From Oscillospiraceae bacterium (GTDB taxonomy: Bacteria > Bacillota > Clostridia > Oscillospirales > Oscillospiraceae): a stretch of 58,889 nucleotides of DNA. The stretch spans positions 1-58,889 of the forward strand of contig JAGPMA010000008.1 of NCBI GenBank assembly GCA_018053145.1, read 5' to 3'. Below the pieces are notes generated by a model. That model worked only from the letters and a program-made list of their open reading frames with translations, had not been told where the DNA came from and made no database searches. Shown here piece after piece: positions 1 through 58,889 of the stretch; the stretch's first letter is position 1; every line of letters starts with the position of its first letter. A program made the position numbers and the translations under genes.

Positions 1-94
1 CGACTAATTTTTTGTGTTGACATGAGAGTGTAATATACTTGCGTTTCGCCAAAAGATGAGCAAAGGTGCTTATAATACTTAGAGCGTTGTACTG

Positions 95-128
95 AAAAAA
101 GAGCTTCTCGAAAGAGAAGCTCTTTTTT
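95..128. terminator. Bidirectional intrinsic terminator
   Basis: A perfect 15-bp inverted repeat with a GAAA loop (arms 95-109 and 114-128) has A and T tracts at both ends. It can end the minus-strand ABC-F gene and anything transcribed into the window from the left. Bases 1-94 hold no gene I can support. Confidence 0.9.
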
Positions 129-170
129 CATATATTTAGCTAATTTGCAGTTGGAAGAGCAGAAAAAGGA

Positions 171-1766
171 TTAATCCTTTTTGTCCATGATGTGCATATA
201 CTCATCATAGGTACACAGCCTGTCAATGCAGCCGTCCTCTGTCAAATCGATTATGCGGTTTGCAACAGTTTGAGTGAGCTGATGGTCATGGCTGGAGAAG
301 ATGATGTTATACTCAAAGGCATCCATGCCGTTATTTAGAGCGGCAATACTCTCCAAATCCAAGTGGTTTGTCGGCTGGTCGAACATCAGCACATTCGCGC
401 CCGAAAGCATCATCTTGCTAATCATGCAGCGCACCTTTTCGCCGCCGGAGAGGACCTTGACCTTTTTATAAACATCGTCATTGGAAAACAGCATACGCCC
501 AAGAAAGGTACGTAGATAGCTCTCACGCTTATCCTCGGAGAATTGACGCATCCAATCCATGATGTCATAGTCGCAGTTATCGAAATAGACGCCGTTATCC
601 TTGGGGAAGTAGGCCTGAGTGGTGGATACTCCCCACTTAACTTCGCCCTCGTCCGGTTCAAGCTCGCCTGCGAGAATTTTAAAGAGGGTAGTGATTGCGA
701 TTTCGTTTTTGCTGATAATAGCGATTTTGTCATCTTTGCCCATAATAAAGCTAAGCTTGTTCAGCACCTTAACGCCGTCAATCGTTTTGCTGACATCGGT
801 AACAAAAAGCCTATCTTTTCCGGGCTCACGGTCAGCCTTGAAACCAACCCACGGATAGCGGCGGGAGGAGGCAGGCATTTCTTCAACCGTCAGCTTATCA
901 ATCAGCTTTCTACGGCTGGTGGCCTGACGGGATTTGGATTTATTAGCCGAGAAACGAGCAATAAATGCTTGTAGTTCAAGAATCTTCTGGTCTGCCTTTT
1001 TGTTTTGGTCTTTTAACAGGCGCTGCATCAGCTGGCTGGATTCATACCAGAAGTCGTAGTTACCGACATACATACGAATTTTGCCGAAGTCGATGTCAAC
1101 AATATGTGTGCATACGGTGTTCAGGAAGTAACGGTCATGGGAAACGACTAAAACCGTGCCCTCGTAGTCGAGAAGAAAATCCTCAAGCCATACAACAGAG
1201 GCAAGGTCAAGGTTGTTGGTAGGCTCGTCGAGAAGAACAATGTCGGGGTGACCAAATAGAGCCTGTGCAAGCAGAACCTTAACCTTTTGGCGGCCTTCAA
1301 GCTCACTCATTACTGAAAAGTGCAGGTCGGTGCCGATTCCAAGCCCCTGCAGAATACGGGAAGCATCGCTTTCCGACTCCCAGCCGCCAAGCTCGGCATA
1401 TTCCTCTTCCAGCTCCGCAGCGCGTATACCGTCCTCATCGGAAAAATCGGGCTTGTCATAAATGGCATCCTTTTCTTTTCCGCAGTCATAAAGGCGCTTG
1501 TTCCCCAAAATAACTGTGTCCATTACGCTGTATTCGTCATACATATTCTGGTTTTGCTTAAGAACGGACATACGGCGCTTTTTGTCAATGTTGACATTTC
1601 CGTCGTAGCTGTCAAGCTCACCGGAGAGAATTCGCAGGAAGGTGGACTTGCCCGCACCGTTTGCGCCGATAATGCCATAGCAATTGCCGGCAGTAAACTG
1701 CAGGTCGACTCGGTCAAAAAGCTTCTGACCGCCGAATTGTAGAGAAAGGTTTTCAACTGTAATCAT
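171..1766 (-). CDS. ABC-F family ATP-binding protein (YbiT/YkpA-like)
   Basis: The 531-residue protein carries two ABC ATPase domains in tandem and no membrane segment, which defines the ABC-F class of soluble, ribosome-acting ATPases rather than a transporter. The first Walker A (GANGAGKST) is near residues 34-42. Its Walker B reads LLDEPTNNLD and is followed by a SHDR switch motif. The second domain has the signature LSGGEKVR and a Walker B of MFDQPTNHLD. The linker between the domains, around residues 240-300, is rich in Lys, Arg and Gln, as expected for the P-site tRNA interaction motif. The first-domain signature is degenerate (ELEGRQK), a feature I associate with the YbiT/YkpA branch. 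It is probably monocistronic: the MITE-like repeat lies just upstream and a terminator downstream. Antibiotic resistance of the Vga/OptrA kind is possible in the family, but nothing here points to it. Confidence 0.93.
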   Translation of the reverse strand: MITVENLSLQFGGQKLFDRVDLQFTAGNCYGIIGANGAGKSTFLRILSGELDSYDGNVNIDKKRRMSVLKQNQNMYDEYSVMDTVILGNKRLYDCGKEKDAIYDKPDFSDEDGIRAAELEEEYAELGGWESESDASRILQGLGIGTDLHFSVMSELEGRQKVKVLLAQALFGHPDIVLLDEPTNNLDLASVVWLEDFLLDYEGTVLVVSHDRYFLNTVCTHIVDIDFGKIRMYVGNYDFWYESSQLMQRLLKDQNKKADQKILELQAFIARFSANKSKSRQATSRRKLIDKLTVEEMPASSRRYPWVGFKADREPGKDRLFVTDVSKTIDGVKVLNKLSFIMGKDDKIAIISKNEIAITTLFKILAGELEPDEGEVKWGVSTTQAYFPKDNGVYFDNCDYDIMDWMRQFSEDKRESYLRTFLGRMLFSNDDVYKKVKVLSGGEKVRCMISKMMLSGANVLMFDQPTNHLDLESIAALNNGMDAFEYNIIFSSHDHQLTQTVANRIIDLTEDGCIDRLCTYDEYMHIMDKKD

Positions 1767-1784
1767 TTAATAAACTCCTGAAAT

Positions 1785-1962
1785 TAGGGCAGCACCGCAC
1801 AATTACAAATGCACGGGTGCGCCGTCAGATTTTTTGTAAGATGAAATACAAAGCGCAGGGAATACTGGATGTATTCACGAGCATTTTTATGCGATATTGC
1901 GGAAAATATGCAAGCAGACGGGTGTTTGAGGCGCACGCCGCTAATTGTGCGGTGCTGCCCTA
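1785..1962. mobile_element. MITE-like element with perfect 21-bp terminal inverted repeats
   Basis: The 178-bp block starts with TAGGGCAGCACCGCACAATT and ends with its exact reverse complement (arms 1785-1805 and 1942-1962). The outermost bases are TA, which fits insertion at a TA dinucleotide. It has no credible coding sequence and sits in the gap between the ABC-F gene and the ECF S-component gene. Long perfect inverted repeats around a short non-coding core are the hallmark of a MITE or a transposase-dependent repeat. No second copy is visible in the window, so the family assignment is inference. Confidence 0.7.
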
Positions 1963-1964
1963 GG

Positions 1965-2474
1965 TTAAAAGTTCTTTTTGACGTAGGGAATACGCAGAAG
2001 GGCATAGAACAGGGAAGTGCCGGCAACTGCATTTATCGCGCCTTGTATGCAGTTGCCGGGGATATTAGCCAGAGCGCCAAGACCGTAACCCATGACAATA
2101 GCATCATAAGCAAAATAGCCGGCTATCATAATAATTTCGGCAGCAATGCTGCCCAAGACTGCCATTGACAAGGCGTTCTTTTTTTTTGCCGAGCGTAGGA
2201 TCGCGCCAGCGGCAAGAGCCATTAAAGCCTTTATTATCAGTGTTGCTGGGGCGTAGATAACGAAGCCGGAAAGCAAATCGGCAAGAGCCGAGCCAAGTCC
2301 TGCGGCCAAAGCACCCCAAGGTGAACCGAGAATGAAGGCACTGAGAATAACAAGAGTGTCTCCGGCATTGCCGTAACCAACGCCAATCGGAACTTGGATT
2401 ATCATTGTGGCGATGGTAGTAAGTGCCATAAAGAGGGCCGCCCAAACCAGTTTTTTGATTTTATCGTTTCTCAT
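1965..2474 (-). CDS. ECF transporter S component (substrate-binding membrane subunit)
   Basis: The 169-residue protein has about five to six hydrophobic segments and a pattern typical of ECF S components: a short Lys-rich N-terminus, then VWAALFMALTTIATMI. After that come a GYGNAGDTLVILSAFILGSPWGA stretch, broken here by residue position roughly 32-55, and a second Gly/Ala-rich helix pair. S components capture a vitamin or similar micronutrient and dock on a shared EcfT/EcfA1A2 energising module. No such module is in the window, so this is a group II (shared module) system. The substrate cannot be told from sequence, and no riboswitch is visible. Its ATG overlaps the stop of the O-antigen-ligase gene by 4 bp (ATGA), so the two are co-transcribed. 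The stop codon lies only 2 bp from the MITE-like repeat. Confidence 0.85.
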   Translation of the reverse strand: MRNDKIKKLVWAALFMALTTIATMIIQVPIGVGYGNAGDTLVILSAFILGSPWGALAAGLGSALADLLSGFVIYAPATLIIKALMALAAGAILRSAKKKNALSMAVLGSIAAEIIMIAGYFAYDAIVMGYGLGALANIPGNCIQGAINAVAGTSLFYALLRIPYVKKNF

Positions 2475-4015
2475 GAACTTTGTTCTCCATCAAGGGTTTT
2501 GCCTGATTTTTCGTAATTAACAACTCTGATAGCCGCTGTGGCAATTCCGGCCAGTATGAAATACGCGAAGAAGGTGCGCGGATAATACCAAACGTATTCA
2601 ACACCAAAGGCGAAAGAAATTGCAACAAGGCTGGATAGACAGGCAATCAGAATTAATTTAGTCGTTTTGTCCGAAGACTTGAGCAGGGAACGGGCAGAAT
2701 CCTTCCAAAGCCTGAGCATGAACCACATAAAGGAGAAAAAGCCCAAAATACCAAGTTCGATAATAAGCTCCATATAGACCATGTGGCTGTGAGGCGCTCC
2801 AACCTGTGCGTGAATATTTGCATAGTCCGGGTAAATAACCGCAAAGGTTTCTGGCCCAAGACCTATACCGGTCATAAAATAGTCCCTAACAATATTAATT
2901 GCGCCCATCCAAATATAGATGCGGAACATATTTGAGCTGTCCTGCGAGTTGAACAAACTTTGAATGCGGATCATAACGCTGTCCGGCAGGAAGGGTATAG
3001 CCGCAACACAAATAAGAAAGAATGCGGGAATCAGCTTTTTATTTGCGTAGTAAACGAAAATTATGCAAGCGAGCATCATGGAAATCCAGCAGGAACGGGA
3101 ATAGGTCATCAAAAGCGCCCCAAAGGGGAGAAGAATACCTAAGCAAAGAGGAATCCTCAGCCACATACGCTTGACGTTTGCGGCAAAAGCCGCCGCCGCT
3201 GGCGTCATCATGACCAAAAACTCAGCGTAGTTATTCGGATTTCCCAACGAGCCGTAAACTCTGCCGGGAACGCCCTTGTTAATATCAAGGTCGGTAAGGC
3301 TTGAGCTGACCGCAACACCTGTTAAGCGCTGATAAAAAGCGAAGAGGGCAGATATAATAACCGCAAGATAAATAAAGCCCAGAAGCTTCATCAAACGGTC
3401 TTTAGTCGTAATATCGGCAGAAATAACATAGAGCAGCAGCAGAGCGGTGACGTAGAATAAAAGGACACGAAAGCTGTCGCCCCTTGCAAAGCTGAATGCA
3501 AGGCTGAAAACGCATGCCATCGCAAAAAGCAAAACAGGCAAGCCCATCTCATGCAAATAATAGCTTTTCCTTTTGCCGGCGCCGACCATAAGAAGGTATA
3601 ACACAAACAAACCCAAAGCCGCGAGCAAAGCATAGGGATTTGACCAATAATCGTGCGGAATTATAAACATAAGGCAGATGAAGCCACCAAGAATGGTTTC
3701 ATAATTAATGAAGAACGAGCTTTTAACAAAGCGATTAACGAAGGCTTCGGAAACGCTGCCTCGTGCAGCTTTACTGATTGCTGAAATAATGAGACCTATA
3801 AGATAGGTAATAAAATCGTAAATTGCCTTAAAAATACGGGCAAAAATCGATTGACTGTAAATGGGCTCAGCGCGGCTGTCTCTAACAAACCAATGCACAA
3901 GGGTGCTTTGAGAGAAAGCATGGCTAAATGCACTGAAAATTGTTTGCAAAATGGCAAACACGCCGCTTTGAATCCAAATATTATAGGTTTTACCCAAAAC
4001 GCTTGAGGAAAGCAC
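2471..4015 (-). CDS. O-antigen ligase/polymerase family membrane protein
   Basis: The 514-residue integral membrane protein has roughly ten to twelve hydrophobic helices. A larger hydrophilic loop in the second half contains GLGPETFAVIYPDYANIHAQ, split here as GLGPETF and a nearby HAQ/HSH pair. Such a loop is characteristic of the Wzy_C family, which ligates or polymerises lipid-linked glycans outside the membrane. In a Gram-positive-type organism the likely product is a cell-surface polysaccharide rather than LPS. It lies downstream of a glycosyltransferase and a DUF4330 gene on the same strand, which supports a small glycan operon. The downstream ECF gene overlaps it by 4 bp. Substrate is unknown. 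Confidence 0.87.
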   Translation of the reverse strand: MLSSSVLGKTYNIWIQSGVFAILQTIFSAFSHAFSQSTLVHWFVRDSRAEPIYSQSIFARIFKAIYDFITYLIGLIISAISKAARGSVSEAFVNRFVKSSFFINYETILGGFICLMFIIPHDYWSNPYALLAALGLFVLYLLMVGAGKRKSYYLHEMGLPVLLFAMACVFSLAFSFARGDSFRVLLFYVTALLLLYVISADITTKDRLMKLLGFIYLAVIISALFAFYQRLTGVAVSSSLTDLDINKGVPGRVYGSLGNPNNYAEFLVMMTPAAAAFAANVKRMWLRIPLCLGILLPFGALLMTYSRSCWISMMLACIIFVYYANKKLIPAFFLICVAAIPFLPDSVMIRIQSLFNSQDSSNMFRIYIWMGAINIVRDYFMTGIGLGPETFAVIYPDYANIHAQVGAPHSHMVYMELIIELGILGFFSFMWFMLRLWKDSARSLLKSSDKTTKLILIACLSSLVAISFAFGVEYVWYYPRTFFAYFILAGIATAAIRVVNYEKSGKTLDGEQSS

Positions 4016-4049
4016 GAAGCCACCTCACTTTCATCGGATTTTTATGGGG

Positions 4050-4532
4050 TTAAGCAATCGGATCTATGCCGCTGACACGGAGATAAATTTTTGCTTGACC
4101 GGCATAGATTGTAAGTGTATGTCCCACGCCATAGAGAACGCCGTCAATCGTAATGCCGTGCTCGGAAAGCTCGCCGTTTGCAAGTACCTGCAAGGTGATT
4201 GAGTTATAGCCATCTCTGACAACAGACTGAACCTGACCCTTTGTGTCTGTAAAATAGCCGATGGGTTTGCCGACATCAAAGCTTTCAACTGTTCCGATGG
4301 TGACTTTTTCGGTCATATCAAGAACGCTGGTATCGACTTTAAGCGCGTCTGCAACATAAGAGGGGGCTTCTTCGGCAAAAAAGCTGATACGCACCGGAGA
4401 TAGACTGCTGCCCGAATCCGCTCTGTTTACGACTTTTAGGCCGACGAAAGCCACAGCCGCAATAATTACAAGAACAATTATTAAATCGATGAGATTAACT
4501 TTCCCAAAAAGCTTTCCGTTTTTATCAATCAT
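4050..4532 (-). CDS. DUF4330 family membrane-anchored protein
   Basis: I chose the ATG at 4530-4532 because an AAGAAGG ribosome site sits about 8 bp upstream; the frame stays open further 5' but would overlap the preceding gene. The 160-residue product begins MIDKNGKLFGKVNLIDLI. A single membrane helix (about residues 14-36, ending in VVNR) follows, then an extracytoplasmic beta-rich domain containing TIGTVESFDVGKPIGY and ending in a YLRVSGI strand. This layout matches DUF4330, whose function is unknown. It is sandwiched between a glycosyltransferase and an O-antigen-ligase-like gene, so a role in surface glycan assembly is a guess from context. Confidence 0.75.
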   Translation of the reverse strand: MIDKNGKLFGKVNLIDLIIVLVIIAAVAFVGLKVVNRADSGSSLSPVRISFFAEEAPSYVADALKVDTSVLDMTEKVTIGTVESFDVGKPIGYFTDTKGQVQSVVRDGYNSITLQVLANGELSEHGITIDGVLYGVGHTLTIYAGQAKIYLRVSGIDPIA

Positions 4533-4554
4533 TTGTTTATCCTTCTTTCGCAAT

Positions 4555-5637
4555 TTAGTTATAAGCAGCGAATACATCATTCGCCAATTTATTAAGGTCA
4601 AAGTGCTTTGCGATTTTTTCGGTTGCTGCAGCAGAAAACTTTGCTTTTAAAGCGGGGTCGTCCATAAGCTGCATAATATTTGAGACAAAGGCTTCTGTGT
4701 CGCCGTATTGACTGACAAAGCCGCATTGAATGAAAGTTTCTGCAAGGTCGCGGTTTCCGCCGACATCGGTTACGACAAGAGGCAGACCGGCATTCATCGC
4801 TTCAAGAATGGCGAAGCTCATCGCCTCATTGCATTGGGACGTGCAAACATAGGTGTCCGAATTGAGCAATATTTCGCGTGTATCGGTACGAAAACCGAGC
4901 AAACGGCACTCATTTTCAAGCTTTTGTGCAGAAAGTTTTGTACGTATCTCTGCAAAAAGTTCGCCATCTCCGCAGACTAAACAGCAAAAAGGCTTATCCG
5001 TTTTGCTTTTCAGCTCGGCAAGAGAATCCAAAAGGAAGTCAAGCCCTTTTTCCGGTGCGAAGCGCGCCAAAATTACCATAACAAAGCAGTCTTCCGAAAG
5101 CCCAAGCTCTTTTCTTATCGTGTCGGACCTAACCGGTGCTCCGGCAGGCTCGATACCGTTAAAGATAACCGATATGCGCTCCGGCTTAACGCTGTTCTCA
5201 ATCATTATCTCGCGCCCTTCGTTGCAAACGGCGATGATTCGATAATTTTTTGGAGTAAAATGCTTGTTGAGGATTCGCCAGACTATGCCTGATAACCCTT
5301 CAAGTCGTAGCGTGAGGTGATTTGTCAAAACAACCTTGGGCATATCATAATGGCGCTTCGAAAGCAAGGCAACGAGATTTTCACGCGGGTACTGAGCGTG
5401 AATTACGTCAATTTTATTCGCGCGGCAGTAATCCGCAAGCTTTATTGCGGCAGAAAACATGGAGCGCTTACCCATATCGACCTGAAGAGAGGGGACAGAT
5501 GCCTCTTTCATTTTTTGCGAAAGCTCACCCTCGATATTATAGGCGAAATACGGATTAATTTTCCCTTTTCCTATGCGAATAAGGTTTTCGACATATTTTT
5601 CCGTGCCGGCTTTTCCCGCGTAGTTAATTAGATACAA
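4555..5637 (-). CDS. Glycosyltransferase family 4 (GT-B fold)
   Basis: The roughly 360-residue protein has the two-domain GT-B pattern. An N-terminal acceptor half begins LINYAGKAGTEKYVENL. The C-terminal nucleotide-sugar half contains LARFAPEKGLDFLLDSL and an E-x7-E-like donor motif (SFAILEAMNAGLPLVV). It would transfer a sugar to a lipid-linked or surface glycan in the cytoplasm. The start is unclear, because no ATG or GTG is in frame. The coordinate given uses TTG at 5635-5637, but the best ribosome site (GAAGGG) is spaced for an ATA codon at 5650-5652. That would give an N-terminus of NINVLYLINY. It is the first gene of the glycan operon and is preceded by an 8-bp hairpin. Confidence 0.88.
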   Translation of the reverse strand: MYLINYAGKAGTEKYVENLIRIGKGKINPYFAYNIEGELSQKMKEASVPSLQVDMGKRSMFSAAIKLADYCRANKIDVIHAQYPRENLVALLSKRHYDMPKVVLTNHLTLRLEGLSGIVWRILNKHFTPKNYRIIAVCNEGREIMIENSVKPERISVIFNGIEPAGAPVRSDTIRKELGLSEDCFVMVILARFAPEKGLDFLLDSLAELKSKTDKPFCCLVCGDGELFAEIRTKLSAQKLENECRLLGFRTDTREILLNSDTYVCTSQCNEAMSFAILEAMNAGLPLVVTDVGGNRDLAETFIQCGFVSQYGDTEAFVSNIMQLMDDPALKAKFSAAATEKIAKHFDLNKLANDVFAAYN

Positions 5638-5672
5638 AACATTTATATTTATCGCCTGCCCTTCTGTGGGAG

Positions 5673-5695
5673 GATTGTCCGAAACAAGGACAATC
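5673..5695. repeat. Small inverted repeat in the glycosyltransferase leader
   Basis: GATTGTCC and GGACAATC form an 8-bp stem around a 7-base loop, about 20-40 bp upstream of the glycosyltransferase start. No T tract follows on the minus strand, so it is not an obvious terminator. A leader hairpin or operator is possible. Confidence 0.4.
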
Positions 5696-5787
5696 TAGCA
5701 AAATGTTATTATTTAAATACCCGTGGCAGAATAAACCACTCCGGACAGTATACAACATTTGCGGCATTCAAGTCAATAGCGCAAAGA

Positions 5788-5819
5788 CCCGCCGCACCCA
5801 AGTCAATGAGTGCGGCGGG
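5788..5819 (-). terminator. Terminator of the liv operon
   Basis: CCCGCCGCAC (5788-5797) and GTGCGGCGGG (5810-5819) make a strong 10-bp GC stem immediately after the livF stop codon. The T tract on the minus strand is short, so termination may be partial. Confidence 0.7.
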
Positions 5820-5827
5820 CAGTTTTA

Positions 5828-6529
5828 TCAGCCGCCGAGGTACGCTTTTCGGACAGCGTCGTTATTGAGAAGATCGCTGGCTTTTGCGGAAGTGACAATC
5901 TTGCCGGTTTCAAGAACATAGCCTCTGTCGGCAATTGAAAGTGCCATTTGAGCGTTCTGCTCAACAAGAAGAATAGTTGTTCCGGCGTCGTTGAGCTCCT
6001 TGATGATTTCAAAAATTTGTTCAACCAAGAGGGGAGCAAGACCCATTGAAGGCTCGTCCAGCATTAGCAGTTCAGGCTTTGACATGAGTGCTCTGCCCAT
6101 AGCGAGCATTTGCTGTTCGCCACCGGAGAGTGTGCCGGCAATTTGCTTTCTGCGTTCCTTCAAACGGGGAAAGCGAACATAGACATCTTCGAGGGAAGCG
6201 CCGATTTCGCTGGCCTTGCGGGTGAAAGCACCCATTTCAAGGTTTTCCTCAACCGTCATGTTTAAGAAAACCCTGCGTCCCTCGGGAACCTGCGCAAGAC
6301 CGTTTGCAACAATCTTGTGCGGAACGATGTCGCTGATTGTTTTATCGAGAAAGGAAACAGAACCGGTTTTGCTCTTAAGCAGACCTGAAACCGTGTTAAG
6401 AATGGTCGATTTTCCGGCACCGTTTGCACCGATAAGGGTAACAATCTCGCCCTTGTTGACCTCGAAGGAAACGCCCTTTATGGCATGGATGCTGCCGTAA
6501 TATACATTAATGTCATTGACCTTTAGCAT
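5828..6529 (-). CDS. livF: Branched-chain amino acid ABC transporter ATPase LivF
   Basis: The 233-residue ATPase has Walker A GANGAGKST near residue 34, signature LSGGEQQMLAMGRAL, Walker B LLMLDEPSMGLAP and the LVEQN switch. The GLAP extension after Walker B and the C-terminal YLG end are typical of LivF. It pairs with LivG to power uptake of branched-chain or related amino acids through LivH-LivM. It is the last gene of the operon, 3 bp after livG, and is followed by a GC-rich hairpin. Confidence 0.95.
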   Translation of the reverse strand: MLKVNDINVYYGSIHAIKGVSFEVNKGEIVTLIGANGAGKSTILNTVSGLLKSKTGSVSFLDKTISDIVPHKIVANGLAQVPEGRRVFLNMTVEENLEMGAFTRKASEIGASLEDVYVRFPRLKERRKQIAGTLSGGEQQMLAMGRALMSKPELLMLDEPSMGLAPLLVEQIFEIIKELNDAGTTILLVEQNAQMALSIADRGYVLETGKIVTSAKASDLLNNDAVRKAYLGG

Positions 6530-6532
6530 ACG

Positions 6533-7387
6533 TCAGTTTCCCTCCTTCTTCTTGCCCAGATAGGCTTCGATAACCTGTGGGTTCGATTGAATATCCTCCG
6601 GCGAGCCCTTTGCGATGACCTTTCCGTAATTTAAAACGCAAATGCCTTCACATATACCCATAACAAGGCTCATATCGTGCTCAATGAGCATGATGGCAAT
6701 CTGGAAGGTGTCGCGGATTTTTTGGATGTTCTCCATAAGCTCCGTCGTTTCAGAGGGGTTCATACCGGCTGCGGGCTCATCCAGCAAAAGCAGCGAAGGG
6801 TTGGTGCCGAGTGCACGGACAATTTCCAATCTGCGCTGTGCTCCATAGGGGAGTGAGCCGGCCTTGGAATCCGCCAAATCTTGCATATCGAAAATGGACA
6901 AAAGCTCCAAAGCACGATTCTTTGCAATATTTTCCGCTCTCCAGTAGCTGGGAAGTCTGAAAACTGCACCACCAAAATGATAGTTCATCTCGTTATGAAG
7001 TCCGATAAGGACATTCTCAAGCACGGTCAAATCCTTAAAAAGTCTGATGTTCTGAAAGGTTCTTGCAATTCCAAGCTTGTTAACCTGAATCGTATTAAGA
7101 CCTGCTGTGTCGCGGCCGTCAAGCATTATTGTTCCGCGAGTAGGCTGATAGACCTTTGTGAGGAGGTTGAAAACGGTGGTTTTCCCCGCGCCGTTAGGGC
7201 CGATAAGACCGGCAATTTCCGTTCTGCCGATAGCCATATTGAAGTCATCAACGGCTGTCAGTCCGCCAAAGTCGATTCCGAGATGAGCCACTTCAAGAAT
7301 AGGTGTTTTGTTAATATCGCGTTCGGGAATAATGTTTGGAGAGGGGACAGGCACGAGCTTTACAGGAGTTCTTTGGAATTTACTCAT
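6533..7387 (-). CDS. livG: Branched-chain amino acid ABC transporter ATPase LivG
   Basis: The 284-residue ATPase has Walker A GPNGAGKTT and the LivG-type stretch GIARTFQNIRLF. Its signature is atypical (SLPYGAQRRLEIVRAL, the usual LivG form), with Walker B LLLLDEPAAGMNP and an IEHDM switch. An N-terminal extension of about 28 residues precedes the ABC core. Its start overlaps the livM end by 8 bp, which indicates translational coupling. It partners LivF in the cytoplasm. Confidence 0.95.
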   Translation of the reverse strand: MSKFQRTPVKLVPVPSPNIIPERDINKTPILEVAHLGIDFGGLTAVDDFNMAIGRTEIAGLIGPNGAGKTTVFNLLTKVYQPTRGTIMLDGRDTAGLNTIQVNKLGIARTFQNIRLFKDLTVLENVLIGLHNEMNYHFGGAVFRLPSYWRAENIAKNRALELLSIFDMQDLADSKAGSLPYGAQRRLEIVRALGTNPSLLLLDEPAAGMNPSETTELMENIQKIRDTFQIAIMLIEHDMSLVMGICEGICVLNYGKVIAKGSPEDIQSNPQVIEAYLGKKKEGN

Positions 7388-8459
7388 TTGCTTTGCCCTC
7401 CTTCTTTGATGTTAGGGCTTTGCCGCCGTTGGAATCGCTATCGCCCTTGATTTTAAGAATTAGTTTGTCGAGAAGGCCGTTAAGCGAGAAGTCGTAGGTG
7501 CCCATAAGTCCCGAGGGCTTAAATATCATTACGATAACGAGAATCAGCGAATATGCGACCATGCGATAGTCGGCAAATTCTCTTAGCAATTCGGGCAGAG
7601 CCGTAAGAACGCCTGCGCTCAAAACGCTGCCGAACATACTGCCCATACCGCCGAGAACGACCATAACAAGAATTTCGATGGACTTCATGAAGCCGAAGGC
7701 GGAGGGGTTTAGGATCCCGATGTTGCCTGCATAAAGACCGCCAGCAACGCCTGCGAAAAACGCGGACACTACAAAGCCGAGGGTTTTGTAGTAGGTGGTG
7801 TTGATGCCGCAGGATTCGGCTGCAATTTCGTTTTCACGGATGGAAAGAATCGCTCTGCCGTGGCGGGATTTCATCATCGTGTGAATAACAAAGCAGGTAA
7901 CGCCCACGCATATGAAGGTTATCAGGAAGGTTGTGGTTTTGGGGATTTTCTGAAGGCCGGCTGCGCCGTTTGTAAGCTTGAAGCCCAACACATTGTCAAT
8001 ATTCAAAAGAACAACTCGAATGATTTCGCCGAAACCAAGAGTCAAAATTGCAAGGTAGTCGCCTTTTAATCTTAGTGCTGGTATGCCGATTAACAGGCCG
8101 AACAAAGCCGCAATCAAACCGGCAAAAAGGAGAGCCATCGGAAAACCGATGATTGAACCCAAATCTGTCTTTAAAAAATGCGAGGCAGCAAAAGCCTTCA
8201 TAATGATTGCGGAGGTGTATGCGCCAACTGCCATAAAGCCGGCGTGTCCAAGGGGGAGCTGACCCAAATAGCCAGTTGCGACATTGAGCGAAACGGCAAG
8301 TATAATGCTGATGCCAATGGAGGAAATAACACCGGAATAATACTTTGAAATCGTTCCTCCGGTTATTAGGGTGTTCATCGCATAGAGCAGGGCTGCAAAT
8401 AGAACAAGATTTATAAGATAGCGAAGCGGCATAGGGATTATGGTTGAATTCTTTTTCAC
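7380..8459 (-). CDS. livM: Branched-chain amino acid ABC transporter permease LivM
   Basis: The 359-residue permease has about eight to ten membrane helices and LivM family landmarks. These include YLGQLPLGHAGFMAVGAYTSA, seen at roughly residues 64-84 (a conserved GQ-x-GHAxFMAxGAY pattern), and the cytoplasmic ATPase-contact loop SRHGRAILSIRENEIAAESCGI. The C-terminus is a Lys-rich tail. It forms the translocation pore with LivH, whose gene lies 12 bp upstream. Confidence 0.94.
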   Translation of the reverse strand: MKKNSTIIPMPLRYLINLVLFAALLYAMNTLITGGTISKYYSGVISSIGISIILAVSLNVATGYLGQLPLGHAGFMAVGAYTSAIIMKAFAASHFLKTDLGSIIGFPMALLFAGLIAALFGLLIGIPALRLKGDYLAILTLGFGEIIRVVLLNIDNVLGFKLTNGAAGLQKIPKTTTFLITFICVGVTCFVIHTMMKSRHGRAILSIRENEIAAESCGINTTYYKTLGFVVSAFFAGVAGGLYAGNIGILNPSAFGFMKSIEILVMVVLGGMGSMFGSVLSAGVLTALPELLREFADYRMVAYSLILVIVMIFKPSGLMGTYDFSLNGLLDKLILKIKGDSDSNGGKALTSKKEGKANE

Positions 8460-8471
8460 AATACCGCCCCC

Positions 8472-9350
8472 TTAAACTTTCTCGTTAATGACTTTGCCCA
8501 AAATTCCTGTGGGCTTAAATATAAGCACAATAATCAGAATGGCAAAGACAACGCCGTCCTTCCAAACGGAAAGACCGACAGCGGATACTATTGCTTCGGC
8601 AATACCAATGCAGAAGCCGCCGAGCATAGCGCCGGGAAGGGAACCGATACCGCCCAGAACCGCGGCAACAAAGGCCTTAAGTCCGAGCATTGAGCCCATC
8701 ATGGGCGAAGCCTGAGGATAAGCGCAACAATAAAGAACAGAACCGATGCCGGCCAAGGCACTGCCGACGGCAAAGGTGAAGCTTATTGTGCGGTTAACAT
8801 TGATGCCCATCAGCTGAGCCGTGCCCATATCCTCGGAAACTGCACGCATTGCCTTACCCATCTTTGTCTTCTGAACAAGGAAGGTGAGAGCGACCATCGA
8901 AATAACCGACACGACTATAGTAATCATGGAGGTGAAGCCGATATGCTGGCCGCCGATATTAAGTGCAGGTCCGGTGATAAGAGTAGGAACCTGCTGTGAG
9001 CCAGCACCGAAAATTAGCTGGGCGAGGTTTTCTAAAAGAAAAGATATTCCGATTGCGGTAATCAGCAAAGAAAGGCGAGGCGACTTGCGAAGCGGAGTGT
9101 AGGCGACCTTCTCGATGACAACACCAAGTACAGTACAGGCGATGATAGCAAGCGCTATAGCTAAAGCGGGAGGGAGCGAAAAACCGACGATTACGAGCCA
9201 CGCAATATAAGCACCGACCATAATGACATCGCCATGCGCAAAGTTGAGCAACATAATGATACCATATACCATGCTGTAACCGAGTGCTACCAGAGCATAG
9301 ATACTGCCGGATTGGAGCCCGTTTATCAACTGGCTAATTACTAGGGACAT
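8472..9350 (-). CDS. livH: Branched-chain amino acid ABC transporter permease LivH
   Basis: The 292-residue permease shows the LivH pattern: GLQSGSIYALVALGYSMVYGI at the N-terminus, then NFAHGDVIMVGAY. The ATPase-contact loop reads KMGKAMRAVSEDMGTAQLMGI. About eight helices are evident. It lies downstream of livK, separated by a 169-bp gap that contains a large palindrome, so it is probably expressed at a lower level than livK. Confidence 0.95.
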   Translation of the reverse strand: MSLVISQLINGLQSGSIYALVALGYSMVYGIIMLLNFAHGDVIMVGAYIAWLVIVGFSLPPALAIALAIIACTVLGVVIEKVAYTPLRKSPRLSLLITAIGISFLLENLAQLIFGAGSQQVPTLITGPALNIGGQHIGFTSMITIVVSVISMVALTFLVQKTKMGKAMRAVSEDMGTAQLMGINVNRTISFTFAVGSALAGIGSVLYCCAYPQASPMMGSMLGLKAFVAAVLGGIGSLPGAMLGGFCIGIAEAIVSAVGLSVWKDGVVFAILIIVLIFKPTGILGKVINEKV

Positions 9351-9464
9351 ATCCTGTCGTCCTCTCTGTTAAAAAGATTTTTGCAGACGCTGGATGGCTG
9401 ACCCCAACAAAAAGTTTCGGGTCACTCATCTGGCGTCCGCTGAAAGTCGATAGAAATTAAATAC

Positions 9465-9497
9465 CTTTGTGCGGGAAGTCAGACTTCCCGCACAAAG
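9465..9497. repeat. Long palindrome between livK and livH
   Basis: Two perfect 16-bp arms (9465-9480 and 9482-9497) are separated by a single base, directly after the livK stop codon. It lacks a clear T tract on the minus strand. It is probably an mRNA 3'-stabilising hairpin or partial terminator that keeps binding-protein transcripts in excess over permease transcripts. The rest of the 9351-9519 gap holds nothing else recognisable. Confidence 0.8.
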
Positions 9498-9519
9498 TGT
9501 TCTTAAGGTAATATAGGTA

Positions 9520-10737
9520 TTAGTATGTCTCTGTGAAGGTTTCTACACCGGCAACAATTTTCATGATGCAAGCGTCCTTGACGGGGTTGTTCTGCTTGTC
9601 AAAGGTGTAACCCTTGCTGGTGATGCATTCGAGATCAGCGCTCTTGTCGCGGATAGCGTCGATGACAGCCTGCTTATATTCGTCAGTTCCGGCTGTGAGG
9701 CCTGCATCCTCAGCAACCTGAAGTGCGTTGCAGAGAACCATTGCAGCGTCATAAGCGTTAGCGGAGAACATGTTGAGAGTGTCTGCACCGTACTTTTCAG
9801 TGTAAGCTGCTTCAAAAGCCTTAACAGCGTCTGTGCTTGCGGGAGCATAGCCGGAGCAGTAGACAGTGTTTTCGAGGTCTGCTGCGGAAGCATATGCGGA
9901 AACGCCGCTCATACCGTCAGAACCCATGAAGGTAGCTTTAATGCCGACTTCGCGAGCCTGAGTGATGATGAGACCATCATCTTCATAGTAGTTGGGGCAA
10001 AAAACGACATCGGGATTCTTGGAAGCGATAGTTGTGAGCTGGCTCTTGAAATCGACGTCGCCGGTTGCATAGCCTTCTTCGTCAACTACTTCGATGCCGA
10101 GATCTTTGCAGGTTGCAACGAAAGCATCCTTAACGCCGACAGCGTAGTCGTTGCCGGTTTCATAGATGACAGCAGCGGTTTTTGCAGCGAGTTTTTCGCT
10201 TGCGTAGTTAGCCATTTTCTCGCCCTGGAAGGGGTCGATGAAGCAGGTGCGGAAGACATTTGTGTAAACCGTATCAGTTTCGGAATCGTAGGTTACGCCG
10301 GCAGCTGTTGCGCTGGCAGTAATCATGGGCATGTTGATTGGGTTTGCTTCGCCTACAACAGCGATGGTGTTTCCGGAGAGAACGTCGCCGATGAGAGCTG
10401 TGATGCCTTTGTCAACAGATAGATTGAAAGCGTTGATAGCTTCCTGGCTGTCGCCCTTGTTGTCGTTATTAATGATTTCAACCTGTTTGCCATTGATGCC
10501 GCCGTTTGCATTGAGCTGATCAATGTAAAGAGTTGCGCCGTTCATAACGCTGAGGCCGTACTGAGCATAATCGCCTGTCTGGCAACCGATGATGCCAACC
10601 TTGATTGTGTCGCCTGATGCGGCTGCGCTGGGGGCTGCACTTGCGTCTGTCTCATCGGTTGTGGCTTTTGTGCCGCAGGCTGCAAAGCAACCGACAATGA
10701 GAACAAGGACAAGCGCGATGCTTAAAAACTTTTTCAT
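9520..10737 (-). CDS. livK: Branched-chain amino acid ABC transporter substrate-binding lipoprotein
   Basis: I place the start at the ATG 10735-10737, which has a perfect AGGAGG about 9 bp upstream and yields a clean lipoprotein signal peptide (MKKFLSIALVLVLIVGCFAAC). Lipidation is expected at the Cys after FAA. The mature part begins with a low-complexity linker (TDETDASAAPSAAASG) and then a periplasmic-binding-protein type I fold: KVGIIGCQTGDYAQYG, with NGGINGKQVEII and later ALIGDVLSGNTIAVV. The fold binds Leu/Ile/Val or related ligands outside the cell. It is the first gene of the operon, with its own promoter. Ligand specificity is not visible. Confidence 0.95.
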   Translation of the reverse strand: MKKFLSIALVLVLIVGCFAACGTKATTDETDASAAPSAAASGDTIKVGIIGCQTGDYAQYGLSVMNGATLYIDQLNANGGINGKQVEIINNDNKGDSQEAINAFNLSVDKGITALIGDVLSGNTIAVVGEANPINMPMITASATAAGVTYDSETDTVYTNVFRTCFIDPFQGEKMANYASEKLAAKTAAVIYETGNDYAVGVKDAFVATCKDLGIEVVDEEGYATGDVDFKSQLTTIASKNPDVVFCPNYYEDDGLIITQAREVGIKATFMGSDGMSGVSAYASAADLENTVYCSGYAPASTDAVKAFEAAYTEKYGADTLNMFSANAYDAAMVLCNALQVAEDAGLTAGTDEYKQAVIDAIRDKSADLECITSKGYTFDKQNNPVKDACIMKIVAGVETFTETY

Positions 10738-10851
10738 TTTCTTTCCTCCTAATGTTTTGTGGATACATATACAAAAAACGACTCCGCAAGAGAACGAAGC
10801 CATCTTGAGCATCGGTTAAAACAAATAAAATATTCGTATTCAATTGGTAGT

Positions 10852-10880
10852 ATTTTAAATCTTTATCACAATAAAGTCAA
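10852..10880 (-). promoter_or_regulatory. Probable sigma-A promoter of the liv operon
   Basis: On the minus strand TTGACT (10875-10880) and TAAAAT (10852-10857) are separated by exactly 17 bp, about 115 bp upstream of livK. No conserved operator is recognised in the AT-rich stretch 10881-11040. Confidence 0.65.
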
Positions 10881-11056
10881 TAGTTTAGTAGTCTTAAATC
10901 ACTTATAATATATATAGTACTTTTGGTGATTTCGCATGAAACGCCATATATATCGTTTTTCATTTATAATAGTCATTCAACCACTTGCATAATAAGATGC
11001 ATAAACCAATTCACTTGGCATAACTAATTGTGAAAACTCACACTTTTATTTTCAAA

Positions 11057-11084
11057 TTGCGTATGGTATACTTTGGTGTATAAT
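11057..11084 (+). promoter_or_regulatory. Probable promoter of the aromatic (aro) operon
   Basis: A perfect TATAAT at 11079-11084 is preceded by a weak TTGCGT at 11057-11062 with a 16-bp spacer. Transcription would begin near 11090, only about a dozen bases before the leader-peptide ATG. Confidence 0.6.
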
Positions 11085-11103
11085 ACAGCTATGGAGATTA
11101 TTA

Positions 11104-11208
11104 ATGAACTACGACATCAACAAAACTCAACAGGCTTTTTACTTTAGCTTTAGCTTTACCGGCTTTTATTTCGGTAAGGCATATTTGAGTTTGTCTGATA
11201 ACGGGTAG
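11104..11208 (+). CDS. Phe/Tyr-rich leader peptide (attenuator ORF)
   Basis: A 34-codon ORF starts at ATG 11104 after a GGAG ribosome site 7 bp upstream and ends at TAG 11206-11208. Its middle section (codons 12-23) reads FYFSFSFTGFYF, which is seven Phe and two Tyr in twelve codons, with a further Tyr at codons 3 and 27. This is the signature of a leader peptide for ribosome-mediated attenuation, comparable in principle to enterobacterial PheL. It sits directly between the promoter and an intrinsic terminator, upstream of the shikimate/Phe operon. Stalling at scarce Phe-tRNA or Tyr-tRNA would govern readthrough. The ORF and terminator are seen directly; the regulation is inferred. Confidence 0.85.
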   Translation: MNYDINKTQQAFYFSFSFTGFYFGKAYLSLSDNG

Positions 11209-11267
11209 ATTTAACTTTACAAGATAGTAAAGCCCCGCAGCAAACTCGCTGCGGGGCTTTTTTTTAG
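11202..11267 (+). promoter_or_regulatory. Attenuator: competing antiterminator and terminator
   Basis: The terminator is AAGCCCCGCAG (11230-11240) paired with CTGCGGGGCTT (11249-11259), followed by a run of T. An alternative stem, CTTTAC (11215-11220) with GTAAAG (11227-11232), can be extended by CGGG (11202-11205) with CCCG. It overlaps the 5' arm of the terminator, so the two exclude each other. A ribosome that reaches the leader stop codon (11206-11208) would cover the CTTTAC strand and let the terminator form. A ribosome stalled on the Phe codons would leave it free. Confidence 0.7.
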
Positions 11268-11322
11268 CTATATGCTGTTTATATAACCGGCGATAATGCC
11301 GGAAAAGAGAGGAATACTTATT

Positions 11323-12324
11323 ATGGTTATTATTTTAAAGAACAATCCCGACAAAGCACAGCTTGACAATCTGAGAAGCTGGATTGAGCAAAAGGGAATT
11401 CGGATTCAAGATACACAGGGAGTATCAACAACAATTCTCGGGCTTGTCGGCGATACAGCCTCAATAGACATAGATGACATTCGTGCGCTTGAGATAGTTG
11501 CGGACGTTAAGCGCATACAGGAGCCTTACCGCTTGGTTAACCGCAAAATGCACCCAGAAAATACAGTTATAAAAGTCGGCGACGCAATCATCGGCGACGG
11601 CGGACTTACGCTTATGGCTGGCCCCTGCTCCGTCGAAAGTGAGGAACAGATCTGCAAAATCGCTTTGAGTGTTAAGGCTTCCGGCGCGACCATTCTTCGC
11701 GGCGGCGCTTTCAAGCCGCGCAGCTCACCCTATAGCTTTCAGGGACTTGAAGCCGATGGCTTGAAGCTTCTGAAAAAAGCTCGTGAAATCAGCGGACTTC
11801 CGATTGTTTCCGAAATCACGGATATAGAGCAGCTGCCGCTTTTTGAAGACGTTGATATTATCCAAGTCGGCGCGAGAAATATGCAGAATTACGAGATGCT
11901 TAAGCGTTTGGGAAAAATCGACAAGCCGATATTATTAAAGCGCGGACTTTCGGCAACCTATGAAGAGCTTTTGATGAGTGCTGAATACATCATGGCAGGC
12001 GGCAACGGAAGAATTATCCTGTGCGAGCGCGGCATCAGAACTTTCGAACCGCAAACCCGCAACACGATAGACATTACCGCAATACCGATTTTGAAAAATA
12101 TGACGCATTTGCCGGTCATCGCCGACCCAAGCCATTCGACAGGAAAATCGGAGCTTGTTCCGCCTGTCAGTGCGGCGGCAGTTGCGGCAGGGGCCGACGG
12201 CTTGATAATCGAGGTTCACAACGACCCTCCCCATGCGCTTTGCGACGGGCCTCAGTCCTTAACCTGCGAAGCCTTCGAAATGCTTGCAAGGAAGCTTCAA
12301 TCAGTGGTAAGCTGTATTAGATAA
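11323..12324 (+). CDS. aroF: 3-deoxy-7-phosphoheptulonate (DAHP) synthase, AroF type
   Basis: The enzyme condenses phosphoenolpyruvate and erythrose 4-phosphate in the first step of the shikimate pathway. I chose ATG 11323, which has AGAGAGG about 10 bp upstream and gives 333 residues. Residues 1-70 form the small ferredoxin-like N-terminal domain (MVIILKNNPD) typical of the class I-beta enzymes of Bacillota and Thermotoga. The catalytic barrel has MAGPCSVES, RGGAFKPRSSPYSFQG, KRGLSAT and the metal/phosphate-binding DPSHSTG. The N-terminal domain is the usual site of allosteric control. It is the first structural gene after the Phe/Tyr attenuator. Confidence 0.95.
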   Translation: MVIILKNNPDKAQLDNLRSWIEQKGIRIQDTQGVSTTILGLVGDTASIDIDDIRALEIVADVKRIQEPYRLVNRKMHPENTVIKVGDAIIGDGGLTLMAGPCSVESEEQICKIALSVKASGATILRGGAFKPRSSPYSFQGLEADGLKLLKKAREISGLPIVSEITDIEQLPLFEDVDIIQVGARNMQNYEMLKRLGKIDKPILLKRGLSATYEELLMSAEYIMAGGNGRIILCERGIRTFEPQTRNTIDITAIPILKNMTHLPVIADPSHSTGKSELVPPVSAAAVAAGADGLIIEVHNDPPHALCDGPQSLTCEAFEMLARKLQSVVSCIR

Positions 12325-12363
12325 CTCGAAGCCAAAGCAATAATCTTTAATGGAGATGAGCAC

Positions 12364-13449
12364 ATGAATTATCAAGCTGTTACAATCGCAACGTCAGTGC
12401 CTTACAAGGTTATCATAGGTGATAATTTGCTGGAAGAATGCGGCGAGATTATTTCCCGGGAAATCAAGCCCTGCCGTGCGGCGCTTATCTCAGACGAAAA
12501 TGTGATGAGCCTTTACGGTGAAAAGGTATCTTCGTCGCTGGAGAACGCGGGGTTTAAAGTCAGCTCATTTTCATTTCCGGCGGGTGAAAAATCGAAAACA
12601 CCCGATACGCTTTTTGAAATTCTTGATTTTCTGGCATCAAACGAGTTTGACAGAAGCGATGTGGTCATTGCGCTCGGCGGCGGAGTTACCGGAGATATTG
12701 CAGGATTTGCCTCTGCGATTTATATGCGGGGGATGAAGCTTGTTCAAATCCCAACTTCGCTTTTGGCGATGGTCGATTCCTCAGTTGGCGGAAAAACGGG
12801 AGTCGATTTGGACAAGGGGAAAAACCTCGTAGGTGCTTTCAAACAGCCTCAGCTTGTAATTTGTGACACCGAAGTGCTTGAAACCCTTCCAAATGAGCAA
12901 TTTGCCTGCGGAATGGCGGAAATAATTAAGTACGCGATGATTTGCGACGAAAAGCTTTTTGAGCTGCTTTACGAAACAAAAGAAAGAACAGCGTTTTCTG
13001 AGGATACGCTTAAAGGCGTTATAAGCCGCTGTGTTGAGATTAAGGGCGGCATTGTTACAAGGGATGAATTTGACAACGGTGAAAGACAGCTTCTTAATTT
13101 TGGGCACACAATAGGTCACGCAATCGAAAAGCTGAGCGGTTATAAAATCGGTCACGGTCAGGCGGTTGGAATCGGCATGGTTATGATGACGGCTATATCC
13201 GAAAGGCTTGATATTTGCCAAAGCGGAACAAAGTCGCGACTTGTAGAATTGCTGGAAAGCTATGAGCTTCCGACACAAACTGATTTTTCGGTTAAAGCTC
13301 TTGCCGACGCGGTCGTTTTAGATAAGAAGCGCCGCGGTGATAATATAACAATCATAATGACAGAAAAAATCGGCTCTTGCTTTTATAAAAGCGTTCCGAT
13401 TTCGGAAATCGAGGTGCTTTTAAATGAGCTTGGGGAGGAACAGCCGTGA
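12364..13449 (+). CDS. aroB: 3-dehydroquinate synthase
   Basis: The 361-residue NAD-dependent, metal-dependent cyclase converts DAHP to 3-dehydroquinate. Visible landmarks are the NAD-binding ALGGGVTGDIAGFAS, then QIPTSLLAMVDSSVGGKTGVD broken at the family's QxPTxLLA and SSVGGK cores. The metal ligands follow in GMAEIIKYA and NFGHTIGHAIE and GHGQAVGIGM. The ATG has GGAGATG upstream. It follows aroF by 39 bp, and its last bases overlap the aroA GTG start. Confidence 0.96.
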   Translation: MNYQAVTIATSVPYKVIIGDNLLEECGEIISREIKPCRAALISDENVMSLYGEKVSSSLENAGFKVSSFSFPAGEKSKTPDTLFEILDFLASNEFDRSDVVIALGGGVTGDIAGFASAIYMRGMKLVQIPTSLLAMVDSSVGGKTGVDLDKGKNLVGAFKQPQLVICDTEVLETLPNEQFACGMAEIIKYAMICDEKLFELLYETKERTAFSEDTLKGVISRCVEIKGGIVTRDEFDNGERQLLNFGHTIGHAIEKLSGYKIGHGQAVGIGMVMMTAISERLDICQSGTKSRLVELLESYELPTQTDFSVKALADAVVLDKKRRGDNITIIMTEKIGSCFYKSVPISEIEVLLNELGEEQP

Positions 13450-14696
13450 ATGTAACCATCAACTCAGGAGCATTAAACGGCAAGGTTGGCTCAGTTCCTT
13501 CAAAGTCCGTTGCTCACCGCGCCTTGATATGCGCCGCGCTTGCCGAAAGCCCGACAGAAATTTGCTTGCCGCGCTCGAATGACGATATTGACGTAACTGC
13601 CGCATGTCTTAGAGCGATGGGGGCGGTTATTATCGCAAACGTTGGAATGCTTTCGGTTAGTCCGATAATTAATCCACCCGAAACGGCCGAGCTTAACTGC
13701 GGAGAGTCGGGTTCGACACTAAGGTTTCTTCTTCCCGTTGCGGCGGCACTTTTACCAAGGGCGGATTTTTTGGGGAAGGGCAGGCTGCCGCAGCGCCCTA
13801 TCGGAGAGCTTTACAATGTTTTAAAGAAAAACGGCGCGGAGTTCTCTGCAAACAGACTTCCTTTTTCGGTTATGGGAAAGCTCAAAGCCGGAAGCTATGA
13901 AATTGCAGGCGATATCAGCTCGCAGTACATTTCTGGGCTGCTTATGGCGCTTCCGCTTTTGGAGGGTGACAGCCGAATTGTGCTGACAAGTCAGCTTTGC
14001 TCCGAACCCTATGTTATGATAACGCTTAGAATGCTGGAAAAATTCGGAGTTGAAATTAAGCGCGAGGAAAAAGGCTTTCTTGTGCGCGGAAAACAAGTTT
14101 TCCGTTCGCCTAAAACTCTCAAGGTTGACGGGGATTGGTCGGCCGCCGCATTTTTCCTTACAGCCGGAGCAATCGGCGGAGATGTGACTGTGGTTGATGT
14201 CCAAATGGATTCGGCGCAGGGTGATAAGGCGATTGTTGAAATCTTAGAGCAATTTGGCGCACAAGTTGAGGCTTGTGATAATTATGTGAGAGTTAAGGCG
14301 GCTGCACTAAAAGCCTGTTCGGTTGATGTATCTGCAATTCCGGATTTGCTCCCGATTTTGACAGTGCTCGCGGCAAATGCCGTGGGAACGACGGTGCTTT
14401 ATAATGCCGCAAATCTTCGTCACAAGGAAAGTGACAGATTGACTTCATCGGCGGCGATGATTAATTCCCTTGGGGGAAAAGCCGTTGAGTGCGCCGACAG
14501 GCTTGAGATAATCGGGAAAAAGCTTACAGGCGGAGCGGTGGATTCCTTTGGCGACCACAGAATTGCAATGTCTGCGGCGATTGCGGCAAGCGTTTGCTCG
14601 GGGCAAACGACAATTATTGGCTCGGAAGCCGTTAAAAAATCGTACCCCGATTTTTACAAGGACTATAGCGCCCTCGGTGGGTTGATTAACACTTAA
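13446..14696 (+). CDS. aroA: 3-phosphoshikimate 1-carboxyvinyltransferase (EPSP synthase)
   Basis: The 416-residue enzyme adds enolpyruvyl to shikimate 3-phosphate. It begins with GTG overlapping the aroB stop (GTGA) behind GGGGAGG. Landmarks are PSKSVAHRAL (substrate-binding Lys), CGESGSTLRFLLP, RLPQRPIGEL, SSQYISGLLMALPLL, GDWSAAAFFL, RHKESDRL and DSFGDHRIAMSAA. The DWSAAAFFL and RHKESDR forms resemble the class II, less glyphosate-sensitive group, but I cannot confirm class by eye. Confidence 0.95.
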   Translation: MNVTINSGALNGKVGSVPSKSVAHRALICAALAESPTEICLPRSNDDIDVTAACLRAMGAVIIANVGMLSVSPIINPPETAELNCGESGSTLRFLLPVAAALLPRADFLGKGRLPQRPIGELYNVLKKNGAEFSANRLPFSVMGKLKAGSYEIAGDISSQYISGLLMALPLLEGDSRIVLTSQLCSEPYVMITLRMLEKFGVEIKREEKGFLVRGKQVFRSPKTLKVDGDWSAAAFFLTAGAIGGDVTVVDVQMDSAQGDKAIVEILEQFGAQVEACDNYVRVKAAALKACSVDVSAIPDLLPILTVLAANAVGTTVLYNAANLRHKESDRLTSSAAMINSLGGKAVECADRLEIIGKKLTGGAVDSFGDHRIAMSAAIAASVCSGQTTIIGSEAVKKSYPDFYKDYSALGGLINT

Positions 14697-14713
14697 AGAA
14701 GGCGGTCAAGTTT

Positions 14714-15847
14714 ATGAAGCTGGATGATGTCAGAAAAGAAATTGATGAAATAGACGACGAGCTGCTCGATTTATTTTTGCGCCGAATGGAGCTGGCAAAA
14801 GCCGCCATGCTGCAAAAAAAGCAAAGCGGCAAGCCGATTCTCGATAAAGGGCGCGAGAGGGATATTCTGAACAAGGTGTCGCAGAAGAGCGGTGAGCTTT
14901 CAGTCTATTCGCGCCGACTTTTTAAAGAGCTTATGTCCTTGAGCCGTTCCTATCAAGCTTCGGCAGCAGAAAACGAAACACAGCTATCCAAAAGCATAAA
15001 AGCTGCTTTAGTGACTGATGCCGTTTTTCCGCGAAGCGCGAGAGTAGCGTGTCAGGGCATCGAGGGTGCAAACTCACAGCAGGCGGCAGACAGGCTTTTT
15101 CCGCATGGGCACATTGAGTATTACGCAAGCTTTGAGGAGGTCGCGCAGGCTGTGCGAAGCGGGGATTGTGACTTTGGAGTGCTGCCCATTGAAAACAGCT
15201 CTAACGGCTCTGTACACGCGGTCTATGACCTTTTGAAGGACGGAAGCTTGAGCGTTGTCCGAAGTGTCAAGCTCTGCATACACCATGAGCTGCTTGCAAA
15301 GCCGGGCATAGCGCTTTCTGACGTAAAGGAGATTATCAGCCACGAGCAGGCGCTCGGACAGTGCAGCGAATATCTGAAAAATTTGGGGAACAGCGTTAGA
15401 ATTACAGCTTGCGCCAATACTGCGCTTGCGGCAAAAATCGCTTCTGAAAACGAGGGTGTTGCGGCAATTTCGTCACTTGCCTGCGCCGAGCTTTACGGGC
15501 TTGAACGAGTAGCGCAGGAGAGCATACAAAACAGCGACAACAACTATACGCGCTTTGTTTGCGTTTCCGCAAAACCTGCAATCTACCCGGGAGCAAACCG
15601 CCTGAGCTTTGTTGCCACGCTTAAGCATGAGCCGGGAGAGCTTTATAAGCTTGTTTCGATAATTGACGCAATGGACGTGAATCTTTCAAAGCTTGAAAGC
15701 AAGCCCATAGTCGGCAGGGATTTTGATTTTTTGTTTTTCATCAACGTCGATGCAAGCGTGCTTGAACCGATGATTATCACTATGCTTGAAGAAATCGAGC
15801 GAAACTGTCAGAGCTTTGTTTTCCTCGGGAATTATCAGGAGATTTGA
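14714..15847 (+). CDS. pheA: Bifunctional chorismate mutase-prephenate dehydratase (P-protein)
   Basis: The 377-residue protein has an AroQ-type chorismate mutase at residues about 1-85 (VRKEIDEIDDELLDLFLRRMELA). A prephenate dehydratase follows (RVACQGIEGANS, PIENSSNGSVHAVYDLL, and the catalytic TRF in NYTRFVCV). A C-terminal ACT domain completes it (KHEPGELYKLVSIIDAMDVNLSKLESKP). It makes phenylpyruvate from chorismate. The ACT domain's LESKP corresponds to the ESRP Phe-binding motif, so Phe feedback is likely. Its presence explains why the operon is governed by a Phe-rich leader. It lies 17 bp after aroA and overlaps or abuts the next gene. Confidence 0.95.
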   Translation: MKLDDVRKEIDEIDDELLDLFLRRMELAKAAMLQKKQSGKPILDKGRERDILNKVSQKSGELSVYSRRLFKELMSLSRSYQASAAENETQLSKSIKAALVTDAVFPRSARVACQGIEGANSQQAADRLFPHGHIEYYASFEEVAQAVRSGDCDFGVLPIENSSNGSVHAVYDLLKDGSLSVVRSVKLCIHHELLAKPGIALSDVKEIISHEQALGQCSEYLKNLGNSVRITACANTALAAKIASENEGVAAISSLACAELYGLERVAQESIQNSDNNYTRFVCVSAKPAIYPGANRLSFVATLKHEPGELYKLVSIIDAMDVNLSKLESKPIVGRDFDFLFFINVDASVLEPMIITMLEEIERNCQSFVFLGNYQEI

Positions 15848-15858
15848 GGTGTTTGGCT

Positions 15859-17112
15859 TTGTCTGATAAAATGTACTCTTACGGACTTTTGGGAGAAAAG
15901 CTGGGGCACAGTTTTTCTCAGCAGATACATCAAAAGCTTGGGCTTTCGGGATATGAATTAATTGAAACGGAAAGAGAAGACCTTGAGAAGATTTTGTGTG
16001 ATGTCTCGTATAAAGGCTTTAACGTAACAATACCGTATAAGCGCGAGGTCATGGAGTTTTGCGACGAAATTGACGATGCGGCAAGGCAAATCGGAAGCGT
16101 TAATACCCTTGTTCGAAATGCGGATGGACGCTTACACGGTTATAACACCGATTTGGACGGCTTTATATATGCCGCCAAAAGCGCGGGCCTTGATTTTAAT
16201 AAAAAGAAGATTCTAATTTGCGGCAGCGGCGGAACCTCGCTCACGGTTCGGGCGGCGGCAAAAAGCCTTGGCGCTGCTCGGATTACCGTTGTTTCTAGAA
16301 GCGGCAATGTGAAATATGAGAATTTGAAGGATTACGCAGATTCGGAGCTTATAGTAAATACCACACCTGTCGGAATGTATCCGAACAATCTGCAAGCACC
16401 GATAAGTCTTGATAGTTTTCCTAATTGCGTGGGAGTTATCGATGTGATTTATAATCCGCGCAAAACGGCGCTGATTATGGACGCCGAAAGGCGGGGGATT
16501 CCCAGCACGGACGGGCTTCCGATGCTAGTGTATCAGGCAAAGCGTGCCGAGGAGCTTTTCCTCGGAAAAAGCATTCCCGACAGCGAGGCCGCAAGAGTTC
16601 TCCGAGAAATCAGGATTGAGCGCGGCAATATCGTGTTAATAGGTATGCCGGGCAGCGGAAAAAGCTCAGTTGCAAAGCTTATTGCGAGCAAAACGGGACG
16701 AACACTTGTCGACCTAGACAATGAGATTGAAAAAAGTGCGTGCAAGGCGATACCGCAGATTTTTGCCGAAGACGGCGAAGAAGCGTTCCGCGCTTTCGAA
16801 CGTGAGGAAACAAAAAAAGCCGGTAAGCTGACGGGCCTTATTATCTCCACAGGCGGCGGAGTTGTCAAAGACTATGGTAACTATGCGCCTTTGCACCAAA
16901 ACGGCCGAATTTATTATTTGCGCCGTGAGCTTAGGGAGCTTGAAACAGCGGGCAGACCGCTTTCGAAGGACAGAGAAACACTTGAGCGGCTATATAATGA
17001 GCGTGAGCCGTTATACGACAAGTTCTCCGATACAAAAATCGAGAACAATTCAACGCTTGAAGCAGCAGCAGAGCGGATTTGGGAGGACTATTGTGAAAAT
17101 ATTGGTGATTAA
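15859..17112 (+). CDS. aroE/aroK: Fused shikimate dehydrogenase-shikimate kinase
   Basis: This is a single reading frame of about 417 residues with two enzymes. The first 255 or so residues are shikimate dehydrogenase: GLLGEKLGHSFS, the catalytic NVTIPYK, GSVNTLV and NADP-binding GSGGTSLTV. The rest is shikimate kinase: P-loop GMPGSGKSS, VDLDNEIE, then EAFRAFEREE and STGGGVV. It catalyses the two consecutive steps 3-dehydroshikimate to shikimate to shikimate 3-phosphate. The start is ambiguous. TTG 15859 has GAGGTG 7 bp upstream, the frame stays open to TTG 15844, and an ATG occurs at 15871. It ends 20 bp inside aroQ. Confidence 0.92.
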   Translation: MSDKMYSYGLLGEKLGHSFSQQIHQKLGLSGYELIETEREDLEKILCDVSYKGFNVTIPYKREVMEFCDEIDDAARQIGSVNTLVRNADGRLHGYNTDLDGFIYAAKSAGLDFNKKKILICGSGGTSLTVRAAAKSLGAARITVVSRSGNVKYENLKDYADSELIVNTTPVGMYPNNLQAPISLDSFPNCVGVIDVIYNPRKTALIMDAERRGIPSTDGLPMLVYQAKRAEELFLGKSIPDSEAARVLREIRIERGNIVLIGMPGSGKSSVAKLIASKTGRTLVDLDNEIEKSACKAIPQIFAEDGEEAFRAFEREETKKAGKLTGLIISTGGGVVKDYGNYAPLHQNGRIYYLRRELRELETAGRPLSKDRETLERLYNEREPLYDKFSDTKIENNSTLEAAAERIWEDYCENIGD

Positions 17113-17527
17113 CGGACCGAACATCAACATGCTCGGCATACGAGAGCCCGAAATTTATGGAAGCAGAACCTATGACGATTTAGTTAATCTTATCAAAAAG
17201 GAAGCCGACAAACTTGGTGTTGAGGTCGAGTGCTTTCAGAGTAATCACGAGGGCACGATGGTTGACATAATACAGAGCGCTTATGGAGATACGGACGGAA
17301 TTGTTATCAATCCAGCCGCCTATACGCACACGAGCGTCGCGTTATTGGACGCGGTCAAGGCTGTGGGAATACCGACTGTCGAGGTGCATATTTCCAATCC
17401 CGACGAGCGCGAGGATTTTCGAAGGGTATCTTATATTCGAAAGGCTTGCGTTCAAACCATCAGCGGCAAGGGCTTTGAGGGATATTTGGAGGCAATACGA
17501 CTGCTTTGCGATATGTACAGGGACTAA
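17093..17527 (+). CDS. aroQ: 3-dehydroquinate dehydratase, type II
   Basis: The 144-residue enzyme dehydrates 3-dehydroquinate. GTG 17093 is the start because GGGAGG lies 6 bp upstream and the product then opens [23 protein letters not shown] in the family register (NGPNLNxLGxREPxxYG). The catalytic Tyr is in that YG. The block [15 protein letters not shown] and the [8 protein letters not shown]/RE motif complete the active site. It overlaps the end of aroE/aroK by 20 bp. It is the last gene of the aro operon; chorismate synthase (aroC) is not linked. Confidence 0.95.
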   Translation: [144 protein letters not shown]

Positions 17528-17652
17528 AATTTGGGTAGGTATATATAACTGCGAATTTATTGATTTAAAGCGTTGAAATGAGCCGCGTATAGTGTTAATA
17601 TTAGCGAAAACAAGTAAATATATCAAAAATATAAAGTAGAGAGGGTATTACA

Positions 17653-18969
17653 TTGTCGTATCACATGTATAATAAGGAAGCGGAGACCATGCCCAGAGAG
17701 AAGCTCCGTGCGTTGCAAGGCGAAAGACTTTGCGAAATGGTTAAAAGAGTGTATGAAAAGGTACCAATGTATCATGAGCGCTTTGACAGTATGGAACTAA
17801 AGCCGGAGGACATTCGCTCTATTGATGACATTACAAAGCTTCCGTTTACTTATAAGCAGGATTTGCGCGACAATTACCCCTTTGGGCTATTTGCCGTTCC
17901 AATGGATGAGGTCGTGCGTGTTCACGCCTCCTCGGGAACAACTGGCAAGCAGACAGTTGTCGGCTACACGGCAAACGACATGAAGCTCTGGGGCGAGGTG
18001 ATGGCAAGAACTCTCGCTGCTGGCGGAGTTACAAAGTCCGACATCGGTCATATCTGCTACGGATACGGCTTGTTCACCGGCGGCTTGGGCGGAGGGCTTG
18101 GCTCGGAAACCATCGGCTGTGCGACGATTCCCGCTTCAACGGGAAACACTCGCCGTCAGGTGACTATTCTGGAGGACTTCAAACCGACCTTCCTGCTGGC
18201 GACGCCTTCATATGCGCTCACGCTTGCAGAGTATATGGAGCAAAACAATTGCTCAACCGATAATATTCACCTTAAAGCAGGCTTTTTCGGCGCTGAGCCG
18301 TGGACGGAGAGCATGCGGAAAGAAATCGAAAAGCGTCTAAACCTAAAAGCTTATGATATTTACGGCTTATCTGAGGTCATCGGCCCAGGAGTTGCCTATG
18401 AATGTGAATGTCAGCACGGGTTGCACGTCAATGAGGACCATTTTTATATTGAGATTATCAACCCCGAAACCGGCGAACAGCTTCCAGACGGCACAGAGGG
18501 CGAGATTGTGTTTACCTGCATGACGAAGGAAGCACTGCCGCTCATTCGCTACCGTACGCGCGACGTTGGAATGCGGCTGCCAGGTGAGTGCGAGTGCGGG
18601 CGTACCTTTGTCCGTATGGTCAAGCCCGCGGGCCGCACCGACGATATGCTCATTATCCGCGGAGTAAATGTTTTCCCATCTCAAATCGAGTCTGTGCTCA
18701 TGGAAATGGACGGCATCGCGCCTTATTATCAGATGATAGTCGAAAGGGAAGGAAACCTCGATAAGCTTACAGTCCTTGTTGAGCTGACGGAGGACACATT
18801 TACCGACGAAGTAAGAAAGCTCGAAGCAATTACTCAGAAGGTCACAAACGCAATCCAATCAATATTGGGCATCGCGGCAAAGGTTAAGCTTGTTGAACCA
18901 AAGAGCATCGAGCGGTTTGAGGGCAAGGCAAAGCGTGTTATCGACAAGCGCACGCAAGTTAACTTTTAA
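17653..18969 (+). CDS. paaK: Phenylacetate-CoA ligase family protein
   Basis: The 438-residue adenylate-forming enzyme has the AMP-binding motif SSGTTGKQTVVGYT, the FFGAEPWTESMR block, YGLSEVIGPGVAYEC and a C-terminal PaaK domain (TDDMLIIRGVNVFPSQIE). It activates an aryl acid such as phenylacetate or indoleacetate with ATP and CoA. The start is TTG 17653 with GAGAGGG 8 bp upstream. An ACT-domain protein follows within 13 bp, a pairing common in anaerobes that degrade aromatic amino acids through indolepyruvate ferredoxin oxidoreductase. Its position right after the Phe-biosynthesis operon is notable, although a 125-bp gap suggests a separate promoter. Confidence 0.92.
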   Translation: MSYHMYNKEAETMPREKLRALQGERLCEMVKRVYEKVPMYHERFDSMELKPEDIRSIDDITKLPFTYKQDLRDNYPFGLFAVPMDEVVRVHASSGTTGKQTVVGYTANDMKLWGEVMARTLAAGGVTKSDIGHICYGYGLFTGGLGGGLGSETIGCATIPASTGNTRRQVTILEDFKPTFLLATPSYALTLAEYMEQNNCSTDNIHLKAGFFGAEPWTESMRKEIEKRLNLKAYDIYGLSEVIGPGVAYECECQHGLHVNEDHFYIEIINPETGEQLPDGTEGEIVFTCMTKEALPLIRYRTRDVGMRLPGECECGRTFVRMVKPAGRTDDMLIIRGVNVFPSQIESVLMEMDGIAPYYQMIVEREGNLDKLTVLVELTEDTFTDEVRKLEAITQKVTNAIQSILGIAAKVKLVEPKSIERFEGKAKRVIDKRTQVNF

Positions 18970-18981
18970 GGGGGAGAGACT

Positions 18982-19410
18982 ATGCTTTTAAAACAGATTT
19001 CAGTATTTGTTGAGAATCGCCGTGGAGCGATAATGGACATCACAGGTGTTCTTTCTAATGCAGGCGTCAATCTTCGCGCAATTTCAATCGCCGATACGAC
19101 TGATTTCGGCGTTGTTCGGCTTATTGTCGATAAGCGTAAGGACGCTCTTGCCGCCCTGCGCGACAATGGTATGACAGTGAAGGAAACCGATGTTGTTGCC
19201 CTTGTGGTAGACGACACGCCGGGCGGTCTTCACGCGGCACTCAAGGCTCTTACAGACAGCGGCATAATGGTCGAATACAGCTATGGCTTTGTTTCGCCGA
19301 TTAATGGCGAAGCAACCATTATTCTCAAGTGTGACGATCAAGAAAAAGCACTTGGCTGCCTCACCGCAAAGGGCTTCAAGCTGCTAACGGCAGACGACCT
19401 CCAGTTTTGA
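18982..19410 (+). CDS. Tandem ACT-domain protein
   Basis: The 142-residue protein contains two ACT-like modules. The first (KQISVFVENRRGAIMDITGVLSNAGVNLRAISIAD) is at residues 3-40 and beyond; the second starts near residue 70 (DTPGGLHAALKALTDSGIMVEYSYGF). ACT domains bind amino acids, so this may be an aromatic-acid sensor for the adjacent CoA ligase. It follows paaK by 12 bp behind GGGGGAG and is closed by a strong terminator. Confidence 0.9.
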   Translation: MLLKQISVFVENRRGAIMDITGVLSNAGVNLRAISIADTTDFGVVRLIVDKRKDALAALRDNGMTVKETDVVALVVDDTPGGLHAALKALTDSGIMVEYSYGFVSPINGEATIILKCDDQEKALGCLTAKGFKLLTADDLQF

Positions 19411-19438
19411 TTTGAGCTAAGGCTCAAAAAATAACATA

Positions 19439-19474
19439 AAACGGTTCCGCTAGCTTTTTAATGCGGAACCGTTT
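19439..19474 (+). terminator. Terminator after the paaK-ACT operon
   Basis: AAACGGTTCCGC (19439-19450) pairs perfectly with GCGGAACCGTTT (19463-19474) and runs into a T tract. Confidence 0.9.
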
Positions 19475-19505
19475 TTTTATTGCACCGTGAGAGAGCACGA
19501 TGCGC

Positions 19506-19534
19506 TTTACTTTTTAGTTTCGTTTTGTTATAAT
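19506..19534 (+). promoter_or_regulatory. Promoter of tRNA-Arg
   Basis: TTTACT (19506-19511) and a perfect TATAAT (19529-19534) are 17 bp apart, about 25 bp upstream of the tRNA. Confidence 0.7.
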
Positions 19535-19558
19535 ACGCAAGCGAAACAAATTCAATAT

Positions 19559-19635
19559 GCGCCCGTAGCTCAGTTGGATAGAGTGACAGACTCCGACTCT
19601 GTAGGTCGCTGGTTCGAATCCAGTCGGGCGTACCA
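19559..19635 (+). tRNA. tRNA-Arg (anticodon CCG)
   Basis: A full cloverleaf is visible. Acceptor GCGCCCG pairs with CGGGCGT (first pair G-U), and the anticodon stem ACAGA/TCTGT encloses the loop CTCCGAC, giving CCG. The T-loop is GGTTCGAATCC and CCA is encoded. It reads the CGG arginine codon. A hairpin (19637-19667) trails the gene. Confidence 0.95.
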
Positions 19636-19703
19636 CGTCGTCACGGACGATACGAAGTCCGCGACGACCTTTTCTTTTGCAAAGCAAACGCCATCGCTTA
19701 CCA

Positions 19704-19743
19704 AAAAGTGCATACACAGGAAGACTCCTGTGTATGCACTTTT
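19704..19743. terminator. Bidirectional terminator between tRNA-Arg and the LysR gene
   Basis: A perfect 18-bp stem (19704-19721 with 19726-19743) around AGAC has A and T tracts on both sides, so it serves the converging tRNA-Arg and lysR transcripts. Confidence 0.9.
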
Positions 19744-19759
19744 GTCTTTAAAGAGCAAC

Positions 19760-20650
19760 TTACATATAAGCAGCTATGCCCTCAAAATAGTTCTTCGTCG
19801 TTTCATAAAATGCTTTTCCAGCATCACCTATGTAGTGGTCTTTTCGCCATGTAAGACCGATGGATGCCAAAGGGCCTTCGTCCAGCTCAACAAACTGGTA
19901 TTTAAAATCAGTGTTGAGCATTGTCATTGTTTTTGGTGCAAGTGCAATACCAAGACCCGATTTAACAAAATTGTATATGGATGAAGTGTCTGTGGTTTCA
20001 ACCGAGCTATTGACAAAAATGCCCGCTTCTTTAAAGTAAACATCCTGCATATCACGGGTTCCGTAGCCAACACCGACGCTGATAAAGTTTTCGTCTTTTA
20101 ATTCTCCGAATCCAACAGACTTACGTTCGTTCAGCCAATGCTCCGCGGGATAGACAATGACGCCGCGCTCCATATGCAGCAAAATGCTCTCAAGCTCGGG
20201 CTCTTCCGTGAGTAAAGGGCAGCAAATTGCGAAATCTGCGTCGCCGTCGAGCAGCATTCGAATTATTCTACGCCTTTTTGCGGAGTATTGCTGAATGTTC
20301 AAGTCGGGGGAGTCCTGCTTATTTTTTTTTAGTAAGCCGGGCATATAGGTGCTCACATTTGTGACGATGGTAACCTGGGTGGATTGACGTTTGTATGTTG
20401 CCTGAATTTTCTTTTTTGAATCCTCAAACTCATACAAAAGCCTTACAATATCATGGTAAAATTCTTTTCCGCACGGATTAAGCTGTATTCCTCGTCCGAC
20501 TCTGTCAAACAGCTGAACACCAAGCTCGGCTTCTAGTTCAATAATTACATGGCTCAAGTGTGATTGGGAAATATACAGGTCATTTGCCGCTTTAGTCAAA
20601 TGCTCGGTTTCGGCAACACGCTTGAAATACAAAAGATGGCGAAGCTCCAT
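19760..20650 (-). CDS. LysR-family transcriptional regulator (CoA-transferase divergon 1)
   Basis: The 296-residue regulator has a winged helix-turn-helix at its N-terminus (MELRHLLYFKRVAETEHLTK, then AANDLYISQSHLSHVI) and a LysR substrate-binding domain from about residue 90. I chose ATG 20648-20650 because it aligns with the start of the paralogous regulator at 43293. It is divergent from the CoA-transferase at 20814, with a 163-bp shared intergenic region that contains a LysR-type palindrome. That makes it the probable regulator of that gene, responding to an unknown acid or acyl-CoA. Confidence 0.9.
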   Translation of the reverse strand: MELRHLLYFKRVAETEHLTKAANDLYISQSHLSHVIIELEAELGVQLFDRVGRGIQLNPCGKEFYHDIVRLLYEFEDSKKKIQATYKRQSTQVTIVTNVSTYMPGLLKKNKQDSPDLNIQQYSAKRRRIIRMLLDGDADFAICCPLLTEEPELESILLHMERGVIVYPAEHWLNERKSVGFGELKDENFISVGVGYGTRDMQDVYFKEAGIFVNSSVETTDTSSIYNFVKSGLGIALAPKTMTMLNTDFKYQFVELDEGPLASIGLTWRKDHYIGDAGKAFYETTKNYFEGIAAYM

Positions 20651-20697
20651 ATACCCACACTTCCATAATATGTCACGATTAATCGCACACACGCATG

Positions 20698-20714
20698 ATA
20701 ATAGTTGATATTAT
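20698..20714. promoter_or_regulatory. Probable LysR operator
   Basis: ATAATA-N5-TATTAT is a perfect 17-bp interrupted palindrome, compatible with the T-N11-A LysR box. It lies in the divergent lysR/CoA-transferase intergenic region. Confidence 0.6.
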
Positions 20715-20813
20715 ACATTATACTACATGATAAATCGATGGTAATCTATTGTCAAGCGGTTATGCGAATATAATCATGGAGTTATAAACAATACAAAATT
20801 ATGGAGGGTCAAA

Positions 20814-22106
20814 ATGTCTGATTGGAAAGAAATTTATAAGCAGAAATTGGTTTCGGTAGAAGACGCGGCAAAAAGAATTGAGTCCGGTGACAAATGCCTG
20901 CTTGCTCCTTGTTCAGCAGCTCCCATCGAACTTATGGAAGCAATTTGTGACAGAGTAGACGAACTGAAAGATGTTTCTGTCGTTACCGGTATGGCTCTAT
21001 ATCCATTTAAGTTTTTCCAGTCTCCTGAATTTATCGGCAGAATCGATTTTAATACTATTTTTTACGGAGCAGCAGAAAAATTCTTCTATGATGTCGGTAC
21101 TGTCAATATTAACTCCATTCACTTGTCACAGGTTGCAAGCTGCCTCCAGCCGGTATATGGAGTCAATACACTACTCGCTGACGTTTCGTTGCCCGACGAG
21201 GAAGGCTATTTATACTACGGGCCAATGGGAGTCGCGGTAAACGGAGAGGTTGCGGAGTACGCAAAAAAAATAATAGTACAGGTTAACAAGTTCCAGCCGA
21301 AGGTTTCGGGCATAAAGCACCGTATTCATGTCAGCGAGGTCGACTGTCTATGCGAGTTTGACCATCCGCTGCCTGAGCTGCCGCAGCCGGAGGTTACTGA
21401 TGTTGAAAAGAAAATAGCCGCGCTTTTGCTTCCGCTGATTAAGGATGGCTCCTGCATCCAGATTGGATTGGGCGGGCTTTCAAACGCTGTCGGTTATGGA
21501 CTTGAAAATAAGAAAGACCTTTCAGTACATACCGAGATGTTTACAGACTCTATGGTTTATTTGGCAAAGAAGGGTGTTATTAACGGACATATGTTTGCAG
21601 CCTTCGGGCTTGGCAGCACCGAGCTTTATGAGTTCGTGGGCGAGGGCAAGGTTGACCTTTGCCCAATCAGCTTCGTCAATGATCCCTATGAAATCGCAAA
21701 AAAGGATAACTTCGTTTCGATTAACGCCTGTTTAATGTCTGATTTAACAGGACAAGTTTGCTCCGAAACACTTGGCCATTCAATATACAGCTCCACAGGC
21801 GGACAGCTCGATTACGCAAAGGGCGCTGCTATGTCAAAGGGCGGTCAGAGCTTCCTTTGTATGCCTTCAACCGTAAAAGGTAAGGATGGTTCTAAAATTT
21901 CAACAATCACGCTAAATTTGCCTGCCGGAGAGGTGGTTACAACTCCGCGTTCCGAGGTTATGAACATCGTGACCGAATATGGAATTGCAAATCTATATCA
22001 TCAGCCAATTCGCGAGAGGGTAAAGAGAATGATTGCAATCGCTCACCCGGATTTCCGCGAGGAGCTTCATGCACAGGCACTGGAGGCTGGACTAATCCGC
22101 GAATAG
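20814..22106 (+). CDS. Acetyl-CoA hydrolase/transferase family CoA-transferase
   Basis: The 430-residue protein matches the two-domain family that includes 4-hydroxybutyrate CoA-transferase and butyryl-CoA:acetate CoA-transferase. The N-terminal domain begins SDWKEIYKQKLVSVEDAAKRI. The C-terminal domain has IGLGGLSNAVGYGL, a probable catalytic Glu241 (HTEMFTD) and the late motif STGGQLDYAKGAAMSKGG. The product moves CoA between short-chain acids, typically the last step of butyrate or aminobutyrate fermentation. Exact acids cannot be assigned. It starts at ATG behind TGGAGGG and is followed by a strong terminator. A paralog lies at 41566-42888. Confidence 0.9.
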   Translation: MSDWKEIYKQKLVSVEDAAKRIESGDKCLLAPCSAAPIELMEAICDRVDELKDVSVVTGMALYPFKFFQSPEFIGRIDFNTIFYGAAEKFFYDVGTVNINSIHLSQVASCLQPVYGVNTLLADVSLPDEEGYLYYGPMGVAVNGEVAEYAKKIIVQVNKFQPKVSGIKHRIHVSEVDCLCEFDHPLPELPQPEVTDVEKKIAALLLPLIKDGSCIQIGLGGLSNAVGYGLENKKDLSVHTEMFTDSMVYLAKKGVINGHMFAAFGLGSTELYEFVGEGKVDLCPISFVNDPYEIAKKDNFVSINACLMSDLTGQVCSETLGHSIYSSTGGQLDYAKGAAMSKGGQSFLCMPSTVKGKDGSKISTITLNLPAGEVVTTPRSEVMNIVTEYGIANLYHQPIRERVKRMIAIAHPDFREELHAQALEAGLIRE

Positions 22107-22118
22107 GACATTAATAAC

Positions 22119-22159
22119 AATAAAAGAGACGCAAAGCTATGCTTTGCGTCTCTTTTATT
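22119..22159 (+). terminator. Terminator of CoA-transferase 1
   Basis: A perfect 19-bp stem (22119-22137 with 22141-22159) has a 3-base loop and T-rich 3' end. Confidence 0.92.
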
Positions 22160-22201
22160 GCGCTGGGATTAATTGTTTTTCAATTCAATTAAGTTATTTA
22201 C

Positions 22202-22231
22202 TTGACATAGATAAAGAAATATCATTATACT
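22202..22231 (+). promoter_or_regulatory. Promoter of the GGDEF gene
   Basis: TTGACA (22202-22207) and TATACT (22226-22231) are separated by 18 bp, about 95 bp upstream of the GGDEF start. Confidence 0.65.
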
Positions 22232-22329
22232 AATTCTTAATTACGACAATAATCGGCAAATATAGTCTTCATATAATCGGCAATTGAAAAAGGAGCGAAT
22301 TCTTAAAACTTATAGAAAGGAATGATGTG

Positions 22330-23484
22330 ATGTCTGGCTTTGCAAACGTTGAATTGAATGCATTTTCTGAGCTAATACTTCTCATTCTTTTAATTAATAT
22401 GCACCGCGCAAACAGAAAGTATCTTCCGGATCAGAAGCTCTTTTTATGGATGCTTGCATCAGCCGCGCTTGTGCTTGCTTTCGATTCGGTTCAATGGATA
22501 ATTGATGGAATCCCGGGGGAAATGGAATATTATGTTAACCTAATATCAACCGTGCTTTATTACTTGTTTTCAGTGGTTCCCTGTATGCTATGGTGTTTCT
22601 ATGTTCGCTACCAGTTTAAAATGAACATTAGAGAAGCTATGAGAGCGAAAGGCGTCGTTGCAATCCCTTTTTTAATAAACGCTGTTATGGCGATTATGAC
22701 CTTCTTTAATGGTGCGTATTTTTATATCGATGAACAAAACTATTATTGTCGAGGAGAGTATTATTGGCTGTCCGTATGCCTAACCTATTCTTATTTTCTA
22801 TATGCATTGTTATACACGGTAATAAATAAGAAAAATACCGAAAAAAAGATTTTCCTTTCGCTATTAATATTCCCGATTCCGCCAATTATTGGCAGTGTTT
22901 TACAGGTTACGCACTTTGGTGTTGCGCTATTTTGGCCTGGAGTTGCAATAGCCCTTCTGACAATATACTTGAACATACAAAAAAATCAGCTGTACACTGA
23001 TCATTTAACAGGATTATATAATCGAAGACTGCTTGATATACATCTTAGCGACTGCCTGAAAAACAGTAAAAAACAAAAAAGCATAGGAGTAATAATGCTG
23101 GATGTTGATCAGTTTAAAGCCATCAACGATGAATATGGCCATGTAATCGGTGACCAGGCCCTTGTGGAGACGGCAAATGTACTTAAAAAAAGCGTTGGGG
23201 TTAATGGCTTTATCGCAAGGTATGGCGGAGATGAGTTTGTCGCTATAGTTTCGGTCAGAGATAAATCGGATATTGATAGAGTCGTACAGGATATTGAACT
23301 TAACGTAGCACGATTTAACGAGCGGAGTAACGATCAATTTAAAATTAGCGTCAGTATGGGATGTGAAATATTCACTTGCGGCGGTCCTTACTCTGAAAAT
23401 GATGTCTTGAACTTAATAGATAGGGGAATGTACGAAGATAAAAAGCGGAAAGAGACAGCGCTTCAACCTTCTATTATCCGCTAA
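22330..23484 (+). CDS. Membrane-bound GGDEF diguanylate cyclase
   Basis: The 384-residue protein has about six to seven membrane helices in residues 10-215, similar to 7TM sensor modules, then a GGDEF domain from about residue 222 (YTDHLTGLYNRR). The catalytic motif GGDEF is intact at residues 299-303, so cyclic-di-GMP synthesis is predicted. No RxxD inhibitory site stands five residues ahead of it. The start is ATG 22330 with AAAGGA 8 bp upstream; an in-frame GTG lies one codon earlier. It is monocistronic, and the ligand of the membrane sensor is unknown. Confidence 0.9.
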   Translation: MSGFANVELNAFSELILLILLINMHRANRKYLPDQKLFLWMLASAALVLAFDSVQWIIDGIPGEMEYYVNLISTVLYYLFSVVPCMLWCFYVRYQFKMNIREAMRAKGVVAIPFLINAVMAIMTFFNGAYFYIDEQNYYCRGEYYWLSVCLTYSYFLYALLYTVINKKNTEKKIFLSLLIFPIPPIIGSVLQVTHFGVALFWPGVAIALLTIYLNIQKNQLYTDHLTGLYNRRLLDIHLSDCLKNSKKQKSIGVIMLDVDQFKAINDEYGHVIGDQALVETANVLKKSVGVNGFIARYGGDEFVAIVSVRDKSDIDRVVQDIELNVARFNERSNDQFKISVSMGCEIFTCGGPYSENDVLNLIDRGMYEDKKRKETALQPSIIR

Positions 23485-23511
23485 AGATAAAGTCCAAATG
23501 AAACACATAAG

Positions 23512-23547
23512 GGCCGTTTTGATACAATCAATTGTATCAAAACGGCC
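23512..23547 (+). terminator. Terminator of the GGDEF gene
   Basis: A perfect 17-bp stem (23512-23528 with 23531-23547) is followed by seven T. Confidence 0.93.
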
Positions 23548-23689
23548 TTTTTTTGCTTCTCCGGCTGTTCGAATTATAAGAACGCGAATAGGTGACATTA
23601 TATGTAAATAAACAACAATGTGCGGTAAACATCTTACGGGAAAAAATGATTTATATAACCGGTTGGCTGAACCGCTAATCCTAAAAATA

Positions 23690-23718
23690 TTGACAAAAAA
23701 ATCTGAACAATGTATAAT
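23690..23718 (+). promoter_or_regulatory. Consensus sigma-A promoter of tRNA-Thr
   Basis: TTGACA (23690-23695) and TATAAT (23713-23718) are both perfect and 17 bp apart. Confidence 0.85.
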
Positions 23719-23759
23719 CATGTTCGCGCATTGTCAGCCGTGCGTTACTTAATTTGTTT

Positions 23760-23834
23760 GCTAGTGTGGCTCAATGGCAGAGCACATCACTCGTAATGAT
23801 GAGGTTGTGGGTTCGATTCCCACCACTAGCTCCA
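23760..23834 (+). tRNA. tRNA-Thr (anticodon CGT)
   Basis: Acceptor GCTAGTG pairs with CACTAGC. The anticodon stem CATCA/TGATG encloses CTCGTAA, giving CGT, and the T-arm is GGGTTCGATTCCC. CCA is encoded. It reads ACG. Confidence 0.95.
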
Positions 23835-23869
23835 AAAAGCCCTGAAGTCTTTTGACTGCAGGGCTTTTT
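23834..23869 (+). terminator. Terminator after tRNA-Thr
   Basis: AAAAAGCCCTG and CAGGGCTTTTT pair (arms 23834-23844 and 23859-23869). The stretch 23870-24014 beyond it holds nothing I recognise. Confidence 0.88.
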
Positions 23870-24014
23870 GATTTTATATTATAAGCAGGCATGTGTGACT
23901 AGAGCTTGCTGTCAGGAAAATCACTTATTTTTCGCCCCAGCGATACTTTTTATTTTGACGAAGAGCATCGGAATTAAATGTGACTTCTTTAAGTGTATCA
24001 AAGGGATAAGAGAA

Positions 24015-24046
24015 AATCTATAAGCAAACGGACTTCCTTATAGATT
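24015..24046 (-). terminator. Probable terminator of the SleB-like gene
   Basis: AATCTATAAG (24015-24024) and CTTATAGATT (24037-24046) form a 10-bp AT-rich stem 18 bp beyond the stop codon, with a T-rich tail on the minus strand. Confidence 0.6.
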
Positions 24047-24063
24047 GTCTGTTATAAACTATA

Positions 24064-24867
24064 TCACGCATAAAACTTGTGATTACCTATTGTTGCGATA
24101 TAAGCGCGGGTTCGGGTTATCCATGAGCTTGTTGCAACAGTCGGGTTAAGGAAGAACAGGCTGCCGCCAACAACTGATGCCCCGTCCAAACATAGCTTTG
24201 CGGCAAGAAGGCTTTCCGCGGACGGTGTGTTGTAAATTGTTTCGTTTGCAACGGGCGTAAACTGTGTACCGCCAACATCATCAAAAATGACGCCGTATAT
24301 GCTGTTTGGAAAATCTGAGCTTGCGACACGATTTAGAACTACGTTTCCGACGGCAATTTTGCCGAATAAGGGTTCACCGCCGCTCTCGGCATTAATTATT
24401 CGAGAAAGCCAATACAGAGAATCGCTGATGTAATACTCCTTGCCTGACAGTATAGTATTGCTTCCGGCGTTCAAGCTCACTTTTTCGGTTGCCGCATCCC
24501 ATCCAACAGTTGCACCCATAGCTTTTGCAAGCACGCGAACAGGCACCATGGTTGTTCCGTTAACCAATTTTATGCTGTCTTTAACAAATAGCTTTCGTCC
24601 GTTAGCGTCAATATAGTACTCTCCCGGACGGGCAGCAATCGTAAGGTTTGAAGAACGCACAATAGCCGTATTACTTTCCCACGAGACCGTTGCGCTTGGG
24701 CAGAGAGATAGGGAAGTGGCTCTAAGCGGAACGTATGTAGTGGAATTGTATAACAAGACCTTGTCAATTACTGTTGTGTTGTTTACTTGCAGAGATACTG
24801 CGTGGGCGCTTGGCACAATAGCAAGTAATAGCCCCAGAATCAATAACGCGGATAGAATCTTTTTCAT
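24064..24867 (-). CDS. SleB-like cell wall hydrolase with copper-amine-oxidase-type N-terminal domain
   Basis: The 267-residue secreted protein has a signal peptide (residues 1-23, ending SAHA). A stalk domain of the copper amine oxidase N-terminal type follows (YVPLRATSLSL and later MVPVRVLAKAMGATVGWDAATEKV, the repeated VPxRxxxxxxGxxVxW signature). The C-terminal half is a Hydrolase_2/SleB-type domain (WLSRIINAESGGEPLFGKIAVGNVVLNR, catalytic Glu in NAESGGE). SleB-type enzymes cut peptidoglycan, often spore cortex during germination; the stalk domain is a wall or substrate anchor. It may act in germination or vegetative wall turnover. Confidence 0.92.
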   Translation of the reverse strand: MKKILSALLILGLLLAIVPSAHAVSLQVNNTTVIDKVLLYNSTTYVPLRATSLSLCPSATVSWESNTAIVRSSNLTIAARPGEYYIDANGRKLFVKDSIKLVNGTTMVPVRVLAKAMGATVGWDAATEKVSLNAGSNTILSGKEYYISDSLYWLSRIINAESGGEPLFGKIAVGNVVLNRVASSDFPNSIYGVIFDDVGGTQFTPVANETIYNTPSAESLLAAKLCLDGASVVGGSLFFLNPTVATSSWITRTRAYIATIGNHKFYA

Positions 24868-25020
24868 AATAAGCTCGCTCCTTGTTCTGTTTTAATAATT
24901 GTAACTTATTGTTACTAATAGGGCAAGGCGAAAGTATTTCCAGTTGGGGCCACGGTAGTTTGAGATATTTTAACCTCAGATAATATGCGGAGATATACGA
25001 TATAAAGGGCGAAATAACAC

Positions 25021-25049
25021 TTGACTAATCAGCGCAAAAATGCTACTAT
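25021..25049 (+). promoter_or_regulatory. Promoter of tRNA-Leu(CAG)
   Basis: TTGACT (25021-25026) is followed after 17 bp by TACTAT (25044-25049), with an overlapping TATAAT three bases further on. Confidence 0.6.
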
Positions 25050-25070
25050 AATCGGGCATTCCATTTATGT

Positions 25071-25158
25071 GCGCGAGTGGTGGAATCGGCAGACTCGCCG
25101 GCTTCAGGTGCCGGTGCTCTTCACGGGCGTGGGGGTTCAAGTCCCCCCTCGCGCACCA
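25071..25158 (+). tRNA. tRNA-Leu (anticodon CAG)
   Basis: This is an 88-base class II tRNA with acceptor GCGCGAG/CTCGCGC, anticodon loop CTTCAGG (CAG) and a long variable arm. The T-arm is GGGGTTCAAGTCCCC and CCA is encoded. It reads CUG. Confidence 0.95.
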
Positions 25159-25161
25159 ATA

Positions 25162-25201
25162 AAAAACCATGTAACAGGATTTGAACTGTTACATGGTTTT
25201 T
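25162..25201 (+). terminator. Terminator after tRNA-Leu(CAG)
   Basis: AAAAACCATGTAACA (25162-25176) pairs with TGTTACATGGTTTTT (25187-25201) and extends into T. Confidence 0.92.
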
Positions 25202-25301
25202 TTGTTTTAATATGGTAAGATTTGTGATATAATCGCTGCATAATTCTTAATAGACTGTTAAAGAGCCATTGAATGTGAAAGTCAAGGGAACGAGTTTGTA
25301 A

Positions 25302-26090
25302 ATGAAAACGGAAATTATTTATTTTTCTGCAACCGGCACAACGAAATCGCTTGTAACGGCAATCGCCCAGGGGTTAAACGGTGACGTGCATTTTACGGAT
25401 GTTACTTTGCCTGAGAGCCGAAAAAATGCTATTATGGTTGATAATGACTTAACTATTTTAGCAACACCAGTTTATGGAGAAAGAATTCCCCATTTTCTTT
25501 GTGAGTATTTTCAACAAATCAAAGGAAATCGTAATCCACTTGTTGCGGTCTCTGTTTATGGCAATATGGGCTTTGGAATCAGTCTTCAGCAGTTTAAAGA
25601 TTTCGCAGATAATAATAATTTTAGACTAATTGCAGCCGGGGCATTTATAGGTCAGCATACCTATGCATCCGAAGCAGCCCCAATAGCTTATGGTAGGCCG
25701 AACCAAGATGATTTACAGCAGGCTCGTATTTTCGGCGAGCGCATTCAAAATAAAATGGATGCCAGGAACTTTACGCCGATTATTCTTCCACGGAATGGAT
25801 TACCTAAGTTTATTACAGAATTCCCAGACTCAGGTACGCGTTTATTAATCCGACAACCCCGAGTGAAAAATGCTCTTTGCAATGCATGCGGTGCTTGTGC
25901 TCGAAAATGCCCAGTGGGAGCAATTAATCAAAATACTTTAGAGATTTGTGAGCAGAAATGCCTTCGTTGTTATGCTTGTGTAAAAGTTTGTCCCAATGCG
26001 GCCAGAACAGCAAAGTTCAGTTTACCTGTTTTTAGCTCTGTCTTTCGTCATATAGGTATAAAGAGAAAAGAAAATCGAACTTTTTTATGA
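25302..26090 (+). CDS. EFR1 family ferrodoxin (flavodoxin-like plus two 4Fe-4S clusters)
   Basis: The 262-residue protein begins with a flavodoxin-like FMN-binding half (IIYFSATGTTKSLV for the phosphate loop, TPVYGERIP and VAVSVYGNMGFG). It ends with two 4Fe-4S ferredoxin motifs: CNACGACARKCPVGAI and CLRCYACVKVCP. It is probably a soluble electron carrier or an electron-bifurcation helper in an anaerobe. It stands alone between tRNA-Leu and glnS, and its partner is unknown. Confidence 0.9.
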   Translation: MKTEIIYFSATGTTKSLVTAIAQGLNGDVHFTDVTLPESRKNAIMVDNDLTILATPVYGERIPHFLCEYFQQIKGNRNPLVAVSVYGNMGFGISLQQFKDFADNNNFRLIAAGAFIGQHTYASEAAPIAYGRPNQDDLQQARIFGERIQNKMDARNFTPIILPRNGLPKFITEFPDSGTRLLIRQPRVKNALCNACGACARKCPVGAINQNTLEICEQKCLRCYACVKVCPNAARTAKFSLPVFSSVFRHIGIKRKENRTFL

Positions 26091-26124
26091 GCGGAATTGC
26101 TTAACTTAGAATTAAAAACCGACC

Positions 26125-26174
26125 AAAAAGTTATAAGCGGCGCAGAATGCCATCTGCGCCGCTTATAACTTTTT
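26125..26174. terminator. Bidirectional terminator between the EFR1 gene and glnS
   Basis: A perfect 22-bp stem (26125-26146 with 26153-26174) is flanked by A and T runs. It overlaps the glnS stop codon by one base and serves both converging genes. Confidence 0.93.
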
Positions 26175-27835
26175 TATTTATTAAAGCTGTCCTTAAGCGC
26201 AACCGAACGGTTGAAAACGAGATGCTCGGGTGAGCTGTCGCGGTTGTCAACACAGAAATAACCCTTGCGCATAAACTGATAGGAATGAGGGAATGTCGCG
26301 TTCTTAAGGCATCTTTCAAGCTTACAGCCCTTGAGAATTTGTAAAGAATCGGGATTAAGACAGTCAAGAAAGTCCTTATCGCCGCCATCTGGATCCGCGT
26401 CAGAAAACAGGTTGTCGTAAACGCGGACCTCGGCGTCGACCGCTGAGTTAGCGTCGACCCAGTGAATAGTGCTTTTAATTTTTCGGCCATCCGCAGGATT
26501 TCCACCGCTGCTTTCGGGGTCGTATTCGGCAAGAACTTCAATGACATTGCCGTTTTCGTCCTTGACGCAGCCGGTGCATTTGGCTACATATGAGCCCTTT
26601 AAGCGAACCTCGTTTCCGGGATACAAGCGGGTGTATTTGGGGATTGGCTGCTCCATGAAGTCCTCAGCCTCGATAAAGAGATTGCGTGAAAAGATTACCT
26701 CACGCTCACCGTCGTCGGCGATATTAGGGTTGTTTTCAACCATAAAGGTTTCGCTTTTACCTTCGGGATAGTTTGTTATAGTGAGTTTTATCGGCTCAAG
26801 GACAGCCATGACTCGGGTTGCGATTTCGTTCAAATCCTCGCGTAGGCAGTGCTCAAGGAAGCTGAATTCAACAGTGCTGGGCATTTTAGCAACACCGATA
26901 CGCTCGCAGAAGCTCAGTATCGACTTCGGCGTGTAGCCACGGCGTCGAAGTCCGCAGACCGTAGGCATACGGGGGTCGTCCCAGCCGGAAACACGACCGT
27001 CCTCAACAAGCTTGCGAAGCTTGCGCTTGGACATGACCGTGTAGTTGATTCCCAGACGTGCAAATTCAAGCTGGCGGGGCTTTGAGGGAACGGAGACGTT
27101 TTCGATGACCCAGTTGTATAGCGGCCTATGATCCTCATATTCAAGCGAACAGAGAGAATGAGTTACACCCTCGATAGCGTCCTGAATTGGGTGAGCAAAA
27201 TCGTACATGGGGAAGATGCACCACTTTGTGCCCTGTCTGTGATGCTCAATGTAACGTATACGGTATAGCACCGGATCGCGCATGTTAAAGTTTCCGCTTG
27301 CAAGGTCAATTTTCGCGCGGAGCGTATATTTACCCTCGGGAAATTCACCGGCGCGCATACGTCGAAAAAGGTCGAGGCTTTCGTCAATGGGTCTTTCACG
27401 ATTAGGCGACTGTGCCGGAACGCCGACACCACCGCGATACTCTTTGAATTCTTCGGGCGTTAAGCCACAGACATATGCAAGGCCGTTTGTGATGAGCTCC
27501 TCGGCGTATTCATAGGTCTTTTCAAAGTAATCCGAGCCGTAAAAGAACCTGTCGCCCCAATCAAAGCCAAGCCAGTGAATGTCCTCTTGAATTGCGTCAA
27601 CAAACTCGGTGTCTTCCTTGGCAGGGTTGGTGTCGTCCATGCGCAGGTTGCAAACACCGCCGTATTTCTGCGCTGTTCCAAAGTCTATATATATAGCCTT
27701 TGCGTGACCTATGTGCAAATAGCCGTTCGGCTCAGGCGGGAAACGAGTATGAATTTTCATGCCCTCATAAGCGCCGCCTTGAGCTAAATCCTCGTCAATA
27801 AAATCGTGTATAAAGTTGCTCGTATTTTCGTTCAT
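26174..27835 (-). CDS. glnS: Glutamine-tRNA ligase
   Basis: The 553-residue class I synthetase charges tRNA-Gln directly. Visible landmarks are PPEPNGYLHIGHAKAI (HIGH motif), RMDDTNPAKE, and VMSKRKLRKLVE (KMSKS-equivalent), followed by the anticodon-binding beta-barrels. Most Bacillota make Gln-tRNA by the GatCAB route, and GlnRS in Clostridia is usually attributed to transfer from proteobacteria or eukaryotes. No T-box precedes it. It is divergent from the thioredoxin-reductase-like gene. Confidence 0.95.
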   Translation of the reverse strand: MNENTSNFIHDFIDEDLAQGGAYEGMKIHTRFPPEPNGYLHIGHAKAIYIDFGTAQKYGGVCNLRMDDTNPAKEDTEFVDAIQEDIHWLGFDWGDRFFYGSDYFEKTYEYAEELITNGLAYVCGLTPEEFKEYRGGVGVPAQSPNRERPIDESLDLFRRMRAGEFPEGKYTLRAKIDLASGNFNMRDPVLYRIRYIEHHRQGTKWCIFPMYDFAHPIQDAIEGVTHSLCSLEYEDHRPLYNWVIENVSVPSKPRQLEFARLGINYTVMSKRKLRKLVEDGRVSGWDDPRMPTVCGLRRRGYTPKSILSFCERIGVAKMPSTVEFSFLEHCLREDLNEIATRVMAVLEPIKLTITNYPEGKSETFMVENNPNIADDGEREVIFSRNLFIEAEDFMEQPIPKYTRLYPGNEVRLKGSYVAKCTGCVKDENGNVIEVLAEYDPESSGGNPADGRKIKSTIHWVDANSAVDAEVRVYDNLFSDADPDGGDKDFLDCLNPDSLQILKGCKLERCLKNATFPHSYQFMRKGYFCVDNRDSSPEHLVFNRSVALKDSFNK

Positions 27836-28009
27836 CCTAAAAAACCGTCCCTCTCGTTTCAGAACAAGAAACCATATGGTTCTATAATATTTACTATCAC
27901 TGTATTATAAGCGATATTTCTGGTAAAAACAACATTATTATGCTAAAATACGCGTATATGGACATTTGGACCACCTTGACGAGTAAGTTATACATTGGAG
28001 GAATTCGAC

Positions 28010-28819
28010 GTGACAGATATTATCATCATTGGCGGAGGTCCGGCAGGCGTTTCTGCCGCCCTTACAGCCAAGAATAGGGGCAAAAGCGTTAAAATAATTT
28101 CGAACAGTGCCGAGCAGAGCAATCTATGGAAATCAAAGTCGGTAGAGAATTACCCAGGCTGTCCAAACGCAAGCGGAGAGGATATTTTAAAGCTGTTTCG
28201 CAAGCAGCTTGATGATGCAGGCATAGAAATCATAACCGCGAGGGCGCTTAATGCCCTTTCAATGGGCAGGAGCTTTTCCGTGTCCTGCGGTCAGGAATAC
28301 TACGATTGCAAATCAATTATCCTCGCTGTCGGCATAACTCAGCAATCGACCTACCTTGGGGAAAACGAATTTCTCGGCAGGGGAGTGTCCTACTGCGCAA
28401 CTTGCGACGGAATGCTTTACAGAGGGAAAAATGTCGCGGTTATCGGGCTTAACGAGGAAGCCGCAAGCGAGGCCGATTTTTTGCGCTCAATCGGTTGCGG
28501 GGTCGAGTATTTTGACAAAAACAGAGCAAAAAAATATGAAATTCGCGGAAATGAAGCTGTTACAGAGTTAATTGCAGATGATACTGCCTATTCCGTAGAT
28601 GGTGTCTTTATCCTCCGCAGCACAATTGCGCCGAGCAGCTTTCTCTCCGGCCTTGAGCTGGAAAACGGACATATAGTTTCCGACGGAACGATGAGAACAA
28701 CTGTAAACGGAGTTTATGCCGCCGGTGACTGCATTGGCAGGCCCTATCAAATCGCCAGAGCTGTCGGGCAGGGGAACACAGCCGCGCTTTCAGCCTGCGA
28801 ATATCTTGACAAAATATAA
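28010..28819 (+). CDS. Thioredoxin-reductase-like FAD disulfide oxidoreductase, compact form
   Basis: I chose GTG 28010, with GGAGGA 8 bp upstream, giving 269 residues. FAD-binding GGGPAG is at residues 8-13, the redox-active CATC at 129-132, and the second FAD motif is GVYAAGDCIG. It is about 35-45 residues shorter than typical TrxB. The expected NADPH-binding GGGxSA is replaced by GLNEEA (146-151), and no HRRxxxRA follows. This resembles the ferredoxin-dependent flavin thioredoxin reductases of clostridia more than NADPH-dependent TrxB, but that assignment is inference. No thioredoxin gene is adjacent. Confidence 0.85.
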   Translation: MTDIIIIGGGPAGVSAALTAKNRGKSVKIISNSAEQSNLWKSKSVENYPGCPNASGEDILKLFRKQLDDAGIEIITARALNALSMGRSFSVSCGQEYYDCKSIILAVGITQQSTYLGENEFLGRGVSYCATCDGMLYRGKNVAVIGLNEEAASEADFLRSIGCGVEYFDKNRAKKYEIRGNEAVTELIADDTAYSVDGVFILRSTIAPSSFLSGLELENGHIVSDGTMRTTVNGVYAAGDCIGRPYQIARAVGQGNTAALSACEYLDKI

Positions 28820-28834
28820 GCTATAACGTATAAT
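28806..28834 (+). promoter_or_regulatory. Consensus promoter of the valS T-box transcript
   Basis: A perfect TTGACA (28806-28811) and TATAAT (28829-28834) are 17 bp apart. The -35 lies within the last codons of the upstream oxidoreductase gene. Confidence 0.85.
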
Positions 28835-28839
28835 TGCGC

Positions 28840-29064
28840 AATAGTTAAAGGCATTGATGGGAAAGTGCAATTGTTCTGTACGGCAAAGAGAGAAAGCGTT
28901 TGGTGAGAGCTTTCGCGTGCAATGATTGCTGGTCGTCCTTAAGCCAACCGAAGGAAATGTCGGTTCGTGTGCTCGCGTTAAGAGCATAGAGTGCGTCGTT
29001 TTCACGGCGAATTCAGGTGGTACCGCGTTTATTTCGCCCTGAGCATATGCTCAGGGCGTTTTTG
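28840..29064 (+). promoter_or_regulatory. T-box riboswitch (probable Val specifier) upstream of valS
   Basis: The leader has the stem I distal elements AGAGAG and GGTGAGAG. The T-box antiterminator sequence AGGTGGTACCGCG lies at 29015-29027, and a terminator follows (CGCCCTGAGCAT with ATGCTCAGGGCG, 29035-29058, then T). In the specifier region, GTCGTC at 28932-28937 offers a Val codon (GTC) twice. Uncharged tRNA-Val would stabilise the antiterminator and switch on valS. Confidence 0.92.
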
Positions 29065-29116
29065 ATTTTTCTGTCTATGATAGTTTTGTATGGCAGAGTG
29101 ATAGGAGGTCATTATT

Positions 29117-31741
29117 ATGACAAAAGAGCTTTCAAAGGTCTATGAGCCCAAAGAAGTGGAAAAGCGAATCTATGATATGTGGGAAAAGGGCGGTGCCTTC
29201 AAGGGCGTCCGCGACCCCGAAAAAAAGCCGTTTACAATAGTTATGCCGCCCCCCAATGTAACAGGGCAGCTGCATATGGGCCACGCGATGGACGCAACAC
29301 TGCAGGATATTCTTACCCGCTATAAGCGGATGAAGGGCTTTGCAGCGCTGTGGGTTCCGGGAACTGACCACGCCGGTATTGCAACCCAGATTAAGGTTGA
29401 AGAAGCTCTCCGCAAGGAAGGGCTTTCACGCCACGACTTAGGACGTGATAAGTTCCTTGAACGCGTGTGGGACTGGAAAAACAAATATGGTGACCGAATT
29501 GTTGACCAGCAGAAGCAGCTTGGCGCTTCCTGTGATTGGGAGAGGTCAAGATTTACAATGGACGAGGGCTGCTCAAAAGCAGTCCGCGAAGTGTTCGTTT
29601 CCCTCTATGAAAAGGATCTCATCTACAAGGGCAGCCGCATAATCAACTGGTGCCCTCACTGTACCACCGCACTTTCTGATGCCGAGGTCGAATATAAGGA
29701 TAAGCCGGGTTTTCTCTGGCATTTGCGCTATCCGCTTACTGACGGCAGCGGCTTTGTAATCGTTGCCACAACACGACCCGAAACCATGCTTGGCGACACG
29801 GGCGTTGCAGTTAATCCAAACGACGAGCGCTACAAGAGCATTGTCGGTAAGACCTGCATGCTGCCGCTTATGAACAGGGAAATCCCCATTGTTGCGGACG
29901 ATTACTGCGACATGGAATTCGGCACCGGCTGTGTTAAAATGACCCCTGCGCACGACCCCAACGACTTTGAGGTCGGGTTGCGCCACAATTTGGAGGTCAT
30001 CCGTGTTTTGGATGACAACGGCAAGATAAACGAGCTTGGCGGTAAATATCAGGGACTCGACCGCTACGAAGCGAGAAAAGTCATAGTGGCTGAGCTTGAG
30101 GAGCTGGGCTTAGTCGAAAAAATCGAGGAGCATCAGCATAATGTCGGCACCTGCTATCGCTGCGGAACGGACGTTGAGCCCATAATCTCCGCCCAGTGGT
30201 TTGTTAAGATGCAGCCGCTTGCACAGGAAGCAATTCGCGTTGTAGAGGACGGAGAAACCAAGTTCGTTCCCGAACGCTTCAGCAAAATCTATACTAATTG
30301 GATGGAAAATGTCCACGACTGGTGCATTTCCCGTCAGCTATGGTGGGGCCATCAGATTCCCGCGTGGTACTGTGCGGACTGCGGCCACATGACAGTTTCG
30401 CGCGAGGACGCAACTGAATGTGAACACTGCCACAGAAAAAACATTACTCGCGACGAGGACGTTTTGGACACTTGGTTTTCCTCTGCGCTTTGGCCCTTCA
30501 GCACACTCGGATGGCCTGATAAAACAGCTGATTTAGAATATTTCTATCCGACAGACGTTCTTGTAACGGGCTATGACATTATCTTTTTCTGGGTTGCGAG
30601 AATGATATTTTCCGGTTGTGAGCACACGAAGAAAGCACCCTTCCACACAGTATTGATACACGGCTTAGTTCGTGACGACAAGGGACGGAAAATGTCAAAA
30701 TCACTCGGAAACGGAATTGACCCGCTTGATATCATCGACCAGTATGGCTGCGACGCTTTGCGTTTCAATCTTGTCACGGGCAACAGCCCCGGAAACGATA
30801 TGCGCTTTTACACTGAGCGCTGCGAATCAATGCGTAACTTCGCAAACAAAATTTGGAATGCAAGCCGCTTCGTGATGATGAACCTCACCATCGACAAATG
30901 TGAGCTGCCCGATAAGCTTGAAACCGAAGACAAGTGGATTCTTTCAAAGCTTAACAGCGTAATTCAAGAAATTAACGATAATATGGATAGCTACGAGCTT
31001 GGCATTGCAGCTCAAAAGGTTTCGGACTTCATTTGGGACAGCTATTGCGACTGGTATATTGAGCTTACAAAGCCGCGTCTTAACGGCGAGGATGAGGAAA
31101 GCAAGCTTAACGCTCAAAAGGTGTTGCTCTATGTGCTTATCGAGATGATGAAGCTTCTGCATCCCTTCATGCCGTTTATAACAGAGGAAATCTGGCAGGC
31201 AATTCCGCACGAGGGAGACATGCTGATTCTTGAGAGCTTCCCCAAGTTTAACGATGCGCTTAGCTTCCCGAAGGACGAGCAGGACTTTGAAATATTGATG
31301 GACGCCATCAAGGCAATACGTTCTCGAAGAGCGGAGATGAACGTGCCGCCATCCCGCAAGGCGCACCTTATAATTGTCACTGAAAAGGGCGAAATCTTTG
31401 AAAACGGCAGAGCCTTCCTAATGAAGCTTGCCTATGCCGGAGAGATTACCGTAATGACTGATGCACCAAATGACGTTGAAGGCATGGTTTCCGTTGTGAC
31501 GGGTGAAGCAAAGATGTTCATGCCGATGGCGGATTTGGTAGACCTTGCAAAAGAGCGAGAAAGAATCGAAAAAGAGCTTGAAAAAGCGAAAAAGGAATAT
31601 GACGGACAAATGGCAAAGCTCTCAAACGAAAGCTTCCTTGCCAAAGCACCTGAAAAGGTAATAGAAGCCGAAAAAGACCGTGCAAACAAAGCAAAGGCGC
31701 TAATGGACAATTTAACAGATAGCCTCAATAAGCTTCGTTAA
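29117..31741 (+). CDS. valS: Valine-tRNA ligase
   Basis: The 874-residue class I synthetase has [16 protein letters not shown] (HIGH motif variant), an editing CP1 insertion ([17 protein letters not shown]), [17 protein letters not shown] and [12 protein letters not shown]. It ends in the ValRS-specific C-terminal coiled coil ([19 protein letters not shown]). The ATG has AGGAGGT 8 bp upstream. It is induced through the preceding T-box and terminated by a wobble-containing hairpin (31793-31826). Confidence 0.97.
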
Positions 31742-31792
31742 ATTTCGCATTAAGTACCTGCTTCGACAGGAAATTGAACAAGCATCTTTTAA

Positions 31793-31826
31793 AATAGCGC
31801 TGTGGGCATATGCTCATAGCGTTATT
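31793..31826 (+). terminator. Probable terminator of valS
   Basis: AATAGCGCTGTGGGCAT and ATGCTCATAGCGTTATT can pair, with a few G-U wobbles, and six T follow. Readthrough into spoIIAA is possible. Confidence 0.65.
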
Positions 31827-31859
31827 ACTTTTTTATGCAAAAAGGGCGGAGGACAAAAG

Positions 31860-32177
31860 ATGAAAATATACACAAGCGAGAGCAACGGCACACTCAAGCT
31901 CATTTTATCAGGTGAGCTCGACCACCACTGTGCAAAAACCTCAATGAAAACAATTGAAAACTTAATTGATGAGCATATGCCGCGCGACTGCATCATTGAT
32001 TTATCAGAGCTTAGCTTCATGGACAGCTCCGGCATCGCGGTGATTCTCCGCGTGAACAAGCAAATGAAAAATATGAGCGGTAGAGCGTGGGTTGAAAATC
32101 CTTACGGACAACCACTTCGGGTGCTGGATGCCGCAGGAATAGACCGTGTTGTAAAAGTATTCGTAAAGACGAGATGA
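31860..32177 (+). CDS. spoIIAA: Anti-sigma F factor antagonist SpoIIAA (STAS domain)
   Basis: The 105-residue STAS protein holds the phosphorylation site in LSFMDSSGIAVILR (Ser in the DSSG motif). In its dephosphorylated state it binds SpoIIAB and frees sigma F in the forespore. It opens the three-gene spoIIA operon (AA-AB-sigF), with GGAGG upstream of ATG. Confidence 0.94.
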   Translation: MKIYTSESNGTLKLILSGELDHHCAKTSMKTIENLIDEHMPRDCIIDLSELSFMDSSGIAVILRVNKQMKNMSGRAWVENPYGQPLRVLDAAGIDRVVKVFVKTR

Positions 32178-32190
32178 AAGGAAATACGTG

Positions 32191-32622
32191 ATGAAAAACG
32201 GCGATTACATAAAAATGGAGTTTCAAAGCAGAAGCGTTAACGAAAGCTTTGCAAGGGCGACAGTTGCCTGCTTTGCCGCACGCCTTGACCCAACCTTGGA
32301 GGAGCTTGCGGATATTAAGACAGCGGTGAGCGAAGCTGTTACCAACTGTATAGTTCATGCTTATCCGGGTGTGCTGGGAACAATTTGGATTCGCGCCAGA
32401 ATCGCTGACGAGGGAACAATCGAAATTGTTATCCGTGACAGCGGGGTTGGTATTCCTGATGTAAACAAAGCAAGAGAGCCGATGTTCTCAACAGGGGGAG
32501 ATGACCGAAGCGGCATGGGCTTCACAATCATGGAAAGCTTCATGGATAAGGTTAGGGTTCATTCTGTCGAGGGAAAGGGAACAACTGTTACTATGTCGCG
32601 GCGAATAGTCCGCAGGACTTAA
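32191..32622 (+). CDS. spoIIAB: Anti-sigma F factor SpoIIAB (serine kinase)
   Basis: The 143-residue GHKL protein has the N-box SEAVTNCIVHAY, the G1 box IRDSGVGIPD and a G2-like GGDDRSGMGF. It binds and inhibits sigma F and phosphorylates SpoIIAA. ATG 32191 is preferred to the in-frame GTG one codon earlier. It lies 13 bp after spoIIAA and 4 bp before sigF. Confidence 0.95.
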   Translation: MKNGDYIKMEFQSRSVNESFARATVACFAARLDPTLEELADIKTAVSEAVTNCIVHAYPGVLGTIWIRARIADEGTIEIVIRDSGVGIPDVNKAREPMFSTGGDDRSGMGFTIMESFMDKVRVHSVEGKGTTVTMSRRIVRRT

Positions 32623-32626
32623 TGCT

Positions 32627-33334
32627 ATGACAGATGAAATGACGCAGGCTCTCAGGCAAGCTAAAAATGGAGATAAAACGGCGTCGGAGCAGCTGATTGA
32701 AGAGAATTCGGGGCTAATTTGGAGCATAGCAAGAAGGTTTTTTGGACGGGGTGTGGAAGCAGACGATTTATATCAGCTTGGCTGCGTCGGATTCCTAAAA
32801 GCTATTCAAGGCTATGACGAGGAATACGGAACGCAGTTTTCAACTTATGCCGTTCCCAAAATTTCCGGGGAAATTCGAAGGTTTCTGCGCGATGACGGAG
32901 CCGTTAAGGTCAGCAGAGGAATTAAAGAACGGGCACATATAATAAAAAACGCCAGATGCTCACTTGAGCAAAAGCTTGGCCGAGAGCCGACACTTTCCGA
33001 AATATCGGAACAAACGGGACTTGAAGCGGCGGAGATAGCAAGTGCGGAAACAGCGGTCGGCCCCACAGAATCCCTTCAGCGCGAAACAGGGGACGAGGGC
33101 TTCACACTCGAGCAGATTTTGGGCGATTTCGGTCAAGAGGAACGCCTTGTCGAAAGGGTCGCGCTGAGAGAAACGATTGACCGCCTGCCCGAACGTGAGA
33201 GAAGCGTTATATCGCTGAGGTTCTATCACAGTCTAACACAGGACAGCACCGCTCGCGTAATGGGTGTTTCGCAGGTGCAGGTTTCAAGACTTGAAAAAAG
33301 AGCATTTGAACGGCTGCGTGAAATGCTGTTATAG
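32627..33334 (+). CDS. sigF: RNA polymerase sporulation sigma factor SigF
   Basis: The 235-residue sigma-70 factor has region 2 (FFGRGVEADDLYQLGCVGFLKAI, then FSTYAVPKISGEIRRF). Region 3 contains QKLGREPTLSEISE, and region 4 has a helix-turn-helix at VMGVSQVQVSRLEKR. Together with spoIIAA and spoIIAB it confirms the spoIIA operon, which governs forespore-specific transcription. Confidence 0.95.
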   Translation: MTDEMTQALRQAKNGDKTASEQLIEENSGLIWSIARRFFGRGVEADDLYQLGCVGFLKAIQGYDEEYGTQFSTYAVPKISGEIRRFLRDDGAVKVSRGIKERAHIIKNARCSLEQKLGREPTLSEISEQTGLEAAEIASAETAVGPTESLQRETGDEGFTLEQILGDFGQEERLVERVALRETIDRLPERERSVISLRFYHSLTQDSTARVMGVSQVQVSRLEKRAFERLREMLL

Positions 33335-33352
33335 GGCAAAAGCGTAATATTA

Positions 33353-33392
33353 AAAAGACATCGGAAAAGAAAGAGCTTCTCCGATGTCTTTT
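33353..33392. terminator. Terminator between sigF and the ion-channel gene
   Basis: AAAAGACATCGGA pairs with TCCGATGTCTTTT (33353-33365, 33380-33392). It sits between convergent genes and has A/T tracts on both sides. Confidence 0.9.
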
Positions 33393-33396
33393 GGTT

Positions 33397-34119
33397 TTAT
33401 GAATCCTTTTCTTCTATTTTCAATTCCTCAATATAACCCGCTGTTAGGATTGCCGCCGGCAAAGCCACAATAACAATTCCCAATATTGATGATATCATGG
33501 TGACCGCTTTCCCGATGTTGGTAACAAGAATGATTCCGCTATGCCCCAAAGCCGTTAAGGACATAGTTGCACAATATGCCGCGTCAAAAAAAGTATCAAA
33601 AGAATTTGGCTCGGCATTGAAGAGAACAAGGGCGGAAGCCAATATGTATAGTATCGCGAGAACGATGACGCAAGTAAGGGCCTGTTTTTGCTTTTTGAAA
33701 ATGTTTTCAAGCATTCTTACATATTTTGAATGCTGCAGGAACTCAAGAGCTTTGATTACTCTTGCAAATTTAAGAAGCTTCAAGAGCTTAAGCAGCTTGA
33801 AACTATAGCTTAAGGGTGTGACAGTTGGCAATATGGCGAGCATATCGACTATTGCCATTGGAGTAAATGGATAAATTAGAAAAGATGAAGGTTTGTTTTT
33901 TTTGAATTTTATATCCGCAGTAATTAAACGCAGTGCGTAATCGATAATAAAAAATGAAACCGTAATGTAGTCAATCAGTTTTAAGGTGCTGGTGCTCTCT
34001 TTGAATGCAAGAGGAATAAGGCTTGCAACGATAGTTAATATCATAAACACATCGTATGCCTTGCTCCATGAATCGTTTTCATATGCCTCATCAATAATCT
34101 CATAAATTCTTTTTCGCAT
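33397..34119 (-). CDS. Voltage-gated-like ion channel (six-helix, atypical filter)
   Basis: I chose ATG 34117-34119, which has AGGAGG upstream, giving 240 residues. Six membrane helices are predicted. The S4-like segment has Lys at every third position (FKLLKLLKLLKFARVIK, about 107-123). The pore loop reads SLTALGHSG (187-195) where a potassium channel has TxGYGD, so the ion specificity is uncertain. A C-terminal helix ends in a charged tail. It is monocistronic and faces away from pcrA. Confidence 0.8.
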   Translation of the reverse strand: MRKRIYEIIDEAYENDSWSKAYDVFMILTIVASLIPLAFKESTSTLKLIDYITVSFFIIDYALRLITADIKFKKNKPSSFLIYPFTPMAIVDMLAILPTVTPLSYSFKLLKLLKLLKFARVIKALEFLQHSKYVRMLENIFKKQKQALTCVIVLAILYILASALVLFNAEPNSFDTFFDAAYCATMSLTALGHSGIILVTNIGKAVTMISSILGIVIVALPAAILTAGYIEELKIEEKDS

Positions 34120-34327
34120 ATCTGCCTCCTTTTTGGCGTTTAGACCCGATATCGTCACGAGCTCATATAGTAATTCTATATTAATACCGCTAATATTGCA
34201 AACATTCAATTTTGTTATCTAAGCAAAGGCACTTTTATCCCCAAGAAAACTATAACAAAATCAACTTGTATATGCTTTCCCACTAAGGTATAATGAAAAA
34301 ATATAAAATAAGCTGACAGGTGAACCG

Positions 34328-36742
34328 ATGACTGAAAATGAATTTAAAAACAGATACATAAAAGCTCGAAAACTCGTTATTAGGCGTGATTTCGAGCATT
34401 TAAATGATATGCAGATAAAAGCGGTTATGGCAACGGAGGGGCCGCTCCTGCTTCTCGCAGGCGCAGGAAGCGGAAAGACCACAGTGCTGATTAACCGAAT
34501 CGCAAATCTTCTGCGATACGGACGAGGAGCAGACAGTGACGAGCTGCCTGCGGGCGTTTCCGAGGCTGATCTGGAGCTTTTGGAAAAAGCGGCGAGCGAT
34601 AAAAATTTTGCTGAAATGGAAAAGGCACGACGGCTCGCGGCACTTGAACCCTGCGAACCGTGGCGAGTTATTGCAATCACCTTCACAAACAAGGCGGCAG
34701 AAGAGCTAAAGACGCGCCTTGAAAAGATGCTTGGGCCTCAAGCTCTTGACATTTGGGCGCAGACCTTCCATTCCGCCTGTGTTCGAATTCTTCGGAGCTA
34801 TGCCGATAAGATAGGCTATGACAAAAGCTTTACGATTTACGACTCCTCGGACAGTCTTTCGGTTATGAAGCACATTGTTAAAGACCTCGATATCAACGAC
34901 AAAGAGTTCCCACCAAAGACGATACTCAACTATATCGGCAAGGCAAAGGACGCCATGCTGACTCCGGCTGAATTCCTGGCACAGGCACAGGCAATGAACG
35001 ATGTCCGCCGAAAAATTATCGGACAGGCCTACTTGGCTTATGCAAAGCGCCTTAAAGATGCGGACGCTATGGACTTTGACGACCTTATTTACAACACGGT
35101 ACTGCTTCTTGAAAACAACGCAGATGTCCGCGAATTATACCAAAAGCGCTTTAAATATGTCCTTATCGACGAATATCAGGACACTAACAATTTGCAATAT
35201 CGCCTTGCCGCCGCTCTAACCAGCAAAAGCGAAAACATTTGCGTTGTCGGTGACGACGACCAGAGCATCTATAAATTTCGCGGTGCTACAATCGAGAACA
35301 TTCTCAGCTTTGAAAACCAATTTAAAAAGGCCCGTGTAATTCGTCTTGAGCAGAACTATCGCTCAACTGGGAATATTCTCGGCGCGGCAAATGCAGTTAT
35401 ACGAAACAATCAGGCACGCAAGGGCAAGGAGCTTTGGACGGACAAGGACATGGGCGAAAAGCTCACTCTTTATGTCGCACAAAACGAAAATGACGAGGCA
35501 CAGTATGTTGCAACAAACATTCTGGAAAGCTTTGCGGTTGGAACAAACTGGCGGGATAACGCAGTATTATACCGCATGAATGCTCAAACAAATAAGCTTG
35601 AATACGCCTTTAAAAGAAACGGCATACCATACCGTATCATCGGCGGCACACGCTTTTTTGACAGGCTTGAAATCAAGGACATGATGGCTTACCTTTGCGT
35701 AATTCTCATGCCGCAGGACGATTTGCGCCTTACTCGTATCATCAACACTCCTCCGCGCGGAATCGGTGACAGAACCATCGAAGCGGCGCAGGCGATAGCA
35801 AGCGCTTCCGGCGTTTCGCTGTTTGAGGTCATTAAAAACGCGAATTTGTATGAGGATTTGGGAAGAGCTTCGATTAAGCTTCGCGAGTTCGCAATAATGA
35901 TTGAGGAATTCCGTTTGTTAACAGATAACGTGCCGCTGGATGAGCTGTTCGACACGATTGTTGATAAAAGCGGCTATGTTAGAGCGCTTGAAGCAAAACC
36001 GTCGGACGAGAACACGGCACGAATCGAGAACATCGGAGAGCTTAAAACCAACATAATCAGCTATATCAAGGAAACCGGAGATTCAGGTCTGGCAGGATTT
36101 TTGGACGAGGTTGCGCTCTATTCCGATATTGACAACTACGACACGGACAACAACTGTGTCACCATGATGACTATGCATTCCGCCAAGGGGCTTGAGTTCG
36201 ACAATGTTTATATTATCGGCGTTGAAGAGGGCATTTTTCCCGGAATACGCAGTATCGGTGAGCCCGAGGAGATGGAGGAGGAACGCAGACTTTGCTACGT
36301 CGGGATAACAAGGGCAAGACGCAACTTGACTCTCGTTTGTGCCAGACAGCGTATGCTCTTTGGCAAGACCAGCGCGAACAACCCCTCACGTTTTGTCGAG
36401 GAAATACCGAGCGAGTACCTTGAGCGCAGAGAAGCTCCAAGAAATGACGTTTTCGGTACTAGGTCTGATTTTGGCGCAAAGTCAGAGTTCGGCGTGTATT
36501 CAACCGGAACTAAAAAGCCTATTTCACAGGAAAAGCCTAAGTATACGTCCATTCCTCAGCCGACGCAGAAGACTTCCGTTAGCTTCAAAGTTGGCGACAA
36601 AATCAATCACAAGGCCTTCGGCAACGGCGAGATACTTAAGATGACGCAGATGGGCGGCGACAGCTTAGTAGAAATCGAATTCGCAGCCGGAATCAAAAGG
36701 CTGATGATGAAAGCCGCCGCCGAGCATATGCAAAAAATATAA
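34328..36742 (+). CDS. pcrA: ATP-dependent DNA helicase of the PcrA/UvrD family
   Basis: The 804-residue SF1A helicase has Walker A LAGAGSGKTT (43-52), AITFTNKAAEEL (motif Ia), LIDEYQDTNNLQ (Walker B), GDDDQSIYKFRGA (motif III), LEQNYRS (motif IV) and TMMTMHSAKGLEFDNVY (motif V). Motif VI is ERRLCYVGITRAR. An insertion of about 45 residues (62-107) separates motifs I and Ia. The C-terminus has a Tudor-like module (FKVGDKINHKAFGNGEILKM), typical of PcrA and used for RNA polymerase contact. It acts in repair and replication-transcription conflict. Confidence 0.94.
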   Translation: MTENEFKNRYIKARKLVIRRDFEHLNDMQIKAVMATEGPLLLLAGAGSGKTTVLINRIANLLRYGRGADSDELPAGVSEADLELLEKAASDKNFAEMEKARRLAALEPCEPWRVIAITFTNKAAEELKTRLEKMLGPQALDIWAQTFHSACVRILRSYADKIGYDKSFTIYDSSDSLSVMKHIVKDLDINDKEFPPKTILNYIGKAKDAMLTPAEFLAQAQAMNDVRRKIIGQAYLAYAKRLKDADAMDFDDLIYNTVLLLENNADVRELYQKRFKYVLIDEYQDTNNLQYRLAAALTSKSENICVVGDDDQSIYKFRGATIENILSFENQFKKARVIRLEQNYRSTGNILGAANAVIRNNQARKGKELWTDKDMGEKLTLYVAQNENDEAQYVATNILESFAVGTNWRDNAVLYRMNAQTNKLEYAFKRNGIPYRIIGGTRFFDRLEIKDMMAYLCVILMPQDDLRLTRIINTPPRGIGDRTIEAAQAIASASGVSLFEVIKNANLYEDLGRASIKLREFAIMIEEFRLLTDNVPLDELFDTIVDKSGYVRALEAKPSDENTARIENIGELKTNIISYIKETGDSGLAGFLDEVALYSDIDNYDTDNNCVTMMTMHSAKGLEFDNVYIIGVEEGIFPGIRSIGEPEEMEEERRLCYVGITRARRNLTLVCARQRMLFGKTSANNPSRFVEEIPSEYLERREAPRNDVFGTRSDFGAKSEFGVYSTGTKKPISQEKPKYTSIPQPTQKTSVSFKVGDKINHKAFGNGEILKMTQMGGDSLVEIEFAAGIKRLMMKAAAEHMQKI

Positions 36743-36781
36743 AATAACTGGCACATTCAGGGAAGGATAAGCAAAAAACCA

Positions 36782-37720
36782 ATGTCAATCGATCAAAAAA
36801 AGAAATATGCAGTCCTCGGACGCTCCGCGCTGTTTTTCACAACGCTCATTTGGGGCACGTCGTTCGTTGTTTTGAAGAACACACTGGACACCGTTCCGAC
36901 ACTATACATTCTCGCCTTTCGCTTCAGCGGAGCGGCGGTGCTTCTTGCTTTAATATTCGCAAAAGAGCTTAAAAAGATAGATAGAAAATACTTAATCAAC
37001 GGAGCAGTTCTCGGAACACTGATTTTCTGCGGATATGTTGTTCAAACCTATGGGCTTTATTACACAACTCCGGGAAAAAACGCATTTTTAACTGCGGCTT
37101 ACTGTATCCTAGTACCCTTTGTCGCATGGATTGTAAGCAAAAAAAGACCGGATAAATATAACTTCATTTCAACCTTAATTTGCCTTGCCGGAGTGGGCTT
37201 TGTATCACTTAAAAACGACAAAACCATCGAGCTTGGCGACTGGCTTACACTTTGCTGCAGCATCTTCTATGCTGTCCACATTGTCTTAACCGCAAAGTAT
37301 GTAAAAGGACGCAGTGTCGCAATTCTTTCGATGCTTCAATTTGCAACCGCCGGAATATTGGGTTGGATATCTGCATTAATCGTCGACCCGTTTCCGACCG
37401 AAATTTCTGTGGGAAATATATGGAGCATAGTATATCTTTGCGTAATGTGTACGGCTGTCTGCTTCCTGTGTCAGACCTTCGGACAAAAACACACACCAGC
37501 TTCAACTGCGGCGATTATACTTACACTGGAATCTGTTTTCGGAGCAGGATTCTCGGTGCTATTGGGCAAAGAAGTACTGACCCCAAAGCTGTTCGTCGGC
37601 TTTGCCCTCATATTCTTCGCGGTTCTAATCAGTGAAACAAAGCTTAACTTCTTAAAAAAGAAGAAGGTGCTGCTTGATGAACCACCGCTCGAGCAGCAAC
37701 CCCCCAAATTGTTTGAATAA
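36782..37720 (+). CDS. EamA/DMT family transporter
   Basis: The 312-residue protein has about ten membrane helices in two EamA repeats (TLIWGTSFVVLKNTLD near residue 21-36, and a second starting LCCSIFYAVHIV). A Pro-rich C-terminal tail follows. DMT exporters handle amino acids or metabolites; the substrate is unknown. It follows pcrA by 39 bp and may be co-transcribed. Confidence 0.88.
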   Translation: MSIDQKKKYAVLGRSALFFTTLIWGTSFVVLKNTLDTVPTLYILAFRFSGAAVLLALIFAKELKKIDRKYLINGAVLGTLIFCGYVVQTYGLYYTTPGKNAFLTAAYCILVPFVAWIVSKKRPDKYNFISTLICLAGVGFVSLKNDKTIELGDWLTLCCSIFYAVHIVLTAKYVKGRSVAILSMLQFATAGILGWISALIVDPFPTEISVGNIWSIVYLCVMCTAVCFLCQTFGQKHTPASTAAIILTLESVFGAGFSVLLGKEVLTPKLFVGFALIFFAVLISETKLNFLKKKKVLLDEPPLEQQPPKLFE

Positions 37721-37723
37721 CGA

Positions 37724-37761
37724 AAAACCCCCAATCGCACATTATTGCGATTGGGGGTTTT
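37724..37761. terminator. Bidirectional terminator between EamA and symporter genes
   Basis: A perfect 16-bp stem (37724-37739 with 37746-37761) has A- and T-rich ends and serves both converging genes. Confidence 0.92.
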
Positions 37762-37775
37762 ATTCTTGTGTTTGT

Positions 37776-39326
37776 CTAGTCGCTGAGTGCGTGCTTTGCT
37801 GTTACAACGACCGTTGTATCGTAGCATGAGAAAGCATCCTCAATGAGCTTCTTGTCGGGGGCCTTTGTCAGTAGCGAGACAACCGGAACGATTATAAAGC
37901 CTGCAAGCATTACAAATGCGCCGCAGTTAATCGGAGAAACAAGAATTGCGGGGAAGAAGTCAACTTTGAATAAACGGAATAGTAGGTTGAGAATCATAAC
38001 GCCGGAGCCAAAGGCGAAGCTTGTAAATACCGCCGCTTTGGTTGTCCTCTTCCAGTAAAGACTCAATAAGAACGGCGCAAGGAAGGAACCAGCCAAAGCA
38101 CCCCAAGAAATACCCATTAGCTGTGCGATAAACGTAACACTTGTCCTATACTGGAATACCGCTATTATGACGGAAATTAGGATAAACACAACAATGAGTA
38201 CTCGAATGCTGAAAAGCTGCTTCTTATCAGCCATTTTCGGCGCGAACAAGGGCTTTATAAAATCAAGCGTTAGTGTTGAGGAAGATGCCATAACAAGGGA
38301 AGAAAGAGTTGACATCGAGGCCGATAGAACGAGTATTACGATAAGACCGATGAGAACAGGGGAGAAGTTTGAAAGCATGGAGGGGATAATGGAATCAAAC
38401 CCTTTCTCAGAAACGATTTCACTTGTTGAGAACAATCTGCCGAAGCCGCCCATAAAGTAGCAGCCGCCTGCAATAACTATGGCGAAAATTGTTGAAATGA
38501 CAGCACCCTTTTTAATGTCTTTTTCGCTTTTAATAGCATAAAACTTCTGAACCATCTGAGGAAGTCCCCAAGTGCCGAGCGAGGTGAGTATAATAACACC
38601 GAGCAGAGAGAGCGGGTCGGGACCGAAGAAGGAAGCAAATATTCCGGGTGAGGTGGAAACGGTTTCGTCAGTAACCTTAGACAGAGCGTCCAGAGAACCG
38701 AGGAAGCCGCCGTTTGTCTTGAGCACTGCAGAAATAACTGCAACTATACCAGCCAGCATGATTATACCCTGAATGAAATCATTAATCGCGGTTGCCATGT
38801 AGCCGCCGGCAATAACGTATATACCGGTGAGCACCGCCATTATTATTATGCACACTGTGTAATCAATATCGAACGCCATTCCGAACAGACGGGAAAGCCC
38901 GTTGTAAAGTGATGCCGTGTAAGGGATTAGAAAAATAAACACTATAAGTGACGCAATAACCTTGAGCGTTTTGCTGTCAAAGCGCTTTCCGAAAAACTCC
39001 GGCATAGTTGCGCTTTCAAAGTGATGTGTCATTAGTCGGGTTCTTCTTCCAAGCACAACCCAAGCAAGCAGACTGCCGAGGACTGCATTGCCGATTCCAA
39101 TCCAAGTTGCGGAAACACCGAATTTCCAGCCAAACTGTCCGGCATAGCCAACGAATATAACCGCCGAAAAGTAGGTCGTGCCATAGGCAAAGGCAGTGAG
39201 CCAAGGCCCGACTGAGCGACCGCCGAGAACAAATCCGTTGACATCCGTTGCATGACGGCGGCAGTAAAAGCCAACGCCTATCATTATTGCGAAGAATACG
39301 ACGAGCATGATGAGTTTGATTTCCAT
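37776..39326 (-). CDS. Sodium:solute symporter family protein
   Basis: The 516-residue permease has about 13 membrane helices and an SSS pattern (FVLGGRSVGPWLTAFAYGTTYFSAV near residue 27, the family's GGR-x-G-x-W-x-T). Na+-site helix 8 carries SASMSTLSSLVMASSST. I chose ATG 39324-39326, behind AAAGGA. Its leader is a T-box riboswitch, so the substrate is very probably an amino acid. The apparent specifier is TAC (Tyr), which makes it a candidate tyrosine or aromatic amino acid importer, but the family is diverse. It is monocistronic. Confidence 0.9.
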   Translation of the reverse strand: MEIKLIMLVVFFAIMIGVGFYCRRHATDVNGFVLGGRSVGPWLTAFAYGTTYFSAVIFVGYAGQFGWKFGVSATWIGIGNAVLGSLLAWVVLGRRTRLMTHHFESATMPEFFGKRFDSKTLKVIASLIVFIFLIPYTASLYNGLSRLFGMAFDIDYTVCIIIMAVLTGIYVIAGGYMATAINDFIQGIIMLAGIVAVISAVLKTNGGFLGSLDALSKVTDETVSTSPGIFASFFGPDPLSLLGVIILTSLGTWGLPQMVQKFYAIKSEKDIKKGAVISTIFAIVIAGGCYFMGGFGRLFSTSEIVSEKGFDSIIPSMLSNFSPVLIGLIVILVLSASMSTLSSLVMASSSTLTLDFIKPLFAPKMADKKQLFSIRVLIVVFILISVIIAVFQYRTSVTFIAQLMGISWGALAGSFLAPFLLSLYWKRTTKAAVFTSFAFGSGVMILNLLFRLFKVDFFPAILVSPINCGAFVMLAGFIIVPVVSLLTKAPDKKLIEDAFSCYDTTVVVTAKHALSD

Positions 39327-39357
39327 TTTACCAAGTCCTTTCTCTCTGGAGGACATG

Positions 39358-39650
39358 AAAAACGCCCTCCGTAAAATAAATTACAGAGGGCGGAAAATTT
39401 TATCCGCGGTACCACCTCAGTTTACCGTTTCCTCGCAAAAACGGCCTCGTCGGGTACGGCGCAATACGCGATACCCCAGCGCTGTAACGGGCGTTCCCGA
39501 TGCTATCTACTTGCGGCATTGCCGCTGTCGAAAGCACAGCTCGCGAAATGTATTCAATCAAAATATCCCTACTGTCTTGCACCAAACGACAGCTCTCTGA
39601 AGGAAATAATCGTGATTTACTTGTTTCCGGTCATCGCTTTTGTTGTGGTT
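39358..39650 (-). promoter_or_regulatory. T-box riboswitch (candidate Tyr specifier) upstream of the symporter
   Basis: Read on the minus strand, the leader has the stem I distal elements AGAGAG and GGTGCAAG (about 39599-39576). The antiterminator sequence GAGGTGGTACCGCG lies near 39418-39405, and a terminator follows (arms 39363-39374 and 39381-39392, then T). The specifier candidate is TAC at 39552-39550, 19 bases after the distal hairpin, the same distance as the GTC of the valS leader. The box sits about 30 bases before the symporter ATG. Confidence 0.9.
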
Positions 39651-39679
39651 ATTGTAGCGCTTTAAAGTGCGAATGTCAA
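39651..39679 (-). promoter_or_regulatory. Promoter of the T-box symporter transcript
   Basis: On the minus strand TTGACA (39674-39679) and TACAAT (39651-39656) are 17 bp apart, immediately upstream of the T-box leader. Confidence 0.8.
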
Positions 39680-39764
39680 CATAAAATAACGTCGAAACAG
39701 ATAATTTCAGAATTTAAATAGTGAAAGTAAGGATGTTGACAATTAATGCGGTAAAATTGAACAA

Positions 39765-40325
39765 TTATTCGCGCTCACGGTACATCTTTATAAAAACAGG
39801 AACATAAAGGATGAGCGTTGCGCCCATTGCAAAGCCGCAGATGATAATAAGTGCATTTACTGTGTCAAGCGGCATCATTGGAAACAACAGCAGAATAAAC
39901 ATTATTATATAGACAAGCGCTGTACTGACCTTCCCAAACCACTTTGCGCCATTAAGCTTCTTCCCGTTGTGATGCAAAATGACAAGACCCATGACAACCA
40001 TAAAGCTTTCCTTTATGACGTAGAGAGCAAGCAAATACCTCATATATGGGTATCTGAAGATGAAGCAAATTATCAAGGCACCCTGAGTTAATTTATCCGC
40101 CAAAGGGTCGATGAGCTTTCCAAGCTCGGTAACCATGTTAAATTTTCTGGCTATGAAACCATCGCAAAAATCGGTTAGCGAGGATACTCCTGCAATGATT
40201 GCGGAGGTGTAATAATCCTTGGCACTTTCGGCCGTTACATAGGTATAAACGAAAAAGGGGATAAGTAAAATCCGAAAGTATCCTAGGATATTCGGAACCG
40301 AAAAAATATCCTTACGGCTGTACAT
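39765..40325 (-). CDS. CDP-alcohol phosphatidyltransferase family protein (PgsA-like)
   Basis: The 186-residue membrane enzyme carries the catalytic signature DxxDGxxARxxxxxxxxGxxxDxxxD in full (DFCDGFIARKFNMVTELG, then KLIDPLADKL). It uses CDP-diacylglycerol to make a phospholipid, most simply phosphatidylglycerol phosphate, though other polar heads are possible. I chose ATG 40323-40325, with GGAGA upstream. About four to six membrane helices are expected. Confidence 0.88.
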   Translation of the reverse strand: MYSRKDIFSVPNILGYFRILLIPFFVYTYVTAESAKDYYTSAIIAGVSSLTDFCDGFIARKFNMVTELGKLIDPLADKLTQGALIICFIFRYPYMRYLLALYVIKESFMVVMGLVILHHNGKKLNGAKWFGKVSTALVYIIMFILLLFPMMPLDTVNALIIICGFAMGATLILYVPVFIKMYRERE

Positions 40326-40422
40326 AGAAGATCTCCTATTTTTTATCAATGTTGCGTCATGGCAAAATTATATAACGAAATTACGGCCAAATCAACAACA
40401 TAATTTACTGTATAATGAAATA

Positions 40423-40454
40423 ACCCCCACCTGATTTAATTATCAGATGAGGGT
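40423..40454 (-). terminator. Probable terminator of the DUF975 gene
   Basis: On the minus-strand RNA, ACCCTCATCTGAT pairs with ATCAGGTGGGGGT through two G-U wobbles, followed by a weakly T-rich tail. Confidence 0.55.
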
Positions 40455-40477
40455 CAATAATGAATTATAACAGAGGC

Positions 40478-41365
40478 TTAATTGTCTTTGCTTTTTTCGT
40501 TTTTCCTTGAAATCTCGTCGTAGAACGCTGCCTGCATAGTGCCGAATAGGAGAGGAGCAAAAGCGGCAACAACGATTATAAGTAACAGATAAATAATCGA
40601 GAATATTATGCCCATGTAAGGAATGCAGCTAAGAGCGTAGAATAACAGAGTTGCCACCAAAATGCCGCCTGTTATAAGAATATCTGCGCCGAACATTCTG
40701 CCGCGATAGCCCTTGGTTTGCTCAATTGACTTACGCATAGCGTCTGCCGGAGATATTTCGACATCCGATAAGAGTATATAAGGAATAAAGCGATAGGAAT
40801 ATGCTTTAATAACGGCAAAAACTATGCCCACAATCGGAATCAGCCCCCATATGAAAACCCAAAGAGCTGCCCATGCCATTCCACCGCAAAAATGCTTGAA
40901 GTTTTTGAACCCGATAAATAGTTGCTCCGAGTCGATGCTCTTGCCGCGATATCCGTCGAGGAAAACAGCGGTCATTCCGACGTTTAAAACGAGTATAAGC
41001 GGGATTGAAATAATCGGCAGAAAGCCAAGGACAACTGCAAGAGAGCAAAGCAGCACATATAACAAAGACAAGCCCCAAAGAAGGAAAGGCTTTTTGCCCA
41101 GCACTGAAAACACCTTTGAAAATATCTCTCCGATTGTAGGATTATCAACCGGCTTAGCGATCGGCGCTCCGTAGGGTGGAGGAGGATAGCCCATGTTTGG
41201 CTGATAGCCGAAGCCTGAAGCTTGATTGTTGGCAAATTGTTGAGTTGGATTAAACTGCGGCTGATTAGTCTCTGACTGCGAAGGTGCGGAAAGCGCCGTT
41301 CCGCACACGGTGCAGAATTTTGCCGAGTCAAGAAGCATAGTGCCGCATTTTGGACAGCTGCTCAT
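40478..41365 (-). CDS. Zinc-ribbon DUF975 family membrane protein
   Basis: The 295-residue protein opens with a zinc ribbon (CPKCGTMLLDSAKFCTVCG). A Gln/Pro/Asn-rich linker (residues about 25-75) follows, then a DUF975-type membrane domain with about five helices, ending in a Lys-rich tail. The family is widespread in Clostridia with no settled function. It is monocistronic, with GGAGGT upstream of ATG. Confidence 0.82.
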   Translation of the reverse strand: MSSCPKCGTMLLDSAKFCTVCGTALSAPSQSETNQPQFNPTQQFANNQASGFGYQPNMGYPPPPYGAPIAKPVDNPTIGEIFSKVFSVLGKKPFLLWGLSLLYVLLCSLAVVLGFLPIISIPLILVLNVGMTAVFLDGYRGKSIDSEQLFIGFKNFKHFCGGMAWAALWVFIWGLIPIVGIVFAVIKAYSYRFIPYILLSDVEISPADAMRKSIEQTKGYRGRMFGADILITGGILVATLLFYALSCIPYMGIIFSIIYLLLIIVVAAFAPLLFGTMQAAFYDEISRKNEKSKDN

Positions 41366-41505
41366 ACTTATACCTCCATAAATACTTTTATCTTTAGTTC
41401 GATTTGTATAAAGCTATTAAATATTATAGCATACCTAAATTACCGTATGCTATAAATTTGTAAAATAATATCATTTTTGCTGGTAATATTTCTATAACAG
41501 GAAAA

Positions 41506-41545
41506 ACACAAGGGAGGCTTCAAAACGTTGAAACCTCCCTTGTGT
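41506..41545 (-). terminator. Terminator of CoA-transferase 2
   Basis: ACACAAGGGAGG and CCTCCCTTGTGT form a long stem (with one mismatch inside). On the minus strand it is followed by TTTTTCC. Confidence 0.88.
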
Positions 41546-41565
41546 GCTAACTAAAACGCAGTATT

Positions 41566-42888
41566 TCAATCATCAAAATCTTCCATGCTGATTATCGGTG
41601 TGGTTGTTATCTTTTCTTTCAGCCAATCTCTAAAATCGGGGTGGGCAATTTTAATAAGTGCCTTGACACGATCTCTCAAGGTCCTCAGATAGATATCAGC
41701 AACTCCGTGTTCGCTTACCACATACATAACAAAGTTCTTAAGAGTAGTGACAATTGAACCTTCCGGCAGCCACGGTACAATATTGGAGTGTGTTTCCCCG
41801 TCGTGATCGACATAGGTGGAGCGTAGGCACATAAAGCTTCTGCCGCCCTTTGCGCTGATTGAGCCGTATTGATAAGCGAAAGTACCGCCTGTTCCGCTGT
41901 ATGGAACCATACCCTGTGCCTCTGAACAGCACTGGCCTATAAGGTCAATCATAAAGGTAGCGTTAATTGCAACAATGTTTTCCTGCTTCATAATTTCCAG
42001 CGGATTTATGGTGTATTCCAAAGAAATTAAATTAGCTCTTGGGTCTTCGTAACAGAATTTAAAGAACTCCTCAGAACAAGCACCGGGACTTGCCGCAGTA
42101 ATTTTCGTTATAACGCCATCGCGGCAAAGCTTAGCCATGTTATCGCAGGCAACCTCGGAATAAACCTCAATATTGCCGATTTCACTCAAATTTGCGAGGA
42201 TTTCTTCGCCCAAACCGCCGAATCCGATTTGAACCTTGTCGCCCTGATGAATGTAGGGGAGAATGTGTGCGGCCATGATTTTGTCGATTTCCTGCGGAGG
42301 TGCGGCAGGAACGCCCATCAGTTCAGTGGGGTTTTCAACTATGTAGGCAAATTCTGTTATATGAATGCTGGTATCGCGAACATCGCCCTTAACAGGACAA
42401 AGTCCGGTGGGGTCGATGAAAGCAATCCTTTTCGTGATTTCAGGCCGCTGGGAGATAACCTTGTTCACGCTGACACCATAACTGCCTATGTTGCAATAGC
42501 CATTTTCGTCAGGCGGGCAAATTTGAACGGCAAGAGTATTTGCTCCGTAAACGAAAGGACCCTTACCAAGCTGGTCGAAATTGAAACCGCAATACTCCAT
42601 AATTCCCATAGAACCGGCGATACGTTCAAGAGGAAGGCAAAAAGCGCTCATAAGACGAAAATGCTTTTTTGTTTCCACATCGAAAAGCATTTCGAATGGC
42701 GCAACTGCGACATTATACATAATCATTATGTCGTGATAATCTTCCATGTGGGAATACATTTCATCAAGGAAAGCATAGGGGATTTGAGTTGCCTGTCCAA
42801 CCCATAATCTATCTCCGGGTTTAATTGCCATAGAAGCTTCGTGCATAGTAACAAGATGGTCCTTGTAGTACTGTTTCCAATCGTTCAT
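41566..42888 (-). CDS. Acetyl-CoA hydrolase/transferase family CoA-transferase (paralog 2)
   Basis: The 440-residue protein is a paralog of the enzyme at 20814-22106. Both start with DWK-x-x-YK and carry a GG-x-x-x-GFGGLGEEI or IGLGGLSNAV block, a catalytic Glu (Glu245 in VYSEVACDN here) and a late STGG/GTGG motif. Both end with near-identical HPDFR helices. It would exchange CoA between short-chain carboxylates; the acids are unknown. It is divergent from its own LysR regulator at 43293. Compared with paralog 1 it is 10 residues longer, with a C-terminal acidic tail (SMEDFDD). Confidence 0.9.
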   Translation of the reverse strand: MNDWKQYYKDHLVTMHEASMAIKPGDRLWVGQATQIPYAFLDEMYSHMEDYHDIMIMYNVAVAPFEMLFDVETKKHFRLMSAFCLPLERIAGSMGIMEYCGFNFDQLGKGPFVYGANTLAVQICPPDENGYCNIGSYGVSVNKVISQRPEITKRIAFIDPTGLCPVKGDVRDTSIHITEFAYIVENPTELMGVPAAPPQEIDKIMAAHILPYIHQGDKVQIGFGGLGEEILANLSEIGNIEVYSEVACDNMAKLCRDGVITKITAASPGACSEEFFKFCYEDPRANLISLEYTINPLEIMKQENIVAINATFMIDLIGQCCSEAQGMVPYSGTGGTFAYQYGSISAKGGRSFMCLRSTYVDHDGETHSNIVPWLPEGSIVTTLKNFVMYVVSEHGVADIYLRTLRDRVKALIKIAHPDFRDWLKEKITTTPIISMEDFDD

Positions 42889-43292
42889 AATTTTCGCCCT
42901 TTCATATTAGAATTTCTGCATCATTACAGTTCTCGTTGATAGGGTTGCATGCTTAAAATGCTTATAACGGCATAATAATGATTAATATATAAACTAGTAT
43001 ATAGAAATCATCTAATATATACCAATAATAATCAATAGTAATCCAATAATTTATTTAGTACTGAATTATAATATGGAATTATCATGAATTATAACTATAG
43101 ACAAATGAATTCGATAATATTATAATTATGGAATTAATGATGTATCTGGTCGGAAATTTAGAGCCATATTGACCAACAATTCGTCATAATTGTTCAGAAT
43201 TCAAGGAAAAGTTGAAGCCTCTAATTTAATGCACAATTAATTATGAATAAATTAATTGTTTAATATTTTATACATATATTGGGAGGCCGATG
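42889..43292. promoter_or_regulatory. AT-rich divergent intergenic region with repeated operator-like motifs
   Basis: The 404-bp gap separates CoA-transferase 2 from its LysR gene. It holds GAATTAT three times (43063, 43076, 43086) and a perfect TAATT-N4-AATTA palindrome at 43123-43136. A near-copy of the latter, ATAATATGGAATTAT, occurs around 43068-43082. These are plausible LysR binding sites. No gene is seen in the gap. Confidence 0.55.
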
Positions 43293-44249
43293 ATGGAACT
43301 ACGGGATTTGCGTTATTTTTGTCTAACCGCCGAAATGGAACACGTTACAAAGGCTGCTGACAAATTGGGCGTTGCACAGCCGTTTTTAACAAAAATCATT
43401 AAACAGATTGAGGACGAAATCGGAGCGCCTTTATTTGAAAAGGTCGGAAGACAAATCCGACTTAATCAATTTGGGGAAGCTTTTTATGAGCAAGCAAAAA
43501 AGGTTTTAACTTGTATGGACAATCTCTTTGTCGAAATGGATTTTTTGCTCGATAAACCGGGAAGAAATATAACGCTTCTCTCCAATACAGAGGCGTACAC
43601 TCCGGGCCTTATAATTAATTTTAATAAAAATGATATGAACTACACACTCTCGGTGTTTTATGCGCTGCAAAATGTAATCATCGATGCTTTGAAATCAGGC
43701 GAAGCGGATTTTGCGTTAACCTGTCCGCCTATAACGGAGGGCATTTCAAGCGGAATCAAGACAGAAATAGCGTTCTACGATATTGGGTGGATATTGCTTC
43801 CTCCAAATCATCCGCTTTTAGAGAAAAAAGTGATTGATTTTACTGATTTGGATGGGGAAAAGCTTGTAACCAGTCCGAAAGGCTCTGCAATTAGATGGAA
43901 GGTTGAGCCGCTCTATGAAAAATACGGTATGAAAATGAACGTGGTCTGTGAGTCAAACAACCTGAACCTTATCACGCAAGCCGTCGAATGCGGAATGGGC
44001 TATGCTTTTATGCCAAGCCTTTACATGAATGAACGGCCGGAGCTTTATAAATACGCAGTTGAAGTTTTTGCGGAGAGGGAGGAAAGGCAGGCGTATTTTG
44101 GGCTTAGCTATAATGCGCACACTGCCGAAAACCGCAATGCCAAGCACTTCAAAACATTTGCAATGAACTATTTTCAGGAGATACAGGAAACGGTTTTTGC
44201 AAATGTCGTTCGGCACGCACCCACGACTTTCAACTTGCAAGATGAATAA
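43293..44249 (+). CDS. LysR-family transcriptional regulator (CoA-transferase divergon 2)
   Basis: The 318-residue regulator has an N-terminal winged helix (MELRDLRYFCLTAEMEHVTK, then AADKLGVAQPFLTKII) and a LysR ligand-binding domain. It aligns at the start with the regulator at 19760-20650. I chose the ATG at 43293, because GGGAGG is too close to the ATG one codon earlier. It is divergent from CoA-transferase 2 and is closed by a terminator, so it probably controls that gene. Confidence 0.9.
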   Translation: MELRDLRYFCLTAEMEHVTKAADKLGVAQPFLTKIIKQIEDEIGAPLFEKVGRQIRLNQFGEAFYEQAKKVLTCMDNLFVEMDFLLDKPGRNITLLSNTEAYTPGLIINFNKNDMNYTLSVFYALQNVIIDALKSGEADFALTCPPITEGISSGIKTEIAFYDIGWILLPPNHPLLEKKVIDFTDLDGEKLVTSPKGSAIRWKVEPLYEKYGMKMNVVCESNNLNLITQAVECGMGYAFMPSLYMNERPELYKYAVEVFAEREERQAYFGLSYNAHTAENRNAKHFKTFAMNYFQEIQETVFANVVRHAPTTFNLQDE

Positions 44250-44251
44250 AG

Positions 44252-44288
44252 AGGAAGGTTTTCGCTTAGATTTAGCGGAAACCTTCCT
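44252..44288 (+). terminator. Terminator of the second LysR gene
   Basis: AGGAAGGTTTTCGCT pairs with AGCGGAAACCTTCCT (one bulge) and is followed by T. The stretch to 44440 holds nothing else recognised. Confidence 0.85.
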
Positions 44289-44441
44289 TTTTCAAGCCGA
44301 ATTAGATAATTATTATGGTATAAATAATTCCTAAACAGAAAATACTCTTTCAGCTTTAGTATACCTTTACAACTGCCTATACAGAACTTAGTCGAAAAAG
44401 TCGATTTTTACATATTTTATGAAATTCGAGACAATTATCGC

Positions 44442-44470
44442 TTGCGCTTTGAATATGTTTCATATATACT
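44442..44470 (+). promoter_or_regulatory. Promoter of the coiled-coil protein gene
   Basis: TTGCGC (44442-44447) and TATACT (44465-44470) are 17 bp apart, about 80 bp upstream of the start codon. Confidence 0.6.
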
Positions 44471-44548
44471 AATCGGGAGTTATATTAGAGAGTGTATCGA
44501 TTGAAGAAGCATTACCCAGCTGTAAAAAAAATTTTGGGAGGATTATTA

Positions 44549-46111
44549 ATGAAGGGGCAGAAAATGCTAAAGGTAGTTAGCATACTAATGATCATTGTAA
44601 CATTGTGTGCTATGGCAGCGGGAGCTTGGGCGACTAAAACAGACATTTTAGACGTAAAAACCGCAAAAGAAGCAGAAGGCGCAGAAGCTGAAGCGAACCT
44701 TGACAAGCTCGAAGCGGGAGTAGCGACACTCGAATCAAACCGCGCAGCTTATGACGAGGGCGTAGCAGCTCTTGCCGACGGACAGACACAGTACGACGCA
44801 GGTGTAGCACAGCTCGCAGCAGGCCAGGCAGAATATGATGCAGGCGTCGCAAAGCTTGCCGCAAACACAGCAGCATACAACACCGGAAAGACTACATATG
44901 CAACTGGCCTTGCACAGTACAATGCAGGTTTAGCAGAGTATAACACCAAAAAGGCAGCATATGATGCCGGTTTGGCTCAATATACTACCGGCAAGGCACA
45001 GTATGATGCTGGTATGACAGCTCTTTCTGCAAAGACTGCAAGCTATGAAGCAGCCAAGGCTGCAACCGCTAACGGCCAGGCCGCTTATGAAGCCATTATT
45101 GCTGCCGGCCAGGCACAGTACGACGCAGGACTTGCTCAGTATAACGCAGGACTTGCTCAGTATACCGCTGGCGTTACCGCATATGAAGCTGCCGTCAAGC
45201 AGATCGAGGCCGCTAAGGCATCCGGTGCTTTGACAGGGGACGCTCTTGCAGCAAAAGAAAAAGAGCTTGCAACTACAAAGGCAACTCTTGAAGCAACAAA
45301 GACCAAGCTTGATGCATCAAAAGCAACCCTAGATGCAGCAAAGGCTAAGCTCCTTCCTTATGCAACCGTTATGGCTGGCATAAAGGAATATGAAACAGGC
45401 AAAGCAACTTTGGATGCAGCAGCTGCTCAGCTTACTGCAGCTAAGACACAGCTTGATGCAGCAGCTCCTCAGCTGACAGCCGGTAAGGCAAAGCTTGATG
45501 CAGCAGCAGCTCAGCTTAAAGCCGGCAAGGCAAAGCTTGACGAATACGAAGCTGGTCAGGCAAAGCTCACCGCAGCAGCAGCTCAGCTCGCAGCAGGAAA
45601 GACAAAGCTTGAAGATGCTTCAAAGACAATCGAAGAAGGCAAAGCAAAGCTCGCAGAGTTCGAAGCCGGCGAGGCTCAGATTGAAGCTGGTTATGCAACC
45701 CTTCTCGAGAACCCCGATGTAAAGGCAAAAGTCGATGCAGGTATGGATAAGATCGCTGCCGGCAGAGAAGCTCTTGCTGACGCAACAGTTGAAACAACAA
45801 AGATGATCGTAGACAGAGTTATTGTTTACGGGGCATTCATCCTTGCTGCTCTGCTTGGACTTATTGCTGCCATCCTCGGAGCAGGTGCGGCAAAAATGCC
45901 CAGCATTGGCAAGATTAAGGGCGGAATCCTTCTTGGACTGATCTCCCTCGTTCTTGCAATCGGCTCGAACGGCTATGGAATTTATACTTCCTATCAGGAA
46001 TTCGTAATGCCTATGGTCGCTGCAATTGCGGTTTGCGTATTCGCACTCCTCTTTGTTGTTGCAATCTTCCGTTATAAGAACGCTCTTGTCGCTCTTATGA
46101 CCGCTGAATAA
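44549..46111 (+). CDS. Heptad-repeat coiled-coil membrane protein of unknown function
   Basis: I do not recognise a named family. I chose ATG 44549, behind GGGAGGA, giving 520 residues. A signal or first membrane helix lies at residues 8-28. A repeat domain of about 360 residues follows (roughly 50-410), built of heptads of the form (Y/L)-x-A-G-x-A-x, such as YDAGVAQLAAG and YNAGLAQYTAG. The early heptads use Tyr at the first position, the later ones Leu. The C-terminus has three membrane helices (about 424-447, 459-480, 487-508) and no transporter or enzyme domain. The repeats resemble the extracellular coiled coils of YhgE/Pip-type proteins, but the membrane part does not match an obvious family. 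It is monocistronic and ends at a strong terminator. Confidence 0.85.
   Translation: MKGQKMLKVVSILMIIVTLCAMAAGAWATKTDILDVKTAKEAEGAEAEANLDKLEAGVATLESNRAAYDEGVAALADGQTQYDAGVAQLAAGQAEYDAGVAKLAANTAAYNTGKTTYATGLAQYNAGLAEYNTKKAAYDAGLAQYTTGKAQYDAGMTALSAKTASYEAAKAATANGQAAYEAIIAAGQAQYDAGLAQYNAGLAQYTAGVTAYEAAVKQIEAAKASGALTGDALAAKEKELATTKATLEATKTKLDASKATLDAAKAKLLPYATVMAGIKEYETGKATLDAAAAQLTAAKTQLDAAAPQLTAGKAKLDAAAAQLKAGKAKLDEYEAGQAKLTAAAAQLAAGKTKLEDASKTIEEGKAKLAEFEAGEAQIEAGYATLLENPDVKAKVDAGMDKIAAGREALADATVETTKMIVDRVIVYGAFILAALLGLIAAILGAGAAKMPSIGKIKGGILLGLISLVLAIGSNGYGIYTSYQEFVMPMVAAIAVCVFALLFVVAIFRYKNALVALMTAE
44720..45770 (+). repeat. Heptad-encoding DNA repeat region
   Basis: Within the coiled-coil gene the DNA is built from diverged 21-bp units, one per heptad. 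At 45125-45145 and 45146-45166 two neighbouring units are near-identical (19 of 21 bases), which suggests a recent unit duplication. Alanine codons GCA and GCT dominate. Confidence 0.8.
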
Positions 46112-46148
46112 GAATTAACTAAACAGTTGATTTACTAATTCAAAACAG

Positions 46149-46176
46149 AACGCGGGCCTCGATTGAGGTCCGCGTT
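46149..46176 (+). terminator. Terminator of the coiled-coil protein gene
   Basis: AACGCGGGCCTC and GAGGTCCGCGTT pair (one G-U wobble) and are followed by five T. Confidence 0.88.
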
Positions 46177-46301
46177 TTTATTACTGATGTGCGAATAATA
46201 ACCAAAAATATTTCACTTGACTAATTTTGGTATCGCGATTAATCTTAAACTGCTTAAGAGTATGCAAGGTTTTACCTATGCGAAAAAGGAATGCCATTAT
46301 T

Positions 46302-47000
46302 ATGGAAAACAAGCAAACAATTTTGGTGGTGGAAGACCACGACAGTGCGAGCAATTATATTTCGGCAATACTCACCTCAAGTAATTTCAGTGTAATTAAG
46401 ACGGCAAAGGGCAAAGAGGCTATATCCATGGCGGCATCATATTGTCCTGACATGATACTGCTGAATATGGGCTTGCCCGATATTACGGGAATGGATGTTC
46501 TCAAGGCGATAAGGCTCTGGTCGGACGTTCCGATAATATTCGTTTCGTCGCATGTGTCCGAGAACGAAATGGTTGAGGCTTTGGATTATGGTGCGGATGA
46601 TTATGTAAAAAAGCCGTTTCGAACAAATGAACTGATGGCAAGAATAAGAACGGGGTTTAGGCACAGCCAGAAAAATACGGATGTGAATCCAATCAGGCAC
46701 GTCGGTGAAATGGTTATTGACATCGACAGCAGAAGTGTAGCTATTTCTGGAAAGAGCATTCACCTCACTCCTAATGAATACAAAATCATAGTTCTTCTCT
46801 GTAAAAACCCAGGTAAGGTGCTGACTTATGACTATATTATTAAAGGGATCTGGGGACCATGCACAAAGGAAACGTATGAAAGCGAATTACAGGCGTTGCG
46901 TGTTAATGTCGCGAATATTAGAAAAAAGATTGAAGAAGATCCGACAAAACCAAAATACATACTTACCGAAGTAGGTATTGGGTATCGATTATCTGAATAA
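46302..47000 (+). CDS. OmpR/KdpE-like response regulator with Asn in place of the phospho-acceptor Asp
   Basis: The 232-residue protein has a receiver domain (ILVVEDHDSA at residues 7-16, acidic pair Glu11-Asp12, Lys104 in KKPF, Ser82 in place of Thr). A winged-helix OmpR-type DNA-binding domain follows, ending LTEVGIGYRL. At the phospho-acceptor position the sequence is LLNMGLPD, with Asn55 (AAT, 46464-46466) instead of Asp. No histidine kinase is adjacent, so it is an orphan or atypical regulator. I chose ATG 46302; AAAAAGGA lies 11 bp upstream. Its target is not evident. Confidence 0.9.
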   Translation: MENKQTILVVEDHDSASNYISAILTSSNFSVIKTAKGKEAISMAASYCPDMILLNMGLPDITGMDVLKAIRLWSDVPIIFVSSHVSENEMVEALDYGADDYVKKPFRTNELMARIRTGFRHSQKNTDVNPIRHVGEMVIDIDSRSVAISGKSIHLTPNEYKIIVLLCKNPGKVLTYDYIIKGIWGPCTKETYESELQALRVNVANIRKKIEEDPTKPKYILTEVGIGYRLSE

Positions 47001-47018
47001 AAATTGTGCATAATATAC

Positions 47019-47071
47019 AAATATCAAACCTCGTAAACGTGCAACGTTGGCATTTACGAGGTTTGATATTT
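47019..47071 (+). terminator. Terminator of the response-regulator gene
   Basis: A perfect 19-bp stem (47019-47037 with 47053-47071) has A-rich and T-rich ends. Confidence 0.92.
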
Positions 47072-47190
47072 ATCTTTATAAAATCTTTATGGTGTCGCAT
47101 ATAATCTTAATACAATTTTAATACATGCGGGGTTAGAATTGGTTTGGCTCTAATAAACAAACCAATGTTGAGAGAGAAGAGAGGTCACAA

Positions 47191-49317
47191 ATGAATCTAT
47201 ATTTGGGTATCATTTACGGCGTTATTGTTATTTCGATAATTGCCACAGTACTGTTGTTCCGCTTCGTTTTCAAACAAAGCAAGGGAACAAAGGAGATGCA
47301 GGAAATATCAGACGCTATTAAAGACGGCGCGATGGCATTCCTGAACAGGCAATATAAGTCAATCGCTTTGATTGCCGTTATTGCTCTCGCGGTTATTTTT
47401 GCAGCGGTGTATTTTGGAAAGCTGTCTCAGGGCGCCGAAATCGCAATGAGCACTGCAATCCACACAGGAATTGCTTTTGTAATCGGCGCGTTATGTTCGG
47501 CCTTGTCGGGCTATATCGGAATGTATATGTCTGTGAACAGCAACATTCGTGCTGCTGAAGGGGCAAGAACGAGCTTGGACAAATCCCTCCAAATCGCATT
47601 TAAGGGCGGCTCCGTAACAGGCCTTGCAGTAACAACTCTCTCACTTCTTGGAGTTGCAACCCTGTTCCTCGTATTCGGTGGTGCATCTGGTGATGAAGAG
47701 CTTATTATGGGCGCGCCCAACCTTATAATTGGCTTTGGTTTTGGAGCCTCACTTGTTGCGCTGTTTGCTCAGCTCGGCGGCGGAATTTACACAAAGGCAG
47801 CCGATGTCGGCGCCGACCTTGTTGGCAAGGTCGAAGCAGGAATACCCGAAGACGACCCCAGAAACCCTGCTGTTATTGCTGACCTTGTCGGCGACAATGT
47901 AGGTGACTGTGCAGGAAGAGGTGCAGATCTGTTTGAATCAACCGCTGCCGAAAACGTCGGTGCAATGGTTTTGGGCGTGGCACTCTATCAGATTTTTGGT
48001 ATTAAGGGAATCCTGTTCCCGCTGGTTGCCCGTGCACTTGGTATTATCGCATCCCTAATCGGAGTTCTTTGCGTTAAGGTAAAGGACGAGAACAAGGACC
48101 CGATGAGTTCCTTGAACGTGGGTTACGCTGTTACTTCGGCTATTATGGCAGTTCTGCTAACTGCTCTTATTAAATACATGCTCGCGGGCACAACTCCAGA
48201 CGGAGTTGTGGTTAACACCTGGATGCTCGCAGGGTGCGGCCTAACGGGTATTGTTCTCAGCTATGTTTTTGTTTGGCTTACAAACCATTACACTTCTTAC
48301 AATAAAAATCCTGTACAGAGCATTGCGGAGGCAAGCAAAACCGGCGCCGCCACAAACATCATTTCTGGCATTGCAGTTGGCATGAGATCAACAGCCTTGC
48401 CGGTGGTGTTCATATGTGCAGCAATTTATATCGCTTATGAGCTCGGCAATGCGGCCTTGGGCGGTGTAGCTAATGCCGGTCTTTACGGAACAGCGGTTGC
48501 AACCATGGGTATGCTCTCAACCTGCACCTATGTTTTGGCGATGGATGCCTTCGGACCCATCACCGACAACGCCGGCGGCATTATCGAAATGTCCGGAGCA
48601 CCTGAAGAGGTCAGAAATACCACAGACAAGCTTGATGCTTGCGGAAACACAACAAAGGCGCTTACAAAAGGCTATGCAGTCGGTTCCGCTTCGCTTGCAA
48701 CCTTCCTTCTGTTTGCCGCTTATGCAGATGAAGTTCAGGCTATAACAGGAAAAGCGTTCACGGTTGATATCAGCAAACCTGCTGTTTTCATAGCATCCTT
48801 CATTGCAGCGATGGTCGTTTTCCTCTTCAGTTCAACTGCAATTAACGCTGTCAGCAATGCAGCTCAGTATGTTATCATTGAGGTTAGACGTCAATTCAAG
48901 GAAATTCCGGGCATCATGACCGGAAAAGCAAAGCCCGACTATGCTAAATGCGTTGATATCGTAACCAAAGGCGCCTTGCACGAAATGATAGTTCCCGGTC
49001 TTATCGTCGTAATCGTTCCCATTCTTGTCGGAGTGCTGCTGGGAAGAGAAGCCGCAGGCGCGTACCTTCTGGTCTGCACCATCGTTGGCGTTATAGTTGC
49101 CCTCTTCCTCAATAACAGCGGTGGCGCATGGGACAACGCAAAGAAATACGTTGAAATGGGCTTTGGCGGCGGTAAGGGCTCAGAAACACACAAGGCAGCA
49201 GTAGTAGGCGATACCGTAGGCGATCCCTTCAAGGACACTGCAGGCCCTTCACTCCACGTTCTCATTAAGCTTACAAGCACACTTACACTTTTGTTTTTAG
49301 TTCTCTTCTGGCACTAA
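47191..49317 (+). CDS. hppA: Membrane-bound ion-pumping pyrophosphatase
   Basis: The 708-residue protein has about 16 membrane helices and hydrolyses pyrophosphate to drive ion export. The substrate site is in GGGIYTKAADVGADLVGKVE, then EDDPRNPAVIADLVGDNVGDCAGRGADLFES at residues 220-250, and DAFGPITDNAGG near 452. At residues 485-490 the sequence is GNTTKA, with Lys489 where potassium-dependent enzymes have Ala. This predicts a potassium-independent, H+-pumping type. The gene has no close neighbour on its strand and is followed by a terminator. Confidence 0.96.
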   Translation: MNLYLGIIYGVIVISIIATVLLFRFVFKQSKGTKEMQEISDAIKDGAMAFLNRQYKSIALIAVIALAVIFAAVYFGKLSQGAEIAMSTAIHTGIAFVIGALCSALSGYIGMYMSVNSNIRAAEGARTSLDKSLQIAFKGGSVTGLAVTTLSLLGVATLFLVFGGASGDEELIMGAPNLIIGFGFGASLVALFAQLGGGIYTKAADVGADLVGKVEAGIPEDDPRNPAVIADLVGDNVGDCAGRGADLFESTAAENVGAMVLGVALYQIFGIKGILFPLVARALGIIASLIGVLCVKVKDENKDPMSSLNVGYAVTSAIMAVLLTALIKYMLAGTTPDGVVVNTWMLAGCGLTGIVLSYVFVWLTNHYTSYNKNPVQSIAEASKTGAATNIISGIAVGMRSTALPVVFICAAIYIAYELGNAALGGVANAGLYGTAVATMGMLSTCTYVLAMDAFGPITDNAGGIIEMSGAPEEVRNTTDKLDACGNTTKALTKGYAVGSASLATFLLFAAYADEVQAITGKAFTVDISKPAVFIASFIAAMVVFLFSSTAINAVSNAAQYVIIEVRRQFKEIPGIMTGKAKPDYAKCVDIVTKGALHEMIVPGLIVVIVPILVGVLLGREAAGAYLLVCTIVGVIVALFLNNSGGAWDNAKKYVEMGFGGGKGSETHKAAVVGDTVGDPFKDTAGPSLHVLIKLTSTLTLLFLVLFWH

Positions 49318-49325
49318 TAAAAACT

Positions 49326-49372
49326 ATAAACAGAAGAAGGATTCACGATTTGTGAAACCTTCTTCTGTTTAT
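49326..49372. terminator. Terminator between hppA and the motB remnant
   Basis: ATAAACAGAAGAAGG pairs with CCTTCTTCTGTTTAT, an inverted repeat with A/T tracts on both sides. It serves converging genes. Confidence 0.88.
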
Positions 49373-49391
49373 ATTCTGAGTACTTTTTAAC

Positions 49392-49890
49392 TTAATCAGC
49401 TTTAATACTTGGCGGAACAGCCTCGGAACTGCTGGAGGGCTTTACATTTGTGCTTTCTTTAGGGCTTGTTGTTTCTTGTGGGGCCGTACTTGCTTTAGGA
49501 GAGCTGCTTGCTTCCGTTTCGGAGCTTTCCTCAGACGGCAAATCGTCAGCAGCTAGGTCAGTGCTTGCTGTAAAGGGTTTTTTCAATATTGAGATGACAA
49601 CTCTTCTGTTTTTAGCCTTATTTTCGGCAGTATCGTTTGGAGCAACAGGACGGTGTTCGCCATAACCGATTGAAGCCATGGTTTCCCGACTTGTTCGCCG
49701 AGGCTGCCGCTGCGCCTTCTATTGTCGCGAAGCCCTCCTGCAATGATTCCGACATTGCGGCCGCTTTTTGTGCATCAAGCTTACTGGACGTATACAGAAT
49801 AATAAAAAGAATTAGCAGCAAATTCATTAAGTCCGAGTATGTAAGAAGCCATCTTTCGCTGGTGTCTTTTTCAACTTTCGGTTTTGGCAT
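49392..49890 (-). pseudogene. motB: motB remnant: N-terminal half and last part of the OmpA domain in different frames
   Basis: Frame one (49618-49890) encodes a normal MotB start: VEKDTSERWLLTYSDLMNLLLILF, with the ion-coupling Asp20 in its single membrane helix and the plug-like KLDAQKAAAMSESLQEGF. After about 70 residues the frame turns to nonsense. In the next frame (49392-49679) the text continues as ASIGYGEHRPVAPNDTAENKAKNRRV, which is the extreme C-terminal end of an OmpA-like peptidoglycan-binding domain. An acidic/Ser/Pro-rich tail of about 60 residues follows. The intervening 80 or so residues of the OmpA domain are missing. So the gene has an internal deletion with a frameshift, or an assembly error, and cannot make a complete stator. 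It lies 32 bp after motA. Confidence 0.85.
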
Positions 49891-49922
49891 TCCTTAAACC
49901 TTCTTTATTCATGGGATACGTC

Positions 49923-50720
49923 CTAGCCCTTGTTTTTTACCTTTGGAGATTTGCCCTTTGCTGCGCCGTCTGTATCAGCTCCATCTAATTTAACATTTCC
50001 GGAACCGCATTTTGCTATCAAGAATTCTTTAATTCTAGTCGGATAGTCACCGGCTTGAATAGCAAGGAAGCCGGCAACCATGATTTGATAATAATGGTAT
50101 TCTTCTTCTGCGTTAGCCTTAATCTGAGCGGCGAAAGGGAGCCATAAAAGGTTTGCTGAACCAACGCCGTACATAGTTGCAATGAATGCGGTTGCGATTT
50201 TACCGCCTAGAGAATCCATATCGCTCATATCTCTGAGTATGCTGACCATGCCCATAACCGTGCCCAAAACACCGAGCGTTGGTGCCGCACCGCCCATTTG
50301 TTTAAATACGGAGGCGCCCGCCTCGCACTCGGCTTCAAGCGTTTGCTTCAGATATTCGGGAGAAACACCGTCGGCAATGAACGACATGCCTTTTTTTAGT
50401 ACTGGATTATCATATTTTTCTGCTTCAGTTTCCAAAGCAAGCAGACCGCTTTGCCTTGCAATGATAGCTGTTTGAACCATAAGCTCAATTAACTCACCAA
50501 CATTTTTTTTCTTAGTAAAAAAAGCTAATTTCATTGCGCCGGGAACTATTTTTAGTTTACTTACAGGATTGGCAATTAGTGCAACGCCGATTGAACCACC
50601 AAATACTATACTTATTGCCGGTATCTTAACCAGAGATGACAAAACTCCCTCATCTGCTATATAACCAAACAGAACTGCGGCAAAAGCTATTATTACGCCA
50701 ATAATGCCAAGTATATTCAT
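49923..50720 (-). CDS. motA: MotA-family proton channel/stator protein
   Basis: The 265-residue protein has four membrane helices with the MotA pattern (MNILGIIGVIIAFAAVLFGYIADEG, KIPAISIVFGGSIGVAL, GGAAPTLGVLGTVMGMV, then a helix ending LLWLPFAAQIKANAEEEYHYYQIMVAGFLAIQAG). The Pro residues of the pore helices are present. I chose ATG 50718-50720; the ribosome site is weak. Ordinarily MotA partners MotB to rotate the flagellum or power another process, but the partner here is broken. No flagellar genes lie in the window. Confidence 0.9.
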   Translation of the reverse strand: MNILGIIGVIIAFAAVLFGYIADEGVLSSLVKIPAISIVFGGSIGVALIANPVSKLKIVPGAMKLAFFTKKKNVGELIELMVQTAIIARQSGLLALETEAEKYDNPVLKKGMSFIADGVSPEYLKQTLEAECEAGASVFKQMGGAAPTLGVLGTVMGMVSILRDMSDMDSLGGKIATAFIATMYGVGSANLLWLPFAAQIKANAEEEYHYYQIMVAGFLAIQAGDYPTRIKEFLIAKCGSGNVKLDGADTDGAAKGKSPKVKNKG

Positions 50721-50897
50721 AGTTTTGTGCCCCCACACTAAGACTGAGCTGAAAAATGCAACGTGATGCAAGTCTCTCTTTGGTTATGAAAAATAGAACT
50801 AAACTACGCTCAATTTGTTCTCAGTTTACTAGAATAATCTATAGACATTTTTACAACGTTTAGTGATAATATAGCTTGACTTCGGCTAAATATTTTT

Positions 50898-50953
50898 ATT
50901 TAAAAGAAGAAACGATAGACAGGTAAACCCGTCTATCGTTTCTTCTTTTAAAT
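50898..50953 (-). terminator. Terminator of the secDF transcript
   Basis: A stem of 23 bp, perfect over its central 20 bp (50901-50920 with 50931-50950), ends the leftward secD-secF transcript. Both sides are A/T-rich. Confidence 0.92.
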
Positions 50954-50972
50954 ATTAAATAATAAAAACTAA

Positions 50973-51905
50973 TTATGCTTTTCTGCGCTTTGCTTTTTCA
51001 GCGTGATTCTTCCACATGACCCAAAGGGGACCTGCGATGCAAATAGTCGAGTAACAGCCGGAAATCGTACCAAACATCATCGGAAGAGCAAAGTCTTTGA
51101 TGGAGGCGATGTTATATATCTGTGCAAAGATATAAACGATGGTTATGCTGGCAAAAACGGCAAGACTTGTGTTGATTGAACGAGACATGGACTGTGTTAT
51201 GCTGGTATCCACGAGTTCTTCTGTAGAGGTTTTTAGGCTCATTACGGTCTTGTTCTCGCGGATACGGTCATATATGACTATAGTATCATTAATTGAAAAA
51301 CCGATAATTGTAAGCACAGCAGCAATAAACGAGTCGTTTAGCGGGATTTGAAAAATGATAAACACAGAGGTAACAACAAAGGCATCGTGGAACAGGGCTA
51401 CAATAGCCATGAAGCCTGCTGAAAATCCGCCGATTTTTCTGAAGCGATATCCGACGTAGACAAGAATCAGACCGAAGGACAGGAATATAGCGAGCAGACC
51501 GTTTTTAAAGAATCGAGCACCCGTAGAAGGCTCAACGGATTGGGAGGTCGCAAAGTCTATTCCTGCGTCAGGAAAAGCCTCAGTCAGGGTGGAGGTGACT
51601 GTTTCCTGTTCCTGAGAGGTGATGGATTCATAAGCCGCCATATTGACAACGAGCATTTTCTCACCGGTTGCCGGAGTAGTCTGCTCAAGGCAGCTTGTTG
51701 TAATACCCAAGGCGTCCTCGATAAGGCTTGCAGCCGTCTCAGTGTCAACCGAACTTGTTATAGTATACTTAAGAACCGAACCGCCCTGGAACTGGATATC
51801 AAGCTTAATGCCGTTGACTAATGCAAAGATTATTCCGGCAAGAATGATACATGAGGAGATTATAAAGTAGATCTTTCTGTTCTTGTAAAAGTTAATAATC
51901 TTCAT
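50973..51905 (-). CDS. secF: Protein translocase subunit SecF
   Basis: The 310-residue membrane protein has an N-terminal helix (FYKNRKIYFIISSCIILAGI). An extracytoplasmic domain with GIKLDIQFQGGSV follows, then five more helices with the conserved ALFHDAFVV and DRIRENK. With SecD it uses ion motive force to pull proteins outward after SecA-driven translocation. ATG 51903-51905 overlaps the secD stop (ATGA) and has GGGAGG upstream. Confidence 0.96.
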   Translation of the reverse strand: MKIINFYKNRKIYFIISSCIILAGIIFALVNGIKLDIQFQGGSVLKYTITSSVDTETAASLIEDALGITTSCLEQTTPATGEKMLVVNMAAYESITSQEQETVTSTLTEAFPDAGIDFATSQSVEPSTGARFFKNGLLAIFLSFGLILVYVGYRFRKIGGFSAGFMAIVALFHDAFVVTSVFIIFQIPLNDSFIAAVLTIIGFSINDTIVIYDRIRENKTVMSLKTSTEELVDTSITQSMSRSINTSLAVFASITIVYIFAQIYNIASIKDFALPMMFGTISGCYSTICIAGPLWVMWKNHAEKAKRRKA

Positions 51906-53161
51906 TTTGAAATCCTCCCTGCGCCGAATAAAAAGGGCTTCTGGAAGCACTTAAATTCGCTTAAAGACCTAATCATAAGACGTGAAGCAGTAACACCGGC
52001 AACAAAGTTCATAAGAACGCCGCAAAGCAGCGTGTATCCGAAGGATAGCATTGAACCTGAGCCGAGAACCATAAGGACAATCGAAACGATAACAACCGTT
52101 ATGTTACCGTCAAAAACGGAAGAGAACGCACGATGGAAACCGGCATCGATTGCAGAGCGCAGCGTTTTTCCGGAATTTAGCTCTTCTTTAATTCGCTCGG
52201 AAACAATTACGTTTGCGTCAACACCCATACCGATGGACAAAATGACACCGGCGATACCGGGCAAGGTGAGCGTAAACTGCGGAATTGAAAGCGCCAAAAG
52301 CTGGCCGACAACCTGCAAGGTGAGCGCGATGCAGGCAACAAAACCGGGCAGTCTGTAATAGAACAGCATGAACAGGCAAACAAGCAAGAAGGCAATTTCG
52401 CCAGCCAAAACCATAACTGACAGAGCATCGGAACCAAGCTGAGGGCTTATTATGTTTGCGTCGTTAGCAATCATGGAGAAGGGGAGAGAGCCCGAATTAA
52501 TCTTTGCAGCCAAATCCTTGGCGGCAGCAAGACTCGCTTGCTTGTCAATGGTAGCGACGCCTCCGGTAATCTGCTCTTTAACAGTGGGAGAGGAGATTTC
52601 GTTTTCGTCCATATATATGGATATAGGCTGTCCCACAAGATTGCCTGTTGCCTCTGCGAACTTAGTTGAGCCGGTATCGGTAAGCTCAAGGACAACAACG
52701 TATGAGCCGTCTTCCTGGCTTATAGACGCATAGCTTTTTTTAACGTCTTCACCGTTGAGAACGGTAGTTCCGTTGGGATCTCTAAAGGTCAAAAGCGCTG
52801 TTTCACCAAGCTCAGAAATTGCCTGCTGGGGGTCAAAATCTGCTTCGTCGGACTTCCATGGGAATTTAACGATAATCGAGCCGTTAGTACTGTCAATATT
52901 GACATCGCGGTCAGTGATGTTCTGCGCGTCCATACGAGTTTCAATAATCGTCTTTGCAGATTCAAGCTCATCAGAAGTCGGAGCTCTGTCCAAATCCTTT
53001 GGAGTATATGTGGCCTCAACGCCGCCGCGGATATCGATGCCAAAACGCATCTCGTCTGCGCCTTTGAGATTAATGCTGCCGAGGTGCAGTCCGAAAAAAG
53101 CAACATACAGCAAAGCGCAGGTAATTAGCAGCACTATAAAGAATACTTTCTTTGATTTCAA
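51902..53161 (-). CDS. secD: Protein translocase subunit SecD
   Basis: The 419-residue protein begins with a TTG at 53159-53161, 7 bp after GGGAGG, as (M)KSKKVFFIVLLIT. It has the P1-type domain start MRFGIDIRGGVEATYTP and the extracytoplasmic P1 region. Helices 2-6 follow with the SecD signature LPGIAGVILSIGMGVDANVIVSERIKEEL near residues 295-325. It is translationally coupled to secF. Confidence 0.95.
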   Translation of the reverse strand: MKSKKVFFIVLLITCALLYVAFFGLHLGSINLKGADEMRFGIDIRGGVEATYTPKDLDRAPTSDELESAKTIIETRMDAQNITDRDVNIDSTNGSIIVKFPWKSDEADFDPQQAISELGETALLTFRDPNGTTVLNGEDVKKSYASISQEDGSYVVVLELTDTGSTKFAEATGNLVGQPISIYMDENEISSPTVKEQITGGVATIDKQASLAAAKDLAAKINSGSLPFSMIANDANIISPQLGSDALSVMVLAGEIAFLLVCLFMLFYYRLPGFVACIALTLQVVGQLLALSIPQFTLTLPGIAGVILSIGMGVDANVIVSERIKEELNSGKTLRSAIDAGFHRAFSSVFDGNITVVIVSIVLMVLGSGSMLSFGYTLLCGVLMNFVAGVTASRLMIRSLSEFKCFQKPFLFGAGRISK

Positions 53162-53212
53162 TGTATTTCCTCCCAATATAATTAAAGTGGTAAAAAAGAG
53201 AACAAGTCCTCG

Positions 53213-53614
53213 CTATAGCATGCCATCCTTTGCGTGCATAAATTCGGTAATTGTAAGAGAACTGCTTCGTCTTGTCATGCCAAGAATTAAAAGGGCATAG
53301 AACGAAATAAAGGACAAAGCATACGGCAGTGCCGAAGCAAGGGTGTCGTGGCTCTCCTCAATCAGTCTTCTGGTTTGGAACGACTGGCTTGACCCAATTT
53401 TGTAATAAAAATACTCAGCATCTTGATAATCATAGCTATTGAGTATGCCAAGGCTAAGGGAAGCATTGTTTTCGGAGCTATTTTGCAGTGGCTCAGTAAT
53501 ATGGTTTAAGTTACTTAGGCTTGCGACGGTCGGAATTACAGCCAAATTTATCAGCAAAAACGAAAGCAGGAGAATAAATGCTATAATACGATTATTAACT
53601 ACATATTTCGGCAT
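53213..53614 (-). CDS. Hypothetical two-helix membrane protein upstream of secD
   Basis: The 133-residue protein starts at ATG 53612-53614, with GGTGG upstream. It has a membrane helix near residues 9-34 (IIAFILLLSFLLINLAVI), an extracytoplasmic Asn/Ser/Tyr-rich stretch with DYQDAEYFYYKIGSSQSF, and a second helix near 94-115. No family is recognised. It ends 51 bp before secD on the same strand, so co-transcription is likely, and a role in secretion or membrane biogenesis is only a guess. Confidence 0.6.
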   Translation of the reverse strand: MPKYVVNNRIIAFILLLSFLLINLAVIPTVASLSNLNHITEPLQNSSENNASLSLGILNSYDYQDAEYFYYKIGSSQSFQTRRLIEESHDTLASALPYALSFISFYALLILGMTRRSSSLTITEFMHAKDGML

Positions 53615-53904
53615 TATTCCACCCACCTTTCAATTAAAACAAAAATAACGGCCCAAAATTGACCATTATCATTATAAAGGGTTTTAGATTTATGTCAATA
53701 CCGGAGTGGTTTTGGGTTGGCAGATATTCAGCACAGAAAGTCTAATTCTTAGGAAAGTTAATTAAGGCGAACAAAAAAGATAATAAGGCTTTCAATTCCT
53801 CGTCTGGACTTATTTTTTGGTGCAAATTGCCATCATAAAAATCGAGTCCTAATCCTGTCCAATTCCTCATAGGATGTACAAAACACATTCTCGGAGGTTG
53901 GGGT

Positions 53905-54684
53905 ATGAATTACAGGACATATAGAGCAAAAAAATGGCTGTTACGGCACAAGAAAGATAGCGCAGCAGTGCTTGCACTGTGCTTTCTCTTCGGCTTGCCA
54001 TGGGTAATTAACAGCTCCGCGATTGTCGGTGCAGCCGCAACCCAGCGCGAGCTCCCGATTTACTGCGTTGACCGCGATAATAAGTGCGCAAGCCTAACCT
54101 TCGATGCGGCTTGGGGGAATGAGGACACGCAAACACTTATTGATATCCTTGCAAAGTACAAAATCAAAGCCACTTTTTTCGTCGTAGGAGCATGGGTCGA
54201 CAAATACCCCGAATCTGTGAAAGCACTTCACGATGCGGGGCACGAGGTCATGAGCCATTCCAACGATCATGCGCATTTCAATATGCTCAGCGAGAGCGAT
54301 ATCATCAGCAATCTAACAAAGTGCAACGATAAAATCGAAGCAGTAACCGGCGTTAAACCGACACTGTTTCGCTGCCCTTACGGCGAGTATGATGACCACG
54401 TAATTAGAAGCGTCAACTCAATTGGAATGACCGCAATCCAGTGGAACGTCGATTCCCTCGATTGGAAGGGAATATCCGCATCGGAAATTACGCAGAGAGT
54501 AACAAAGAAAGTTGTGCCCGGCTCGATAGTCTTGTTCCACAACGCAGCAGAAAACACTCCTGAAGCGCTGCCGGCGATTATCGAAGGACTGATTGCCGAA
54601 GGCTACAGCATTGTTCCTGTGTCCGAGATACTGCTCAAGGACGATTACAAAATCGACCACACCGGAATGCAGTATAAGCCGTAA
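53905..54684 (+). CDS. pdaB: Polysaccharide deacetylase, PdaB family (sporulation)
   Basis: The 259-residue membrane-anchored protein has a helix at residues 21-45 and a NodB deacetylase domain. The first motif reads TFDAAWGNED, which is the PdaB-like form of TFDDG. The metal site continues with SHSNDHAHF, FRCPYGEYDDHVI and the WNVDSLDWKG motif. PdaB proteins are needed to keep mature spores stable. The adjacent tex gene is co-directional but separated by a terminator. Confidence 0.88.
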   Translation: MNYRTYRAKKWLLRHKKDSAAVLALCFLFGLPWVINSSAIVGAAATQRELPIYCVDRDNKCASLTFDAAWGNEDTQTLIDILAKYKIKATFFVVGAWVDKYPESVKALHDAGHEVMSHSNDHAHFNMLSESDIISNLTKCNDKIEAVTGVKPTLFRCPYGEYDDHVIRSVNSIGMTAIQWNVDSLDWKGISASEITQRVTKKVVPGSIVLFHNAAENTPEALPAIIEGLIAEGYSIVPVSEILLKDDYKIDHTGMQYKP

Positions 54685-54689
54685 TAATA

Positions 54690-54743
54690 AAAAGCGAACT
54701 CATAAAAAGCATTTTTAGCAATGCTTATTACGAGCTCGCTTTA
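54690..54743 (+). terminator. Terminator of pdaB
   Basis: AAAGCGAACTC and GAGCTCGCTTT, with inner AAGCAT and ATGCTT, form a long stem ending in TTTTTC. Confidence 0.75.
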
Positions 54744-54827
54744 GTATTTTTCTTGAACAAAACTCCGTTTTGGATTAAACTATACAAAGCACCAGAAAAC
54801 AGTTACAAACGAGGAGCACATCAGTTA

Positions 54828-56984
54828 ATGGAAAAAATGATTTCAATTCTGGCGAAGGAATTTTCGCAAAAGCCCGAGTATATTAAAAACATTGTACTTT
54901 TAATTGACGAGGGGAATACCATCCCCTTTATCGCCCGTTACCGCAAGGAGCTTCATGGAACGATGGACGACCAGTTAATAAGAGAGATTGCCGACAGGCT
55001 TCAATATCTCCGCAATCTTGACAAGCGCCGCGAGGAAATTCTATCCTCAATAGACGCGCAGGGCAAGCTCACCGAGGAGCTAAGCGCAGCTATAGAGAAG
55101 GCAGTGACCCTGTCTGAGCTTGAGGATATTTATCGCCCATATAAGCAAAAACGCCGCACAAGGGCTACGATTGCCCGCGAAAAGGGGCTTGAGCCGCTGG
55201 CCGAGCTGCTATTTGCGCAAAACATAAAATCTGGCACGCTCGCAGAGCTTGCTCTGCCATTTGTTGATGCCGAAAAGGGCGTTGAAACTGTCGAAGAAGC
55301 GCTCGCCGGTGCTTCCGATATTATTGCGGAGGATATTTCGGATAACGCCGAAATACGTAAGCATTTAAAGGAGCTAACTAACTTAAAAGGCTTTTTTGTT
55401 TCAAAGGGCGCAAAGGAGGAGGACTCGGTTTATCGCCTTTATTATGACTATAAAGAGGCGATATCGCGCGTTCAAAGCCATCGCGTACTCGCTGTTAACC
55501 GCGGCGAGAAGGAAGAATTCCTCAAGGCCGGCATAGAAATCGACGTTGTGCTTGCGCTGGATGTTGTGAAGCGTCAGTCAGTTGTTTACGGCAGCATTTC
55601 GAGCGACTTTGTAGCATCTGCCGCCGAGGACGCTTATTCAAGACTGATTTTCCCGTCAATCGAGAGGGAAGTGCGAAACGAGCTTACAGACATGGCTTCC
55701 GAGCAGGCGATAAAAATGTTCGGGCTTAACCTCAAGCCGCTTCTGATGCAGCCGCCCGTTAAAAACAAGGTAACGCTGGGCTTTGACCCCGCTTACCGTA
55801 CAGGCTGCAAAATCGCCGTTGTCGACGGTACCGGCAAGGTGCTTGAAACGGGAGTTGTCTACCCAACTCCGCCTTACAACAAGGTTGAAGAAGCAAAGCA
55901 GACTCTAACACGAATGATTAAGCAGCACGGTGTTGAAGCTATATCAATCGGCAACGGAACAGCCTCCAAGGAGTCGGAGATTTTTGTCGCTGACTTGATA
56001 AAGGGATTTCCGAACGTAGCATACATGGTCGTAAACGAAGCAGGAGCTTCCGTATATTCTGCCTCAAAGCTTGGTGCGCAGGAATTTCCGGACTTTGATG
56101 TGTCGCTGCGCTCCGCAGTGTCAATCGCAAGAAGACTTCAAGACCCACTGGCGGAGCTTGTAAAAATTGACCCGAAATCAATCGGCGTTGGTCAATATCA
56201 GCACGATATGCCCGAAACCAGACTTGACGAAACCTTAAATGGTGTTGTTGAGGATTGTGTTAATGCGGTTGGAGTTGACCTTAACACCGCGTCAGCTCCT
56301 CTATTAGCACGAGTTTCGGGCTTAAGTGCTTCAACCGCAAAGAACATTGTGGCTTTCCGCGAGGAAAACGGCGTGTTTACCGCGAGAAAAACTGTTCAGA
56401 AGGTGCCGAAAATAGGGCCGAAAGCCTTTGAGCAATGCGCGGGATTTTTAAGACTGCCGGACAGTAAAAACATTCTCGATAATACCGGTGTCCACCCGGA
56501 GTCATATTCTGCAGCGGAAAAGCTGCTTGAGCTTTGCGGCTATTCGTTAAAGGATGTAGCGGCGGGAAATGTCAGCGAACTGCGCGACAGGATAAAAACT
56601 CTTACAATGGAAAAAGTTTCAGAGTATTGCGGTGTCGGAATACCAACTGTAAATGACATTGCAAACGAACTTCTCAAGCCCGGGCGCGACCCGCGTGATG
56701 AGTTGCCGCCGCCGATGCTCCGTAGTGACGTTATGGACATGAATGACCTTATGCCGGGGATGGTAATGCGCGGAACTGTTCGAAATGTCATCGATTTCGG
56801 CGTTTTTGTTGACATTGGAGTGCATCAGGATGGACTTGTGCATATTTCCGAGCTTTGTGACCGTTATATCAAGCATCCGTCCGAAGTCGTTAAGGTTGGC
56901 GACGTTGTAGATACCGTCGTTTTAGGTGTGGACGCAGCAAAAAAGCGAATTTCGCTCAGCATGAAGCAGCTAAAAAAGCAATAA
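54828..56984 (+). CDS. tex: Tex family RNA-binding transcription accessory protein
   Basis: The 718-residue protein matches Tex/YqgF-like accessory factors. It starts with a conserved helical N-terminus (GNTIPFIARYRKELHGTMDDQ). The YqgF-like RNase H fold (VTLGFDPAYRTGCKIAVVDG) follows, then helix-hairpin-helix motifs (NTASAPLLARVSGLSASTAKNIVAFRE). It ends with an S1 RNA-binding domain (GMVMRGTVRNVIDFGVFVDIGVHQDGLVHISEL). It is a nucleic acid-binding protein with roles in transcription and stress. I chose ATG 54828, with GAGGAG 11 bp upstream; a second in-frame ATG lies three codons later. Confidence 0.93.
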   Translation: MEKMISILAKEFSQKPEYIKNIVLLIDEGNTIPFIARYRKELHGTMDDQLIREIADRLQYLRNLDKRREEILSSIDAQGKLTEELSAAIEKAVTLSELEDIYRPYKQKRRTRATIAREKGLEPLAELLFAQNIKSGTLAELALPFVDAEKGVETVEEALAGASDIIAEDISDNAEIRKHLKELTNLKGFFVSKGAKEEDSVYRLYYDYKEAISRVQSHRVLAVNRGEKEEFLKAGIEIDVVLALDVVKRQSVVYGSISSDFVASAAEDAYSRLIFPSIEREVRNELTDMASEQAIKMFGLNLKPLLMQPPVKNKVTLGFDPAYRTGCKIAVVDGTGKVLETGVVYPTPPYNKVEEAKQTLTRMIKQHGVEAISIGNGTASKESEIFVADLIKGFPNVAYMVVNEAGASVYSASKLGAQEFPDFDVSLRSAVSIARRLQDPLAELVKIDPKSIGVGQYQHDMPETRLDETLNGVVEDCVNAVGVDLNTASAPLLARVSGLSASTAKNIVAFREENGVFTARKTVQKVPKIGPKAFEQCAGFLRLPDSKNILDNTGVHPESYSAAEKLLELCGYSLKDVAAGNVSELRDRIKTLTMEKVSEYCGVGIPTVNDIANELLKPGRDPRDELPPPMLRSDVMDMNDLMPGMVMRGTVRNVIDFGVFVDIGVHQDGLVHISELCDRYIKHPSEVVKVGDVVDTVVLGVDAAKKRISLSMKQLKKQ

Positions 56985-56992
56985 GTAAAAAC

Positions 56993-57022
56993 AAAACCGA
57001 CAGCTAAAATGCTGTCGGTTTT
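56993..57022 (+). terminator. Terminator of tex
   Basis: AAAACCGACAGC pairs perfectly with GCTGTCGGTTTT. The rest of the gap to 57171 has no gene or clear promoter. Confidence 0.9.
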
Positions 57023-57171
57023 TATTTGTCTTCCGTAAAGCTGGGTAATGTGCGTTAGCAAAAAAGACGAGGAGTTGAACAGCGACGATCGTGATTTATC
57101 GTAACACAAAATGATATTTGCGATGATTTAGGGAAAGATAAGCATAAATCAATGCAGTACGGAGGATATTT

Positions 57172-58197
57172 ATGGAAACAAAACGCCTCGGGAAACAAAC
57201 AATAAAACTGTTAAGCTCACCCAGTATTATAAATTTTGCTGCTGTTGGCGGCAGTATGGAGGGGCAGGGCCCACTTGCCGGGTGCTATGATTATTTATGC
57301 GAGGATTCCTATTTCGGCACGAAAAGCTGGGAAAGTGCGGAGAGCGCAATGCTTAAAAAGTGCTTTGATTTAGTTGTGGCAAAAGCCGGAATTACTGCCG
57401 ACGTGCTTGACTACATTTTTGCCGGAGATTTACTAAACCAGTGTGTCGGGTCGGAATTTGCGGTTAAGGACAGCGGCGTTCCGCTTTTCGGGCTTTACGG
57501 AGCGTGTTCAACAATGGCGGAATCGCTCTCGCTTGCGTCTATGATTATTGACGGAGGGTTTGCAAACACCGTATGCGCAATGACAAGCTCTCATTTTTGT
57601 TCAGCGGAAAGACAGTTCCGTTTCCCTCTGGGATATGGCGGGCAGAGAACACCAACCGCACAATGGACAGCGACGGCAGCAGGTGCACTAATAGTTGGGG
57701 CAGAGGGTACAGGACCATACATCACTCATGTGACTACGGGGAAAATTGTGGATGCCGGAATATGTGATGCTGCTAATATGGGCAGCGCGATGGCCCCTGC
57801 TGCGCTTGAAACGATTTGCACGCATTTGGCTGATACCGGTCGCGATGAGCATTATTACGACATAATTGTGACGGGCGATTTGGGGCTAATTGGGCATGAG
57901 ATACTGTTGGATTTAGCTCAAAAAAATGGGATTGACCTTTCGGCGGTTTGCAATGACTGCGGTATGATGATATACGACAGAGAAAAACAGGATGTTCACG
58001 CAGGTGGCTCAGGCTGCGGCTGCAGTGCTTCTGTATTGGCAGGGTACCTTCTCCCCAAAATGCGCAGCGGCGAAATTAAGCGCCTTCTATTTGCTGCAAC
58101 AGGAGCATTAATGTCACCGACTACCTCGCTGCAGGGTGAGAGTATTCTTGGAATTTGTCACGCTGTTTCAATTGAAATCGAAAAGAATGCGATTTGA
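57172..58197 (+). CDS. spoVAD: Stage V sporulation protein AD
   Basis: The 341-residue protein has the thiolase-like SpoVAD fold: FAAVGGSMEGQGPLAG at the start, then CVGSEFAVKDSGVPLFGLYGACSTMAESL and SSHFCSAERQFRFPL. GGSGCGCSASVLAGYLLP lies near the C-terminus. It belongs to the spore membrane complex that moves dipicolinic acid into the forespore and out at germination. It is followed 29 bp later by spoVAE, and spoVAC is not upstream, so the operon is divided. Confidence 0.95.
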   Translation: METKRLGKQTIKLLSSPSIINFAAVGGSMEGQGPLAGCYDYLCEDSYFGTKSWESAESAMLKKCFDLVVAKAGITADVLDYIFAGDLLNQCVGSEFAVKDSGVPLFGLYGACSTMAESLSLASMIIDGGFANTVCAMTSSHFCSAERQFRFPLGYGGQRTPTAQWTATAAGALIVGAEGTGPYITHVTTGKIVDAGICDAANMGSAMAPAALETICTHLADTGRDEHYYDIIVTGDLGLIGHEILLDLAQKNGIDLSAVCNDCGMMIYDREKQDVHAGGSGCGCSASVLAGYLLPKMRSGEIKRLLFAATGALMSPTTSLQGESILGICHAVSIEIEKNAI

Positions 58198-58226
58198 GTG
58201 CTTTATAGGAAATGGGAGCTTAGAGT

Positions 58227-58598
58227 ATGGAAATGCTTTTTTTATATCTTAAGACCTTTGTTGCCGGTGGGCTTTTGTGTGCGCTCGGACAAATATTAAT
58301 AGACAAAACGAATCTTACGGCGGGCAGGATACTAAGCCTTTATGTCGTCGCAGGAGTTTTATTGGGCGCTATCGGAATTTATGAACCGTTTGTAAAGTGG
58401 GCGGGCGCAGGCGCAACAGTTCCGCTAACAGGCTTTGGGAATGTGCTTGCAAGGGGGGTACGCGAGGCAGTTGAGGAAAAGGGGCTAGTCGGTGCGTTTA
58501 CGGGCGGCTTTTCAGCCTCCGCCGCCGGTATTGCCGCAGCGGTGTTTTTCGGGCTTCTGGTTGCCTTAATCTTCAAATCAAAGGATAAAGCAAAGTAG
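58227..58598 (+). CDS. spoVAE: Stage V sporulation protein AE
   Basis: The 123-residue membrane protein has about four helices (GGLLCALGQILIDKTNLTAGRIL at residues 15-37, then GVLLGAIGIYEPFVKWAGAGATVPLTGFGNVLARGV). It ends in a Lys-rich tail. It fits the SpoVAE (SpoVAEb) family of the dipicolinate channel complex, encoded right after spoVAD. The ATG lies 9-12 bp after a GGGAG ribosome site. Confidence 0.93.
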   Translation: MEMLFLYLKTFVAGGLLCALGQILIDKTNLTAGRILSLYVVAGVLLGAIGIYEPFVKWAGAGATVPLTGFGNVLARGVREAVEEKGLVGAFTGGFSASAAGIAAAVFFGLLVALIFKSKDKAK

Positions 58599-58637
58599 CG
58601 CTGTTAGGCGTATTACAAATTGTATACTCGAAAAAGA

Positions 58638-58666
58638 TTGACTTTATTAAAACATTATGCTAACAT
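58638..58666 (+). promoter_or_regulatory. Promoter of tRNA-Leu(TAG)
   Basis: TTGACT (58638-58643) and TAACAT (58661-58666) are 17 bp apart. Confidence 0.6.
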
Positions 58667-58703
58667 TTCATGGCTGATTACTTTTGTAGTTCAGCGTAAA
58701 TAT

Positions 58704-58788
58704 GCGGGCGTGATGAAATTGGCAGACATGCAAGATTTAGGTTCTTGTGTCGCAAGACGTGCAGGTTCAAGTCCTGTCGCCCGCACCA
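58704..58788 (+). tRNA. tRNA-Leu (anticodon TAG)
   Basis: This is an 85-base class II tRNA. Acceptor GCGGGCG pairs with CGCCCGC, the anticodon stem CAAGA/TCTTG encloses TTTAGGT (TAG), and it has a long variable arm. The T-arm is CAGGTTCAAGTCCTG and CCA is encoded. It reads CUA. Confidence 0.95.
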
Positions 58789-58846
58789 TATAAGGACTCT
58801 ACTGTTGATACAATGGTCGAGTTCTTTTATTTTGCTCAAACACCGC

Positions 58847-58871
58847 AAAAGCCCTTGAATACTGGGCTTTT
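58847..58871 (+). terminator. Terminator after tRNA-Leu(TAG)
   Basis: AAAAGCCC (58847-58854) pairs with GGGCTTTT (58864-58871) and continues into T. Confidence 0.8.
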
Positions 58872-58889
58872 TTAATATTGTATCATAAC

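Follow-up and report, generated by a model that had tools for sequence, protein, structure and literature searches.

The valS locus and its leader

The window, a stretch of 58,889 nucleotides of a contig from an Oscillospiraceae bacterium, carries on its forward strand an open reading frame (ORF) for a thioredoxin-reductase-like FAD/NAD(P) oxidoreductase (27995..28819, start codon putative; PF07992, 89.5 bits), followed on the same strand by valS, the gene for valine--tRNA ligase (29117..31741; TIGR00422, 1180 bits against a cut-off of 612). Against TIGR01292, the upstream frame reaches 195.6 bits, under the cut-off of 343. Between the two genes lies a T-box leader RNA (28845..29044, forward strand), which scores 102.6 bits against RF00230 in Infernal (E 1.5e-21; gathering score 93), and these matches agree with the original prediction, which had read a valS T-box from the letters of the DNA.

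The leader is preceded by a promoter with a 12/12 consensus match (28806-28834, forward strand), composed of a -35 hexamer TTGACA (28806..28811) and a -10 hexamer TATAAT (28829..28834) with a 17-nt spacer. With spacers of 16-18 allowed, the two strands of the window together hold three sites of this kind, this one among them. As had also been noticed from the sequence, the -35 hexamer lies in the last codons of the oxidoreductase ORF, which ends at 28819: TTGACA shares its letters with CTT GAC AAA, the codons for Leu-Asp-Lys. A promoter that matches 12/12 and has a 17-nt spacer stands ahead of valS at 8 of the 9 genus loci tested, the present locus counted, and this recurrence is beyond chance; one further genome outside the 9-locus scan (G004) has a perfect promoter too, read by eye. 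At seven of the eight perfect-promoter loci, the -35 hexamer falls within the ORF, in the stretch that encodes EYLDK or EYIDK at its end.

The original prediction had taken this overlap to link the two genes closely, and by position the link stands. It could mean that the oxidoreductase gene and valS form one regulated unit, and the genes are indeed adjacent at nine genus loci; we consider such a unit unlikely, however, because in G007 the -35 hexamer lies downstream of the oxidoreductase stop codon, and because G009 (L175/L053) retains the gene pair with a promoter of at best 10/12 and with no T-box found. Promoter/ORF overlaps, moreover, arise easily in compact genomes. As judged from the DNA letters, what is conserved is the overlap and the adjacency, and these do not prove functional coupling. 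In G009, the oxidoreductase gene and valS are separated by about 90 bp.

The leader can be divided into the parts of a known T-box. The lower Stem I helix, assigned from covariation, is formed by GGGA (28859..28862) and UCCU (28936..28939), and ahead of its 3' strand stand the GUC specifier (28932..28934) and a conserved purine (28935). Stem II is a 6-bp hairpin, AACCGA/UCGGUU (28946..28965), with the octaloop AGGAAAUG at 28952-28959. It is followed by a Stem IIA/B pseudoknot with a CGUUA box (28966..28985), in which, by eye, the loop GCUC (28971-28974) pairs with GAGC (28982-28985), and CUC/GAG swaps with CCC/GGG among the nine genus rows, also read by eye. The antiterminator, UCAGG-UGGUACC-GCG...CGC-CCUGA (29013..29042), holds the T-box bulge UGGU at 29018-29021 according to the RF00230 alignment, and its 3' strand doubles as the 5' strand of an intrinsic terminator hairpin (29035..29058) with a T run after it, so that the two structures compete. 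All of these parts lie on the forward strand. For the distal double T-loop motif of the long Stem I, the conserved letters align to RF00230 (letters only). Against dinucleotide shuffles, the leader as a whole folds better (z -3.0), and Stem I folded alone does not (z -0.71). In the minimum-energy fold of Stem I, the lower helix is shifted by a pair, the first GUC is open, and the UC of the second triplet is paired.

Judged by its parts, the leader is an ordinary T-box of valS that has one specifier, and its Stem II is a variant. Like the Bacillus subtilis tyrS-type T-box represented by RF00230, it has its specifier in an internal loop within a long Stem I, the conserved AGAGA and UUGGUG letters, a IIA/B pseudoknot, a UGGN antiterminator, an intrinsic terminator, and an aminoacyl-tRNA synthetase gene downstream.

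The register of the specifier

The specifier region reads GTCGTC (28932-28937), as the original prediction had said, and the Val specifier lies within this stretch. That prediction had gone on to suggest that either GUC (28932-28934 or 28935-28937) could pair with tRNA-Val, which would give redundancy. By letters, both triplets are Val codons, and specifier loops with two codons exist: a review describes overlapping codons for two tRNAs in the specifier loop of a C. acetobutylicum T-box (Saad et al. 2013, as described in PMC4052509). The valS leader resembles the T-box described there in that its specifier stretch offers more than one readable codon, but differs in that its second triplet is paired in a conserved helix and that the same tRNA would read it.

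We take the first GUC to be the specifier, because the lower helix GGGA/UCCU and the TBDB rule, which takes as specifier nucleotides 2-4 of the specifier bulge, counted from its 3' end (as given in PMC7778990), fix the register. The Infernal alignment to RF00230, a check proposed along with the original prediction, likewise puts the specifier on the first GUC, inside GTCGTC; it has a gap one column ahead of the specifier and treats the S-turn columns as deleted. As far as the sequence allows us to judge, the second GUC does not serve as a codon but consists of the conserved purine G28935, a position for which a stacking role is described (PMC7583486), and of UC, the first two bases of the 3' strand of the lower Stem I helix.

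Relatives of the valS leader agree with this register. valS was sought in 59 genomes, and 54 valS loci were read (one of them, L103, repeats L049); by the bulge motif and Rfam matches, 34 distinct T-boxes were recognized at these loci. In 32 of them the specifier could be anchored by a pattern (GT, any base, a purine, the helix, and then a GAG-like ending), and where several matches occurred at one locus, the match standing at the Stem I position was picked by hand. The first triplet is GTC in 28, GTG in three and GTA in one, and this Val codon in 32/32 is partly built in by the GT-any-purine anchor, which leaves free the third base and the second triplet. The base after the first triplet is G in 30 and A in two, a purine being required by the anchor. 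The second triplet is GCC in 17, GTC in nine, GCT in three, ATC in two, and GGC in one; the tandem GTC is therefore not conserved as a pair (9/32). The two unanchored T-boxes (L093 and L101) read, by eye, GUC-A and GUU-G. Four T-boxes (L059, L060, L061 and L082) lie about 200-650 nt upstream of valS, with space for a small ORF.

In a structure-blind alignment (A1) of 31 of the 32 anchored T-boxes, from which L071 was dropped for a long insert, the four pairs of the lower Stem I helix are 97.6% paired with double changes at every pair, the fourth pair failing in three of the 31 rows; a six-pair structure that includes two K-turn-side pairs reaches 96.8% pairing, which falls to 35.5-52.7% if it is slid. 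The pair that holds the U of the second triplet (28862-28936) is GC in 19 T-boxes, AU in 11 and CG in one, and is thus Watson-Crick in 31/31, with 12 double changes. To read the second GUC as a codon would break this helix, and the base after it is C, not a purine. The pheS T-box of the same genome (TIGR00468, above cut-off) reads UUC-G-UCCC, so that the same 'GUC' follows a Phe codon. Taken with the 9/32 count, these observations make it very improbable that either GUC serves, and the claim of two usable Val codons is not supported; a two-codon specifier is rejected, its second triplet lying in a covarying helix.

The first GUC, then, is the specifier, and the tandem codon can be the product of the rule that a purine and a helix follow the specifier; therefore, specifier calls made from letters alone need the helix. 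In another relative (L067, the valS T-box of G018), the first triplet is GUG and the second GUC, the helix yielding this second triplet despite the different specifier.

The Stem II hairpin, its distribution and its possible role

Class I T-boxes are described as having a Stem II with an S-turn, and class II (glycyl) T-boxes as having no Stem II (PMC10482949). The valS leader fits neither description. Unlike the tyrS-type T-box, it has as Stem II a 6-bp hairpin that bears a AGGAAAUG loop and lacks an S-turn; like the class II T-box of B. subtilis glyQS, it combines a long Stem I with the lack of a Stem II S-turn, but it differs from that T-box in having a Stem II hairpin, a IIA/B pseudoknot and a Val specifier.

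Eleven genomes of the genus were searched, and a valS T-box was present in nine. In all nine, Stem II begins one nucleotide after AGC and has six pairs and an eight-base loop, and the Class I mark, the Stem II S-turn (GAA/AGUA), is absent from 9/9. The octaloop is AGGAAAUG in seven, AGGAAAGC in one and GGGAAAUA in one. In the 32-row table, the S-turn GAA of the Stem I specifier loop, a further difference from the tyrS-type T-box, is absent from 8/8 genus rows, and 21 of the 24 rows from outside the genus were flagged as keeping it. Only 11 of these 24 were flagged for the strict pattern of a Stem II S-turn, and therefore not every other relative has a textbook Stem II; the flag that this strict pattern gave to one genus row (L046) is wrong, as the match ran beyond Stem II.

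The cysE T-box of the same genome (L011) has the same Stem II hairpin with a AGGAAAUG loop and without an S-turn. In the genus, valS and cysE T-boxes share the hairpin, which is present in other Bacillota as well. A scan of genome contigs with a fixed loop (GGAAATG) gave at least 120 stretches, of which 80 loci with 81 matches were examined. Among the matches listed, 59 are T-box-like, having AGAGA on the upstream side and CGUUA after a gap of 27 or less; 40 of these 59 form a stem of 5-6 bp that closes exactly on the loop (31 of six, nine of five), 19 have 0-3 bp, and none has 4 or more than 6 bp. Two of the other 22 matches listed have a 5-6 bp stem, and at random places a stem of at least 5 bp occurs in 0.96%. 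Members of the Clostridia, Erysipelotrichaceae, Acholeplasmatales and Bacillales are among the taxa of the 40 stem-bearing matches listed. Eleven T-box-like pattern loci were examined, and nine have a stem of at least 6 bp; two (L146 and L159) have none.

The loop was not preset in a second test, on cysE. Among 30 loci of relatives, 22 had a T-box bulge motif and a UGC/UGU specifier was anchored in 20, two of which (L457 and L469) were judged spurious, leaving 18 T-boxes. Eleven of these 18 carry AGGAAAUG on a 6-bp stem (one stem extends to 8), and two have the loops AGCAATGTC and AGTAATGTC, containing GCAA and GUAA; of the remainder, two resemble S-turn stems and three are of neither type. 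When the four inner bases of the loop were left open (pattern AGNNNNTG, 61 genomes), at least 150 matches were obtained. Among the 150 listed, the stem reaches at least 5 bp in 11, with the loops AGGAAAUG (nine) and AGGCAAUG (two), so that the inner bases are GAAA or GCAA, i.e., GNRA, in all 11; none of the other 139 listed, including one AGGAAATG, one AGGAGATG and one AGGTGATG, has a stem of this length. The result suggests a GNRA tetraloop set on G.U and A.G, as far as loop letters can reveal structure.

An order-wide pattern gave mostly chance matches, and by eye a hairpin is present in three of 34 rows, with GAAA in G168 and with GCAA in G031 and G176, which belong to one genus. A class-wide sample of 158 T-boxes (14 from the present genome, 29 loci and 115 fetched) is biased to the top Rfam scorers, and seven of the 29 loci (L303, L308, L309, L317, L318, L319 and L323) were wrongly cut or uncut. 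The GGAAATG hairpin test was passed by two of the 158, both from the window's genome, and therefore the hairpin type is uncommon in this sample of top Rfam scorers; the S-turn stem test was too strict there, sorting 95 of the 158 as 'other', many of them with GAA...AGUA letters. A second alignment (A2) holds only sequences picked for having a stem, and its covariation therefore describes the hairpin and does not test it.

What may such a hairpin do? The S-turn is described as clamping the minor groove of the specifier-anticodon duplex through tandem A-minor contacts, with changes of its adenosines costing more than 1000-fold in tRNA binding (PMC7583486), and S-turn point mutants are reported to lose tRNA-induced docking at 7.5 mM Mg2+, which high Mg2+ compensates in part (PMC10651847). 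By analogy, the AGGAAAUG loop, read as AG-GNRA-UG, may dock on the same duplex by A-minor contacts as the S-turn does. The position of the tetraloop is near the height of the S-turn, not identical with it: in S-turn stems of the class-wide sample, GAA begins 8 or 9 nt past GAGC in 37 of the 46 measured, and the tetraloop starts 9 nt past AGC in the nine valS T-boxes of the genus and 10-11 nt past it in 11 cysE T-boxes. This docking proposal draws on position and analogy, and the distance of the loop from the K-turn side differs between the cysE and valS T-boxes.

The hairpin may instead be a short, stable GNRA cap without a docking role, the affinity for tRNA coming from Stem I as it does in glycyl T-boxes that lack Stem II, and this we regard as quite possible, if somewhat short of an even chance. 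GNRA loops are common stable caps, and the loop does not keep one distance from GAGC, which is 7 nt in 9/9 genus valS T-boxes and 8-9 nt in 11 cysE T-boxes. The class II glycyl T-boxes, as described in PMC10482949, have no Stem II domain. A simple cap accounts less readily for a stem of near-constant length (six bp in 31 and five in nine of the 59 T-box-like matches listed) and for the recurrence of bases outside the tetraloop, AGGAAAUG occurring in 7/9 genus loops and in 11/18 cysE T-boxes. According to the docking reading, a group of Bacillota T-boxes, including the present one, would have an undescribed architecture, in which a Stem II of near-fixed length with an AG-GNRA-UG loop docks by A-minor contacts near S-turn height as an independent solution. 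We offer this tentatively and think it rather unlikely, giving it lower odds because the loop distance from GAGC differs between the valS and cysE T-boxes.

Literature searches on T-box Stem II, S-turns and GNRA loops did not turn up the hairpin type of Stem II; two comparative studies of T-boxes, from 2008 and 2009, and Saad 2013 lie outside that scope and may already describe it. A natural group of T-boxes without an S-turn but with a GNRA loop nearby would test what Stem II must supply, and the variant merits a structural test.

The tRNA-Val set, the probable control of valS, and other T-boxes of the genome

Forty tRNA matches were found in the genome, all of which could be typed. Three are tRNA-Val genes, with the anticodons UAC, CAC and GAC, and all three end in ACCA, to which the UGGU bulge of the leader is complementary. 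The specifier GUC agrees with the downstream gene, valS, and fits tRNA-Val(GAC).

It is very probable that a transcription-attenuating tRNA-Val T-box controls valS, with the first GUC as its specifier and the second in the helix; the docking of a GNRA-type Stem II is a part that we infer. The leader transcript would begin a few nucleotides past the -10 hexamer, at the predicted start, and GUC 28932-28934 would pair with the anticodon of tRNA-Val(GAC). If the tRNA-Val is uncharged, its ACCA end may pair with the UGGU bulge (29018-29021), so that the antiterminator is held and valS is read; if it is charged, the hairpin 29035-29058 would terminate transcription.

The genome has 14 T-box matches, eight above the gathering score, and all 14, read by eye, fit the order of a triplet, a purine and a helix. 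The apparent specifiers, also read by eye, are UAC, GUC, GCC, CUC, GUC (valS), AUC and UGG for L001 to L007, and UGG, UAC, ACC, UGC, AUC, UUC and GCC for L008 to L014. The downstream proteins were scanned for 11 of the 14. Seven of these 11 are over an NCBIfam cut-off: ilvB, leuA, valS, ilvA, cysE, a PorC/KorC-type gamma subunit, and pheS. The other four (L001, L003, L007 and L009) are named by below-cut-off matches only, and three of them have a Pfam domain.

A second T-box in the window (39383-39643, reverse strand; 127.4 bits) has an apparent UAC specifier and lies ahead of a gene for a sodium:solute symporter (PF00474), which is a candidate for a tyrosine-responsive transporter, judging from that specifier. 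Two other T-box matches elsewhere in the genome, both under the gathering score, were also noticed. One (L009, C5:23000-23262; 91.5 bits), with an apparent UAC specifier, precedes a gene for an AMP-binding, acyl-CoA ligase-like protein (PF00501), an odd target for a T-box; the other (L012, C81:33619-33841; 81.5 bits), with an apparent AUC specifier, precedes a gene for a pyruvate/2-ketoisovalerate oxidoreductase gamma subunit (TIGR02175).
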